DNA of 64,000 bases from assembly GCA_004519485.1 (NCBI GenBank), contig CP038106.1, positions 62,001-126,000 of the forward strand. Reading direction: 5' to 3'. Every line of letters starts with the position of its first letter. The first letter of the stretch is position 1. The DNA comes from Nannochloropsis oceanica (taxonomy: Eukaryota > Sar > Eustigmatophyceae > Eustigmatales > Monodopsidaceae). Under the pieces are notes generated by a model. The model was not told the DNA's origin. It ran no database searches and was given only the letters and a program-made list of their open reading frames with translations. Shown one piece after another: positions 1-64,000 of this stretch. Position numbers and translations under genes: made by a program.

Positions 1-209
1 TCCTCGAGCCCCACCATCGGTTGTCTTCCCTTCTTCCTCGACATCGTCACTCCTCCCTCCTTCCCGCCCTCCTTCACTCCCCCTGCCGGCCTAGCAGGCA
101 TGTCTGCCTTGGTTTCCCACCCCTTCCCCTCCCCCTCTTTCTTCTCCTTCTTCTCCTTCTTCTTCATCCTTTTCGTCATCCTTTTCTTCACCGCCTCCTC
201 TTCCTCCTC

Positions 210-250
<41 letters not shown>

Positions 251-3200
251 GATTCTGCTGTCGCTGTTGCTGTTGCATTTTCCTTTTTTTCTTCACGGGG
301 AGCGGGGCAGGGGAGGAGGAGGGAGGGAGGGAAAGAGGGCGGGGTGTGTCTTGTAGAGAGGTCGAGGAAGAGGACAAAAGCTTCCACTTCTTCTTCTTCT
401 TCTTCTTGCCGTCAGTGGTGAGGGAGAAGGAGGGGGAGGAGGGACGGAAGGAGGATGGGGGGATGCTGGATTTTTTTTCTCGCTTCGGTGTGGGCACGAG
501 GGGGGTGGTGAAGAGGGAGGAGGGGAAGGAGGAGGATGAGGAGGAAGAGGTGGAGGAGAGCGGAATTTGTACAGGCGCCTGTGCTCCCTGTTTTCTCTTC
601 CTCTTCTTTCTCTGCTGCTTCTTCTTCTCCTCAATTTCGTCGTCGTCCTCATCTCCGTCCTCCTCTGTGGCATCGCTCTCGACCAAAGTGTACTCCTCAT
701 CTTCCTCCTCCTCCTCCCTCGTCTTCCTCCTCCCATTCTTCCCCCCCTTCCTCCGCCCCTCCTTCCCCCCCCCCGTGAGCGTCAGAGACGCCAGGACCTC
801 GTCCCTCTTCGACTTCTTGATCTCCGCAGCTTTCCCCTCCCAACCTCCCTCCTTTCCGCGCTCCTCCTCCTCCTCCCTCTCCTCTCCATCGAAGTCAATC
901 AAGTCCGCGTCGCCCGCAGCCAGCCCCAGGATGATCTCTGTGTCGTTGCTCAGAGAACCTGAGGGAGGGGTTCAGGGAGGGGGAGGGGGGACGGTGAGTG
1001 TGTGGATGGAGAGAAAGCGGAGGTGAACGGACGAGAGGGAGGGAGGGAGGGAGGGAGGGAGGGAGAGAAGGAGGGAATCACCGTACCCGGAGGCGGACGA
1101 GACTTGCGACTCGGTAGTCTGCGCCGCTTGCCAACCCTCCCTCCCTCCCTCCCTGCCCTCTCCTCCTCCTCCTCCCGTATCTGTTGGATGGCCACCCTCA
1201 GCTCCCACTCCTCTTGCTCGCGGCTGCTCTCCTGAGGGATGAACGGAGAGAGAGGAGGAGGTCATTGTCTACTACATTTCCTTTTCGTCCTCGCTCATAC
1301 CTCATCCACCCTCCCTCCCTCCCTCCCTCCCTCCTTCCCTCCCTCCCTGTCTGTCTGCTTACCGGCGGGGGGTATAGGAGCATGAGCTGTCGGAGGTTCA
1401 GGCCAAGAAGGAGGGGGGGACGACGGAGGGCTTTCTGGAGAGGGGCAAGGGCGTTGAGACGACGGGAAGGATGAGGTGGGGGAGGCGGCGGCTGCTGCTG
1501 TTTCTCTTTTATTCTGTCCATTCCGTCTTCTCTCTGTGTTTGCTGCTGATTCTGCTGCTGCTGGCCCTGACATTGAAACACTACGCTATCACTGCCGCTG
1601 CCGCTGCTGCCGCTGCTGCTGCTGTTACTACTGCTGCTGCACCCTCCCTCTTTCCCGCCCTCTCTCTTCTCTATCCGGAACAAGCAAGCGCGCAAAGGGA
1701 GGAAATGCCGACGCCGGAAAGAGAGGGCTCTCCGGAGGGACCGACGGAGGGAGGCGGGGAGGCAGGAGGCGGCGACCTCATTGAGGGCATAGGCGCAGGC
1801 CACAGGGTGAGTCAGATCGACCACAAAAGGCGGAGCAGGAGGAAAGGGAGAAGGAGCGGGATGACAAGGAGAAGAGGAGGTGATGGGGATCGGGGGAGCA
1901 GCTGAAGCAGGGGCAAAGATATCACAGATTTCCCCCTCTTCCTCCTTCTTCTCTGCTTCCTCCTCATTAATTGCTTTCCCCTCCTTCTTCTCTCCTTTGT
2001 CTTTCATCTCGGCTTCATCTTTCTCTGCATCCTCCTCCTTCTTCTCTATTTCCTCCTCCTCCTTCTCCCCTTTGTCCTTTCTTCCTGCTTCCTCCTCCTT
2101 ACTCTCTGCTCCCTCCTCCTCCTTCTTCTCACCCTCTATCTTACCTTTGGCCTCTACTAACAGCTGTTCCATTGCATCCTCCGTCCCCTCCTCCTCCTCC
2201 TCCCCTTCTTGCACCTTATCCTTCTTACCTTCTTCTCCCATTACTGCCGTTTCCTCCCCTACCCTCTCTTCTTCCTCTTTCTCCTCCCTCCCGCCCTCCA
2301 CTTCCCCCACTATCGTTGCCGCCTCCTTGATTTGCCCCTTTATCTCTCCCATCCTTCCGTGATTTGCCCTTTCAGCCACATTCAGCCGCACTTCAACTTT
2401 CTCCTTATTTCCCTCTTTCTGCTGCTCCTCCTCGTCCTCCTCCTCATTATCCTCCTTTCCTTCAACATCATTTTCCTCCTCCTCCTTCCCCTCCTCCTCG
2501 TCGTCCTCCTCCTCGCTCTTCGTTGCCTCACACCCTTCCTCTTTTCCCATACTCAAAGTCACCGATTCCTTGTCCCGGATCTTTGTCCCCCCTTCTTTCC
2601 TTTTCTTCTTCTCACCACTCGATGTCGTCACCACCATCCTCATCGTCATTCCTTTCAATTCTCCTTTCCCCTCTCCCTTCTCTTGACCTTCCTTCGTCTC
2701 ATTACTCCCTGGCTTTCTTTCCATAGACACTATTGACTGAGTCAATAATAATTCAAAACTTGTGTCAGCCTTGGAAGCTGGAGCTTCGGCAGACGTATCA
2801 GGAGGAGGAGAAAGATTAGTGAGGAGAGTGGAGGGGGAAGGAAAGGGAGGAAAGGACGAAGGGACACTTGTCATGAAAGGCAGAAAAGGAAGAGGGGGAG
2901 AAGTGGAAGGATGAGGTCGTATGGTCACACGACGTGCGAGCGCTGGGTATTTTTTGCCCACTATGCGATTCACATGCAGTGCACCGTTGCCTAAGCGCGA
3001 TCGACAGAATTGAGGGAATGTAACAGGAGTTGGAAAGAGGAGAGGCTTGACGTTAGAGGTGGAAGAAGATTGCGGATGACCCAAAAGGCCACCACCATCC
3101 AGAGCCGCGTGAGTAATACAAATGCCAAATAAGCGGCGGTCATGGGCGATGCGTGCGGCCAAGGCATCTTCCTTCTCCCGGGTTTCCATGCGAGCCACCA

Positions 3201-3303
3201 CCTCGGGAGAGAGGCTGGGTGCGCTATTGAACGAGTCAAGCAAATTGGTGGCCGTAGTAAGAGCAGTTGTGGCGGTCGTTTCCATGACTGTTTGTGCGTG
3301 CAT
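1..3303 (-). CDS. Low-complexity acidic protein, partial at the left edge
   Basis: I do not recognise this protein. Exons read on the minus strand are 3303-1363, 1231-1087 and 958 to beyond base 1. Joins are GT-AG and phase-consistent, and the last exon is open to the edge. The N-terminal 120 residues are fairly normal. Residues about 200-480 are a Glu/Lys-rich tract. A basic stretch near residue 520 (SLRRSLRRALSFRRRHFLPL) follows, then Ser, Gln and Pro runs. The tail is again Glu/Lys-rich with a poly-Gln tract encoded by (CTG)n at 217-249. The composition suggests a disordered nuclear or nucleolar protein, but that is inference only. The start is the first ATG of the open frame; an upstream exon cannot be excluded. 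Confidence 0.6.
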
Positions 3304-5090
3304 GTAGCGAGCTGGAAGGGAGGAGGGAGAGTAAGTGATGAGGCCGGAGTGAGGGAAAGGGAGGAGGTTAATGGGCGAGGGGGGTGGCCGCGCAGCACAT
3401 ACAGTGAAGAGTGTAATTAGATAACGAGGATTTGAAGGGCAGACTTAAGGAATATGCCGGTATAGGGTAGTTACATGTTTATATATGCATTCACTTTGGA
3501 AGAGGCGTGGAACGCAATAAACGGGCGAGGCAGTCTACCCCCCGAACGCCCAAAAAGAACTACCCCCCGAACCACCAAACAACAACCACGCCTTGCTCTC
3601 TCCACTACACCAAAGGCGTCGTAAAATCACTGAGGGGGGTTTTGATATGATTTATAGAATCTACAACAACGATAAGCCTTTCCACTTATATCGCCTAGCT
3701 TCCCTTTATTTGATTGATCCTTGAATTGCCGCATCTTATGTGAGTGGCCCATCGTCCCGCTTTTTCTTCCTCCTCCTCGCCACCCTCCTCCTCCTCCTCC
3801 TCCTCCTTCTTCTTCTTCTTCTTCATCTTCTTCATCTTCTTCTTCTTCTTCTTCTTCTTCTCCTCCTCCTCCTCCTTCTCCTTCATCTTCTTCTTTTTCT
3901 CCTTCTCCTTATCCTCCTCTTCCCCTTTACACCCACCCCTGTCGTCCCTCTTCCCTCAAATCTGATCTTCTCCACACCCATCCAACGACAGAACAACGCC
4001 GAAGGAAATACAAAAAATTGCCAACGGCACCCATTATCTCGGTAGGAGCATAGCATGTCACAGCCTCTTGGTCAAAGATCATCTTCTCGTGTGCACCATA
4101 CACTCACGCACCACCCACTAAAACAGGCCCTACGATTGAGGGTTACAAAATAGTCTTATTTTCGAAAGGCTAGGACGGAACTAGAGTTAATCAAGATATA
4201 CAGAAAATCAAGAAACATCCTCGTTCATGGTCGACTTCCTGGCGCGAGGCGATGCTGATTAAGATCTACGCCCGCCGATGGGTCCAGAAATACCTCCCCG
4301 GTTTTCAACAGCGCTGCGGAACTGTACCTGCGCATGTGCCTTGTCTTGCTTTGCTACTATCCCTCCAAAGGACCGACAGGCACTTCAGCAGAACAGTTGC
4401 AAGGCAAGGTTAGCCACACGTACACCGTATTGTTATCAAGGCGCACCTCTACCTACGACTTATCTTTGCAAAAAAGGCCATCGCCGCCTCCTGCCCTTTC
4501 GCTGGTGAGTCCGTGCCGAGCTCAACCCCACCTGGGGGCCTGGAGGGTTCAGAGAACTCGTCCTGCTGCGGATGCCATTGTTTATGCAACGAGAGGTCGA
4601 GAGCATTGACAAGGGGGGGTGGGCATAAAAGGAAAAAACACAGAAGAAGGGCTTTGAAGAAGTAAGAGCATGCACAGGAGGGAAGAGGTGAGAAAGGAGG
4701 AGGAGAAAGAATGATCAGATGTTAATGACGATCAGGGTACCCATAGGGCGGCCATATTTTTAACATCGGGGGAGGGCAGCAACTGTGAAATGGAATTAAG
4801 CGTAGGACGAGAGGGAATCTACTATACAGATGAATCAACATGGCCAATTGTGTAGGATGATGGGCCACCAATATACCCATACCCCGGAATACCCGGATAC
4901 CCGGACCTGTCATGCACTCGTTGTAGGCACTCACATATATGCACACACGCGCGTATATGCACACGATACGCTCGCACATCGCGATCACGTCACCCTATCT
5001 TTACGTACTTTGCTTCTCCGCTCCAACTGAATAACAGGGATCGACCAAATAGGAGAATACTATCCGCCCTTGCCAACCTCCCAACCCAAA
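3304..5090. other. Intergenic region
   Basis: I found no convincing coding sequence. The stretch holds a CCT/CTT microsatellite (3776-3935), a short repeated motif CTACCCCCCGAAC (3535-3575), and a run of CCGGAATACCCGGATA-like units at 4881-4902. Open frames here have no family signature and no consistent splice structure. Confidence 0.6.
3776..3935. repeat. Imperfect (CCT/CTT)n microsatellite
   Basis: About 160 bp of pyrimidine triplets, CCT and CTT mixed with occasional CAT. It reads as poly-Ser, poly-Leu or poly-Phe in the three plus frames, which explains the spurious open frames over it. Confidence 0.9.
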
Positions 5091-7818
5091 ATGCTGCGTC
5101 CTGCTGCTGCCTTTCGACCACCGCACAAACACGGTACGCAAATTAAGAAGAAATGCCTAAGACACCTCGATGCTTCTCCTGCTAAAAGTGCCGGTGGTGT
5201 CGCAGTCAGGAAAAAAAAGGCAGCGCTGAAACCCTCCTTCTTCGTTGGCGGCGGGCGAGGGAGGCGGCAGAATGAGGAGGACCTGATGCTGGGCCTATTG
5301 GAGGAGATGGGGGCCCGCATGACGCAAGAGCAAGCCGGGTTAAAGGAGGAGGATTATGAGACAGAAGTGTCAATGCGGCCTTTATCCTCTGATGAAGAGG
5401 ATGAGGAGCAGGAGGACGTCGAGGAGGCGAAGGGGGAGGTAGAGGAGGAGGAAAAAGAAGAGAAGATGGAGGAGAAAGAGCAGCGGCAGGAGGAGAAACC
5501 GAAAGCAACAAGGACACACTATCCCATTCCATCAATTGTCAGCACTGTGATAACCACCGGAGGCTGCGTCTCTCCCCACGAGCTTTGGAATCCTACTCTC
5601 TACGTCGACAAGGGCACCCTTAATCTTCCCTGGTGGGACAGCAGCAGCCCCGGCAAGAGTACTGGTGGAAGCAGCACAAGAATTCTCGCCCTTCCTCCTC
5701 CTCCACCCCCCCATATTCCTTCTATTCACCCGCACGTGGAGGTGGCGCGGACCCGAGGCGTGAAGGAGCTGGTTGATTGGTTCATTGGCGCGGCGCTCAG
5801 ACAAGGGAATGCTGCTGACCGGGCAGTCCTCTTTACGCCTATGACGAGTCAGCTGGGGAAAATAATGTTCCTGAGGCGATCTTTTCAGATCTGGATGCAG
5901 GACAATAAGTTGCAGGAGAGGGAGGAAAAGGAGGGAGGGAGAGGGTTAGCTGTTGGAAGCGCGTGTCGCCGCGTGCTGACGGATCCCGTGCTGCCACAAA
6001 CGGCGACGTGCCAGCAGGACCTGGGCTTGGCAAAGGCTTTGACGGGAGAGGTGGTAAGTTGATGTCCCAATTATTCTTATTCCAGGTCTCTTCTCACCTC
6101 TTCAAGTCCCTTCACAGACTCACCGTCCTCGGCGTTTCCCCTCCCTTGTTCTCCCCCAGATCAAACTTCCTCCCGATATTGCAGTCGAGCTTTGCGAGGC
6201 TCTCGGCCTCAAAGCGCTTGCTCTCGTTTCCTCCCTTCATGAGCAAACGCAGCATCCCCCCTTCCTTGCTTCCTCCCTCCCTCCTACTTCCATGCTCCGC
6301 CGCAAGCAAAGCCGACTAGACCAGCCCCCCGTCCTCCGCTCGCGGCATCACGCCCCTTGCCTGTATCTCCCCCTCTCCACTCTCTCAGATGCACGACTCA
6401 CTTTATTGGAAAAAAATGAGGCGCTTGACGTTTCTTTGTTGAAGGGGCACGCGTTGAGGATCAACGAGAAGCATTATCAGAAGCTCAAGGTAGGGAGGAC
6501 TGAAGAGAGGAGTGGCGGGAGGGGAATAGATAAAAAAGGGCGAAGGGAAAGATCAATTTACAATATGCTTTATCCTTCTCTGAATTTTACTGATTTATTG
6601 TCTTATCTTCCTCTGCAGACGCTCTACACCAAGCAGCACATCAGTCGGGGACCGCCTCGTCAAGCACGCAAACACCGACCTTCCTCTTCCTCGTCCTCCT
6701 CTTCATCCCCCTCTTCCTCTGCCTGTCGGTTCTCTTCCTCGTTGACGAAAGAAGAAGAAGACCTTTTTCATGAACGCTTAGGTTGTCTCCTTTTCCGGTA
6801 CCAGGCGCTCGCAGCCACTGGGCGTGAGGACCCCTCTTTTCACGACGCCGACGATGCCTGCGAACGCTCTCTTCCTCCACGGGTATTTGACGTGCTCGCC
6901 TCCCTGTTTGGCGCGCAGATGGAGTGTTTCGCCTCGCCCTTCAACTGTCGATATTCGGTTTTTTGTTCGAGTCAGTGGGACTTAGATGGGTACTTTGGCT
7001 CCGTCGGCTCCTTTTTCGCGTTTCGGCCCTTGAACGGCATGTATGTCGCGCACCCCCCGCCGCTTCCGACCATGGTTGAATGCATGGTTAAGGTAAGGAT
7101 GACAGGACGATGTAAGGGAGTCCAAGAGGGTCGCGGACGTCCCCATATATGGACATGTCGCACCAATGCTGGCGCACTCCCCGTATCTTTTTGTCCAGCG
7201 AAGCAAAATCCCTCCCGGATCCAATCCTTGTACAGCTCATGTTAAGAGCTGGAAGGCCGGCGTGTCGGACGGGCATTTCCATGTATTCAACCATTTGAGA
7301 GTGAGCTCACGCGCACACACATATCATATAACCCCACGATCACACCCCAGCACATGGACCGTCTCTTGGCCCGTTGCGGCCCCACTCGCCACCTCGGCTT
7401 CATCGTGGTCGTACCTTCCGCGTTCGTGTCGTCGTCCGTGCCCATTCTCAACAAACTCCTACAGGGGGAGCACCCTGCCTCGTCCTTCCTGGCTTGGTCC
7501 TTGACAGTCCCAGCGGATCAATATGCCTTCGTCGCGGGAAGCGACCACTACCAGCCGCGCCATTATGTGCGACCCGAGCCCTCCAGCAATGACAGCGACG
7601 CCGATCTCCTCTTACTAGCTTTGCTAAGCCCAGGGGCGCGTGCTTCCTCAAATTATGAGCTTACCGGAGGGCGGCAGCGGCAGCTACTCGAGGCCTTTGC
7701 AAGTTTCAAACATGAAGAAGCGAGGGATAGTTTGGGACCCCCGCCGCCAGACATGATCCTGCCTGTGTCAGCGCGCGAGAAGGAAAAAGATGGCGGAGCG
7801 GAAGAATGGTGGTGGTAG
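5091..7818 (+). CDS. PCIF1/CAPAM-like cap-adenosine methyltransferase homologue
   Basis: Exons are 5091-6053, 6160-6489, 6619-7092 and 7351-7818, all GT-AG and in phase, giving about 743 residues. The C-terminal half matches the PCIF1 family, which N6-methylates the cap-adjacent 2'-O-methyladenosine of mRNA. Family blocks seen are FDVLASLFGAQMECFASPFN, the CSSQWDLDGYFGSVGSFF segment, and near the end HLGFIVVVPSA and DQYAFVAGSDHY. The N-terminal third is Glu-rich and unlike the animal WW domain. The oddity is the active site: the family has an Asn-Pro-Pro-Phe motif after the GSFF block, while this protein has His-Pro-Pro-Pro (7051-7062), so catalysis is doubtful. The start is ATG 5091, since the open frame upstream of it has no other ATG. 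Confidence 0.86.
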
Positions 7819-8954
7819 TACGACTTGTAGTTGGAAAAGATAATGTAATTGAATAGAAAAAGAAATAAACAATGTAGAAAAGATTGTGACAAGACTTATT
7901 TGTTCGCTTTTGTCATGCGGCATGACAAGCACTGGTGCAACTCAGGAGGAAAATGTCAATGTGTTTACGTGTCTTGCCATATACATGTACCGGCAGATTT
8001 TTTTGGTAGCCGAAACGTGGCCCCAGTAGTTCATGGGCCCATACATCGCACACACCATTTAAATGCTCATATGCAAGGCTTTAAGTCAATACGATGCCCT
8101 TCACAACCTCTTCCTTTTTCCTCACACATTCACAATCGCATACACATGCGCCACTGCGAAGGCATAGTGGCGCTTGGTTTGAGTTATATGTACCGCCATA
8201 TGATGGATGTGGATAATGAAGACAACCTCGTAATCTTCGTGGTCCTTATATACATGCACTTCTTTGACGGTTACCAGCTTCCCATGCGTCTTGGAATCTA
8301 GATCCAAACCGCCCTCGTACATTGCCGCATTTTTTTAAGACTTTCCGATGATTTGTTTCTGAAAATGCACCGGTTTACAAAGGAGCAGATGTGCATGCTC
8401 CCCAGACTCCGCATCGACAATGCAAGAATGCATGAGATTCCTTTGATGCGCTGCGCACGCAATGGTTCATGCATGAAAGGCTGCCAAACCACACGAGCGG
8501 GGCGGAGTGAAGAAGAATGGGATGCTGCTTTCTGTGTTTCTCCGGTAATTTTATTTTTATTTGTGTGCCCACACACACTTACATCACCACGAATCGGTCC
8601 ACCTGTGCTGCAAATGTGATCTGCGGCGAAGCAAGCATATGAAGAAAGATGGAGCGACAAAAATGGCCATTTTCCCTTTTTACGGGCATTGTTGCTGTTT
8701 GAGAGCTAGGAAGGAAGAGACCTTAATTCCTACCTGTAGCAGTCAAGGCGCTGACCTGCCCCCCCATAGGCATTCCTTAGGTAGGACAGGCAAATTCGCT
8801 GTTTATGGACTGAAAACCCTTAAATAGCCTATTTAAGGGTTTTGGGGAGAGTTGAACACCCCCCGGTAATAGTATTTAACCTCCTGGTTTCTCAACGGCG
8901 AATGGAGATCCAAACTCACTACACACCCCCAACTCCGCCGCAAACCAACAGGCC
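7819..8954. other. Intergenic region
   Basis: No gene is supported. The only structured element is the near-perfect palindrome at 8813-8843. The short open frames on both strands have no signature. Confidence 0.6.
8813..8843. repeat. 31-bp palindrome just upstream of the KLHDC4 homologue
   Basis: Two perfect 15-nt inverted arms, AAAACCCTTAAATAG and its complement, flank one base. It lies 111 bp before the ATG of the next gene, so it may act as a promoter element or as a hairpin in the 5' leader. The AAACCCT core is telomere-like, which may be chance. Confidence 0.85.
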
Positions 8955-11900
8955 ATGGGCAAGAGGGACAAGAGAAAGAAGGCAGCGGCCAAGATCGGGG
9001 CGGCGGGCGGGGGTAAGAAGGATGAGAAGCGAAAGAAGCAAGAGGCCAAATCGCAAAAGGTAAGTTGAGGCTCCTGCTAGGTGGGAGGCAGGCTTCAACG
9101 GAGGCACGGGAGCAAGAGTGGGGACTCAGATGCACGCATGATTTTTATCAATCTTCTACAGAAAGCAACCAAGGGGGGATGCGGCGGGGAGAAGGAGAAG
9201 GAGCTGCAGGAGGAGGACATAGAGGCTATCCTAGCTGAGGTATGGCGGGGAGCAAGTGAAAAGAGGGATGGGAGAGTCGGAAGAAGAGCGGCACATTTAT
9301 ATGGGTAGCCCATCAACCCCTCCATATAAATCAATCTAGATTCGCGCTAAGGATGCAGCCAAGACAGCTGTGACCATCACGGAGTCCCCCCAGCCTTCCC
9401 CACGGACAAACTTCTCCCTCACTACGCTGCCGTCCGGGGAGCTCTTGCTCTTTGGCGGGGAGTACTACGATGGTGAGGACACAACTGTCTATAACGGGGT
9501 ATTCAGGTATGTGGGATAAAGAGCGGTGGTTAGCTGCTCGATAATAATGACCCGACAGTCTTTATCGGGGCGTTCTGGTATGTTTGGGTAGGAAGGGAAT
9601 GCGGACGAAGGAAAGGTGACGTATCGGGCCGAAATCCTAAATCTGTCGATTTCAAAACCATTAGATGGCACCTCGAGCGAGGGGAGTGGCGTAAGATTGA
9701 GAGCCTCAACGCTCCACCACCGCGCTGCTCTCACCAGGTATGCGCCCATTGCCTTCTTCTGTTACCGCGCCCTCTCTTGATCACTTTCTCTTACCTCTCT
9801 TCCTTTTCCCCTCCCTCGTTCCCTCCCTCTCTCCACAGGCCGTGTCTTTCAGAGACTACCTCTATATCTTCGGGGGCGAATTCGGCACAAGCGACCAATT
9901 CTATCACTACAGGGATCTCTGGCGGTACGTCCTTTCCTCCCTCCCTCTCTTCGCCCGTCCCTCCCTCTTTCCACACTCATCTATCCTCCCTTATCCTCTA
10001 CCAGTCTCGACCTCAAGAGCAATCGATGGGAGGAGCTTCCCTCACAGAAAGACACGCCCTCTGCACGCTCCGGTCACCGAATCTGTGTCTGGCGCCACTA
10101 CCTTGTCCTATTCGGCGGCTTCTATGAGGTGTGAAAGCAGAGAGGGAGGGAGGGAAGGAGGGAGGGAAGGGGGAGTGTGGATGGTTAAAAAAAAAATGCC
10201 GGTATTGACGTCATTCTATGAGGGAGCCGTTGGAACTACTCACCTCCCACCCTCCCTCCCTCCCTCCCTGCAGGCTTTCCGCGAGACGAAATGGTTCAAC
10301 GATGTCTTCCTCTTCAACCTCCAAGACCTCGCCTGGAAGAAAATCATCCTCCCCGCCACCGCCCCGGTATGTCCCTCCCTCCCTCCCTCCCTCCCTCCCT
10401 CCTTTCCTTTAGCTCACCTCCCAACCCGCTCCTCCCTCCTCATCACGCACACTACCAGGCGCCCTCTCCCCGCTCCGGCTGTCAGATGGCCGTAGGCGGA
10501 GACGTGGTTTACATCCACGGTGGCTACTCCAAAGTATCTCCCTCCCTCCCTCCCTCCTTCCCTCCCTCCCTCCCTCCGTCCCTTCCTCTCGCCCTCCTGT
10601 GCCTCCGATCTCACCCGTGGCCTCCCTCCTTCCCTCCCTCTCTCCCTGCCCCGCCCCCTGTTGTGTAGGTGAAGCCCACCGTGACGACCAGGGGTGGCAC
10701 CCCTCAAAGCAGCAAAGCAGAGGGCTGTGTGCATGATGACATGTGGGCCCTACAGATGAAGAACGTACCGGCAGGCGGGCAGCCGTTTTGGGAGCGGGTA
10801 AGAGTGCCCTGCCCTCCCTCCCTCCCTTCCTCCCTCCCTCCCTCCCTCCCTCCCTCCCTCCCTCCCTCCCTTTACCTTGTCTTCAGTTGTTGATGCTCCC
10901 CTCCCTCCCTCCCTTCCTCCCTCCCTCCCAGGTCTCTCGCAAGGGCACCCCACCTTCTCCTCGCTCGGGCGCCACCATGGTCAGCTACAAGACTATCGCC
11001 CTCTCCTTCGGCGGGGTCCATGTAAGCCCTCCCTCCCTCCCTCCCTCCCTCCCTCCCTCCCTCTCTCCCTCCCTCCCTCCCTCTCTCCCTTCCTCCCCCG
11101 TCCCTTCTCTTTCTCTTCTTGCGTGTATTGAGCCCCCCTTGGCTTCCTCCCTCTTTCCTCATCCCTCCCCCTTCCTTTGCTATTTCCTCAAACACCCGCG
11201 CATCCCTCCCTCCCTCCCTCCCTCCCTCCCTCCCTCCCTCCCTCCCTCCCTCCCTTCGCCCAGGACGTGGAGGGGAAGCAGCACGCCATATCCTCGCTCT
11301 TCTACGACGATCTCTATCAGTTCGACATGCTTCGGCGACGCTGGTAAGCCCTCTCCCTCCCTCCCTCCCTCCCTCACCCTATCCCCTCTGTCCTCCAAGT
11401 AGGTAACCCCCTCCCTCCCTCCCTCCCTCCCTCCCTCCCTCCCTCCCTCCCTCCCTCACCCTTCTCCCTCTGCCCTGTTTCCTTGTCGTTCAGGTATGCT
11501 GTGGGCCTACGGAACAACAGCTGTAGAGGTAGGGGGGGAAAGGAAGGAGGGGAGGAAGAAGGGAAGAAGAAGAGGAAAAAGAAGGGCGATGGCGGCGGAG
11601 GAGGATCGGGGAAGAAGAAAAAGAATGGAGAGGGCGAGGAAGAGGACGGGAAGGATGAAAAGGAGGAGGAGGAGGAGGAGGAGGAGGAGGAGGAAGGATT
11701 TGCGTACATTGATCTGGATGGGAATGTGGTTTATATTCGAGGGGATGAGCTAGAGGCGGAGGAAGAGGCAGAGGAGGGGGAGGAGGAGGGAGGGAGGGAG
11801 GGAGTGGAAGGAGGAGGACGAGGACAAGGGGAGGAAAATTTGGCGATGGAGGTGGCACCCGGGAAGACGGAAGCGGCGAAAGACGACGGCCAAGAGGAGA

Positions 11901-14169
11901 AGAAGGAGCACAAAGCGAAGGTACGAGAAACACACCACGCAGGAAGATGGCAGGGCCTAGGGGCATCAGGTACTCACCGCCCTTCCCTCTCTCCCTCCCT
12001 CTTTCCTTCCATTCTTTTCTTCTGCCCGTCTTCACAGCTTTCCGCGTCCTCTTCGTCCATGGAGGCGGCGGCTGCTGCTGCCGCTGCTGCTAGGAAGACT
12101 GCTACTGCTGCTACTGCTGCTACTGCTGCTCCCATCACTGCGAAGAAAGAAATCCGCGTCGTTGAGGGCTTTGGACTGGCGGTGGTGGAGACCACCGCCT
12201 CCTCCCTCCCTTCCTCCCCCTCCTCCTCGGGAGGATGGGAGAGGATCGGGCCGTTGCCGCGGATCAATCCGGCTTTAACCATGCGTGGGCACCTGGTCAG
12301 GAGGGAGGGAGGGAGGGAGGGAGGGAGGAAAGGGAAGGGAAGGGAAGGAAGGAGAGGAAGAGAGAGAGGGAGGGGGGGAGCGGGGGAGGGAAGATGTTTA
12401 TCGGCACTTGAGGAGATGACGTGGGACTCTTGTGGATGGTTGATGCCATTGCCTCTTCGGCCTTCACCTCCCTTCCCTCCTCATCACCTCTGCCTGTTCG
12501 ACTGCATCCGAGGCCTCTGACTATGACCCTCTCGTGGCTTGATCCCTCCCTCCCTCCCTTCCTCCCTTCCTCCTCAGCTCTACCTCTACGGTGGCATCTA
12601 CGAGGACGGAGATAGGGAATACAGCCTCGATGACGCGTGGTGTCTTGACCTGAATAAACGACAGGAATGGCGTTGCCTCCTGCCGGGGACCATGCATTTA
12701 CAGGTGTACCCTCCCTCCCGCCCTCCCTCCCTCCCTCCCTCCCTCCCTTTCTCCCTTCCTCCCTTCCTCCTTCACGCCTTCCTCCTTTCACACACAAGTC
12801 TTTCTTCGCTCCGCGCGTGGCCCTCTATCATTGTCTCACTTCCTTCCCCTTTGCTCTCCTCCCTTCTTCCCTCCCTCCTTCCCTCCCTCCTTTCCTCCCT
12901 CCCTCCCTCCCCTCCCTCCTAGGTCTGGAAGGGGGAGGATGATGACACCACTTTGGGGGGAGACTCCGACGATGAGGACGAGGACAGCGACGAGGAGGAG
13001 GAGGAGGAGGAGGAGGAGGAGGAGGAGGGAGAGGAGAGTGAGGGTGATGGTTCCTCGTCTTCATCTGAGGAGGAGAATGATGAGGACGCGGAGGAGGTAG
13101 GGGAGGAAGGGGAGGAGGAGCGAGAAGAAACGGAGACGAAACACACGATGAAGAAAGAGAAAAACAAGAAGGGAGAAAGAAAGGAGAGAAAGGAGAAAGG
13201 AGAAACGAAGAAAAAGAAGGAGAAGAAGGAGAAGAAGGGGGAAGAAGGTGGGAAAGAGGAGAAAAAGAGGCAGAAGAAGAAGAAGACTCTAAGGGAGGAG
13301 ATCGCGGAGTTGCAGTCTTCTCTTTCCATCGACGACACGAACACCACTCCGCAGGTAATATTCCAGGACGCTGCTCCTCCCTCCCTTCCTTCCTCCCTCC
13401 CTCCCTCCCTCCCTCCCTCTCTAAATTCGGTGTTCATATTATTAAAGCAAGCCCTCACCTTTTTCTTTCCTCCTCTTCCTCCTTTCCTCCCTCCCTCCCT
13501 CCCCTCCCTCGTTTCCCAGCTCGGCGAGAAACTCCGAGATTTTTTTGCGCGAACCACTGTATACTGGACCACCCTGGCCGTGGCGCAGGTGGAGGAAGAT
13601 GCAACCCGATACCTGTAAGAAGGGAGGGAGGGAGGGAGGGAGGGAAGGACACAATGGAATGAATGCTGATTTTCTCTTTTTTCCCTCTTTCCTGATCTAT
13701 TCATTCGCTGAAAAAGCGAGGAGCTCTCACTCTCCACCTCCGGTCGCCCTGGCTCGTCCTCCGGTTCTTCCCCCTCTACCATCCCCTTCTCCACGGACGA
13801 CGACGCCCACGACCCGTCCTCCCTCCCATCCTCCCTCCCTCCCTCCCGCGCGGGGGTGGCGGGCGTGGACTACATCATGCGTGAGAAAGAATACAAAAAG
13901 TTGGCGTTTGAGATGGCCTCGAGACGTTACGAGGAGTTACGGCCCGTCTTGGAGCGGTTGAATGAGCTGGAGACGGAGCAGGTATAGGAGGAGGGAGGGA
14001 GGGAGGGAGGGACAGAGGGAAGGAGGGACGACCTCGATTCTCACTCTCACCTTACCTACCCATAAACACACAGAGAGAGATGGAGGAGAAGCTGGCGCAA
14101 CGCACAGCGGGGAAAGGAGGAGGTGGAGGTAAAGGGAGCAGGGGAGGGGGAGGGAAGAAAGGGAGATAG
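8955..14169 (+). CDS. KLHDC4: Kelch-repeat protein, KLHDC4/Kel3 orthologue
   Basis: There are eighteen exons: 8955-9059, 9162-9239, 9340-9506, 9665-9737, 9839-9924, 10005-10128, 10274-10366, 10459-10533, 10669-10797, 10932-11021, 11264-11343, 11494-11920, 12038-12295, 12578-12703, 12923-13354, 13520-13614, 13717-13981 and 14074-14169. All are in phase, giving about 932 residues. The N-terminus (MGKRDKRKK) and kelch blades (LLLFGGEYYDG, YLYIFGGEFG, LVLFGGFYE, VYIHGGYSK, LYLYGGIYEDGD) follow KLHDC4 of animals and Kel3 of yeast in order. Acidic Lys/Glu insertions split blade 5 from blade 6 (about residues 350-590), and a second one lies at about 640-780. The C-terminal block from LGEKLRDFFARTTVYW to the end resembles the DUF4110 tail of fungal Kel3. 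Intron 13 has the weak donor GTCAGG. The molecular role of the family is poorly defined. Confidence 0.94.
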
Positions 14170-15225
14170 CTCCTCAGGGAAAAACAAGGAAATGAAGGAG
14201 TTGGAAAGAGAGGCGTGAAAAGAAGAGGGGAAGATGGAGGAGGAGGAGGGAAAAAAGAAGGGAGGAAGAAGAGGAAAGGTATAGAGCACATCAAAAGCAC
14301 CCGCATTCAGCAGCCGAATAGTCGAGTTAAACCATGCCGGGAGCCAGCCGTTTGTCTTGAAGGCGGCTCAGAAGAAGATACAAGAAGAAACCGATCCACC
14401 GTGAAGCACTGCTCCACGTATGCCCTGCAGGCAGCTGCTTCTCTTTTTTCTTTTATCACTTTCTTTCCTTCTTGTTTATGCCTCTACTATTACTTTCTTT
14501 CCTTGTTCTTGACGCCTCTACTTCTTTCCCTTCTTCGTCTTCCAAAGGCCTCACCGCTCCATCGTCCTCGCTTGCTGACCTGCGTCGCCCGCGCCTCCCC
14601 TCCTTGCCCAAATGCCTTCTGGATCTATCTCACCATTAGAGGCTCCGTTCACCACTCAATTCCTCAAAAAGCCCAAACCCCTCAAAAATCTTTGCCCCCT
14701 TGCCGCTCTAAAGACGTGCCCAAATGCCTTCTGGATCTATCTCACCATTAGAGGCTCCGTTCACCACTCAATTCCTCAAAAAGCCCAAACCCCTCAAAAA
14801 TCTTTGCCCCCTTGCCGCTCTAAAGACGAGCAGAGCACCTGTTACACCTGTCCCTCCTCCCTCTCCGCTTGTAGGCTGTCGTGTTGTTCCTCCTTCACTC
14901 CAGGGATCGGGGATGGCCGTGTTTTGCCCTCGCGCCTGTTGCAAGCCCCTGTGCTCAAGTGAGGCTAATGCAAAGGACGCCAGGATGGCTGCTGGTGCTC
15001 CTGGTGCTGCTGTCGCTGCTGTTTCTTCATCTCCTGTATCGCCCGATACCGGCCCGTGTAGTACCCGCTAGAGAGGGACAAGGGAAAAAGAAGGAGTTGT
15101 AACTTAATACATGGAATCGATCAGAAGATTTCTTCCTGTCCTCCCTCCCTCCCCCCTTTCTCTCTCCCTCCCTCCCTCCCTCCCTCCCTCCCTCCCTCCT
15201 CTTCAACTCCCTTCCTCTCCCGTCC
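14170..15225. other. Intergenic region with possible small membrane-protein gene
   Basis: The gap lies between convergent genes. It contains the 112-bp tandem duplication (14605-14828) and a plus-strand frame ending at 15102 that encodes a hydrophobic segment (GWLLVLLVLLSLLFLHLLY) and a basic KKKEL end. Such a tail would suit a tail-anchored protein, but I could not build in-phase upstream exons, so no CDS is called. A CCCT tract runs at 15141-15199. Confidence 0.4.
14605..14828. repeat. Perfect 112-bp tandem duplication
   Basis: Copy 1 is 14605-14716 and copy 2 is 14717-14828. I see no mismatch between them. The unit starts TGCCCAAATGCCTTCTGG and ends GCCGCTCTAAAGACG. Since 112 is not a multiple of three, it would shift any frame crossing it. 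Confidence 0.95.
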
Positions 15226-16556
15226 TCACCTGTGATACCACGCTGCCATCAAATCCGACAATGCCGCCGCCTCTTCCACGTCCTCCTCCTCTCCCTCCTT
15301 CCCTTCCTCCCTCCCTCCCTCCCTCCCTCTCAGCATCCCTCGAAGCAGCTGCCCGTGCATGGTCACTAGGTCCTGGTGTGCAGGAGACGGGTGAGGGAAG
15401 GAGGGAGGAAGGGTGTCGTCTCCTCCTGCCACTGCCACATGGGCATAGGGAGAAGAGCTGCGAAGGGGATGGGGCGAGCAGGTGGAAGGCCGTGATGATG
15501 ATGGAGGAGGAGGGACGGAAGAAGGGGGAGGGTAAGAGGAATACGGATATGCTCCGTTTTGTCTTCCTTCCTGCTGTTTGTATTGATACTGTTGCTGCGG
15601 CTGCTGCTTGGGTCCTGGCATTCCGTTTCGCTCGTGCACCTCTCCTTCTTCTTCTTCCTCCTCCTCCTCCTCCTCCTCCCCGCCTCCGCCCAGATGCTGT
15701 GCGCTGTAAGGAGAAAGCTGTCCCTCCTCTCTCTCCTCCTCCTTCTCCTCCCCCTTCACATTCTGTCTATCATCCTTCTGCCCTCCCCAGGCCTCGTTAC
15801 GTTTCCTCTCCTCTCCGGCCTGCAGCAGACTGAAAAAATGATCCTCTACCGACGACACTCCTCCTCCCCCTCCTCCCCCTCCTCCCCCTCCTCCTCTTCT
15901 TTGGGACATGGTGTGTGAGAAGCGCCGCTTTGGCTGTTGTGCCCCCTGCTGCATGCCCGCTACTCCTCCTTCTCCCCTTCCTTCCGTGGACAGCTGCTGC
16001 CGCGGTCGTTTGTCTCTTTGCCGTCCTCCGACTGGCCCATGGCTGGAAACGGCCTGATCGAATGCCTGTGAGGGTGGGTTGATGCGTGCAGAGGTGACAC
16101 TCTTGAGGGCGGCTCTTTTCCGTTCAAAACTTGACCTCATCACTTTTCTTCTCTTGACGTTAAAAGCAGCACTGTCCTCCCTCTTCAAGGACCAGCACGT
16201 GCGAATAGTGAAGTGGAAGGTCCTCCCTGTCGACCTCCCCTCCTCTCGTCGTCCCTCCTTCCAACCCGACATACCTTTAGGATGGCACTGTCATCCCACG
16301 CGTCCGATGTAGCCCCGGATGGCCAGGCACTGCCTGATCCGCCATTGACGCCCGCGAATACCATGCCCGAGGCGTACATGCCTGCTTGCCGGGGAAGTAA
16401 AGTGGAGACGGGGGTGCTTTGGTGGGGGAGGCGAGGCAGACTTGCCCTATGGGTTGCGACGTGGTGAGGGGACGTGGACAGGAAGAGAGTGATGACAACG
16501 ATTAGTACATGCAGAATTCGTGAGAAGGAAAGTGTGTGGCGCCGGGCGTAAAGCAA
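15226..16556 (-). CDS. Predicted secreted or membrane-targeted low-complexity protein
   Basis: Two exons on the minus strand, 16556-16275 and 16182-15226, join in phase to give about 412 residues. The N-terminus carries a signal-like hydrophobic stretch (RILHVLIVVITLFLS, residues about 13-27). The rest is basic, then Gly-rich (a run near 15850-15885), Glu-rich (about 15660-15690) and Gln/Pro/Ser-rich. No family is recognised. The gene is divergent from the Derlin gene, with 219 bp between the two start codons, so the two may share a promoter region. Confidence 0.55.
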
Positions 16557-16775
16557 ATGCGCACAGAGCAGGTGCTGCCGCAGATGCCAATGAAGCCAGC
16601 CGTTGCTTGGTGCTGTCTACCGATCGAGGACGCCCCTCAACCTCACATGCATTGAGGACAGGCCCTACACATGCCTTAATCACCGTCTGATTGACCATAC
16701 GCCCTACTCACAACAACAGGCACACTATCCACCTTCCAGTCTTGCTGTACGTCCTGCCAATCGACCAAGGGTGCC
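16557..16775. promoter_or_regulatory. Short divergent promoter region
   Basis: Only 219 bp separate the divergent start codons of the secreted-protein gene and the Derlin gene, so a shared promoter region is likely. No specific motif could be assigned. Confidence 0.45.
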
Positions 16776-18946
16776 ATGACAGCGCCCGCAGCACGAACAG
16801 CAGGAGGATCGAGACGCCTCCTCTGTAGCCTGGTGCCCATCATCCTGCTTCTCCTCCTTCCAGCCACCACCAACTCTGCATACAGCCACAGCGTCGTCAC
16901 AGCGACAAGTACTACGAAAAGGGTCACGACGAGGAGAAGAGATGGCTTTAAGAGAGCACCTTCTACCACGCTGACCTTCATAACGGGCAAGGGGGAGGGA
17001 GCGAGCCCCTTCCTCTCGCGTTTGATGCGGAGAAGGGGAGGAGCGAGCGCTGCTGCTGCGGCCAAGAAGAAACAGAGTCTACTAGAAGAGGACGAGGAAG
17101 ATGATGAGGCTCTGGAGGAGGAGGAGGAGGAGGAGGAGGAGGAGGAGGAGGAAGAAGAAGAAGAAGAGGAGGAGGAGGAGGATGAGGGCGTGACCGAGGA
17201 GGACTTTAATGTACGTGTGAGAGCGAGGCATAGGAAGAGAAAGATATTTGGTATTATTAAAAATGAGTCAGACCCCTCCTCCAAAATCAGTCCTTTTTTC
17301 GCCTTGGTTGATATTTTTCATAACCACCCCCCCCCCTCCCCCCTCCCTCCCTCGTCGTCCTCAGGATGGATCGTATGTCTCGAAGCTCAAGAAGGAATAC
17401 AGACGGACACCGCCCTTGACCAAGGTAAGGTGCAAGGGAGGGAGGACGGGAGGGAGGACAAAAGAGGAAGGACAGCTGGATGATGTCCCTCGGGGCTCAC
17501 CACCCAAACACCGCTCTCTCCGTCCTCCTTCGCTCTCTTCCCTCCCTCCCTCACTCACTGCAGGCCTACCTCCTCACCTCCCTGGGGCTGACGGGTGCGG
17601 CGATGCTCTTTAACAAGAACCAGTGGCCTGAGTGGCTCCTGCTCGACTGGAGCAAGGTCTTTACCAGGCTGCAGGTAGGGAGGGAGGGAGGGAGGGAGGG
17701 AGGGAGGGAGAGAGAGAGGAATGAAAGCAGCTGACGCCCGGGAGGTAGTATCTTCTGATAGGAGAGCGAGGACGTATCAATAATATAGATCATTTCGATT
17801 GCTCTGACCACTTACGCCGCCTCCCTCCCTCCCTCCCTCCCTTCCTCCCTAGCTATGGCGCCCTCTCACCTCATTCCTGTACTTCGGTACCTTCGGCTTC
17901 AACTACCTGCTGTCCGCGCACTTTATGTGGACCTACATGTCCCATCTCGAGAAACTCAAGTGCAAGAATCCGGCAGAGTTTGTGACTATGGTGCGTGCGC
18001 CCTCACCCCCCTCGCCCTTCCTCCTTCCCTCCCTTCCCTCCCTCCCTCCCTTCCTCCCTTGACGGCATCTGTAGACAGACACTCACCAGGAGCTCGCCTC
18101 CTCGTCCTCCTCCCTCCCTCTCCCCCCCCTCTCCTCCTCTCTGGTCTCCTCGCAGGTGGCCTTCGGCGTCGCATTCCTCCTGGCCGGGAGCCAAGTGATG
18201 GGCTTCCAACCGCACTACCTCGGCCACAACCTCAGCTGCTACCTGGTCTATATCTGGAGTCGGATGTTCGAAGGACAGGTTAGGAGAGGGAGGGAGGGAG
18301 GGAGGGAGGGAGGGAGGGAGGAAAGTGTGGGAGAAGAGCGAGGGCGATGGGATGCGAAGTGGGGTTTATTCTTATCTTGCCTTTGTATCACCCTCCATTC
18401 ATTCTCATCTTACTTTCATATTACCTTTTACTCATTCTTATCTTACCTGTGCTATCTTCCATCCAACATTCTCATCATACTTCCACATGAACCTCTTTCC
18501 ACTCTCATCTTACTCCGATACTGCCCTCCATATTTCGATCGACGCAGGACGTGGACGTGATGGGTCTATTCCATCTCCCCGCACACCTCCTTCCCTGGTT
18601 CTTCGTCGCTCAGGTGCGTTGCGTGTTCCCTCCCTCCCTTCCTCCCTCCCTCCGTCCCTGTTGCTACCACATTGATCGACTTAAATCTTCATGCGCATTC
18701 CCAGGTACATCGCCACACCACACAATTACCCACCGCCTCCCTTCCTCCCTCCCTCCCTCCCTCCCTCAGACCGTCGTCCTCGAGCAGGAGCTGCCCCTCT
18801 CGGACCTCCTCGGCATCGCCGTGGGCCACCTGTACCACTACGCTAGCACGCGGAAACTCGTCCGCCCGCCCTCCTTCTTGAGAGATATCTTCGCACAAGA
18901 GAAGCTTCGAAAGCTCTACCGCAAGTTCGAGGATGACTTGCACTGA
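16776..18946 (+). CDS. Derlin (Der1-like) with plastid-type N-terminal leader
   Basis: Exons are 16776-17210, 17365-17424, 17564-17674, 17853-17990, 18156-18278, 18548-18613 and 18770-18946, giving about 369 residues. The core from TPPLTKAYLLTSLGLTGAAM to LYHYAST follows the Derlin rhomboid-like fold, including LWRPLTSFLYFG, the family hallmark after the first membrane span. Derlins form the retrotranslocation channel of ER-associated degradation. This one has 145 extra residues in front: a signal peptide (LVPIILLLLLPATTNSA, then Tyr), a Ser/Thr/Arg-rich transit-like region, and a long poly-Glu tract (residues about 102-137). A leader of this kind marks the symbiont-derived Der1 of the SELMA translocon in the second outermost plastid membrane of red-type complex plastids. 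Localisation here is inferred. Confidence 0.88.
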
Positions 18947-19394
18947 CAGAAAGTAAAATAACACACAAGAGATGAATAAGGAGCCCCAGCGTTGGAGGCG
19001 GAAGGCAATACTACCAACAATTAACTACGTAAAAACGTAATAGTAACAATTCGCACGTGCATAAGTTCCTTTTTCTTGTAGCTATCCTACAATCCTAGAA
19101 CTATCGCATGCACCCTTCACCACGTCACAGGATGACATACGAGGGGAAGCCTTCCAGCGATTAAAAATGTTGCCAAACCTTCCCTTAACATGGTCCGAGT
19201 TGGTGAGCGGCGTCAACACATTTTAAAATCAGTTTTGAGTGTTAGCCGGATGAAGAGAACCAAGACTATGACCGCCGCCCAGCAAGCTCTCCTGGATCTG
19301 TTCTGCTTGGTTATGTGCCTGCCCTTCGGTACGACCCAACCACTACTCATGCACGTCCTGCTTTGACATACACTTACACAGGGAGTAGACAGTC
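18947..19394. other. Intergenic region with one copy of the dispersed repeat
   Basis: This holds repeat copy R1 (19063-19216) and the 5' leader of the next gene. An ATG at 19251 opens a short hydrophobic frame (CLVMCLPFG) that cannot be spliced in phase to the downstream gene, so it may be an upstream ORF. Confidence 0.5.
19063..19216 (+). repeat. Dispersed ~140-bp repeat, copy R1
   Basis: It begins AGTTCCTTTTTCTTGTAGC and runs through CTATCGCATGCA, GAGGGGAAGCCTTCC and TCCGAGTTGGTGAGCGGC. It shares these blocks in the same order with the copies at 34243-34443 (same strand), 34683-34806 and 45285-45423 (opposite strand). It lies about 180 bp upstream of the ATG at 19395. Confidence 0.85.
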
Positions 19395-20834
19395 ATGTTC
19401 AAGAGACGCGGCGGCAGCCGCAGCTTTTCTCATACCATGACTCCTCTTCCTGCACTACCTGTGGCGGGCTCTCCATCGACCAGTATCACAATTACCCCTA
19501 CCCCCTCCGCATCCTGCAAGAAGGAAGAGAAGGACAAAGGTAAGCAGATATCGCCGCAAAAAGGTGACTTGGGGGGCAACGACAAAGACAACCTCAAAGA
19601 GAAGCAGGATGAGGAGCAGACCGCCCCAAGTGCTACCGCCGTCGATGCTGAGGACAAGGGGGAGGCTTTTACCGCAGGCAAAGCCAACGAGTACGAAAAC
19701 GATGCTGGTGCTAATTTCTCGAAAGATTTTATAAACATTAGCAACAAAAAGAAACTACGGCCTGCTTGTAATTCTAAATCGAAAAGCCCCCGCGACTTCC
19801 ACAAGACTGTTGCAGGCGTTGTGATCGTCCTAGCATTTGCGGCGTCGGCTGCCTCCTCCTACTTCTTCTCTCAACCCCCCTTTGCGTCACGCACATCAAC
19901 AAGAGCGTCCCAACCAAAGGCACCTCCAGAATTCATTCCCCCGTCCACGAGTGGAAGAAGAAAGCGCTTTCTCTTCCTATCCTCTTCCGAGTCTCCGAAA
20001 CAAACCCAAGCCCCACAAGCCCCCCCTGACATCATGCTCTACACCCCCGAAGGTCCCCTTATCCTCGTCCACGGCCAGACCATCGACACGCCTTTCGAGA
20101 ATGCTCGTATCTACCTGCATTACTACCTGGTCAATGCCCTCGATTGGCTCATCCACCCCTTCTTCCTCCAGCGGCCCAATCGCTCCTCCTCTCCCACCCT
20201 TCCTCCTCCAGCCACTCCCACCGTCCCTCGTCCTTCTTCCCAGCCTTCCTCCAGCCCCCCCTGCGGGCTCACTCCAGCACTACACCGGCGACCCAAAACC
20301 TTCCTTTTGAGCCTGGTGGGGGTGGCAGGCACGTCTCTTGCCGGCCACGCAACGGCCGGTCGAGCCGCCCAGGCCGCAGGCCATGCCTTGGTCAAGCAAC
20401 AAGCCGCGCATCGCCATTGGATGGTGGGTCACCGCACCCTTGCCTTTTTGGGGAGGAATGTGGATCGAGTCGGAGTAGCGGTGGTGGCAGTGGGGGAGGT
20501 GGCTTCAAGCCTGGCAATGGCTGCTTCGGGAGTAGGGACCACGGCGTCAGGTTTGGGGTATAGGAGTGCGGGGCAGGTGGTGGGGAGTGCGCAGATGGTA
20601 GCCTCGGGCGTGGGCTGCACGGCAAGGAGCCTGGGAATGTTGGCTTCGTCGGTAGGTGTACGATTGAGTAACAGTGCGGCACGAGTTGCACAGGCTTCGG
20701 CGACGGCCTCTACGATGGCGGCCAAGCGGGCGTGGATTGCGAGGGTGGTGCCGGCGGTGGGGTGGCTGGTGGTTGGTATGATGGCGACAAGCGTGCTGGT
20801 GGACTGGGTGTGGTGCGTTTATACCCGGGAATGA
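19395..20834 (+). CDS. Hypothetical membrane protein with Val/Ala/Gly-rich repeat region
   Basis: One exon, 479 residues, not recognised. Residues 1-130 are hydrophilic and Lys/Ser-rich. A membrane segment lies at about 137-158 (TVAGVVIVLAFAASAASSYF), then a Pro/Ser-rich stretch. A short normal-looking block at about 215-255 (LYTPEGPLILVHGQTID, then ARIYLHYYLVNALDWLIHPF) could be the conserved part. Residues about 350-435 form a degenerate repeat rich in S/A-G-V/L-G units (ASGVGTTASGLGYRS, VASGVGCTARSLGMLASSVG), and a second membrane segment lies near the C-terminus (about 449-477). The repeat resembles amphipathic 11-mers of lipid-droplet surface proteins; that is only a composition argument. 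Confidence 0.65.
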   Translation: MFKRRGGSRSFSHTMTPLPALPVAGSPSTSITITPTPSASCKKEEKDKGKQISPQKGDLGGNDKDNLKEKQDEEQTAPSATAVDAEDKGEAFTAGKANEYENDAGANFSKDFINISNKKKLRPACNSKSKSPRDFHKTVAGVVIVLAFAASAASSYFFSQPPFASRTSTRASQPKAPPEFIPPSTSGRRKRFLFLSSSESPKQTQAPQAPPDIMLYTPEGPLILVHGQTIDTPFENARIYLHYYLVNALDWLIHPFFLQRPNRSSSPTLPPPATPTVPRPSSQPSSSPPCGLTPALHRRPKTFLLSLVGVAGTSLAGHATAGRAAQAAGHALVKQQAAHRHWMVGHRTLAFLGRNVDRVGVAVVAVGEVASSLAMAASGVGTTASGLGYRSAGQVVGSAQMVASGVGCTARSLGMLASSVGVRLSNSAARVAQASATASTMAAKRAWIARVVPAVGWLVVGMMATSVLVDWVWCVYTRE

Positions 20835-21371
20835 GAGAGGTGGGAGAGGGGGAGGAAGGGGATGAGGACGGTTGATTGATTTTTACAAAAGGGCGCGAAT
20901 ATGAAGAAGGAGATGATGATTGAGGATGACTGTGATGAGAAGGGAGTGGTGGATACAATGATTCTTATGTGAATGAAACAGCAGACAAAGAGACCGATGT
21001 AATAATGAATTGGTGGATACAATGATTTTAACGAGCATGAAATGGCAGGTAAAATGACTGTAATGAGAATGAAGCTCAGCTGCAGATAAAATTGTAAAAA
21101 GAAGGATTCACGAAGCCGACGACGACAGAGAAGCACGAGCTGGCATTGCTTCCACCCCCTCCTATCAAATAAATCAATTAAAATCCATACAGCACGTCAA
21201 GGATATTTCCAAAGGAGGGAACGGATCGAGGCCAAAAGAAAACGGCGTGGCATGCCCTACCCCCATACTGTGGAGGGATAAAATGATAGAAAATTTCATT
21301 TAATTCCATTACTTGCCGCTACTGGGTTCCTCCTATTTACTGTAAGCATGGCCAATTGCCCGGGAGTCTTC
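20835..21371. other. Convergent intergenic region
   Basis: The 3' regions of two convergent genes. It is A/T-rich relative to its surroundings, with a short repeated motif GGTGGATACAATGATT at 20948 and 21012. No gene was seen. Confidence 0.6.
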
Positions 21372-23834
<2,463 letters not shown>

Positions 23835-24201
23835 GCCTGCGTGCGTATGGCCTGCATTATTGTGTGTATGGTATGGCACGGTAAACGTGAGAACTAAAGA
23901 CGGAGGGGGAGGCTGGTATGGCATTCGCCAAGCAAGCTCGGCATGACGAAGCCAGATTTAGCAGAAATAATGCCTTGGCTGTTTGTGTACACTGTACTTA
24001 TTACAGCACTACAAGCGCACTCATGACTAGAAATATGTCCTTTGCCCTTGACTGCTCGTCCGATCCCGACCTCCTCACCTCCCCTTCATCCCACCCTCAT
24101 TCGAAAAAACGAAACTGGCAGCTTCTTGTATTGCATCGCAGAGCCCTTTTCAACCACGACCATCTACCCACGCCTACACCTTTACACCCCTTCTCCAGCA
24201 A
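23835..24201. promoter_or_regulatory. Divergent region between Cwc24 and bL31m-like genes
   Basis: 367 bp between divergent starts. It presumably holds both promoters and any missed 5' exon of the small ribosomal-protein gene. No motif was recognised. Confidence 0.35.
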
Positions 24202-24567
24202 ATGCGACATCGTCTCCGCTCCTTCATGCAGACAGTCGTGTTGTCTGACGGCAGCTCCATCCGTACACCCACTTTCCTCGACAAGAACCAACCGCGGGTG
24301 CTCCTCGTCAAGGTACGTGAAAGGCACAGGGGTGGGACTCCAAGAGGATGGGATGTAATGCATTGTATATATATAGAGAGAGAGAGCCGATGGGCATGGA
24401 TATGCTTCCTGCGAGGCTGTCCTAATAGTAGACGGCCGCGATGTCACTGACACCATCGTTTCCCTCCACAGGTCGATCCCCGCGCTCAGCAAGCGGCGGC
24501 ACAGGCCCGCGCCCAGCAAACACAGCAGAATAAACAGGCGCCTCCGAGCCAGCCACAGAAGCAATAG
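24202..24567 (+). CDS. Small bL31m-like mitochondrial ribosomal protein (tentative)
   Basis: Two exons, 24202-24312 and 24472-24567, in phase, give 68 residues. The first exon (MRHRLRSFMQTVVLSDGSSI, then RTPTFLDKNQPRVLLVKVDP) has the basic start and the LSDGS-T/S-I turn seen in bL31m/MRPL55-type proteins. The second exon is Gln/Ala-rich and low in complexity. It sits head to head with the Cwc24 gene (368 bp between starts) and ends 164 bp before the mannosidase start. An additional 5' exon is possible because AG sites lie just upstream of the chosen ATG. Family assignment is weak. Confidence 0.4.
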
Positions 24568-24730
24568 TGGACGAGAGGGTGCGTGCCTTACTGTCTGTAT
24601 GTCATGTGTGCCTCAACGGAGGGGAGGGAAAAGTGCTGACAGTGCACAATTTATACATCACACCTCTTGCAGGGAAAGAAGAAAATCGAACCAATTTGTA
24701 AACCAAGCCAATACTACCACTTGAAAGAAG

Positions 24731-27700
24731 ATGCCAGCGTCCCTCTCGCAGTCCTTCCTCCTCCATTTCCTTGTCCTCCTCCTTCCCACCCTCCTCCCCG
24801 CCCAGCTCCTCTCGGCCCACCCCTCCCTCCGCACCCGTCGCTTTCCCCCTACCTCCCCCTCCAACCCGCCTTCCTCCCTGCTTCCCATTCATGAAGATGC
24901 AAATGTGGAGAAGGGTGTAGAAGATTTGATCTACGAGATCTACGTCATTCCACACAGTCACTGCGACGCAGGGTACAAGAAGACAGTGGAAGGATACTAT
25001 CTAACCGAGGTACGCCCTCCTTTTCGCTCTCCCTTCGTTCCTCCCTCCCTCCTCCCCTCCCCTCCATCCATATCCATATTCACCACTGTTCTTCCTCGTC
25101 CGCCGGCCACAACACGTCTTTCTAGTGCCTCCGAAATCAGTGCATGCCATTCATCCCACCACCCTCCTTCCCTCCTTCCCTCCCTCCCCCTCTCCTTCCC
25201 TCCCTCCCTCCCGCCCTCCCTTCCCCAGGTTCAATCCGTCCTCAACAGCGTCACGGATGCCCTGACCGCCCACCCCGACTACCGATTCGTATGGGCCGAA
25301 GCCTCCTACCTCTGGCGGTGGTGGATCGACCCTGCCACTCTCCCCGGTGCGTGCCCTCCCTCCCTCCCTCCCTCCCTCCCTCCCTCCCTCCCTCCCTCCC
25401 TCGTTCGTTGCAGCATCGCATCGGACTAACATCACCTTCCTCCTTCCTCCCCCCGCCCCTTACCCTCCACCTGTAGAGCGCAAAGCAAACTTCCTGCATC
25501 TGGTGGAGGAAGGCCGGCTGGAGCTGGTGGGGGGGGGATGGGTCATGCACGACGAGGCCATAGCCAGGTAGGGAGGGAGGGAGGGAGGGAGGGAGGGAGG
25601 GAGGGAGGGAGGGAGGTAGAGGTAGATAGATAGATAGGTAGGGAAATACAGAGAAGGTAACCATGCCGCGCTCAAGCTCCTCCCCTCCCTCCCCAGCTAC
25701 GAGACTCAGATCCACAACATGCAAAGTGGACACAGCCTCCTTCGGTCCCTCCTTCGGTCCCTCCCTGCCGCCTCTCAGGAGAGGATGCTGCCCAAAATAG
25801 GGTGGCAGATCGATCCGTTCGGACCCTCGGCCTGGACGCCCGCCTTAATGACGATGATGGGTAGGGAAGGAGGGGGGCAAGAAAGGAGGGAGGGAAGAGT
25901 CGAGGAGCAAGAGCATGCGCTCAGTAGTCTTCATACGCTTTCCCTCGCTCGCTCCCTCCCTCCCTCCCTCCCTCTCTCCCTTTCCTCACAGGCTTCAACG
26001 CCTGGGTGACCAACCGCATTCCCGATGCGCTGAAGGAAGCATACCGCGGCAATCAGTCGCTGCAGTTCGAGTGGGAGTGGGAGGAGGAGGAGAAGGAGGA
26101 GGGGGAGGGAGGGAGGGAGGGAGAGAGGGGAGGAGGGATGCTGACCCACGTGATGGACACACATTATGAGAGCCCTGAAGGTGAGGAGCGTGGAGGGGGA
26201 GAAAATGAGGGAGGGGGAGGATGAAGGAGGGGGAGGATGAAGGAAGGGGAGGATGAAGGAGGGGGAGGGTGTAAAAGGAGAAGGCAAACAATGCCAGAGA
26301 TTACCACAAAACCCCCACCTCATCTTACCCCTCCCTCCCTCCCTCCCTCCCTCCCTCCCTCCTGCAGGCTTTCACTGGGACGGCCCTCCCTCCTCCCCCC
26401 CCTCCTCCTCCTCCCCCCCCCTCACCCCCGCTAACCTCCCCTCCCAGGCCTCGGCCTTCCTCCTCCTCCTCAGCCAGAAGGCGACATGGTATCGCCATCC
26501 CCTCCTCTTCCTTCCCCTCGGGGGCGACTTCGAGTTCCAGAACGCATCAATTAATTTCGGCAACATGTCCTTGCTCATGGACTATATCAATGACCCCCGG
26601 GTACGCAAGCCCTCCCTCCATCCCTCCCTCCATCCTATCCTTCCTCCCTCCACACCTATCGAGGTACTTGATCTTCTTCTCCCCCCTCCTTCCCTCCCTC
26701 CTTCCCTCCCTCCCTCCCTCTCTCCCTCCCTCTCCTCCTAGGTCAGCGAGGCCTCCCGCCCCCTCTTCCAAGGCCGTCGGCCCATACTCCGCTACGCCAC
26801 GCCCGCAGAATTCTTCCACCGGCTGGAGGAACTGAGGGAGGGCGGGAGGGAGGGCGGGCAAGAGGACAGGTTGCCGGTCGTCAGGTGCGTGGAAAGGACG
26901 GCACATTGGGAGCAACACATGGTATTCACCCTCCCTCCTTCCCTCCCTCCCTCCCTCCCTCCCTCCCTCCCTCCCTCCCTCCCTCTCTGCAGTGGCTCCC
27001 CCTTCCTCCCTCTGGTGACCAACCGGGAGGACGATGGGGGGGATGGGCCCAAGGGGGAGAGTGCCTGGTCGGGCTTCTATTCAGGCTACCCGGAGGTAAA
27101 GGAGGCGGCCAGGCGGGCCGATGCGCTCTTGAGGTAGGGAGGGAGGTGGGGAGGAGGGGAGGGAGAGAGGGAGGGAGGTGGGGAGGAGGGGAGGGAGGGA
27201 GGGAGGGACATGAAGAAAGAGGCGCTCACGAACCTTTGGTTATTGATGATAAAAACACACAATTTTAACATTTACATTAATGTTTTACTCTTACGTTGGC
27301 ATTAACATTAACATAAACATTAACAACAATAACAGGGCGGCCGAGGCCATGTCTGCTCTTCTTCCGCCGTCCAGCACTCAGGCATGGCATGAGGACCTAG
27401 AGAGCGCACGGTGAGCGGTTCAATCATTTCCTTCCCCTCCCTCCTCCTCAATCTCCCCCCCTTCTTTCTCGTCCTCCTCGTCCTCCTCCTTCTCCTCCTC
27501 GCCCTCTTCCTCCTCCTCCTCCTCCTTCTTCTTCTTCTCCTTCTTCTCCTCCTCCTTCTTCTTCTTCTTCTCATTTATCCTCTCTTTTCCCTCCCTCTCC
27601 CCCCCTTTCTCCCTCAGGCGTGATGTGGACCTCCTCCCCCACCACGACAACCTCCCCGCCACTGGATACAACTTCAACAATGTCGACCTCCTCCTCCGCC

Positions 27701-28167
27701 TCCGACGCGCCTCCTCCCTCTTGGAGAGAGTGCTCTCACAAGCCGTATCAGTACTAACAGCAGGGGAAGACGCAAAGGGCCCCTCGTCCTCCCTCCCTCC
27801 CTCCCTCCCTCCCTCCGTCCCTCCTCCCCCGACAGCAACAACCGCAGCCGCAGCCACAACAGCAGCGGTGGGAGAGCCATCGCTCTCCCACCTTCCCGTC
27901 CTCCCCGCCTCCCTCCACCTGACCATGGATACAGAGGCCTTGAGAGGGATCGAGGACGGGCAGCCTCCGGTGCCCGTATGGGTCGTCAACAGCTTGGGTT
28001 GGGCGAGGTGAGGAGGAGGGAGGGAGGGAGGGAGGGGGGACTACGTGTCTTTTGAATGTCGCACCTGACGCCACCTCACCTTCTTCGCTGGGGTCCACAT
28101 TTACATCATTTTTGCCGACAGAAACGAAACGATCACTCTCCTCGTCTCTCGGGCCGACCTTCGGGTT

Positions 28168-28227
<60 letters not shown>

Positions 28228-30360
28228 TCTTCCCTCCCCATCGCACCCTCCGTCCTCACCCCACTTTTCTCACAAGCGACGCCCCATCCGTTTATCGACG
28301 CCGCCTTCCTCCTCTCCTTCCCCCTCTCCCTTCCTCCCTTGGGCGGCCTCCTGCTTCATTTAGAAGTCTGTGGGGTGGCTCATTGGACGGCAGGGAGGGA
28401 GGGAGGGAGGGAGGGAGGGAGGCAGGCAGGAGAGGGATGCGCGGTGATGGCGGAGAGGATCGAGGCAGAGGAGGAGGGGGAGGGGGAGGGAGGGAGGGCG
28501 GAAAGGAAGATGAGAATGAGGAATGGCCGGTATGGCCTGACCTTCGGGTCTGAGATGTGCGGGCTGGCAAGCGTGGCTGTGAAGGAGGGAGGGAAGCAGG
28601 GAGGGGCAGAGATGGAGGAGGAGGTGAAGGTGACGCAGTCGTTTTGGGTTTACGATTCGCCGGCAGATTCGGTGTATTTCTTCAGGTTGGGAGGGAGGGA
28701 GGGAGGGAGGGAGGGAGGGAGGGAGGGAGGGAGGGAGGGAGGGAGGGAGCGGGGGAGCGGGGGAGCGGGGGAGGCAGGCATTAGGCGATGGAAGGAAGGA
28801 ATGTCTTCATCCTTTCTTCCAACTCCCTCCATTTGTCCTCCCTCCCTCCCTCCCTCCCTCCCTCCCTTGACAGGCCTAACGGAACAGCCAAACCCTACAT
28901 CCGCCCCTCCTCCTCCTCCTCCTGCCGCCTCGTGGGATTCACAGGCCCCGTGCTCTCTCAAATCTGGGGAGAGATCGACCAGGGAGGGAGGGAGGGCGGG
29001 GGGGAAGGCGAGAGGGAGGGCGGGCGGCACCTGCGGTGGACAGCACAGCTTTACCATACGGAAGACAATGAGGAGGAGGAGGCCCGCATGCCCTTCACCA
29101 TCCTCTCTCTCTCCGCACCAGGGCCTTTGCAAGACGTCATTATGCGCTTTACCTTCCCCCCTTCCTCCTCGCCGCCCTTCCTCACCACCTTCGATGGCGG
29201 GCTCCTCCCACAGCGGCGGAGCACCCTCTCCTTCCCCCCTTCCTCCCCCCCTCCCTCGATCGGCGCGCAGTACTACCCGCTGGTGGGCCGGGCCTCCCTG
29301 GGAGACGATTTCCACATCCTCTCACACGCTCCTCATGGCGTGGCGTCGCTAGAGGAGGGGCAGCTTGAGGTCATGCTGCATCGGCGGGCATCGGTGGGTG
29401 AAGCAGGAAGGAAGAGAGGAAGGGAGGAGGGAAGGAAGGAGTCCGAGTTGTAGAGGTCCGTCGTTGATCAGCATCTCATCTTGTTCATTCCTTGCTCCCT
29501 CACTCCTTCCCTCACAGTACGACTCGGTCTACAATCTCCGAGGGGACGACCGAAGCACCGTCTCCCTTTCCCCCTTCTTCCTCTCCTTTCTCAGCAGCAG
29601 CAGCAGCAGAACTAGTAGTCAGAGTATTAGCAGCGGTAGCATCAACAGCAACCATGAGCAGACGCTGCGTCGTGCCACTGCGGCCCTGCAAGCCCCTCTC
29701 CTAGTGCTAGCGCCCTCACCCTCCTGGCCCTCGGTGGGTGCCGACACCAGTGATGAAATGAGACGTCCCTCCCCCTTCTCCTCTTCTTCCTCCTCCTCTT
29801 TTCCCTCTTCTTTGTCCATCTCTTCCCTTTCCTCCTTTTCGTTCCTGGAAGGGGGACGAAGTAGAGGGAGAGGGAGGGAGGGAGGGCTGCCGGCGTCGGT
29901 GCATCTGCTGGGGTTGAGTGAAACCGCTTTCGTGAGAGGAGGGAGTGAGAGGGGGAAGGGGGACGGAGGGGGAGAGGAGAGAGTCTTGACATTGCAGCTC
30001 GAGCATCTTGGCGAGGGAAGGGAGGAGAAGGAGGAGGAAGTGGTCCTGGACCTCGGAAAGCTATTGAGGCGGTGGGAGAGGGAGGGGTGGAGGGTGGAGA
30101 TGGTGGAGGCACGGACGTTGACTGGGTTGTATGCCCAAGAGAGTTCGCAGGCCAAGGGGAGGAAAGGGTGTGTGTTGCGGTGGGAGGAGGAGGGAGAAGA
30201 ACAAGGGGCACATCTGACATTGCGGCCTTCTGGGTTTTGCACGATTGAAGTTGGGATGGTGAAGGGGGAGGAAGTGGAGGAAGTGAAGGGAGAGGACGAG
30301 GAAGAGGAGGGTGTGGCGGTCGCGGCAGTCGCGAGGAAAGAGGCAGGAAAAGGTGGTTGA
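24731..30360 (+). CDS. GH38 alpha-mannosidase, secretory pathway
   Basis: Thirteen exons: 24731-25009, 25229-25346, 25477-25567, 25697-25860, 25992-26180, 26368-26600, 26742-26884, 26993-27133, 27336-27410, 27618-28007, 28122-28685, 28874-29393 and 29518-30360. They give about 1249 residues. An N-terminal signal peptide (FLLHFLVLLLPTLLPAQLL) precedes the catalytic domain. GH38 motifs seen are IPHSHCDAGY (zinc ligands His and Asp, residues about 72-81), FVWAEASYLWRWW, WQIDPFGPSAWTP with the nucleophile Asp near residue 200, and LPHHDNLPATGY near 484. Compared with the family, the Trp after the Asp-x-Gly is Tyr and FGHS is FGPS. A poly-Ser run from (AGC)n at 28170-28230 and a GREGG stretch in the same exon are insertions. 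It probably trims mannose from glycans in the Golgi or vacuole; the compartment is not shown. Confidence 0.93.
28170..28230 (+). repeat. (AGC)n microsatellite inside the mannosidase coding region
   Basis: About twenty AGC units encoding poly-Ser in the mannosidase frame. The same tract would read as poly-Gln or poly-Ala in the other plus frames. Confidence 0.9.
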
Positions 30361-31759
30361 GATAGGTAGTTCATGTAAAGCAATTGTGGGAGTTGTTCCA
30401 ATCGATTAAATGTTTATTTGGTTATTTTTTTTTATTTCTTTTCAAGGTTTGCCTTCCCTCCCCTGATCTGCAGCTTTCCTCTATGGGCTCATTTCCGCCA
30501 TTACATTGGCTCGCCATATGAGATGCACGCTATCCGATCAAGGGGGCGGTGCAGCATTTGTTGCCATCGCACAAGGCGGGGAGACGACAGACTGGGCTTC
30601 TACAAAGGTAAGCGCGCACATACAGCACGCCATTCGTTAAAGCTAGCCTTGTGTGCGCGCATCCCGCACATGCTCCACGACGAGTTCGGAAAACCAATAA
30701 AACGAGAACGCAAGAGCGAAAAAAAGGAGAAGCATATCTATAGCACGATTTAGATCTTGTCCACCCCATTCGCTGCAGTTGGATGTGGCCACCTGCCAGC
30801 CTCCCATGACGAAAGGCACAATTTCAGACAAGTATGATCTCCAAAATGCACCAAATTCATGGACTACGAGGTCGAGAGCGAAAAAAAGGATGAGGGAAAT
30901 GGCAAGCGGAATAGAAGGCATTGGTCCTACGACATAACTACGGGTGCGGGTGGGGGTCCTACGAATCTTCTTTCGCGGGACTGACTCGTGCGCCCCCTCC
31001 TGTGGTGGGACTGAGGATGTCATCCCCTGAAAGGAGAAGATCCCGCCTGTGCGCCAACCACGCGCTGTAGTACCCATACATTGGCATATGTATCGAATTG
31101 TTTTTTTCCCTGCGTGTCACATAATCGGGTTGTGGTATGTTGGGTACCAGCTCTCCAAAAGCGCCGACGTGCGTGGCGAAATGAAAATAAAATAACATGG
31201 CACCTCCCGCCGCAAGCAGATCGGCTCGTTGCGTCCCACTGTCCTACATGAGTTCCTGTCACTTGGACAATCACAACAATGCCTGTCGCGATTCGCATCT
31301 CTGGTGTGCCTGCATGGTGCTATGGTGGCTTTTGTTATCGTCGGTTGCTTTTGTTCCCGAGTCGCCGCGGGACGGTGACGAGGAACAACGGTCTTATCCC
31401 CCTCACGGCCAAAACCAAAAACGCAAGCGGCGGGATGCACCCCTCAACGAATAGAAGTGGCACAAAAATTAAAATCTATGTTGATTAGAGTGCGAGCTTT
31501 GTTTGTTTGTCTTGCGATGGTCTTTCTCTTTGTGCATTCTTGCTTGTGGTCATCCTATGGTGGTTACATGGCCAAGTTTACTACCCAGTAGCGCCGCGAC
31601 ACACCCTCGCTAGTGGACGTAGCACTTTTCCTAGGATTGGAAAATGTCTGGGTGTCCCTTAGTAGACACTACAGAGTGCTTTCGTTCCTGGCTCACTTTC
31701 TGCACTATTTACCCGTGCACACACAGCCACCACCACCAACCACCATCCTCTCAACAACA
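30361..31759. other. Intergenic region
   Basis: No gene is supported. A minus-strand frame at 30643-31077 has two hydrophobic stretches (SIPLAISLILFFALDLVV and AIDMLLLFFALAFSFYWF) but no family match and no conserved start context. The sequence GAGCGAAAAAAAGGA occurs at about 30715 and 30879. Confidence 0.5.
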
Positions 31760-33197
31760 ATGATGAAGTCTATCGCTTTCCTCTTGGCTTTCGCCTCCTC
31801 CGCTTCCGCTTTCAGTGGGCAGGTAAGCACGACAGGTAGTGGTGGTACTACGGGCGGGACGGGAGGGAAAGATCTACAGCTACACGTATGCTGAATCAGA
31901 GCCACACCTGGACCCACCTCTCCTTTGTCTCCCTTTTCACCCACTCTTCCCACTCACACAACACCCGCAACAAGCTGCTCGCGAGAGTGTGCGTAAGTGT
32001 ACATATCCCATTTCCCTCCCTGGCGGCCACCACCGCCCGTCCACCCGTACCCACTTACAACCACGTGTTTCACATATATTCCCTGTCCCTCTTCCCCCAT
32101 TCCATTCCCAGCTCACCTCTTCTCGCACACGCATAACCACTCACGGCTTCACCCCTTCCCCTCCCGACGCTCTTTGGCAGCCATCCCCACTTGTCGGCTA
32201 CGGCTACATACCATAGCGAGGCCATACCAACGCGAACCCGACGTACCTAGCTACAATCCCACACAACCACACACCCAGACATCCACAAACTCACATCCAC
32301 ACACACCTCTCTCCTAATCTCGCACACCTTCCACATCCTACACATCGTCACCCTTACCCTCCCACCCTTCCTCACCGTTTCCTTTTTACCACAGTCGACA
32401 TTCTACGGCGCGGGCGGCGCCGGTCAGGGCGGTGCCTGCATGCTTCCTCGAGGCTTTAATGGCGTGGGTGTAACTGTGGCCATGAACCAGGCTCAGTATG
32501 AAGGCTCCTGCGGCAAGTGTATCAAGGTACGTTTCTGTGGCGGTGAGGGCATGGAAACTGCCGCGGCGTTTCTTGGGCTTTCATCTCCTGTCCCTCGTCG
32601 AGGAACTTTCTCTCCATGTCTCCATCACGCCCTAAACTAATTATTTTCCTTCCATGCCTGTCTCTCTCGTCACTCCATTCTACCCCCCCTTCCATAGCTG
32701 ACTGGCCAGGGTGACGGCTTGGGTGGCACCCCTGTGATCGGGCCCATCTTCGCGACCGTCGACAATCTCTGCCCGGAGTGCAGCTTCGGCGATATCGACC
32801 TGGGCCTAGGCGGCGATGGCCGATGGCAGACACAGTGGGACTTCGTGGACTGCGGTAAGTCACCCGCAAAAGAAAGGGAGAGGGAAGGGGGTTGAGGGAT
32901 GATGATAGATGTCGACCGTCTTGTGAACGTTGACTCCCTCGTCGCTCACCTTTTCCCTCTTCTACCCTGGAACACGAACGAATAGGCATGGCTGCTTCCG
33001 CCTGGTCTCAGCTACCCGGTGGCAGGCGTAACCTCCGTGGCGCGGACGATGCGTCTCCGGATGCGTCCAAGCCCTTGATGCTCGGCCCGGGCATGTACGT
33101 GATGCCCGACGGCATCAAGGACTTGGACACTGTCAAGGCCATGTTCCATGCGGGCAACGGGACCGCCGTCGCCGCCGCCCTAAGTGGAGGGAACTAA
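31760..33197 (+). CDS. Expansin-like secreted protein (double-psi beta-barrel)
   Basis: Exons are 31760-31822, 32395-32526, 32698-32854 and 32986-33197, giving about 187 residues. A clear signal peptide (MMKSIAFLLAFASSASA) ends before Phe-Ser-Gly. The mature part starts at once with a barrel of the expansin/RlpA/EG45 type: STFYGAGGAGQGGACM, then CGKCIKLTGQGDG, VDNLCPECSFGDIDLGL and WDFVDC, with paired cysteines in the family order. Expansin-type domains bind and loosen polysaccharide walls, so an extracellular wall role is likely. The family's HFDL motif appears here as GDIDL, keeping the Asp-Leu. There is no second cellulose-binding domain; the tail is short. The Ala-Phe cleavage site resembles a plastid leader, but no transit peptide follows. 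Confidence 0.8.
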
Positions 33198-34242
33198 GGA
33201 GAGGCAGGGAGAGCAGGAAACGCTGACGAGAGGGTCGTCCTTTCCCTTATTTTTGGTTATTTGTGTGCGGTGTCCCGGCCTTGTTACGTACGGGTGATTT
33301 TGAGTTAAAGAATTAGACGGCGATCGATAAAGTGTGAGTTAATGCAAGTAAATTATCAATTGCGGGCAGATGAGGTCCTAGAGGTGGGAGGCGAGTGGGC
33401 AGCTGCGGGCAGAGGTACTGTGATCAGTTGAGTGGTTCACCATGAGAAGAACTGAGACGGAAAGAACGACCTTAATAAAAACCTGAAAAGAAAATGGGTT
33501 GGTACAGTAGAGGTCGGCCACGGCCGAGTGACTGTGGTTACGGCTACATGTGAGTGAGAAGGAGTGAAGGAGAAATTGGGAGCTCGACACTACATGCCCG
33601 GGCGCCTGAAAACAATTCAGAAAAACGGAAATGAAGACCTCAAAGAAAAATGGTTGTTTCTAATAGAAAGGTCGCCCTGACTACGCATGCTCTGTGTGTG
33701 TGAGAGATACAGAGAGAGAGAGAGTCTGTGGATGTGATGTGGCTGACCTGTGTGCTTCTAGACGGGGAAATGAAACAAGACAAAATATTAAAAAAAACGA
33801 GAGAACCCAGAAGAGGGAAACGTGGCTCATTATGCAGGTCCTTTGGATGGATTGAACGTTGGTAGAGCTGTGTCGGTACGTGTGTGTGATAGAGAACGAG
33901 AAAGACAATAGGAGAATAGATGGAGCGTCCAGGGATTGGGGCTGAGAGGCACGTCGACAAGGGGTTAACTTGTTGGTTGGTTGAGGTGAGAGAGAAAGAG
34001 AGGAACCATCGAAATGAAAAAAAAAGGGAACCGTGAAATACGAAAGCTTCTGCGTAGTTAATTGTTCTCTTTTTTTAGGGGGCGAGAGCGGGACGGTATT
34101 TGTCCGTTCTTCACCTCATCGGCAGCTTGTTTGCCTGTGTACATACCGCGAGAACTCGGGAAACAGGAACTGATCACAGATGAGTGCTACTTTCCAATGC
34201 TTTACCCGCTTTAACATTGAGATGGTGTTGACATACCTCAAC

Positions 34243-34443
34243 AATTCTTTTCTGTTGTAGTTGTAGCTATCCTACAATCCTAAACTATCGCATGCAACCT
34301 TTACTTGCAAACAAATGCTACTTACCCAAGCTGAAGTCCGCTACGTCACAGGATTACGTACAAGGGGAAGTCTTCCAAAAATAAAATGTTGCGTGCGCTT
34401 CCCCTTAGTGGGTCCGAGTTGTGAAGCGGCTTTGACAGCTTTT
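34243..34443 (+). repeat. Dispersed ~140-bp repeat, copy R2
   Basis: The left arm of the inverted pair. It shares TGTAGCTATCCTACAATCCT, CTATCGCATGCA, the CTACGTCACAGGAT block and GGTCCGAGTTG with copy R1. It contains about 50 bp more than R1 between its blocks. Confidence 0.8.
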
Positions 34444-34682
34444 TAACCGGCAAAGTCCTCGGACGGTGAGAGCATGAGTTGTGGGAGTTGTGGGTAAGCT
34501 GTCCCTTACCGCTCAAAAGGGAGGATCAATTTCTGTCGAAAGGCCCGAGGAAAGATAATTGAACATAAATAACTTTTAACTGCGTTCGAGGTTTCAATGT
34601 GGAGCTGTAGTCCCGATTTTAGGCGGGCTAAGTGGGTAGCCCCGCATATAGGCTATTGAAAGGTCTCCCAGCAATGTCAAAT

Positions 34683-34806
34683 CCGCTCACCAACGGCAAT
34701 ATTTTATAGTTGGAAGGCTTCCCCTCGTATGTCATCCTGCGACATGGTGAGGGTTGCATGCGATAGTTCTAGGATTCTAGGATAGCTACGAGAAAAAAGA
34801 ACTAAG
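34683..34806 (-). repeat. Dispersed ~140-bp repeat, copy R3
   Basis: The right arm of the inverted pair. On the minus strand it reads TTAGTTCTTTTTTCTCGTAG, CTATCGCATGCAACC, ACATACGAGGGGAAGCC and GTTGGTGAGCGG, in the same order as copy R1. Confidence 0.85.
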
Positions 34807-35117
34807 TGCGAAGTGCTTAGTGGGTGTGGAGCGACACGGTGGGGAGGTTATTTGCGTCTTGTTGGTCTTGTCCATGTGTCGTTTGGACTGGCGTCCTATC
34901 CTCGTCTTGTCCTCCTCTGCCATAGACAAGGAGCTGTAGAGTATCTATGTTGCGACTGCAAGCTTGCACGGGTACGCTGGGGTTTACAAACCGTGACTTT
35001 GCTTGATCTTTCCCTCAAAGCTTGCCCCGCATCGTTCGTGCTTGATCTCGGTCGCAAACCTTGCTGCACGCGAAGCCACTCAACGCCATGCACACCAAAC
35101 ACTGCAGGGGTAACGCC

Positions 35118-37581
35118 ATGGCGACACACTTGCGTTCTGCGCTTGTGGTGATGGCCGTGGCGCTATGCAGCAGGACCACGGACGCCTTCCTCTTTCCCAC
35201 TTATTCCTACGCCTTTGCCCCGTCTACCTCAACCCGACTGGCTTCTTCCTTTTATGACGACATGGACTACACAGCACAACGCAACCAGGTGCAAGAAAGG
35301 TACGATTACGTGCTCGAACGCAAGAGGGGAGGCCGGGGAAGGGCAGAGTGGTACATGTGATAGAAAGTGTCGTTGGTCATAGTACTCAGTCAGCCTCTCC
35401 TCCCCCGCGCGCGACCATCGCACAGGCCGGATTGGGCGGGCGAAGGCGTGGTGTCCAGTTTGGTGTCAGCCCTTATTAACAACAAATTCTTGTACGGCTT
35501 CATGAAGATTGGGGCACGCAAGGTAAGGAAGCTTGGACAAGGGAAAGGGAGGAAGTAGGAAAGAGAGCAGGGCCAGGGCATGGCTGTTTTCATGGAACGT
35601 GACGGCCGGGCCCTTGAAAAGGACACGACACTGACGACCCGGACCCGTCCTTTTTTGTATTCCCTTCGCTCCTCCCTTCACCAGGTTCTGATCGATAATG
35701 CCGAGAAAAAAGGCGTGGCCTGGCGGGATGACGCGCAAGCTCTCTTGAACGATCGCCGTCTGCCCAACACCTTCTCCCGGTACTTTGGGGAAAGCCACGC
35801 TTGTAAGTTTGATTGGTCTTCTAATTTCATCGTCCAGGAGTCATATATATATATATATTCGTATATGCTGTGCTGTAAGGGCGCTTGTGATAGTGTCTAT
35901 CCATTGCCTCCAAACCATGCAGTTACCCTCCCTCCCTCCCTCCCTCCCTCCCTAGTGATGGACTACCCCAGCTATTACACCCAGCCGTTCCACGCCTATC
36001 AAGACGGGAACCTCAACTGGCTCGCGGCCGCCGAGGTGGAGAGTGCCACCAGCGCCATGTGCTTGCGGGTAGAGAGGGAGGGAGGGAGGGAGGGAGGGAG
36101 GGAGGGAATGAGGCAAGCAGGGTCTAGGGTAGGTGCTGCTGCTTCGTGAGTAGGGTAGGTGCTGCTGCTTCGTGAGTAGGGTAGGTGCTGCTGCTTCGTG
36201 AGTCTGACTCGACGTCTCCTCTCCTACTCTCACAAAGTCACTCCTTGACTACGCGTTCCATCCCCTCCCCTCCCTCCGTCCCTCCGTCCCTCCGTCCCTC
36301 CCTTCCTAGGTCTGGCCAAAGGACGTGGACATCCAGCCCGTGGAGGCCCAGGACCGCCTGCGAGATTCCTACCAGAAGGAGATTAGGCGTCAAATAATAG
36401 AAGGCGGCACGGATCCAACCAGCGCGGACCTCAAGGTGAGGGAGGGAGGGAGGAATGGAGGGAGGGAGGAGCAAGGGTCGCTTTATTGTCACGTGCAACG
36501 TCGCCATGTCTGACTAGCTCTCATTCCTCCCTTCCTCCCTCCCTTCCTCCCTCCCTTAGATCCTGGACGTGGGCTGCTCTGCGGGCATCTCCACCCGCTA
36601 TCTCCGGCGGCTCTTCCCCTCACAACACTTGACGGGCTTGGACCTCTCCCCCTTCTTTCTGGCCGTGGCGCAGCTCCGGGAGGAGGAGACGCCGATGGGG
36701 ATCGAGTATATGCACGCCAAGGTGAAGAAGAGGGAGGGAAGGAGGGCAGGAGGGAAGGAGGGAAGGAGGGAAGGAAGGAAGGAAGGAGGGCAGGAGGGCA
36801 GGAGGGCAGGAGGGCAGGAGGGCAGCAGTGACATGGGTCCAGAGACAGTTTTTGTGGACTGATTATCCGCTCTCCCCCTCCCTCCCTCCCTCCCTCCCTC
36901 CCCCCTCTTCCCTCTCCCAGGCAGAGGACACGGGCCTCCCCACCGCCTCTTTCGACGTGGCCGCCCTTACGTTTGTCGTTCACGAGCTGCCCTCCGCCGC
37001 CACGCAGGCCATTGCCCAGGAGATGTTCCGTGTGCTCAGGCCAGGTAGGCGTCTCTCCTTCCCTCCCCATCACCACTCCTCTCCTCTCCTCTCCTCTCCT
37101 CTCCTCTTCTCTCCTCTTCTCTTCTTCCCCTTTCCGGCAAGACGGCGTCCCTCCCGCCTTTCCCCTCGTCCTTTCACTGACTGGACGGCTTGACTCGCCC
37201 CCCCTTTCCCTTTCTGCAGCAACACCGTTCCCCTCCTCCCCCACTTTCTTTCCCTCCCTCTGGCAAGACCGCGTTTGGTATGACCCATCCCGCCCTCCCT
37301 CCCTCCCGCCCTCCCTCCCTCCCTTCCTCCCTCCCGCCCTCCCTCCCTTCCTTCCTCCCTCAGGCGGTACGCTTGCCATCACCGACAACGATCCCCGGTC
37401 GCCCGTCATCCAGGGCCTGCCCAAGCCCATAGCCTTGCTGATGAAGAGCACGGAACCCTTCTCGGACGAGTACTTCACATTGGACATGGAGAGGATGTTG
37501 GAGAAGGGAGGCTTTGAGAGGGTTAAGACCGTGGCCACCGACCCCCGGCATCGGACAATTCTGGCGACGAAGCCCAAGTGA
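35118..37581 (+). CDS. Class I SAM-dependent methyltransferase with plastid-type leader
   Basis: Eight exons: 35118-35299, 35426-35522, 35685-35802, 35956-36068, 36310-36435, 36560-36721, 36921-37044 and 37364-37581. They give about 379 residues. The leader is a signal peptide (SALVVMAVALCSRTTDA) followed by FLFPTYSYAFAPSTSTR; an aromatic residue after the cleavage site and a Ser/Thr-rich transit region are typical of import into secondary plastids. The block YTQPFHAYQDGNLNWLAAAE resembles plant plastid methyltransferases. SAM motif I is ILDVGCSAG (residues about 213-221), followed by LTGLDLSPFF and FRVLRPGG. The substrate is unknown. The start has a good context (GCCATGG); an in-frame ATG lies 30 nt upstream. 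Confidence 0.86.
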
Positions 37582-37649
37582 GAGAGAGACAAGGAAGCGG
37601 GAGAGGACGATAAGACGAAGGAATCTACACACGTACACACATGTGTGTT

Positions 37650-37911
37650 AGTTTGTGTGTGTGTGTGTGTGTTAGTGTGTGTGTTAGTGTGTGTGTTAGT
37701 GTGTGTGAGAGAGAGAAAGGGCGACAGATAGAGACAGAGAGAAGAGAAGGAAAAAAGTATGGACGAGTATTGCGCGTATCCGTACGTGTGTATGTGTTTG
37801 TATGTGTGTGTGTCACCCACCCTTTCAATTACTGGTTTGGATGTTCTTCTTTCGCCTTGTCTTTTTCGGGGTCCGATGCCCCTCTTTCTGTCCTGTCCCC
37901 CCCCCCCCCCT

Positions 37912-37966
<55 letters not shown>

Positions 37967-37988
37967 TCTCCCTCTCTCTCTCTCTCTT
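37650..37988. repeat. (TG)n and (CT)n microsatellites
   Basis: A TGTG/TTAG-interrupted run at 37650-37708 and a nearly pure (CT)n run at 37915-37987, preceded by a C homopolymer. Confidence 0.9.
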
Positions 37989-38309
37989 CATCATTAACGT
38001 CTTCCCCCCCCTCTTCCCCTCTCGCTCCCCTCTCTCCCTACTCACATGTCCTTCATATACGCGTCCCGCCCGATCCGTGGCATTTAGGCTGGCGGTCAAA
38101 TCAAATCAAATTAGATTCGATCAAATCAAATCAAATCAAATTACATGAGACCGAATCGAATCAAACTATGTAATACAGAAACCAACTTGAGGCACCCGGC
38201 GCAGGCCACACAGGCAAATCCTTCTTAGTCTCTACTCCAAAAATCCTCATTCACATCTCGCATTTCCACCCCCGCTAACATGGGCGGCTTAACCTCCCCC
38301 CCCTTCCAT

Positions 38310-38390
38310 ACTCACACCCTTTCCTTCATACCCTCACACCCTTCCCTTCATATTCATACCCTCACACCCTTCCCTTCATACCCTCACACC
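38310..38390. repeat. Minisatellite of ATACCCTCACACCCTTC units
   Basis: Three to four imperfect copies of a unit of about 20-25 bp with the core CATACCCTCACACCCTTCC, some interrupted by CATATT. Confidence 0.75.
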
Positions 38391-38600
38391 CCCCCTCCCC
38401 CCGCCCCCTGCTCAGTGATTCAGTGAGAAACCCGGGCTGATTCCCCCATCCCACCCCCCTCCTCTCCCTCCCCTCTTGCCTCGCTCCCTCTCTTCATTTC
38501 CAGACTCCAAACCCCTCCCTCCCTATGGGAGGAGAATGGGAGGGAGGGAAGGAGGGAGGGAGGGAGGGAGGGAGGGAGGGAGGAACGGCCAGGCGGCTGC

Positions 38601-41112
38601 TCAGCACCCGCAGACCAGATTCCGAGGTAAGGCCTCGTCGATCTTCTTGGGATAGGGAAGGTTAAGATTCTTCATCAGCGTCACAAACTCTTCTTCCGAC
38701 TGCAGGTGGGGGAGGGAGGTAGGGAGGGAGGGAGGGAGGGAGGGGTGGTTAGCGATTGCAACGAGGCAGGCGGAGGTGCGGCCCCCTTTCTCTCTCTCTA
38801 GTCTTCCTTCTCAGCTATCTGTATGGTTGGTAAATGAGCCTTCCCCCTTTATACTATTCATGCATATCTCTCTCTCCACCCACATATACACATATCTCCA
38901 TTGGTGGGTAATTATATACATATATACATTGGTGGGTAATTACGTATCTATAAATCTATACATGCACAAAATTCCATTGGTGGGTAATTACGTGTATTTA
39001 TATCTATATATAAACATTAATATTGGTGGGTAATACATTATATATAAATATATATTTATATTGGTGGGTAATTTATCACCTTGGACAGGCGGGGGTTGTG
39101 TTGCTTCTCCTCCCGGATGCTGGAGGACATCCGCCCGTGGTAGTCGTGAGCCGGATACACCTACATGGAAGAGGGAGGGAGGGAGGGAGGGAGGAAGGGA
39201 GGGGGGGAGGGAGGGAGAGATTAGAATCCTCAGCGAGCTCTTCTTGTCTCCGCGTAGGCGATTACCCGCCCTATCGTTGCTCTGCTAACCCCTCCCTCCC
39301 TCCCGCCGTCCCTCCCTCCCTCCCTCCCGCCCTCACCACGCAATCTCCGGGTAGCGTGAAGAGACGCGAGTGGACGGATTGGAAGAGCATGTGGGCATCA
39401 CCCTGCTGGAAGTCTGTCCGACCACAGCCGCGGATGAGAAGGGCCTGAGGAAAGAAGGAGGGAGGTAGGGAAGGAGGTAGGGAGGGAAGGAGATGAGTAC
39501 TAGACACACCACGACTACCCAAACGAGCTTGAGTCTTCCTTGCAATCAGGAACAAAGGTCACCCTCCCGCCCTACGCACATCTCCTGTAAAGACCATAGA
39601 GCGATCGTCCATGACCAGAGACATACAGCCACTCGTGTGCCCCGGCGTGGCGCGAAACTCCAAATAGTATTGCCCGAACCTGGATGGGAGGGAGGGAGAG
39701 AGGGCGGGAGGGAGGGGTGAGTGAGGCCCATTGATTTAAGGGAGCAGGTACTCATGTATGCATGTATGGACTACAGAATGCTCATTCTACTCTCCCTTCC
39801 TCCTTCCCTCCCTCCCTCCCTACCTGATCTTCTCCCTGTCCTCCTTCAGCACATCTGCCTTGGCTTCGGACGCCCTGGCGATGACGCTCTTCAACTCCGG
39901 GATCTGCTGCTTCAGGAGGTGCGTGCCTGAGGAGGGAGGGAGGGTAACAGCACGTCGAAATGAGAGGAAACGAGGGCGACGAAAGGAAGAGAACGAGAAA
40001 CACCAAGAGAGAGAGTAAAAGGGGAGGGAGAGGGGGGGGGAGAACAGAAGAGGGTACAAGAATCAGCCCGCCAAGCATCACTACTGCTCGGATCGCCCTC
40101 TTTCAATCATTCTTCTTTCCCTCCCTCCCCTCCCACCCTACCAGTGACGTGGTCGGCGTGACAGTGCGTGTTGACCCCAAACAGACAGGTTAAGCCAAGC
40201 TCCTTCACGAGCTTCACGTCCCTTTCCACCATCAGGTCTACGGGATCGATCAGAATGGCTTCCTTGCCTGGCAAGGAACAGAGGGGAAAAGGATAGAAAT
40301 ATGAGTATGGGACATGCAACCAAGACCGTCATGCACACCTCCACCTCTTCTCCCTCCTCCCTCCCTCCCTCCCTCCCTCCCTCCCTCCTTCCTTCCCTCC
40401 TGCCACTTCTCCTCCCACTCACTCTCCGGGTCTGCCAGCAAGTAAGTATACGTAGACGACTCCGGCTCAAAAAGCTGATGAAATAGAGGCCTCGGGCGTT
40501 CCTCGGGTCCCTTTAAAATGAAATACAACGAAGCCATCACCCAATCCACCAGCGCCGCGTTGCTGAAGAAAGAAAGGCCCTGCTTCCTTCCCCATTCGAT
40601 AATATCTTCGGGAGAAGGGGCGCTGGCAGCCTCAATTTTCTTGTCCTGTGCATAGTACAGCAAGGCCACGGCCCCGGCCCGCGCATTGGATCGGCAGGTG
40701 ATAAAAAGGGGGCCGGTAGTAGAAGGAGCAGGACCGACAAGTGTAGCGCGTGCTTTAAACAGGCGGCGGGTCAAGGCCAGGTCCAGGTCGGAGTGGTTGA
40801 CCGGGACGTGAACATGCTTACCCCCCTCATGTCCTTTGACAATGCTGGGAAAGCCCCCGGGAACGCCGCTGTCAGGTCCCGAATCAGTGCAGAGGTAAAG
40901 CCACCCAGAGAAGCGCGGGACGAGCTCTTGAATGTCGGCTTCGGACAGGGCTCCTGTTGTGAGACGAGGAGGGAGAGAATAGAAATCAAGTGGAAAGGAC
41001 AAAGGTCGACAATGCTCACTGCGTGACCCACTGTCACACTGCCATGTCTTGTCTACGTACCGGCAACGTAGGTACCGTCATCACCGAAGGGCTTGAAGGA
41101 AGGGGGTGCCAT
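38601..41112 (-). CDS. ETHE1: Persulfide dioxygenase (ETHE1) with N-terminal Blh-like domain
   Basis: Eight exons on the minus strand: 41112-41061, 40953-40423, 40267-40142, 39926-39824, 39679-39580, 39444-39337, 39160-39080 and 38699-38601. They give 399 residues. The C-terminal half is an ETHE1 metallo-beta-lactamase fold: iron ligands in [17 protein letters not shown], the [20 protein letters not shown] block, and [13 protein letters not shown]1 oxidises glutathione persulfide to sulfite in mitochondria. Residues about 18-150 resemble the DUF442/Blh phosphatase-like domain fused to such enzymes in bacteria: [11 protein letters not shown] and a Cys-x4-Arg loop [10 protein letters not shown] near residue 102. 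The reading frame stays open upstream to 41589, so a longer N-terminus is possible. The last intron holds a minisatellite. Confidence 0.94.
38901..39073. repeat. TTGGTGGGTAATT minisatellite in the last ETHE1 intron
   Basis: Five copies of TTGGTGGGTAAT begin at 38901, 38929, 38977, 39023 and 39061, separated by A/T-rich spacers of 16-36 bp. The last copy ends a few bases from the splice donor of the preceding exon. Confidence 0.9.
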
Positions 41113-42133
41113 GGTATAGATGCTTAGCGGCTTGAGTAGCTCTGCTTGTTTGGTTGCGGACGGTGGGTCAGGGTCAGCGATCATACATATTTTTTTTAAA
41201 GTCAAAGACGACCAGTAGCAATGGGAAGGGAGACAAAAAACAGAGCGCCATGTGGTTTCGAGACCCTTTCGTGGAATAACCCAGAAAAAAACGCTCGCTG
41301 TCTTCCCGAGCGAGTTGAAGCCCCGCGAGTTCAACAGGAAAGTGCTCTTTGACGGTTGGACACCTGGCTTTTTCCTCCCAACTTTAGTTCTTTCATGAGA
41401 TCGATGCAGACCACGATCAAAGTCTTGAGTGGATCGAAATTTGTTCGAAAGGGCATGTGTACGCTGGGCATGGCTGTTGGGAGAGACTCCATCGGAATCA
41501 ACCTCCCTCATCCACTCTGCAATGGGCCATGCCGCCCATGCAATCCACGTGGCCCTATTGCCGTAACTAGAGCGAAACAGCAAGAACACAAGTCACCGAT
41601 CTTGTCATGTTGCCAAAAAAAGGAGTAAATGGTAAGAGTGCAAATCAAGGGAAACCATTCGCGGAAAGAAAATAGGAGGTGAGCTTTCAAATGCTTGCCG
41701 GCTACTGTCAAAATATTTCATCACCTACTTTTAATGCAAAAAGTTTCATCACACACTTAAATAAATCCTGTTCAAGAATTCCACTTTGTGACAGTAGTAT
41801 GATCCTCGTATCCAGCCACAAATTTTCTCACTATTTTATCCCCATTCTCTCTCCCTCCACCAAGACCACCACACTCATTTATATGGTCACAGTACAAATA
41901 CTCTCGCTGTCACGATAAAAATGCTCTCTGTCGTGCGCGTGTCTTCGTGCCCAGCATATATGTGAGATATACCACGTATTCATCTCTTGTAGTAATACAA
42001 TACAAACAGCCTCTCAATTATGCATTGTCTCGTCCTTATCAAAACTCGCAAGGTCCTGCCAGTCTATCTTCCGAGTTTGTGGGCCAAACCAAAACCCGAA
42101 TGATGGTCCCTTCAACCTCACTCACTGCTTTGC
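41113..42133. other. Region between ETHE1 and AOX
   Basis: It contains the in-frame upstream extension of the ETHE1 frame (to 41589) and the 3' flank of the AOX gene. No separate gene is supported. Confidence 0.5.
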
Positions 42134-44613
42134 TTACGCCATCTTATTTTTCTCCTTCTCCGACGTCATGGCCGTGGAGTTATGCATCTCCACTTGCGCG
42201 CGGTACTGCTCCTCTGCAAGGAAGGGGTTGTCATCGTTCTCGTCCATGCTTGCAAAGGTGTGGTTAACTTCACGGTGCGTGGCCTCATCCTTGCGGATCG
42301 CCAGAAGCAGGTCGCGGAAGGTGGCATCAGGAGCTGTGTGTTTGCGTGTTTGTATTGGCAGGAAAATGAGCGTAACGATACGAGGGAATGAGCGTGATAT
42401 ATTATTACATTATCTTTATGTGCACAAGCGTGTGTATGCGTGCTAATATATTAATGCACGTGATGCGCACCCCCTAGTTCGTACGTGTGTGCACGTGTGT
42501 ATGTATGCGTATGTATGTGTGTGTATGTGCAGTCGTTCGCGAACTTCCTTCTATGTGGGTGCACTGCTCCCATTGCCCGTCAACATACCTAGCTTCCAGT
42601 ACGACACGGCGATGGGCGGAGGGATGATGTGGTTGAACAAGGGCAGCTCTCCGGCGTCCATCATGTCGATGATGTGCGTGTACTATGTGGGGGAGTACAT
42701 AGGTTGGGATGGGAATTAGAATAAAAGACATGAACTCCAAAATGCGAGTGAGCACCACGCTACCTCATGCTACCGTCACTGCGATCCGATCCGCTCCTCC
42801 AATGTCCTACAGCGTACGGAACAAGGTGCATACTCGCCTCTGCCTGCAATAGACAATAAAACAGCAGCTGGTGTTTCTTGTACCACGCCGTTCCGCCCTA
42901 CAACCCCCCGTCCCTCCCTTGAAGCTCGAGCGACTTACCGTCTTAACGGCCTCCTCCTCGATGTGACCAACGAGGCGATGGCAAATCTTGGGATTGATCA
43001 GGTACGAGAGGAAAAACACTATGTGGGTGGTGGTGGGTACAAATGTGAATGAAAGGGATGGTTAAGCAAGAGGAATGATGCTGAGTTTAAAGTCCCCCCT
43101 CTCCCCACCTGCCGAAACGCACCGTTGAAGAACACTCCTTGTACCACCAACACCGAGAAGCGAAAAAAGGGACCCGGCTGCTTCAACCTCATGAAGGTCA
43201 ACAAGTGCATACGCTCGTTCTCTGCCTCCTCCAACAAGGTGTGGATCCACCCGTGGTCCCGCTTCATCCGGCGGAGGCTGTGTAGGTGACGAATCATGCC
43301 GGCTGCCATGCCGGGAATGCCTGCAAGGAAAACAAAAAAAGGCGGAGGAGGAGGAGGAGGAGGAGGAGGAGGAGGTGGTGGAGGAGGAGGAGGTCGGAGG
43401 TCGGAGGAGAAGGAGGAGGAAGAGGAGGAGGGAGAGCGAGTGGATACGGTGACAGGATAAGAGGGAGGAGAGGCTAGTTTATACACGATATTTACCCTCC
43501 GACGGTAGTACGGAAACGCTTACACGACACGTCTGACGTCCAATACTCTTTTTTCCCTCCCTCCATTTCTCGATACACGCTCCATCCCCCATCCTCTACG
43601 TACCCGCCACGGTCTCGAGGAATACGACACGGTTCAGGAACATATCCTCAGTGGCCTTGCGGTGTTTGAAGCCCGCCAACAGGTCGAAACTGAACCGGAG
43701 GGTTTGCGCTAGGCCATAAGCGACCCGGGAGGTCCACTGTTGGGGTTTGATGTGGTGGGAGGGAAGGCGGGAGGGGGGAGGGATGAGCTTGCAGGCCAGG
43801 GAGAGGCCACACATCGAAGGAGGATGTGTAAAGAAACGTAAGCTTGTCACGAGCGAGTAAGGGAAGAAGGGAGGCACACGCCCTCAGGTGGTGATGAGGC
43901 AAAGTAGAGGGGAGACGGCGATGTGAGGACTTCCTAACACCGCTCATGCACACACACGCTATCGACACGTCACCCATATGCTTTGCTACTCACATCCGCT
44001 GGTGGGAGATGCGTGATCTGAACGCTCTCGACCTCTTCCTTGGTCCAGACGCTGTGGTGGGTAGGGTTTTCCCAGATCTTCTCTTTCGGGTCGAGTTTGG
44101 GCACGTTAAGGGCATGGCGGTTGGGGCTCAGCTTGAAGTGCACGATGGAGCGGGCCCCGTCACGCAAGCTCTCCTCCACGGCAGCCTTCCTGGGGTTGGT
44201 GGCGTCGGCAATCGGGGCTGTGCGTGGGGATGGGTAGGGGGTGCGTTTGTGTGGAAAGGAAAATGCATATGTGTAAGGGCGAGTAGATCGGTCACAAACA
44301 GCAAGGCAGTCGTCCCATCTACTCGCGAACCCACTCCTACATACCCTAGCCTCGGGGCTTATGACAGGGCTGCTTGCTGAGCGGCCGTATTTCCTCCAGG
44401 CAAACACACATACTTACCGGTGTCCTCCTCCGGCTTCATTGTCGTGCTTAGGGCCCGGTTGAAAATCGTAGGGTAGTGAGAATGCGCAGCCATGAAGGCG
44501 CGCTGCGAGACCACGGTGCGGGTGTGCATCGTCGGCATGGTGGAAGCGGAGGCTCGCAGGAACGCGACCGCGACGACACCGCCGCGTTTGGGCAGCAAAG
44601 CACGGGCAAGCAT
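42134..44613 (-). CDS. AOX: Mitochondrial alternative oxidase
   Basis: Seven exons on the minus strand: 44613-44418, 44217-43994, 43736-43604, 43320-43123, 43018-42939, 42682-42589 and 42333-42134. They give 374 residues. Alternative oxidase passes electrons from ubiquinol to oxygen and bypasses complexes III and IV. Di-iron ligands are visible in order: LETVAG (residues about 179-184), [18 protein letters not shown], and [13 protein letters not shown], where the usual RADEAHH is altered but Glu and His are kept. The block [19 protein letters not shown] crosses the inner-leaflet helix and fixes the exon 4 donor at GTGCGT (43122). The N-terminus is Arg/Ala/Ser-rich without acids, as expected of a mitochondrial presequence. 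Copy R4 of the dispersed repeat lies about 670 bp upstream. Confidence 0.96.
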
Positions 44614-45551
44614 GGCTGGACAGCTGGTGTGTTGCTGTGGTCGGGTGGGTGATTAAATAAAGGCTGTGTGGGATGGAAAAGGTTTAGGGATGGGAAAAAT
44701 GGAGGAAGACGTGATATACGTGGAATGAATGTATGTCGTTCGTGAACTGCATCGCGACAGGAGGCGCAAGGATCCCCAACGGGCGAAGAATACATCTGGT
44801 GGGATCGCGGGGGAAGCGGCGTTTTATGTCCCATGCCAGTGGGACTCGAAGCAATGCTGGGGACACAGTCAAGACCAGTTGGCGAGGGCAAAATGTTTAT
44901 TGCTCTGCGTGAAAAGCCATCTAGGGAAGGGAAGGGGACGTGGCAGGTGCTCCATGTGTGTTGATCTGATCGGCCATGACTCTGCCGACCGATCAGAATC
45001 CGATTTTTGACTTGACTTGACTTGACTTGCTGCTGCCTTACAAAGATAGAAAATACCCCATGGGAGGGGTTTTTATGGCACTTCCGTAACATGCCGACAC
45101 TGTCATACCCCCATGGATAGAGCCATCTCGGGGGGTGTGCAGCTCTGACATGTATAAGCTCGTACTCGACACAATGAAAAGATCGGTATGTTCCAACCTG
45201 ACTCATGAGCAAAGCTACATTGTCTACCTAACTCTGCCCCAAATCCCAATTGTACTACCCCCAACGACTGAAAATCTGTGAAGGCCGCTTACCGACTCGG
45301 ATAAAAATAAGGGGAAGAATATGCAACATTTTGTTTTGGAAGGCTTCCCCTCGTATGCAAGTTCTAGAGGACGTCAGGTTGCATGCGATAGTTCTAGGAT
45401 TGTAGGAGAACAAAAAAGAACTAATTTATCCTGAAAAATATATAATATATAAACTATACAATCAAGTTAATTTACTTCTTGTCGCATTAATCAATCCTAT
45501 CCTTTCAGCTCCCAAACTTCCTATCGCATCACACCACCATAAAATCAACAA
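44614..45551. other. Intergenic region with repeat copy R4
   Basis: The upstream region of the AOX gene. It holds a short TTGAC tandem (45007-45030) and repeat copy R4 (45285-45423). The open frames here have no signature. Confidence 0.6.
45285..45423 (-). repeat. Dispersed ~140-bp repeat, copy R4
   Basis: On the minus strand it reads TTAGTTCTTTTTTGTTCTCC, then CCTACAATCCTAGAACTATC, CGCATGCAACC, ATACGAGGGGAAGCCTTCC and, at its far end, CCGAGTCGGTAAGCGG, matching the end of copy R1. Confidence 0.85.
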
Positions 45552-47149
45552 TTACGAGAACAACTTCTTGGACGGCGGTACCTGGCCTTCCGCCTCAACG
45601 CCTTTGCCCTGCTGCTGCCGCAATTTCTTGTCGATAGACTCGTGCGTCTCTTCCTCCCCCTTCTGCCCTCTTTCCTCCACACGTATGGCAGGATGTCCTA
45701 TTTTCATCCTTTTGGAGCCTATGGAAATATTATCCTCGAGCCCACTTACCTCCCTCTCTTGTGCCTCCGTACCCTCCCTTTCGACCGCCGACGCTCCCGC
45801 ATCTTCCTTCGCCGCAACCGTCCCTGCCGCTCTTTCTTCTTCCATCTCTTCCATATTCACAACATCGTGATTTTTGCTTCGACTGCCCCACACCCTCTGC
45901 TTCTTCTCAATCCCTTCCTCTTCCCTCTCCCTCACCTCGTTTCCGTTAATTCCCTGCGTCTTGCCTCCCCCACTGCCCCACAGAAAGTCCCCCACAGACC
46001 CTAACGCCCCCTGGTCCGTCTTCTTCGTTAGATTTTCTCGCTCCTCCGTAATCTTTTTTGGCGTGGGTATCATCTTGTCATCCGCACTTACTTCAACTTC
46101 CACCTTCCATCGTTTCTTCTCGTCCTGGTCCTCAGTTGCACTTTTCGCCTCGCCATCAAACTTGTTGAAGAACGCTCTTCCTTCCTTCTTTGTCGTCTTC
46201 TCTGCCCAGGCACTCCCTTCCTTCTTGCTCACGGGGCGAATGTCCTTGGGCTCTAGAGGGGCCGGTGAACGCCTGGCCAGATGTTCGATGGTTTGCTGCA
46301 GCTTCCGCGAGGGGACAGTCGAGGAGGAGGAAGAGGGAGAAAGCAAAGAGGAAGGAGAAGACCCGGTGATAGCTTCTTTAGCTTCGGCTGATGTGGACGT
46401 AGAGGATGGCAAGGTCTGCTCTTTCTTCTTCACGGCTAAGAATCGTGGGGATGGCGGTTGGAGTTGCTCCTGCTGCTGTACGTTGACTGGTAGACCAGCA
46501 GCGGCTGCAGCAGCGGCACGGGATCCAGCGCTCTTAGCAGCGTCCGCGGCGGCTACAGCTGTATCTCTCTCCGTCGTCGTTGACTTTTCATCAAAATCCG
46601 CAGAAAGAATGCTTGATTGCTGCTGCTGCTGCTGCTGCTGCTGCTTCTTCTTCAGGGCTGCCTCTCCGCCGGTGACGCCCGCGGCCTGCAAAGGCCGAAA
46701 CACACGCCCAGCATCCAGCCTGTTTTATATTTGTGAGAGAGTGGATTAAAGTCAATAAAAGCCCTGTCTTCGTGAAGACAATATGCGGCACACAAGCGTG
46801 CGTGTGTCCTCTTTCCTCCTGCCGATGCATCTACATGCTCACCAAGGGGTCCTGGCTCTAGTGCATGAGATACACTCTCGAAGATTCTCTCTTGCAAATC
46901 CTACATGCACAGGCCATTACAACGTATCTATTGGAGATCCATTGCGCGGTACGCGCACTGGTGCGGCTACTTTCATGTCCTGCCTTGTCATCTAATCAAG
47001 CCACAAGCCACACCCACACTCCCTCACGCCCACACTTACCCGCGATGGTCCGCTCCAATGAGGGCCTGGGAGGCAACCGGGGTTAGAAAGAGTACAATTG
47101 TAGTCAGAACTACTAGCAGCAAACTGTGACCGCGGGTTTGTAGCAGCAT
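45552..47149 (-). CDS. Predicted secreted acidic low-complexity protein
   Basis: Two minus-strand exons, 47149-47040 and 46719-45552, join in phase to give 425 residues. The first exon is a good signal peptide (HSLLLVVLTTIVLFLTPVAS, then QALIGAD). After a short block DHRGLDAGRVFRPLQAAGV the protein becomes poly-Gln (from CTG repeats at 46618-46644), Ala-, Ser- and Lys/Glu-rich, with no recognised domain. It ends KKLFS. A secreted or vacuolar role is inferred from the leader only. The gene reads in the same direction as AOX and the GT61 gene. Confidence 0.6.
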
Positions 47150-47797
47150 GGTGTTCGAGACCCTATGCATTGTGTGAGATTGACATGTCTGTGAGCAGGC
47201 GGCTCGAGTGGGCCGAAGGACAGAGGAGAAACGACCCCGTCCTGATAGAGAAGTGAAGGGCCGAGCAAGGCTCGTGCAGGATAGAATGTGACTGATGATA
47301 AGGTTTCATGCATCCACGTGGCTCAGGTCCGCTCAGTGGAGAGGGCTCGGTGTGGCATATCAGTATGCGAGGGCTTTTTTGAAATCGGAGAAACGCCATC
47401 ATCACTGCGTGCGTTGCACGACGGTTTGTGGCCCATTGGCTCTAGAAAGGTTTTGCTCCGCCCGCAAGCCCTTCTGCATTAGTGCCGTGCATGTATTGCA
47501 ATTTTGTGGGGAGATATATGATTGAGCCGATGGACTGGACCTGTAGGTCCTCAGAGCCCTCGGTGGAACGGCCATTGGCTGGGTCGGGAGAAAGGAAAAG
47601 ACTCCTCTCCCCCTCTCCGTCATTTTCCCCAAGTCCATGAGGGCGCTTTCTTCTTTTGGTTCTTTCATGTCTTTAGTGGGTCTCGCTTGTTTTAGATTGC
47701 GTCTCCCTTCCAACTTGCATCATTTTCCTATACATAAGTCTCCAAACATGGATGACTCCTCTGTCATCTGTTCATTTTACAGTCGCGCTCGCCCGTC
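47150..47797. other. Intergenic region
   Basis: Between two minus-strand genes. No coding or structured element was seen. Confidence 0.5.
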
Positions 47798-50700
47798 TCA
47801 ACAACATAACCACCCCTGCCGTTCCATCCGCTCGGCGAGGACCTCCTTAATGACACCCAAAAGCTTGTGTGAATCGATATACACCTTCTTCCACGCGATG
47901 GGGTTGGGGCCGACTTTTTCCTCCACACGGTCAGCAGCAAGGTACCGATAGGCCCGTCCGAGGACACGCGCCAAATTGGAGTAGTCAGGCTGCGAGACAA
48001 TGCCACGAGGGAGGGAGGGAGGAAGAGAGAGAGGGAAGGAGGAAAAGGGAAACACCGTCTGAAAAATCTGCCGACCCTCTACCAAGGCGCCCACTTAAGC
48101 TGTGGGCCGTTTCTTCTTTCTTGCACAGACGTACCTTGCGCGGGTTGAAGCCAATTTCAATGACTGTGGAGAGGACCGGGGGCTGCCAGACCATGTTGGT
48201 CAGGGCAGCACCATGCACACCGATCAAGACAGAGGCGTGCATCACCTTCTGGAATTGCTCCTCCTACGGGGGCGGGGGAGGGAAGGGAGGTGGATGAGAA
48301 GTCATCTTGCGCAGGTTGAAGTCGAAGGGGGCATGAGTAACCGTCGTCTTTCCCTCCCTCCCTCCCTCCCTCCCTCCCTCCTTTTTTCCTTCCCTTCCCA
48401 CCTCCGAAATATCCTCCATCCGCACTGTTTCTACATTCCCCAGCCCCCCTTCCTCTCGTAAAACCCGCATAATCTCCTCAAAGCTGCTGGTGTTGCTGTC
48501 CAGCAAGCAGCGGGTGGAGGCTCGGTCTACCAGGAGAATGTAGGGCTGCTGCGAGGGCTAGAGAAAGGAAGGGTGGGAAGATAGGGAGGGATGGGAGGAG
48601 TTGGATGCTTCTCTGTGTGTGCGTGTGTGTGTGCGTGTTCCCCCCCCCCATTTGTGTGTGCAAAACCACCATATCATTCAACCCCCCCCGCGCCCCAAAG
48701 CGCTCAACCCACCTCAGCCAAGAGCTGTTGCATCTCTCGGTGCCTCAGTGACGGTGGTTCATGGGACGACAGGAGCTGGCGGCGGAAGAAGGCCGACATT
48801 TGGTTCCACCTATGGCATTTGGTGTATGGCATTTGGGGGTCGTACCATATGAGTGTTGATGCGGTGGACCTTGTCATGTTGCTGTGTTAGGTTTGAGCTG
48901 ATCCCTCCGTGCTAGTTGAGGATGAAGAAAGCATTGTTTCGCTTTCCTCCCCTCTACCGTCTTTCCCTCCCTCCCCCTCCCCCTTAGTCCCTCCTTACCT
49001 GGCATCGACGTGCGTGCCGTACGTGACCAGCTGCTTGGTCAGATCGTGCACTTCAGGGAAGAACGAGTGGACGGGGTAGAGCCACCGGCCCCTGGGACGG
49101 ATCCAGAGGTCGTCGAACAGAATGGAGCTAGGGAGGGAGGGAGAAAGGGAGGGAGGGAGGGAGGGAGGGACGGGGTGGAGCCACCTCCCCTCTATTTGAC
49201 AATCTACGCTTCTGCTTCCTTTGTCCCCCCCCCGCTTCCCTCCCTTCCCCCCCCCCTTCCTACCTGTGCGGTCCAAAGTCTTCCGCCCACATCATCGTGC
49301 CCAGGCGACGCATCAAATACGTCCCATATCCTCCGGGTAGCTGTGTAAATTTATCAAAACAGTACCGACGTGAGTAAAATAACGGACTAGTTTTCCATCT
49401 TTCCCCTTTCACCGAATAGCTGACTTGTCGTCCTCCTTCGCTTTTCTCTTCCTTCCATCTCTTCCTTCCTGACTGATCCACTGTAGTGCCCCCTCCTGCC
49501 CTCCTGCCCTCCTGCCCCACCTGATCCTTGGGTTTCGGTTCGAAAAAGGTAATGTGCTCGCCGGCCTCGAGCCCCTGCCGTACCATCCAGGCAAAGATAG
49601 GGAGGACCTAGATAGGTGGGGTAAGACGGAAGGGAGGGAGGGCGGGGACAGGATTATGACACTGACCGACGTGTTCCACAATGCGACGGCTCTCTTGGTG
49701 ACGACAGACTCCTGCCCTTCCCCCTTCCCTCCCTCACTCCCTCGCTCCCAACTTCCTTCCCCCCCTCCCTACCCGGAAGTGGATCATGTGATAGGGGTTG
49801 ACCAGGTCGTTGGAATACCACACAGAGGGCCCCCGCGTGGCGTGCACTGTCTGGGAACGATCGAGGCCGTGGAACTGAGGGAGGGAGGGAGGGAGGGAGG
49901 GAGGGAGGGAGGGAGGGAGGGAAGGGGGAAGGGCAGGAGTCAGAGAGCGTGCGCCTTCCGAGGGGCGAGCGACACTGAGGAAGGCAGAAGACGTCCGAGA
50001 AACCTCTCCCTCCCTTCCGCCCTCCCTCCCTCCCTACCTGGACCAAGTCATCGTACCGGCGATGCGGCACCAAACACAGGGGCTTGTCCTCGTGGAAGTA
50101 ATGCACTCGCTTGATGGAGGCGCTCAAGAACACGTGACGGATGTAACCCCCTCCTTGCTCCTCCCCCGCCCTCCTCCTTGTCCTCTCGCTGCTGCTGCTT
50201 CTTATTCTTGTTTCACCTTCTGCTCTCATTTCTACAGATCTGGTAGTCTTGTTCTCACTCTCGACGGCGGAGGAGAAGGAAGTTGAGAAAGGGAAGGGGG
50301 AGGAGGAGGAGGAGAAGGAGGAGGAGAGGCGGCGGGAGCTTTCCCCCCCTACCCCACTACCGCCTTCCACAAACAGGCAATGGCAGACCAAGGGGTCACA
50401 CCTGGGAGGGACGGAGAAAGAGAGAGAGAGCAAGAAAGGGGATAAGTGGATGAGAGAGGACGAGAAATAGGACGAGTGGGTGAGTGAATGAGGACATTCA
50501 ATTAAGACATTGAGAGAATTTCACCTCATGTAAACGCCATAAAGCGACACCGCTTCCTCCCTCCCTTTTCCCTCTTTCTTCCCTCCCTCCCTCCCTCCCT
50601 TCCTCCCTCCTTTTCCCTTATCTACACACCCGAATCTTCGAGCGAAGGCCGGATCAGCCACCCAGACTGCACGGCCCACCTTGACGAAGTCCTCCTACGG

Positions 50701-51260
50701 TTAAATCGAGAGAGACAGAAACAGCAAGTTACGGAGGAAGAAGAGAAATGTTGTAATTGTGTTGATATTTCCATCGAGGCCAGTCGTTCAGTCGTCCTTA
50801 CCCCCCCGGCCCCCCGTACACAGGCACACCGCTTGTAAGCATGGAAATAGGTCACAGGCGACATAAGGGAAGTTTCTCCTTCATGTGCCTCCTTTTTGTG
50901 CTCCTTTCCCTCTCTCTTCTATTCCACCCCCCTCCCTCTCTCCCTTCTTACCGGCTGGCATCCTCCTGCGAAGGTCGAGAGTCCTTGATTTAATGGTGGA
51001 ATACTTGCCGGCAGATAAGACAGTGGGCTAAACAGCAGAATGGCAACGACAGAGAGGAAGAAGAGGGCGTAGAAACAGGGGGAGGACGACACAGCCAAGC
51101 ACCGTCGAAGGGAAGAGGAGAGAGAGCGTGGGCGGAAAGGATAGATGTGGGGTGCGGCCGTGTGCGAGGCCGAGGCGGAGTTGGTGGTAGAGAGCGGAGC
51201 GTAACGCGTGCTACTAATGCTTGCGTTTCTACCGGGCAGGCGAAAGGGAAAGGAGGCCAT
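47798..51260 (-). CDS. GT61-family (DUF563) glycosyltransferase, type II membrane
   Basis: Eleven exons on the minus strand: 51260-50952, 50694-50630, 50401-50038, 49874-49773, 49607-49521, 49340-49264, 49127-48999, 48809-48713, 48557-48402, 48263-48135 and 47989-47798. They give 568 residues. A single signal anchor near residues 60-85 (CFYALFFLSVVAILLFSPLS) follows a basic tail, as in Golgi type II enzymes. A Ser-rich linker interrupts the stem-like region. The C-terminal catalytic part has the GT61 signature: PYILLVDRAS, then VLIGVHGAALTNMVWQPP and VIEIGFNP. GT61 includes beta-1,2-xylosyltransferase and EGF-specific O-GlcNAc transferase; I cannot tell the donor or acceptor here. The ATG at 51260 is preferred because the frame upstream has no ATG. 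Confidence 0.86.
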
Positions 51261-51645
51261 GTGTGCCAATGTGCGGAAGCCGGGGGTGGGGAGGCTGGCG
51301 TTGATCGGGGAGTGGAGACCAAGGAGTGGACGTCTTCGAGCCCTTTTGGCGGCAGAAGCTTGACCTATGACTTATCTACCCACCTCCTTTTCGTGCCTGT
51401 TGATAATGCGTTGTGTGGTGAGCAATACGAAAAGGGATTAGGGCTGGAGGGCGAACAAGGAGCGAACAAGAAACGACATGAACTAATTAAGCGATCACAT
51501 TCTTTCCTCGCAGACTATTGACATACACAAGGACACATAGACACCCCTCGATACCATACCCACAGAGATTGCACACTCAGGCACCCCGGACGTGGTGAAT
51601 CAACATCGGGCAACCTCCCCATCGACCCTTTCTCATCTACCTCTC

Positions 51646-53019
51646 ATGAGTGCCTCCTCTCCCAGTATCATGGCCCTTCCGCCTCTAGCAACCTCCATCT
51701 ACACTCGACCCTCACTTCTATGCGACGTGGACGATGACGACAGCGAGCAGCAGCGGCCGTCTACCGTGTGGTCTCCCTCAAGCCGTGTCCTCCTTTCTGC
51801 TCCATCCCCTTCCGCTCCTCTCTTTCCGGCTGAGAATCTCCACAATGAGGGACAAGACAACCCATTGGCTTCCTCCATTTCCTCGACGTCTTCTTCTTCT
51901 ACGGCCCCATTTTCCTCTCTTATGGGGCCCTTACCGTCGTTGGACGAATTCTTGCTGGCCGGCGAGGTGGGCGTGGAGGAGGACGGGTGCACAGCGTCGA
52001 AGCTCCACCCGGTCTTCACCTTTGGTGACCCCGACAGAAGCCACCCGAATCCTTACGCCAACCAACACCAACACTCCTCATCCTGCGGTCACCATCACCG
52101 TGGCCACGACAAAGAGGATGAGAATGAGGGAGAGGGGCGATGGGCCGAGGTGTTTGACCTGAACGGATTGGAAGCCGCCCTCCCGCCCGCCCAGCCAGGG
52201 GTCCGAGCCATTGGTCCAGCTGACTACAAGTATCGCCACCCTCCACCACGGGATGAGAGCAGGATGGAGAGAAAGAAGGAGCGGAAGGAGACAGCGGCAG
52301 CAGCAAATAATAGCCAAACGGCACCGAAGCGATCCCATCCCCCGAGGAGAGACGCGGCGGCAGCGGCGGAGGGGGAAGGTGAGGAGGAGGGCGAGGGGGC
52401 CAAAGATCGAGCAGCCCCCACGTCAGCAACAGGAGCTCCCTCCTCCAAGCCTTTACTCCCAGGCTTTCCCTTCGTCGATGGCCCTGCGAAACAAGACCCT
52501 TCCTCTCTGGAGAGCCTCGAGGCGGAGCTGGTGCGGATGCTCGGCCCAGAACAGCGGGAGGCCCTACGCTTGGCATTGGACGATGAGCTGATGAGGACGA
52601 GTATACTGGAGGGAAGGGACGAGGAGAAAAAGATGGAGCCGGGGGAAAAGGAACAGGAGGAGGAGGAGGAGGATGATGAAGAGAAGGGGGAAGAGAGGCA
52701 GGAGGAGTATTTCTGGTTGTCGGAGGAGGAGATGCGGGCGACGGACTTGACGGAGCCGGCGAGGGCCTTCAGCGATGATGGTGAGGATGATGACGAGGAG
52801 AGAGGGATGGAGGGTGAGAAGGAGGAGGTGGACATGTTGCGGGCCGTGGATAGGAGCGTACAGGTGGCGCCAGATTTGCAGGCGCGGGCGATAGGGATGG
52901 GGGGGAAAGGGGAGGAGATGATGAGAAGGGTAAAGGAGGGGATGGAGGCGGCGGTGGCAAGGATGATGCAGGGGCAGGACGAGGAGGAGGGGGAGGAAGA
53001 TGAGTTTTTTCATAGATAA
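51646..53019 (+). CDS. Acidic hypothetical protein
   Basis: One exon, 457 residues from ATG 51646. No family is recognised. The N-terminal 110 residues are Ser/Pro-rich. A His-rich stretch (NQHQHSSSCGHHHRGHD) lies near residue 145. A central segment contains AEVFDLNGLEAALPP and GVRAIGPADYKYRHPPP. The likeliest folded part is SLESLEAELVRMLGPEQREA (about residues 285-305), an amphipathic helix, followed by long Glu/Asp runs to the end. The composition fits a disordered regulatory protein. It starts 386 bp from the divergent GT61 gene and converges with the kinase gene. Confidence 0.65.
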   Translation: MSASSPSIMALPPLATSIYTRPSLLCDVDDDDSEQQRPSTVWSPSSRVLLSAPSPSAPLFPAENLHNEGQDNPLASSISSTSSSSTAPFSSLMGPLPSLDEFLLAGEVGVEEDGCTASKLHPVFTFGDPDRSHPNPYANQHQHSSSCGHHHRGHDKEDENEGEGRWAEVFDLNGLEAALPPAQPGVRAIGPADYKYRHPPPRDESRMERKKERKETAAAANNSQTAPKRSHPPRRDAAAAAEGEGEEEGEGAKDRAAPTSATGAPSSKPLLPGFPFVDGPAKQDPSSLESLEAELVRMLGPEQREALRLALDDELMRTSILEGRDEEKKMEPGEKEQEEEEEDDEEKGEERQEEYFWLSEEEMRATDLTEPARAFSDDGEDDDEERGMEGEKEEVDMLRAVDRSVQVAPDLQARAIGMGGKGEEMMRRVKEGMEAAVARMMQGQDEEEGEEDEFFHR

Positions 53020-53364
53020 GGAGTGACAGACCGATAAAGTTGTATAGGTGTAGCAAGTGAGGAAGGCCAAGAAAGAAGAAAGAAGAGAGAAGAGAGAGGG
53101 GTCAGAAGAGGGAGGGCCCCATGCCAAGTCAAGCAGGTTTGGACTCGTGCATACCTACTGGTAGACTGACTTTTGATTTATATTTCTCTATTGGGTGCCA
53201 AAGAAGGGGAGGGGCGAGAGAACGACAAGCTAAGTACATCATCGATCCTTCCTCCTTCCCCTGCTCCTCTTCTCCTGGCCTTTCATGCTTCCTTCCTTCT
53301 CTTATCCTCCTCCCTTTCCTCTTCATCTTCTAACTCCTTCATCTTCTCCTCCTCCTCCTCCTCC

Positions 53365-54723
53365 TCAATCATCATCATAGTCACTCGAGATACTGACCAC
53401 TCCCAGGCTGACCTTCATAGACGTCCGCTGTGCCTGCATCTTCCCCTCCCTCTCTGCCCCCCTCCCCCACTCTATACCTCTCCCCCCTTCCCCCCCTCCC
53501 CCCCTCCCTCCCTCCTCCTCTTCCTCCGTCATCGTCGTCCGAAAGGCCTTGGTCGATCCCATCAAAGAGGAAGGGGAGGTGCGTGGCGAAGAGGAGGAGG
53601 GGGAAGAAGAGACGTGGAGGGGATGACTCAAAACACGAGCAGCAGTAGGACTCGGGACCCGGCCCGAGGCAGAGAAGCCTTTAATGTCGCCGACGGTTGG
53701 AGATAAGGTACGCCGCTGTTGCTGTTGCTGCTGCTCCTGATAAAAGGTGGGGGAGGTAGCAAAGCTCTCGGGAGAGGCCGAATGGAAGATGGGGGGGGAG
53801 CTCAAGGGGGAGGAAGAGGAGGAGGATGCAATGAAGGAAGCAGGCCGACGCCCAACCAATTTCTTGGCTTCCGCCATCCCTCCTTCCATCTCTCTCCCTC
53901 CTGCACTATCCGGAAGAGGAGGGAGATACCGACCGCTGGGGCTGCGTCTAGCCGAGTCACGGTCAGAGGAAGAAGGAGAGGGAAAGAAGGGGGAGGAGAT
54001 GACGTCGCTTTTATGTCGGTTGTGGTGCTTGCTGAAGGAAGGAGAAGGAAGGAAGGAAGGGGGAGAATGCCCGCTCCGGTGGCGGCCATGGCCGGGGCCC
54101 TCCTCTGGTAGCTTGTTGTGGCTGTTGCTGATGCTGTTGCTGCTGCCATCGAGGGAGAGGGCGAGAAGCTCAGGAATGAAGCTGTCGGAGATGGAGGAAG
54201 ATCCCTTGTGGTGCTGGCTACTGCTGCTGCTGATGTTGGTGCGTGACTGGGTGCGCGAGCGAGAAGGAGGCGACAACACGGTGAAGGCCGAGGAAGAGGG
54301 CGGGGAGGAGGGGTTGGAGGAGGGGGCAACCGAGGAAGGGCGACGATGGTGGTGGTGGGAGGCCTGGACGGGGGATGTGACCCTAACTGAGGTGGGGGAG
54401 AGAGGATCAACATCAAGAGAGAGACGAGATGTGATAGAGAGGGGCAAGGGTGGGAAGAGGGGCAGGCGGTTAGTGCTTCCTTGAAGTAATCCATCGCCCG
54501 ACGAAAATTGGGCAGTGTCTCTGAGAGCTAGAGGATTCTCCTCATTTCTGTTGCCGGGCGCGCCAGTGTGGAGCAGTGTAGGGATGGAATTCCGGGTGGG
54601 CCGCCGTTGACGCGGCAGTTGCTGTTGCTGCTGCTGTTGCTGCATCGGTGGCGAGGAAAACGAAGAAGGGGAGGATAATCCGCCGGTAGGAGAGGTGATC
54701 GATGGGAGGCGCGTACGTTTCTC

Positions 54724-54760
<37 letters not shown>

Positions 54761-55899
54761 GGAGGGTTGGGCTGGTCATCTTTTCCCATGGCTGTGACAG
54801 GTTCCGGAGGAATCGCACTCAAAGATAGAGCCAAGGCAGGGAGCTGCGGTGGGGGAGAGAGAGGTGCAACGGGCACGTCTACGGGAAGTGAGAACCCGAA
54901 GGCGAGACATTTCTCCTGAACGAAGGGAATGCTCAACAGCTGCTTAAGGGAAGGCCGGAGCCCCGAATCTGTGGTCAGGAGGGTGCGGACGAGCTCCCCG
55001 AGATGGGGGCTGAGGTACTTGGAGGAAACAGGCTCGTATTTGCCTTTGATGATTTTGGTCATGAGGGTGATGGGGTTGGAGGCATCGAAGGGCAGGCGGA
55101 GGGTGCAGCACTGGTAGAGGAGCACGCCGAGAGACCAGACGTCAGAGCGTTCATTGTACCGTTTGTTTTGGCAAAGCTCGGGGGAAAGGTAGTAGGGGGT
55201 GCCAACCATGGTAGTGGCAAAGGACGTATTGTTGGTGAGGAGCTTAGCTACTCCCAGGTCGCCGATTTTGACGAATTGTCGGCCGGTGGCCTCGTCTTTG
55301 TGAATGAAGACATTGGCAGCTTTCATGTCCCGGTGGAGGATCTGCCGGGAGTGCAGATGGTGCAGCCCAAGGGCGACTTGGACGAAGATGGCCCATATTT
55401 TGTCTTCGGCTAGGCTGCGGTACTTCTCCTTTTTGAGCTTGTAGATGATGCGTTGGAGGTCCCCGCGGTTGCAGTACTCCATGACGATGTGCAACTCGTC
55501 GTGCTCCACGAAGGAGTCGTAATACTTGACAACGTACGAGGAGGCGATTGATGCGAGAATGTTCACTTCATTCACCGCCTCGGACCGTTCCGAATCCTTT
55601 AAATTCGTCAAAGGCACTGTCTTGATCACGTAAATCTTCCCATCCCGCTTCCGCCGCGCCCGATGCACCACCCCGAAGGCCCCCTTTCCCAGTCGTTCGT
55701 CCACGTCAAAATCCGACAAGGACGAGGGCAAGCGCGACGTGGTCGAAGGGGGTGAAGAACGGGATGGACTACGCTTGTTAATTGACGTCGAGGAGGGTCG
55801 CTGCTGCCGCAAGCTGCCCGCGGCGTCGGCTGTTTCAAGGGCCTCCATGGCCTTGTGGCCTGTCGGGAGCAAAGCCCCGTGGCTGACACAGTTGTCCAT
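53365..55899 (-). CDS. NEK-family serine/threonine kinase
   Basis: One exon, 844 residues. The kinase domain spans about residues 60-330: Gly loop LGKGAFGVV, Lys in KIYVIKTV, catalytic loop HRDMKAANVF, metal motif GDLGVAK (DLG in place of DFG, as in many NEKs), activation segment TTMVGTPYYLSPELCQNKRY, and SDVWSLGVLLYQ. The TPYYLSPE segment and the loop sequence place it with the NIMA-related kinases, which act in cilia and mitosis. Residues 340-844 are disordered, with poly-Gln runs (encoded at 54729-54762, 54617-54645 and 53716-53736) and Ser/Pro-rich stretches, and no recognised domain. All catalytic residues are present, so it should be active. Confidence 0.92.
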
Positions 55900-56333
55900 A
55901 ACTTGTGGAATCTTTGGCTACCTGGGATCTTGCATGTGAAGCCTCCTAATTGTTTGTAGATTTCTGTTTGTGCATGTTGTTGGTGGTGAATGTGGGCCCA
56001 TTCGTCGTGTGAATGAAAGTGTGACAAGCTAGGACGTGTCCTCTGGTTTGATAGCCTCACGTATTTTCCCTCCCGGGATAGCGCCACCCCTGTATGTCGA
56101 CAAGGCATCAAGATATGTATTTCAAGTGACGACGATGGTAAGTGAGAGTGTCCAGGGAACAAGCCAGCTAAAATTCAGAAATTGGTGCTGATGGGGCAGA
56201 CGGCCTCAAGGGAAGAGGACAGGGAAGCGGGGCTTGGTTGAAACGGGAATTCAAATTTAAACAACAAAAACATTAAAAAACACAAAAATATCTCATTGTA
56301 ATTTCTTCGATTGCTTTTATATGCAAATATTTG

Positions 56334-59300
56334 CTATCGGCTTGTCTCGTCTTCCTCGTCAGAGGTATCGTCGTCCTGGACCGCTGAGTGCAACATGGCC
56401 AAAATTTGGTCCAACTTGCCCTGCAGGCCCTCCACGTTGTCCTCCAAGCGCGCCAACCGCGTCCCCACCCCTCCCTCCATCACCCCTCCTCCTTCTTTCC
56501 TCTCCCTCCCCACCGCGTTAAACAACCCCTCAATGTCTTGACTCAATCGTTTTTCGCTGTGTTCTATCTTTTTGTAAATCTGTCTGAGTCGACCACCCCA
56601 CCGATCCGCACCAGCGTCACACACCATGCCGCCGTCAGCCCCGGGCTTGGGCCGGAGAACTTGCACCCACCTTGATGGATGTGGAGGGATGAAACGAAAA
56701 GAGAGAGTTAGATGGAAGCTGATAAATAAAGAGAAAGAGACGCTGGGCGGAGGGAAGGAGGGACCTACCGCGGGAAGAAGCGGGGATCCTGCAGAATGCG
56801 TTGGGGGAGCATGTCTTCAATCTCCAGCACGGAAACGGCCTAGGACAATAAAGAGATGGGATGAAGCAGCATTAAAAAATATACCTGGAATCTGGAATGT
56901 GTCACAACCCCTTCTTCTTTCCCTCTTCCCTCCAATTTTCCTTCCCTCTCTCCCTTTCTGTCCACCTGTTCGTATCTGCCTTGGGCCAGGGCGTTCTCCT
57001 GAACCTTGTCATAGGAGTCTCCCATGAGGGCGATGAGCAGGTTCAGCAAGATAATGGTGCTACACACGCAGTAAAAGAGGTAGATGAGCGAGACCAGGAC
57101 CTTGAAATGGGAGGCGTTGAAGGGCAGGTAGTCCAGGTTACCTGTGGGAGGGAGGGAAAGGAGGTGAGGAGGAGGGAAAGGAGGTGAGGAGGAGGGAAAG
57201 GGCAAAGGAAGACGGGAAGGGAGGTGAGAAGGGCAAAGGAAGACGGCGAGGAAGAAGGAAGGGCGGACGTACTGTTGAGAGCGGCGAAGAGGACGAGGAC
57301 CGTATGGAAGAGGGAGCCGTAGCTGTGCCGAGGACAGGAGTATGGGCCGGAGGATGAAAATGAGGATGTGGAGCGAAAAAGGATCAAGGATTAATGATTT
57401 ATACCGACAAGCCACGGTTAGGCACCCCTCCTTCCCTCCCTACCTCGATCGGATGGGGCTTGTCGTGCCCATGGCGTCTTCGCGCTGAATGTCTTCTTGG
57501 AAGAGGAGGTAAAGGCAATTGCTGAAGCCCATCACAGAGACGGCCAGGACCTTGAGAAGAAGGAGGGAGGGAGGGAGGGAGGGACGGAAGGAATGTGAGG
57601 TTCGCCACGCCCGTGATCCCAACAATCATGTTGGGTGGAAGCAGGCAGAGAAGGAGGGAGGGAGGGAGGGAGGGAGGGAGGGAGGGAGGGAAGGGTTTCA
57701 CGCACCACCAGGAAAAAGCGGGTGTCCTTGACGATCTGCCAGATCATTCGAATCAAGGGCCCAGTCTCCTTAAAACCTCTTAGATAGACAAGGAGCTTGG
57801 CCCACAGCAGCCAGGAGGCGATGGCTGCGGAAGGGGGGGGAGGAAGGGAGGAAGAGAGGGAAGGAGGGAGGGAGGGAGGACAGACATTGTTTTGAGTGCA
57901 TGCGCTTCTTCCTTTCTACCCCCCCTCCCCCCCTCCCTTTCTCTCTCCCCCCCTCCCTCCCTCTCACAGTACCTGAAAGCATGTGATAAACAGTGCGAAT
58001 GCTCTCTTTTTCTCCCTCTCCCTCCCCCAAGAAGAAGCGGAGGAGGATCGAGGCAAAAGTCAGGAGGAGTGTCAGCAGGTCCAGCAGACGGAACCAAGAG
58101 AAGAAGTAGGCGCGGAAGCCCTAAGGGAGGGAGAGAAGGAGAGAATGAAGGAGAGAGAGAGGGAGAGAGAGTCAAGAAGGATGAGGATGATGTAGGTTGG
58201 TCTGACTTTCTCTACCCTCCCTCCCTCCCTCCCCCCCCCCCTACCTGCGCGTGCCACTGCCAGTATTCCTGACATACCAACGGGAAGGCGTTCGCGAGCA
58301 AGAGTCCTTGCCAGACCAGGCCCGCGGTGCGTCTCCAGGGAGCGTTGGAGTGGAGGAGGGGGAGGAGGAGGGCGGAAGCGAGGGAGTAGTTGAGGGCCAG
58401 GAGGAGGGAGAGGGCGAGGAGTCCTGTGTAGATGGGCCGGCCGAAGGCAGTCCTGAGGGCGGGAGGGAGGAAGGGACGGAGGAAGGTTAGAGCTTCATTC
58501 TTGAATTTACAAGAGCACGACGGATGACACTCATTCAATACCCTCCCACCCTCTCACTCCCTCCCTCCCTCCCTCACCATTTGTACTTGAGGATGAGCGA
58601 AGGGGCCTCCAGCTCGAAGATCCACGTCTTGCCCGTGCGCTCGTACAGATCACAGCACAGTCTCAAGAAAGAATCTTCGCCAGAGCTGGGCAGGGAAGGG
58701 GGGAGTGGATGTGAGGACAGCGGAAGGGAGGGAGGGAGGGAGGGAGGGAGGGAGGGAGGGAGGGAGGGGGGGCGGGGTGGGTCGTACCGGAGGGCGGCCG
58801 GGAAAGCGACCAGTGCGGCCTCCACCTCCACACCGCTCGTCTCGGTGATTTCGTGGTACCTGCGGAAGGCGAGGGGGGAAGAAGAGAGAGCGAAATGTGG
58901 ATTATTTTATGGCCGAAGTGCCATTAGTGCTCCCTCCCTCCTTCCCTCCCTCCTTCCCTCCTTCCTTCCCTCCCTTCACCTACACATGCGAAATGTCCGC
59001 ATGGAGCAGATATTTGCTGCTGGCGAGTCGTCTATACCTCCCTTCTCCTCCTCCCCCTCCTCCAGGAGAAGGCAGCATGCCACTGCTCCCCCTCAGCACC
59101 CCCCCCTCTATCCCTCCCTCCCCCTCGCCCTCCCATCTCCGGGGAGACGTCAGGAGCCGCAGCCCCTCCTTAGAAAAGAGCGAGGGTTTCCTTGTCTTGT
59201 TGTTGATGTGCGCGGCCCAGAAGCTGCGGAAAGAGGGAGGGAGGAAGAGAGGGAGGGAGATAGGGAGGGAGGGAGGGAAGAAGGAAGTGAGGGAGGGAGG

Positions 59301-61106
59301 GAAGGAGATGCCTTTGCCGACCCGAGGGTCTTGCTCTCCCCCGGCCTCCCTCCCTCCCTTCCTCCCCTCCTCCCTCCCTCCCTCCTCACCCGAGAGGGAA
59401 TGCCTCTGCCGACCCGAGGGTCTTGCTCTCCCCCGGCCCAAGGTTCGCTCGGTAATCGGATTCTTCCGCCTCCAAGTCAACGACGCCTGCACAGGAGGGC
59501 TGGGAGAAGAGGGGGAGGGGAAGGATAGAATCAAGATGTGTTGGGCTTGGTCGGGCGTACACTTGTATCCCCGTCCTCCCCCCTCCCTCCCTCCCTCCCT
59601 CCCGTACCTGCAAGTTGAAAAAACTCCGCACCGCCGACGTTTCCAGGAGGGAGGGGTATTCTATCGTACATGAGTACGTACATATACATGCATACATAGG
59701 AAGGTGCAATGTATAAATAGGTATAAGTGGGAGGAGGAAAGTATGAAAATGTTTGAATGCACGAGCAGCTATTCGTGTTCCCTCCTCCCCTCCCTCCCTC
59801 TGCCCATTTTTTACTACGTCTTTCTTTCATGTTCTTGAGTTTCTTTCCCTCCCTCCCTCCCTCCCTCCCTCCCTCCCTCCCTCCCTCCTTCCCTCCCTCC
59901 CTCCCTCCCTCCCTCCCTACCGAGCAAGGCCAGCCGCCAGTCCTCCAGTCGTAGAAGCACTTCCATGGCCTCTTGGCGCTGGGAGGGGGTTGAGGAGGAG
60001 GAGAGGAAGGGGGAAGGGGGGGGGGAGGAGGCAGAGGAAGCATCGTCTTGCTTCAGGCCCTGGTCTAGGACACGTTTGATGGCCTGGATGGAGAGAGGAG
60101 GGATGGGAGGGAAGGAAGAAGGGAGGGAGTTAAAATCAAGGGTGTTTGCCTCTACTCGCATATTGCATAACACTCTCCTCAACCATCCTCCCACCCTCCC
60201 TCCCTCCTGTCCCCCGCCCCGCCCTCCCGCCCCACCTTGACAATGCCCTCCACCACCATCCTGTCCTTCCTTTCCACAGCTCGCCTCAATAGGGTCACTT
60301 TTTCATCAGTCGTGTCATCCCGGGGCCGGGACCGTTCCAAGGCCAGGACCGCCTGGGGAGGGGAAGGAAGGAGGGAGGGAAGGAGGGAGGGGTGCGAAAG
60401 TGCATGCTGAACAATTGTAGACAAGGCCTAAGATGGGAGGCTGTCAGTCCCTCCTTCCTTCATCCCCCCTTCGTCCCTTAACGTACTTCGGGATGATGTG
60501 GCAGCACCACTTGCAGCAAAGCCTTGGTGTGGCCCTTCCGAATCAGGCCTAACATAAGACCAGGCAAATGTAGTGGAGGAAATGAGCCTACGCTGCCATA
60601 CTGATGGTGTCGGCAGATACACCTATCTCTGTGCATGTTTCTCTTTTTTTACCCTGTCATATCCCTCTTACCATGCACCACGTTCCCTTCGTGAGGATCA
60701 TCCATCAGCAGCTCATGCCGATGCTTGTGCAGTAAGCCGCAAAGCTCATTCTTGCTCAAACGCCCTTGTCGGTAGGCATACAGGTGTTTCTGGACGTGGA
60801 AGGTGAGGATGTCAAGATTTAGGTGTTAGGTAAAACTCTCAGAGACGTACACGACAGGAGCGGCCCTCCTCACTCGAGCCGTCTAACTCGAACCCTTTTC
60901 TAGGCCCTGTTCAAGCTCCCTCCCTCTCCGGCCTCCCTTTCATCCAAAGCCTGGCTTACCGTTATTTCAAACTTTCCGAACCCTGGTCGCAGTTTCTGTC
61001 GGGGTGAAGAGTCGGGGGACACCGAAGGAGAGGGTGGCGAGAAAGGCGTGGCCGTGGTTGGCATGGGCAAGCGGGGTAAGCCTCCTGCGAGCTGTGGAGA
61101 AGGCAT
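56334..61106 (-). CDS. TRP-like cation channel with divergent ankyrin region
   Basis: Minus-strand exons are 61106-60960, 60789-60672, 60548-60487, 60352-60236, 60083-59921, 59660-59608, 59486-59390, 59223-58984, 58859-58788, 58685-58578, 58452-58245, 58120-57973, 57824-57706, 57550-57444, 57322-57273, 57141-56966, 56839-56769 and 56670-56334. They give about 800 residues. All joins are in phase except around 59608-59486, which I could not resolve. The first exons look like weak ankyrin repeats (NVVHGLIRKGHTKALLQVVL). The membrane part starts at LEAPSLILKYKWTAFGRPIY; S4-S5 is IRMIWQIVKDTRFFLV and S6 is IILLNLLIALMGDSYDKVQE, a TRP hallmark. The C-terminus has a coiled coil (LEDNVEGLQGKLDQILAML). 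It is probably a calcium-permeable channel; the gating stimulus is unknown. Confidence 0.8.
59308..59438. repeat. Duplicated 39-bp exon segment in the channel gene
   Basis: Bases 59308-59346 and 59400-59438 are the same 39-bp sequence with one mismatch (core CCGACCCGAGGGTCTTGCTC). The right copy is exonic in the model; the left copy lies in the following intron and lacks the splice donor context. Confidence 0.9.
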
Positions 61107-61705
61107 GTTGTCGACGCTGTCAAAGCACAGGAGTGAGCAGCGAAGGCGACGAGCAGGCGGCTTTCCAAGTCTCCCCTCCTGTAAAATGTGTAAGTGTGCA
61201 TGCGGGAGAGGTGTCGCATTAGAGTGAAATGCGTTACGGCACTCGCTAATTAAGCTTGGGCGAGGGGAACTTGTGGGGCAGGCCCATCACACAGAGAACG
61301 ATGACGACCCCATCCATCATCAGGCTGTACGGAGTACACCTAAGGAGGAGACCCATTCACTTGTACCTTGTGCAGCCATCCACCACTTGCCTTTCCTGGC
61401 CAAGCATGTTAATGCTTGCACGAGCCGTGGCGAGCGAGCGGGAGCACGGCATGCCCGTGATCTCTGGTCTCAGGCCCGCTTTCCTTCCCTAAGCAAGCAC
61501 ATCATCAAGCCTCTCCTTTACTCACATCTTCTATCCCACCACTGTGCACATGACTATACAGATTGAACCCAGAGGTTTTCCTCATTGACAGAGGCGTGTC
61601 GAAAAAGGAGGGAGGGAGAGTGGTCTCTCTGCTGGTGCCTTGGCCGTTCGAGCTCGAGCCACACTTGGGGAAGCATCAACAACCAGTCCACCGTTTACGG
61701 CCTGA
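61107..61705. promoter_or_regulatory. Divergent intergenic region between channel and kinesin genes
   Basis: 599 bp between two divergent start codons, so both promoters should lie here. No TATA-like box or repeat stood out. Confidence 0.4.
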
Positions 61706-62368
61706 ATGGAACTACGCTCAGCGACCAAACCGAAGGGGGAGAAAGGAACGGCGGTGCCTAGAAGGGTGGAGACAGATGCAAGCGCTAGTCCACCATTAGC
61801 GGCAGCGGCACCAGCGGACGTCGCCTCGATGCCCATTGACTCGCGACCATCACCAAAGCCCATGCCCACGCAAACACCTGCTGCCTCGCAAACGGCGACG
61901 GCTGCTATGTCAAGGATAGACATGACGATGAACGAGGAGGACAAAGTGCCACGGGACACCCCATCGTCTTTGACTGCTGCCGCCTCGCTAACCTGTCAAT
62001 TGGCACAGGACGTTCTCTCGGGGGCGGTAAATGCTGTGTGTGAGAGAGTTGAAGGGGAGTCCGACGGGAGCGAAGGTAAAGAGGCAGCGGAGCCTATTTT
62101 GGTGGTTGTTAATTCTGTGGCGACAACGGCCACGGCGGTAGCAGCACCGGCAATGGCAGACGTAGCCATGACGAGCAGCTGTGCGTTGGAAGCGGAGAAG
62201 GTGGAGATGGAGGAGATCGTGTCTGAAGTAGCCGCGGCGGGAGATGGTGTACCTGCTGCAGCTGCAGCACCCTTGACCCTCGCGCTTCCTGGTCCTTTGC
62301 CATCTCCCGGTGGTTCAGCAGAGCTGCTGCTGCTGCAGCAAGAAGGGCGAACCCCCGTGGCTCCCGCG

Positions 62369-62412
<44 letters not shown>

Positions 62413-64000
62413 TACTGCTGCTGCTTCCATCGCTTTTGGGGCTATGGATGACAAAGCAGACCAATTCGTAGACATATTGCCGGCAAATATGGAGGCAGAG
62501 TCATCAAGCATGACCGCACCTGTTAGGGAGGAGAAGCAGCAGAAGCAGCAGCAGCAACAACAACAACAACAACAACAAGAGGGAGATGACGCGATGGAGG
62601 TCGCCACTCCCACCACTGCCGCCGTCACGGGGAATGCCTCCGAGGAAAGAGAGATATCCACAACAGCAGCACCCACACCATCACCCTTGACCCCACCCCC
62701 CTCCTCCTCTACCTCCTCCTCCACCATCACCCCTACGGCCCTTGAGGTCCTCTACTCCCAGCTGCAAGCGGCGCACACCCAGACAGCCACCGCTCAAGCC
62801 CACTGTCTCCAATTAGGAGAGCTCGGCCGGAAACAAGTGGCAGCCTTGCGGGCCATGGTCCTGGGGGAGGTCAAGGATGAGGCACAGACCGTCTTTGCCA
62901 AGTGCCAGGCGGACGTCGGACAGCTTGCGAAGACGCTCGCTGGGTTGGTGGAGAAAGAGAGGACCCGCGCAGCTTATCTCGCGGTGGCTCTGGGTCAGGA
63001 AGCGATGAGGCGACGACAGCTGTTTAATGCCTTGCAGGAAATGAGGGGGAACATACGAGTGCTTTGTCGCGTGCGACCTTCGACCCCTTTCTCCGTCCCG
63101 CCCTCCCCCTCGTCGAAGGGGAGGGAGATGGGCGTTTCGGTGGTATCGTCCACAGAGGTAAGAAGCACGCGCCCCCCTCCCGTCTCTCTTTCTTGTCTTG
63201 TCTGTCCAGGGATGCCTTGCTACCTGCATGTTCAAAGACCTCATTCCCTCTGCCCACTCTCCCTCCTTCCACCATCAGGTCAGCATCCGCACGGACCGCA
63301 TGGGACCGTCCGCCACCGCCAAAGTCTTTGAGCTGGACGCGGTGCTGGGGCCTGAGAGCGACCAAGCCGCCGTCTGGGCAGAGGTACAGCCGCTGGTTAC
63401 GAGCGCAATGGATGGCTATCAGGCTTGTATTCTCGCCTTCGGTCAAACGGGCAGGTGGGTTGGTCTTGGTGGGAAGGGAGGGAGGGTGGCAGGGGAAGAA
63501 AGAGGCTTTAGTGGTGGAGACAGCGACGGCTCAAACATGTGGGAAGAGATACCCGCACCCTAATCCTCTTTCTCTACCCCTTTCCCTTCCTCATTTCCTT
63601 CTGCCCCTTCCTATACTATTCTTTCCTTCATCTCTCTCAGTGGTAAAACGTTCACGATGGAGGGGATAGGGGGTGGGAAGGTAGTGCCTGCAGCTGCAGC
63701 TGCTGCTGCTGATGGTGCCGAGAAGGGGGAGGGGACAGAGGAAGAGGCGATGGAGAATGGGAGAGAAGGCGATGATGCCCCTCCCTCCTCGTCCGACGAC
63801 CTTCCTTTAACGGCTGGTGTGAACCCTCGGGCTCTCGCGGAGCTCTTTCGCCTGAAGGAAGAGAAGGAGGAGAGGGGCCTAGCCGCCGTCAACGTGTCAG
63901 TCTCTATGGTCGAAATTTACAACGAGAACGTCCGTGACCTCCTCGCCTCCCCTCCCTCCCTCCCTCTCCTTCCGCCGGGTGTGGACAAGACCAAAGACAA
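61706..64000 (+). CDS. Kinesin-14 (C-terminal motor), partial at the right edge
   Basis: Exons are 61706-63157, 63279-63454 and 63641 to beyond the window. The first 340 residues are Ala/Thr/Glu-rich with poly-Ala (62376-62427) and poly-Gln (62535-62578) runs. A coiled-coil stalk follows (about residues 345-450). The neck and motor start, RRQLFNALQEMRGNIRVLCR, is diagnostic for kinesin-14, the minus-end-directed class with a C-terminal motor. The P-loop FGQTGSGKTFTMEG is split by an intron after GQTG plus two bases of Ser. Switch-region VEIYNENVRDLL is visible before the edge. After the P-loop there is a long low-complexity insertion (about 63680-63830) not usual in the family. Confidence 0.93.

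Follow-up and report, generated by a model that had tools for sequence, protein, structure and literature searches.

The window, a 64,000-nucleotide stretch of the Nannochloropsis oceanica genome (C1:62001-126000), contains a Derlin gene with a long N-terminal leader, which raises the question of whether its product serves ERAD in the host or protein import into the plastid. N. oceanica belongs to the eustigmatophytes, a group of ochrophytes, and its plastid is bounded by four membranes. A preliminary description of the locus had proposed a candidate channel of SELMA, the ERAD-derived import machine. The gene was analysed together with the remainder of the genome (32 contigs, 29,264,788 bases) in the assembly of Guo 2019 (PMC6610115), the only source of a SELMA inventory for Nannochloropsis that our literature search found, going by the parts of the papers it returned. 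Table 2 of that paper lists only sDer1-1 and sHsp70 with a signal peptide in N. oceanica, gives sUba1 as present without a signal peptide, and enters sDer1-2, sCdc48-1, sCdc48-2, sUfd1, sNpl4 and sUbc6 as not found. A leader-bearing Derlin channel is thus not a new kind of protein, given the published N. oceanica sDer1-1 with its signal peptide; that sDer1-1 may be the window gene, the other candidate being the Derlin gene on C21 described below. A passage of PMC12868398 also includes the sDer1-1 presequence among validated parts for periplastid targeting in N. oceanica, citing Moog 2015 without re-evaluating it, and a passage of PMC12309347 states that Nannochloropsis membrane images agree with a model including SELMA. 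The authors of these two papers may well already accept a working SELMA in this species, to judge from those passages. The main text of the CCMP1779 genome paper of N. oceanica (PMC3499364) contains no mention of SELMA, ERAD, Der1 or Derlin.

The window Derlin gene (16776-18946, plus strand) comprises seven exons separated by GT-AG introns and encodes 369 amino acids (Table 1). Its ATG is the first in frame downstream of a stop codon at 16692, with the frame open from 16695, and the second in-frame ATG is codon 84. The DER1 match scored 104.5 bits (cut-off 26.6), and the first exon holds exactly the codons of the leader. The preliminary description of a Derlin core behind a 145-residue leader was correct. 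Whereas a host ERAD Derlin would be expected to carry no cleavable leader, this gene devotes an entire exon to one. A match to RNA_pol_3_Rpc31 in the acidic part of the protein (22.2 bits, cut-off 30.2) was dismissed as low-complexity noise.

Table 1. Features of the window Derlin gene, in window positions
Feature	Position	Strand	Basis or remark
Signal peptide, residues 1-35	16776..16880	+	Hydropathy, -3/-1 scan, first in-frame ATG; site uncertain, residues 30-35
Transit-peptide-like region, residues 36-103	16881..17084	+	Composition
RGG motif, residues 87-89, common to other SELMA candidates	17034..17042	+	
Acidic tract, (GAG/GAA)n microsatellite, residues 104-145	17085..17210	+	22-Glu run at 17115-17180
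Exon 1, exactly 145 codons, whole leader	16776..17210	+	
Intron 1, GT-AG	17211..17364	+	
Exon 2	17365..17424	+	
Exon 3	17564..17674	+	
Exon 4, Derlin WR motif W204 R205 at 17856-17861	17853..17990	+	
Exon 5	18156..18278	+	
Exon 6	18548..18613	+	
Exon 7, GxxxGH motif GIAVGH at 18812-18829, TGA stop at 18946	18770..18946	+	
DER1 domain, residues 161-335, spliced	17410..18841	+	Pfam PF04511, E 9.1e-30

Within the leader, a crude scan found the signal peptide and transit-peptide-like region expected of an sDer1. Residues 1-35 have a basic start followed by a hydrophobic core, and residues 36-103 contain 18 Ser/Thr, 15 Arg/Lys and 2 Asp/Glu, which agrees with the Ser/Thr/Arg region noted earlier. 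The net charge of the leader, +13, might in principle lead the protein further than the periplastid compartment. Signal peptides throughout were called from hydropathy and the -3/-1 rule rather than with a trained predictor, and by this rule an internal transmembrane helix in the leaderless Derlin on C18 was flagged as well. The preliminary description had placed cleavage at Asn-Ser-Ala^Tyr; the signal peptide itself was borne out, but the exact site is uncertain, as this one puts Asn at -3 and cleavage could instead fall at TNS^A or at LPA^T, the site that the scan favoured. Depending on the site, the +1 residue is Tyr, Ala or Thr. This choice bears on destination: under the diatom rule an aromatic +1 residue sends a protein on to the stroma (passages of PMC12136025 and PMC11528492), and passage over the inner two membranes requires both an aromatic +1 and a positive net charge, according to a passage of PMC3017844. 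Cleavage before Tyr would therefore predict stromal targeting, in conflict with the plastid-membrane location that the preliminary description itself favoured, whereas cleavage at TNS^A or LPA^T leaves a non-aromatic +1 and the conflict disappears.

The preliminary description had suggested searching the genome for a second, leaderless Derlin, and a whole-genome DER1 search recovered two, on C5 (300 residues) and C18 (at least 228 residues, the 3' end of the model being incomplete). The search returned four loci in all, the remaining two being the leader-bearing window gene and a gene on C21 (C21:572000-575000, minus strand), whose 380-residue product has its own signal peptide and basic leader and is a candidate for the other sDer1. 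DER1 scores were lower for the leader-bearing Derlins (104.5 bits for the window, 92.5 for C21) than for the leaderless ones (202.3 and 161.1), fitting the former as a putatively diverged pair. The window Derlin shares 28, 25 and 29 % identity with the other three, and W204 R205 of the WR motif and the glycines and histidine of GxxxGH are invariant in all four. Scans of viral contigs, both close and distant, and of prokaryote genomes found no Derlin.

Leader-bearing copies of other SELMA-type components co-occur with the window Derlin. The Cdc48 on C22, a stretch joined by eye, contains CDC48_N and AAA domains behind a leader spread over two exons, which starts MAPTEG, continues to a predicted site CAVTLA^AISGPSS and then, past the exon junction, reads RWLQLIRGGAS. 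An intron-rich Cdc48 gene on C8 starts MGEPSGKADDG, is leaderless and looks like the canonical Cdc48. Two types of sCdc48 are discussed in a passage of PMC5070193. AAA proteins on C2 and C18 were dropped as further Cdc48 candidates, as by eye they look to be of NVL and AFG2 type, respectively. The frame of the C22 Cdc48 (minus strand) ends in EEEDLY, with Tyr apparently the last residue of its Hb-Y-X proteasome-docking tail. Ufd1 is likewise represented by a leader-bearing copy (C29) and a leaderless one (C17); the C29 protein scored 27.6 bits against UFD1_N1, below the cut-off of 29 (20 bits for a partial spliced model), and is on this evidence a candidate diverged Ufd1. No leader was seen in the part read of a Ufd1-like gene at C21:327301. 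Npl4 has a single locus in the genome, with no leader visible in the part read, and no leader-bearing Npl4 was found.

Among ubiquitin-conjugating components, the E1 at C1:1195189 has a signal peptide with almost no transit-like stretch behind it, and the E1 on C17 has no signal peptide; this comparison covered those two, with further E1-type matches lying on C9 and C12. The genome yielded 25 UQ_con (E2) matches, several being exons of a single gene, and reading frames were inspected at ten loci. Spliced to 344 residues, the E2 at C8:891822 starts with a signal peptide and a long leader, and its E2 domain spans residues 205-325 (E 6.2e-27). The E2 at C7:653343, which came from the signal-peptide scan, combines a signal peptide with an E2 domain, ends in a hydrophobic tail and appears by eye to be Ubc6-like. 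Proteasome subunits gave 39 matches, of which five were chosen for long frames, and four of these five N-termini carried a signal peptide. Such subunits, found on C16, C11, C17 and C28 and belonging to the 20S proteasome, point to a putative periplastid 20S proteasome, which is expected rather than new, since a passage of PMC5070193 reports 20S core subunits in the periplastid compartment of ochrophytes.

Compared with Guo 2019, our reading of the same assembly adds a second Derlin, a single Cdc48 and a Ufd1, all three with leaders, as well as a Ubc6-like E2 with a signal peptide and a signal peptide on the second E1. The two analyses agree on sNpl4, and no second leader-bearing Cdc48 was found here. 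The entries of sDer1-2, sCdc48, sUfd1 and sUbc6 as not found in its Table 2 appear, judging from these gene models, to be wrong; a separate leader exon in the case of Cdc48 and strong divergence in the case of Ufd1 could explain the misses. A passage of that paper treats the apparent lack of most SELMA components in Nannochloropsis as an exception in keeping with its idea that a red-algal nucleus overthrew the host nucleus. The leader-bearing candidates weaken this support for nucleus overthrow and would align the oil-producing N. oceanica with other ochrophytes.

A leader-bearing Derlin beside leaderless ones, together with leader-bearing Cdc48, Ufd1, E1 and E2, upholds the proposal of a candidate SELMA channel in this respect; the part that placed an acidic tract at the channel entrance did not hold, as set out below. 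We infer from these features that SELMA is present in N. oceanica, and consider it very probable that the window Derlin is one of two symbiont-type Derlins of its translocon in the second outermost plastid membrane. Its location, partnership and direction of transport would then be as follows. The signal peptide would direct the growing chain via Sec61 into the chloroplast ER, and the basic leader would bring the N-terminus over the periplastid membrane. The core would thereby become embedded with its two termini on the side of the periplastid compartment. The window Derlin, probably with the C21 Derlin, would form a channel for ubiquitin-marked preproteins, which the leader-bearing Cdc48 with the leader-bearing Ufd1 would pull from the periplastid side. 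That compartment would be the former symbiont cytosol and hold Cdc48, with cargo leaving the chloroplast-ER lumen towards it, and the leader with its acidic tract would cross the membrane and end on the exit side. The single Npl4 with no visible leader, the sub-threshold score of the C29 Ufd1 and, if real, the Tyr at +1 count against this explanation.

Were the gene to start at Met84, the next in-frame ATG, or were its hydrophobic stretch to stay uncleaved, the product could be a host ERAD Derlin with a disordered N-terminal extension, and its ordinary core with WR and GxxxGH would suit that role. We give this very little credence, because two leaderless Derlins with higher DER1 scores are available for the host role, the reading frame of exon 1 is open well upstream of Met84 and shows, in the correct order, a basic start, a hydrophobic core and a stretch of Ser/Thr/Arg, and signal peptides recur on copies of Cdc48, Ufd1, E1 and E2. 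Very little credence is likewise due to residence in another plastid membrane or the chloroplast ER, with a quality-control or envelope function. A Tyr at +1 would favour onward passage by the diatom rule (passages of PMC12136025 and PMC11528492), and the discussion in Guo 2019 (PMC6610115) cites a proposal that a Der complex replaced TOC, but two of the three possible cleavage sites leave no aromatic +1, the expected periplastid partners are present with leaders, and acidic leader residues hindered stromal import in the diatom tests described in a passage of PMC3017844.

In accord with the claim of about 35 acidic residues, residues 104-147 of the window Derlin contain 36 Asp/Glu and no Arg/Lys, with a longest Glu run of 22 (residues 114-135). 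The run is encoded by a (GGA)n array of 24.7 copies (17114-17187). Runs of ten GAR units with at most one mismatch occur at six places in the window (3828, 11657, 12989, 15640, 17115 and 43342), five of them mismatch-free, and could encode poly-Glu if in frame; the search gave 37 overlapping matches in the window against none in 100 shuffles. Such tracts are therefore not rare in the window, and this one is a (GAG)n microsatellite. Nor is it likely to face the channel entrance. Both termini of Derlins face the cytosol in ERAD, and as the periplastid compartment would be the former symbiont cytosol, the tract would lie on the exit side. No acidic tract was found in the 380-residue spliced model of the C21 Derlin. 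Given the array, the six such places and this lack of a tract in the C21 protein, we take neutrality as the default; expansion of a microsatellite that the protein tolerates is the most likely account of the tract. A functional tract that binds emerging basic transit peptides or Cdc48 cofactors on the periplastid side would be compatible with a SELMA Derlin; 36 acidic residues with none basic, and an acidic stretch likewise located behind the RGG of the leader-bearing Ufd1, speak for it, but we consider it unlikely in view of the array and the C21 Derlin. The simplest role, if any, might be to help halt onward import of the protein's own leader into the stroma, the one function for the tract to which the diatom experiments considered here would point (a passage of PMC3017844).

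The leaders share a further feature. Five long leaders contain RGG 46 to 66 residues past the assumed signal-peptide cleavage, as RRRGGAS in the window Derlin, RVRGGVQ in the C21 Derlin, LIRGGAS in the C22 Cdc48, HVRGGAK in the C29 Ufd1 and TTRGGAS in the C8 E2, and the C7 E2 has INRGGKS just behind its signal peptide. RGG is the sole non-homopolymer three-residue word common to all five. In composition shuffles of these leaders, 48 of 20000 shared any such word and 1 of 20000 a word without Ala. Among 11 signal-peptide-bearing candidates RGG occurs in six, whereas 19 of 10000 shuffles had any word in six or more and none of 10000 such a word lacking both Ala and Ser. RGG was spotted post hoc, for which the any-word counts allow, and the choice and borders of the leaders were set by us. 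SSL, made up of common leader residues, also occurs in six of the 11, so that the count alone is not unique. RGG[AVSTK] within 110 residues past the signal peptide was found in four of 93 signal-peptide-like ORFs, many of which are probably not genes, and these four are the two leader-bearing Derlins and the two E2s. A laxer scan found RGG in 13 of 139 ORFs, eight of them among the best 60 of the 139, including short, probably spurious ORFs.

RGG was rejected as a general periplastid mark, being absent from all four signal-peptide-bearing proteasome leaders. It was also not found in the stretch past the signal peptide of the E1, nor in the stretches seen of an FtsH-like protein and a light-harvesting-type exon, both named by eye and with stromal-type leaders. 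Against its specificity, an unnamed ORF in the window (MHTKHCRG...) with a stromal-looking leader has RGG about 46 residues past its signal peptide, and an Hsp110-like protein has RGGV inside its domain. Of seven Hsp70 stretches at or upstream of the domain start, only C8:173086 has RGG before the domain (TRGGASNEKDKDSKIQGPCIGIDLGTTYS); Hsp70 matches on C3, C12, a second place on C13 and C32 lay outside this comparison. In this Hsp70 (C8:172550-173100, with matches up to C8:177562, plus strand), a candidate sHsp70, RGGAS lies directly ahead of the domain, and an upstream exon would be expected to encode a signal peptide.

Arg-Gly-Gly is the tail of ubiquitin. In a literature search combining RGG, periplastid and transit peptide, the only paper found concerned Toxoplasma (PMC5487736), passages of which flag RGG in a plastid ubiquitin-like protein as a possible site of deubiquitinase action, report that the internal RGG of this protein is not processed, and state that a peripheral maturase is likely required for peripheral apicoplast proteins to mature. 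In diatoms, stromal cleavage favours Leu at -2, unlike RGG, according to a passage of PMC3774753. On these leader sequences, RGG may be a real shared signal of the proteins concerned, although we see slightly more reason to doubt this than to accept it; that RGG, followed by Ala, Val or Lys, is the site at which a periplastid protease, perhaps of deubiquitinase type, matures SELMA proteins is doubtful. If true, it would provide a substrate motif for a putative periplastid maturase and distinguish SELMA proteins from those of the stroma. RGG offers a cheap, testable handle on maturation or retention of periplastid proteins, which remain hard to predict: of those in its own reference set, ASAFind 2.0 recovers 25 % (a passage of PMC12136025).

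Among known systems, Phaeodactylum tricornutum similarly has a symbiont Derlin pair, sDer1-1 and sDer1-2, beside a host pair (Table 2 of Guo 2019, PMC6610115). Diatom sDer1 proteins have a bipartite leader (a passage of PMC11528492, and general knowledge), a likeness drawn from published descriptions; unlike them, the window Derlin has a 22-Glu run within its leader region. The published N. oceanica sDer1-1 is a Derlin with a predicted signal peptide from the same species, but the paper lists one such Derlin where the assembly holds two. Toxoplasma gondii Der1AP is, by its description in a passage of PMC6115763, a plastid Derlin that works together with plastid Cdc48 and Ufd1, although in an apicomplexan. 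The core of the window Derlin aligns with structures of human Derlin-1 (PDB 7y4w, 7czb; E 8.1e-10), which in contrast is an ER protein without a leader.

Other features of the window include, 3' of the Derlin gene, a 479-residue ORF (19395-20834, plus strand) with no Pfam family at E 0.001 and a hydrophobic, repetitive C-terminal part. A RING-finger exon at 21772-22155 (minus strand) perhaps belongs to a splicing-factor type protein. An 844-residue protein kinase, Nek-like by eye (Pfam Pkinase, E 1.2e-62), is encoded at 53365-55899 (minus strand), and a protein with a Microtub_bd match at 61706-63331 (plus strand) may represent the N-terminal portion of a minus-end kinesin.
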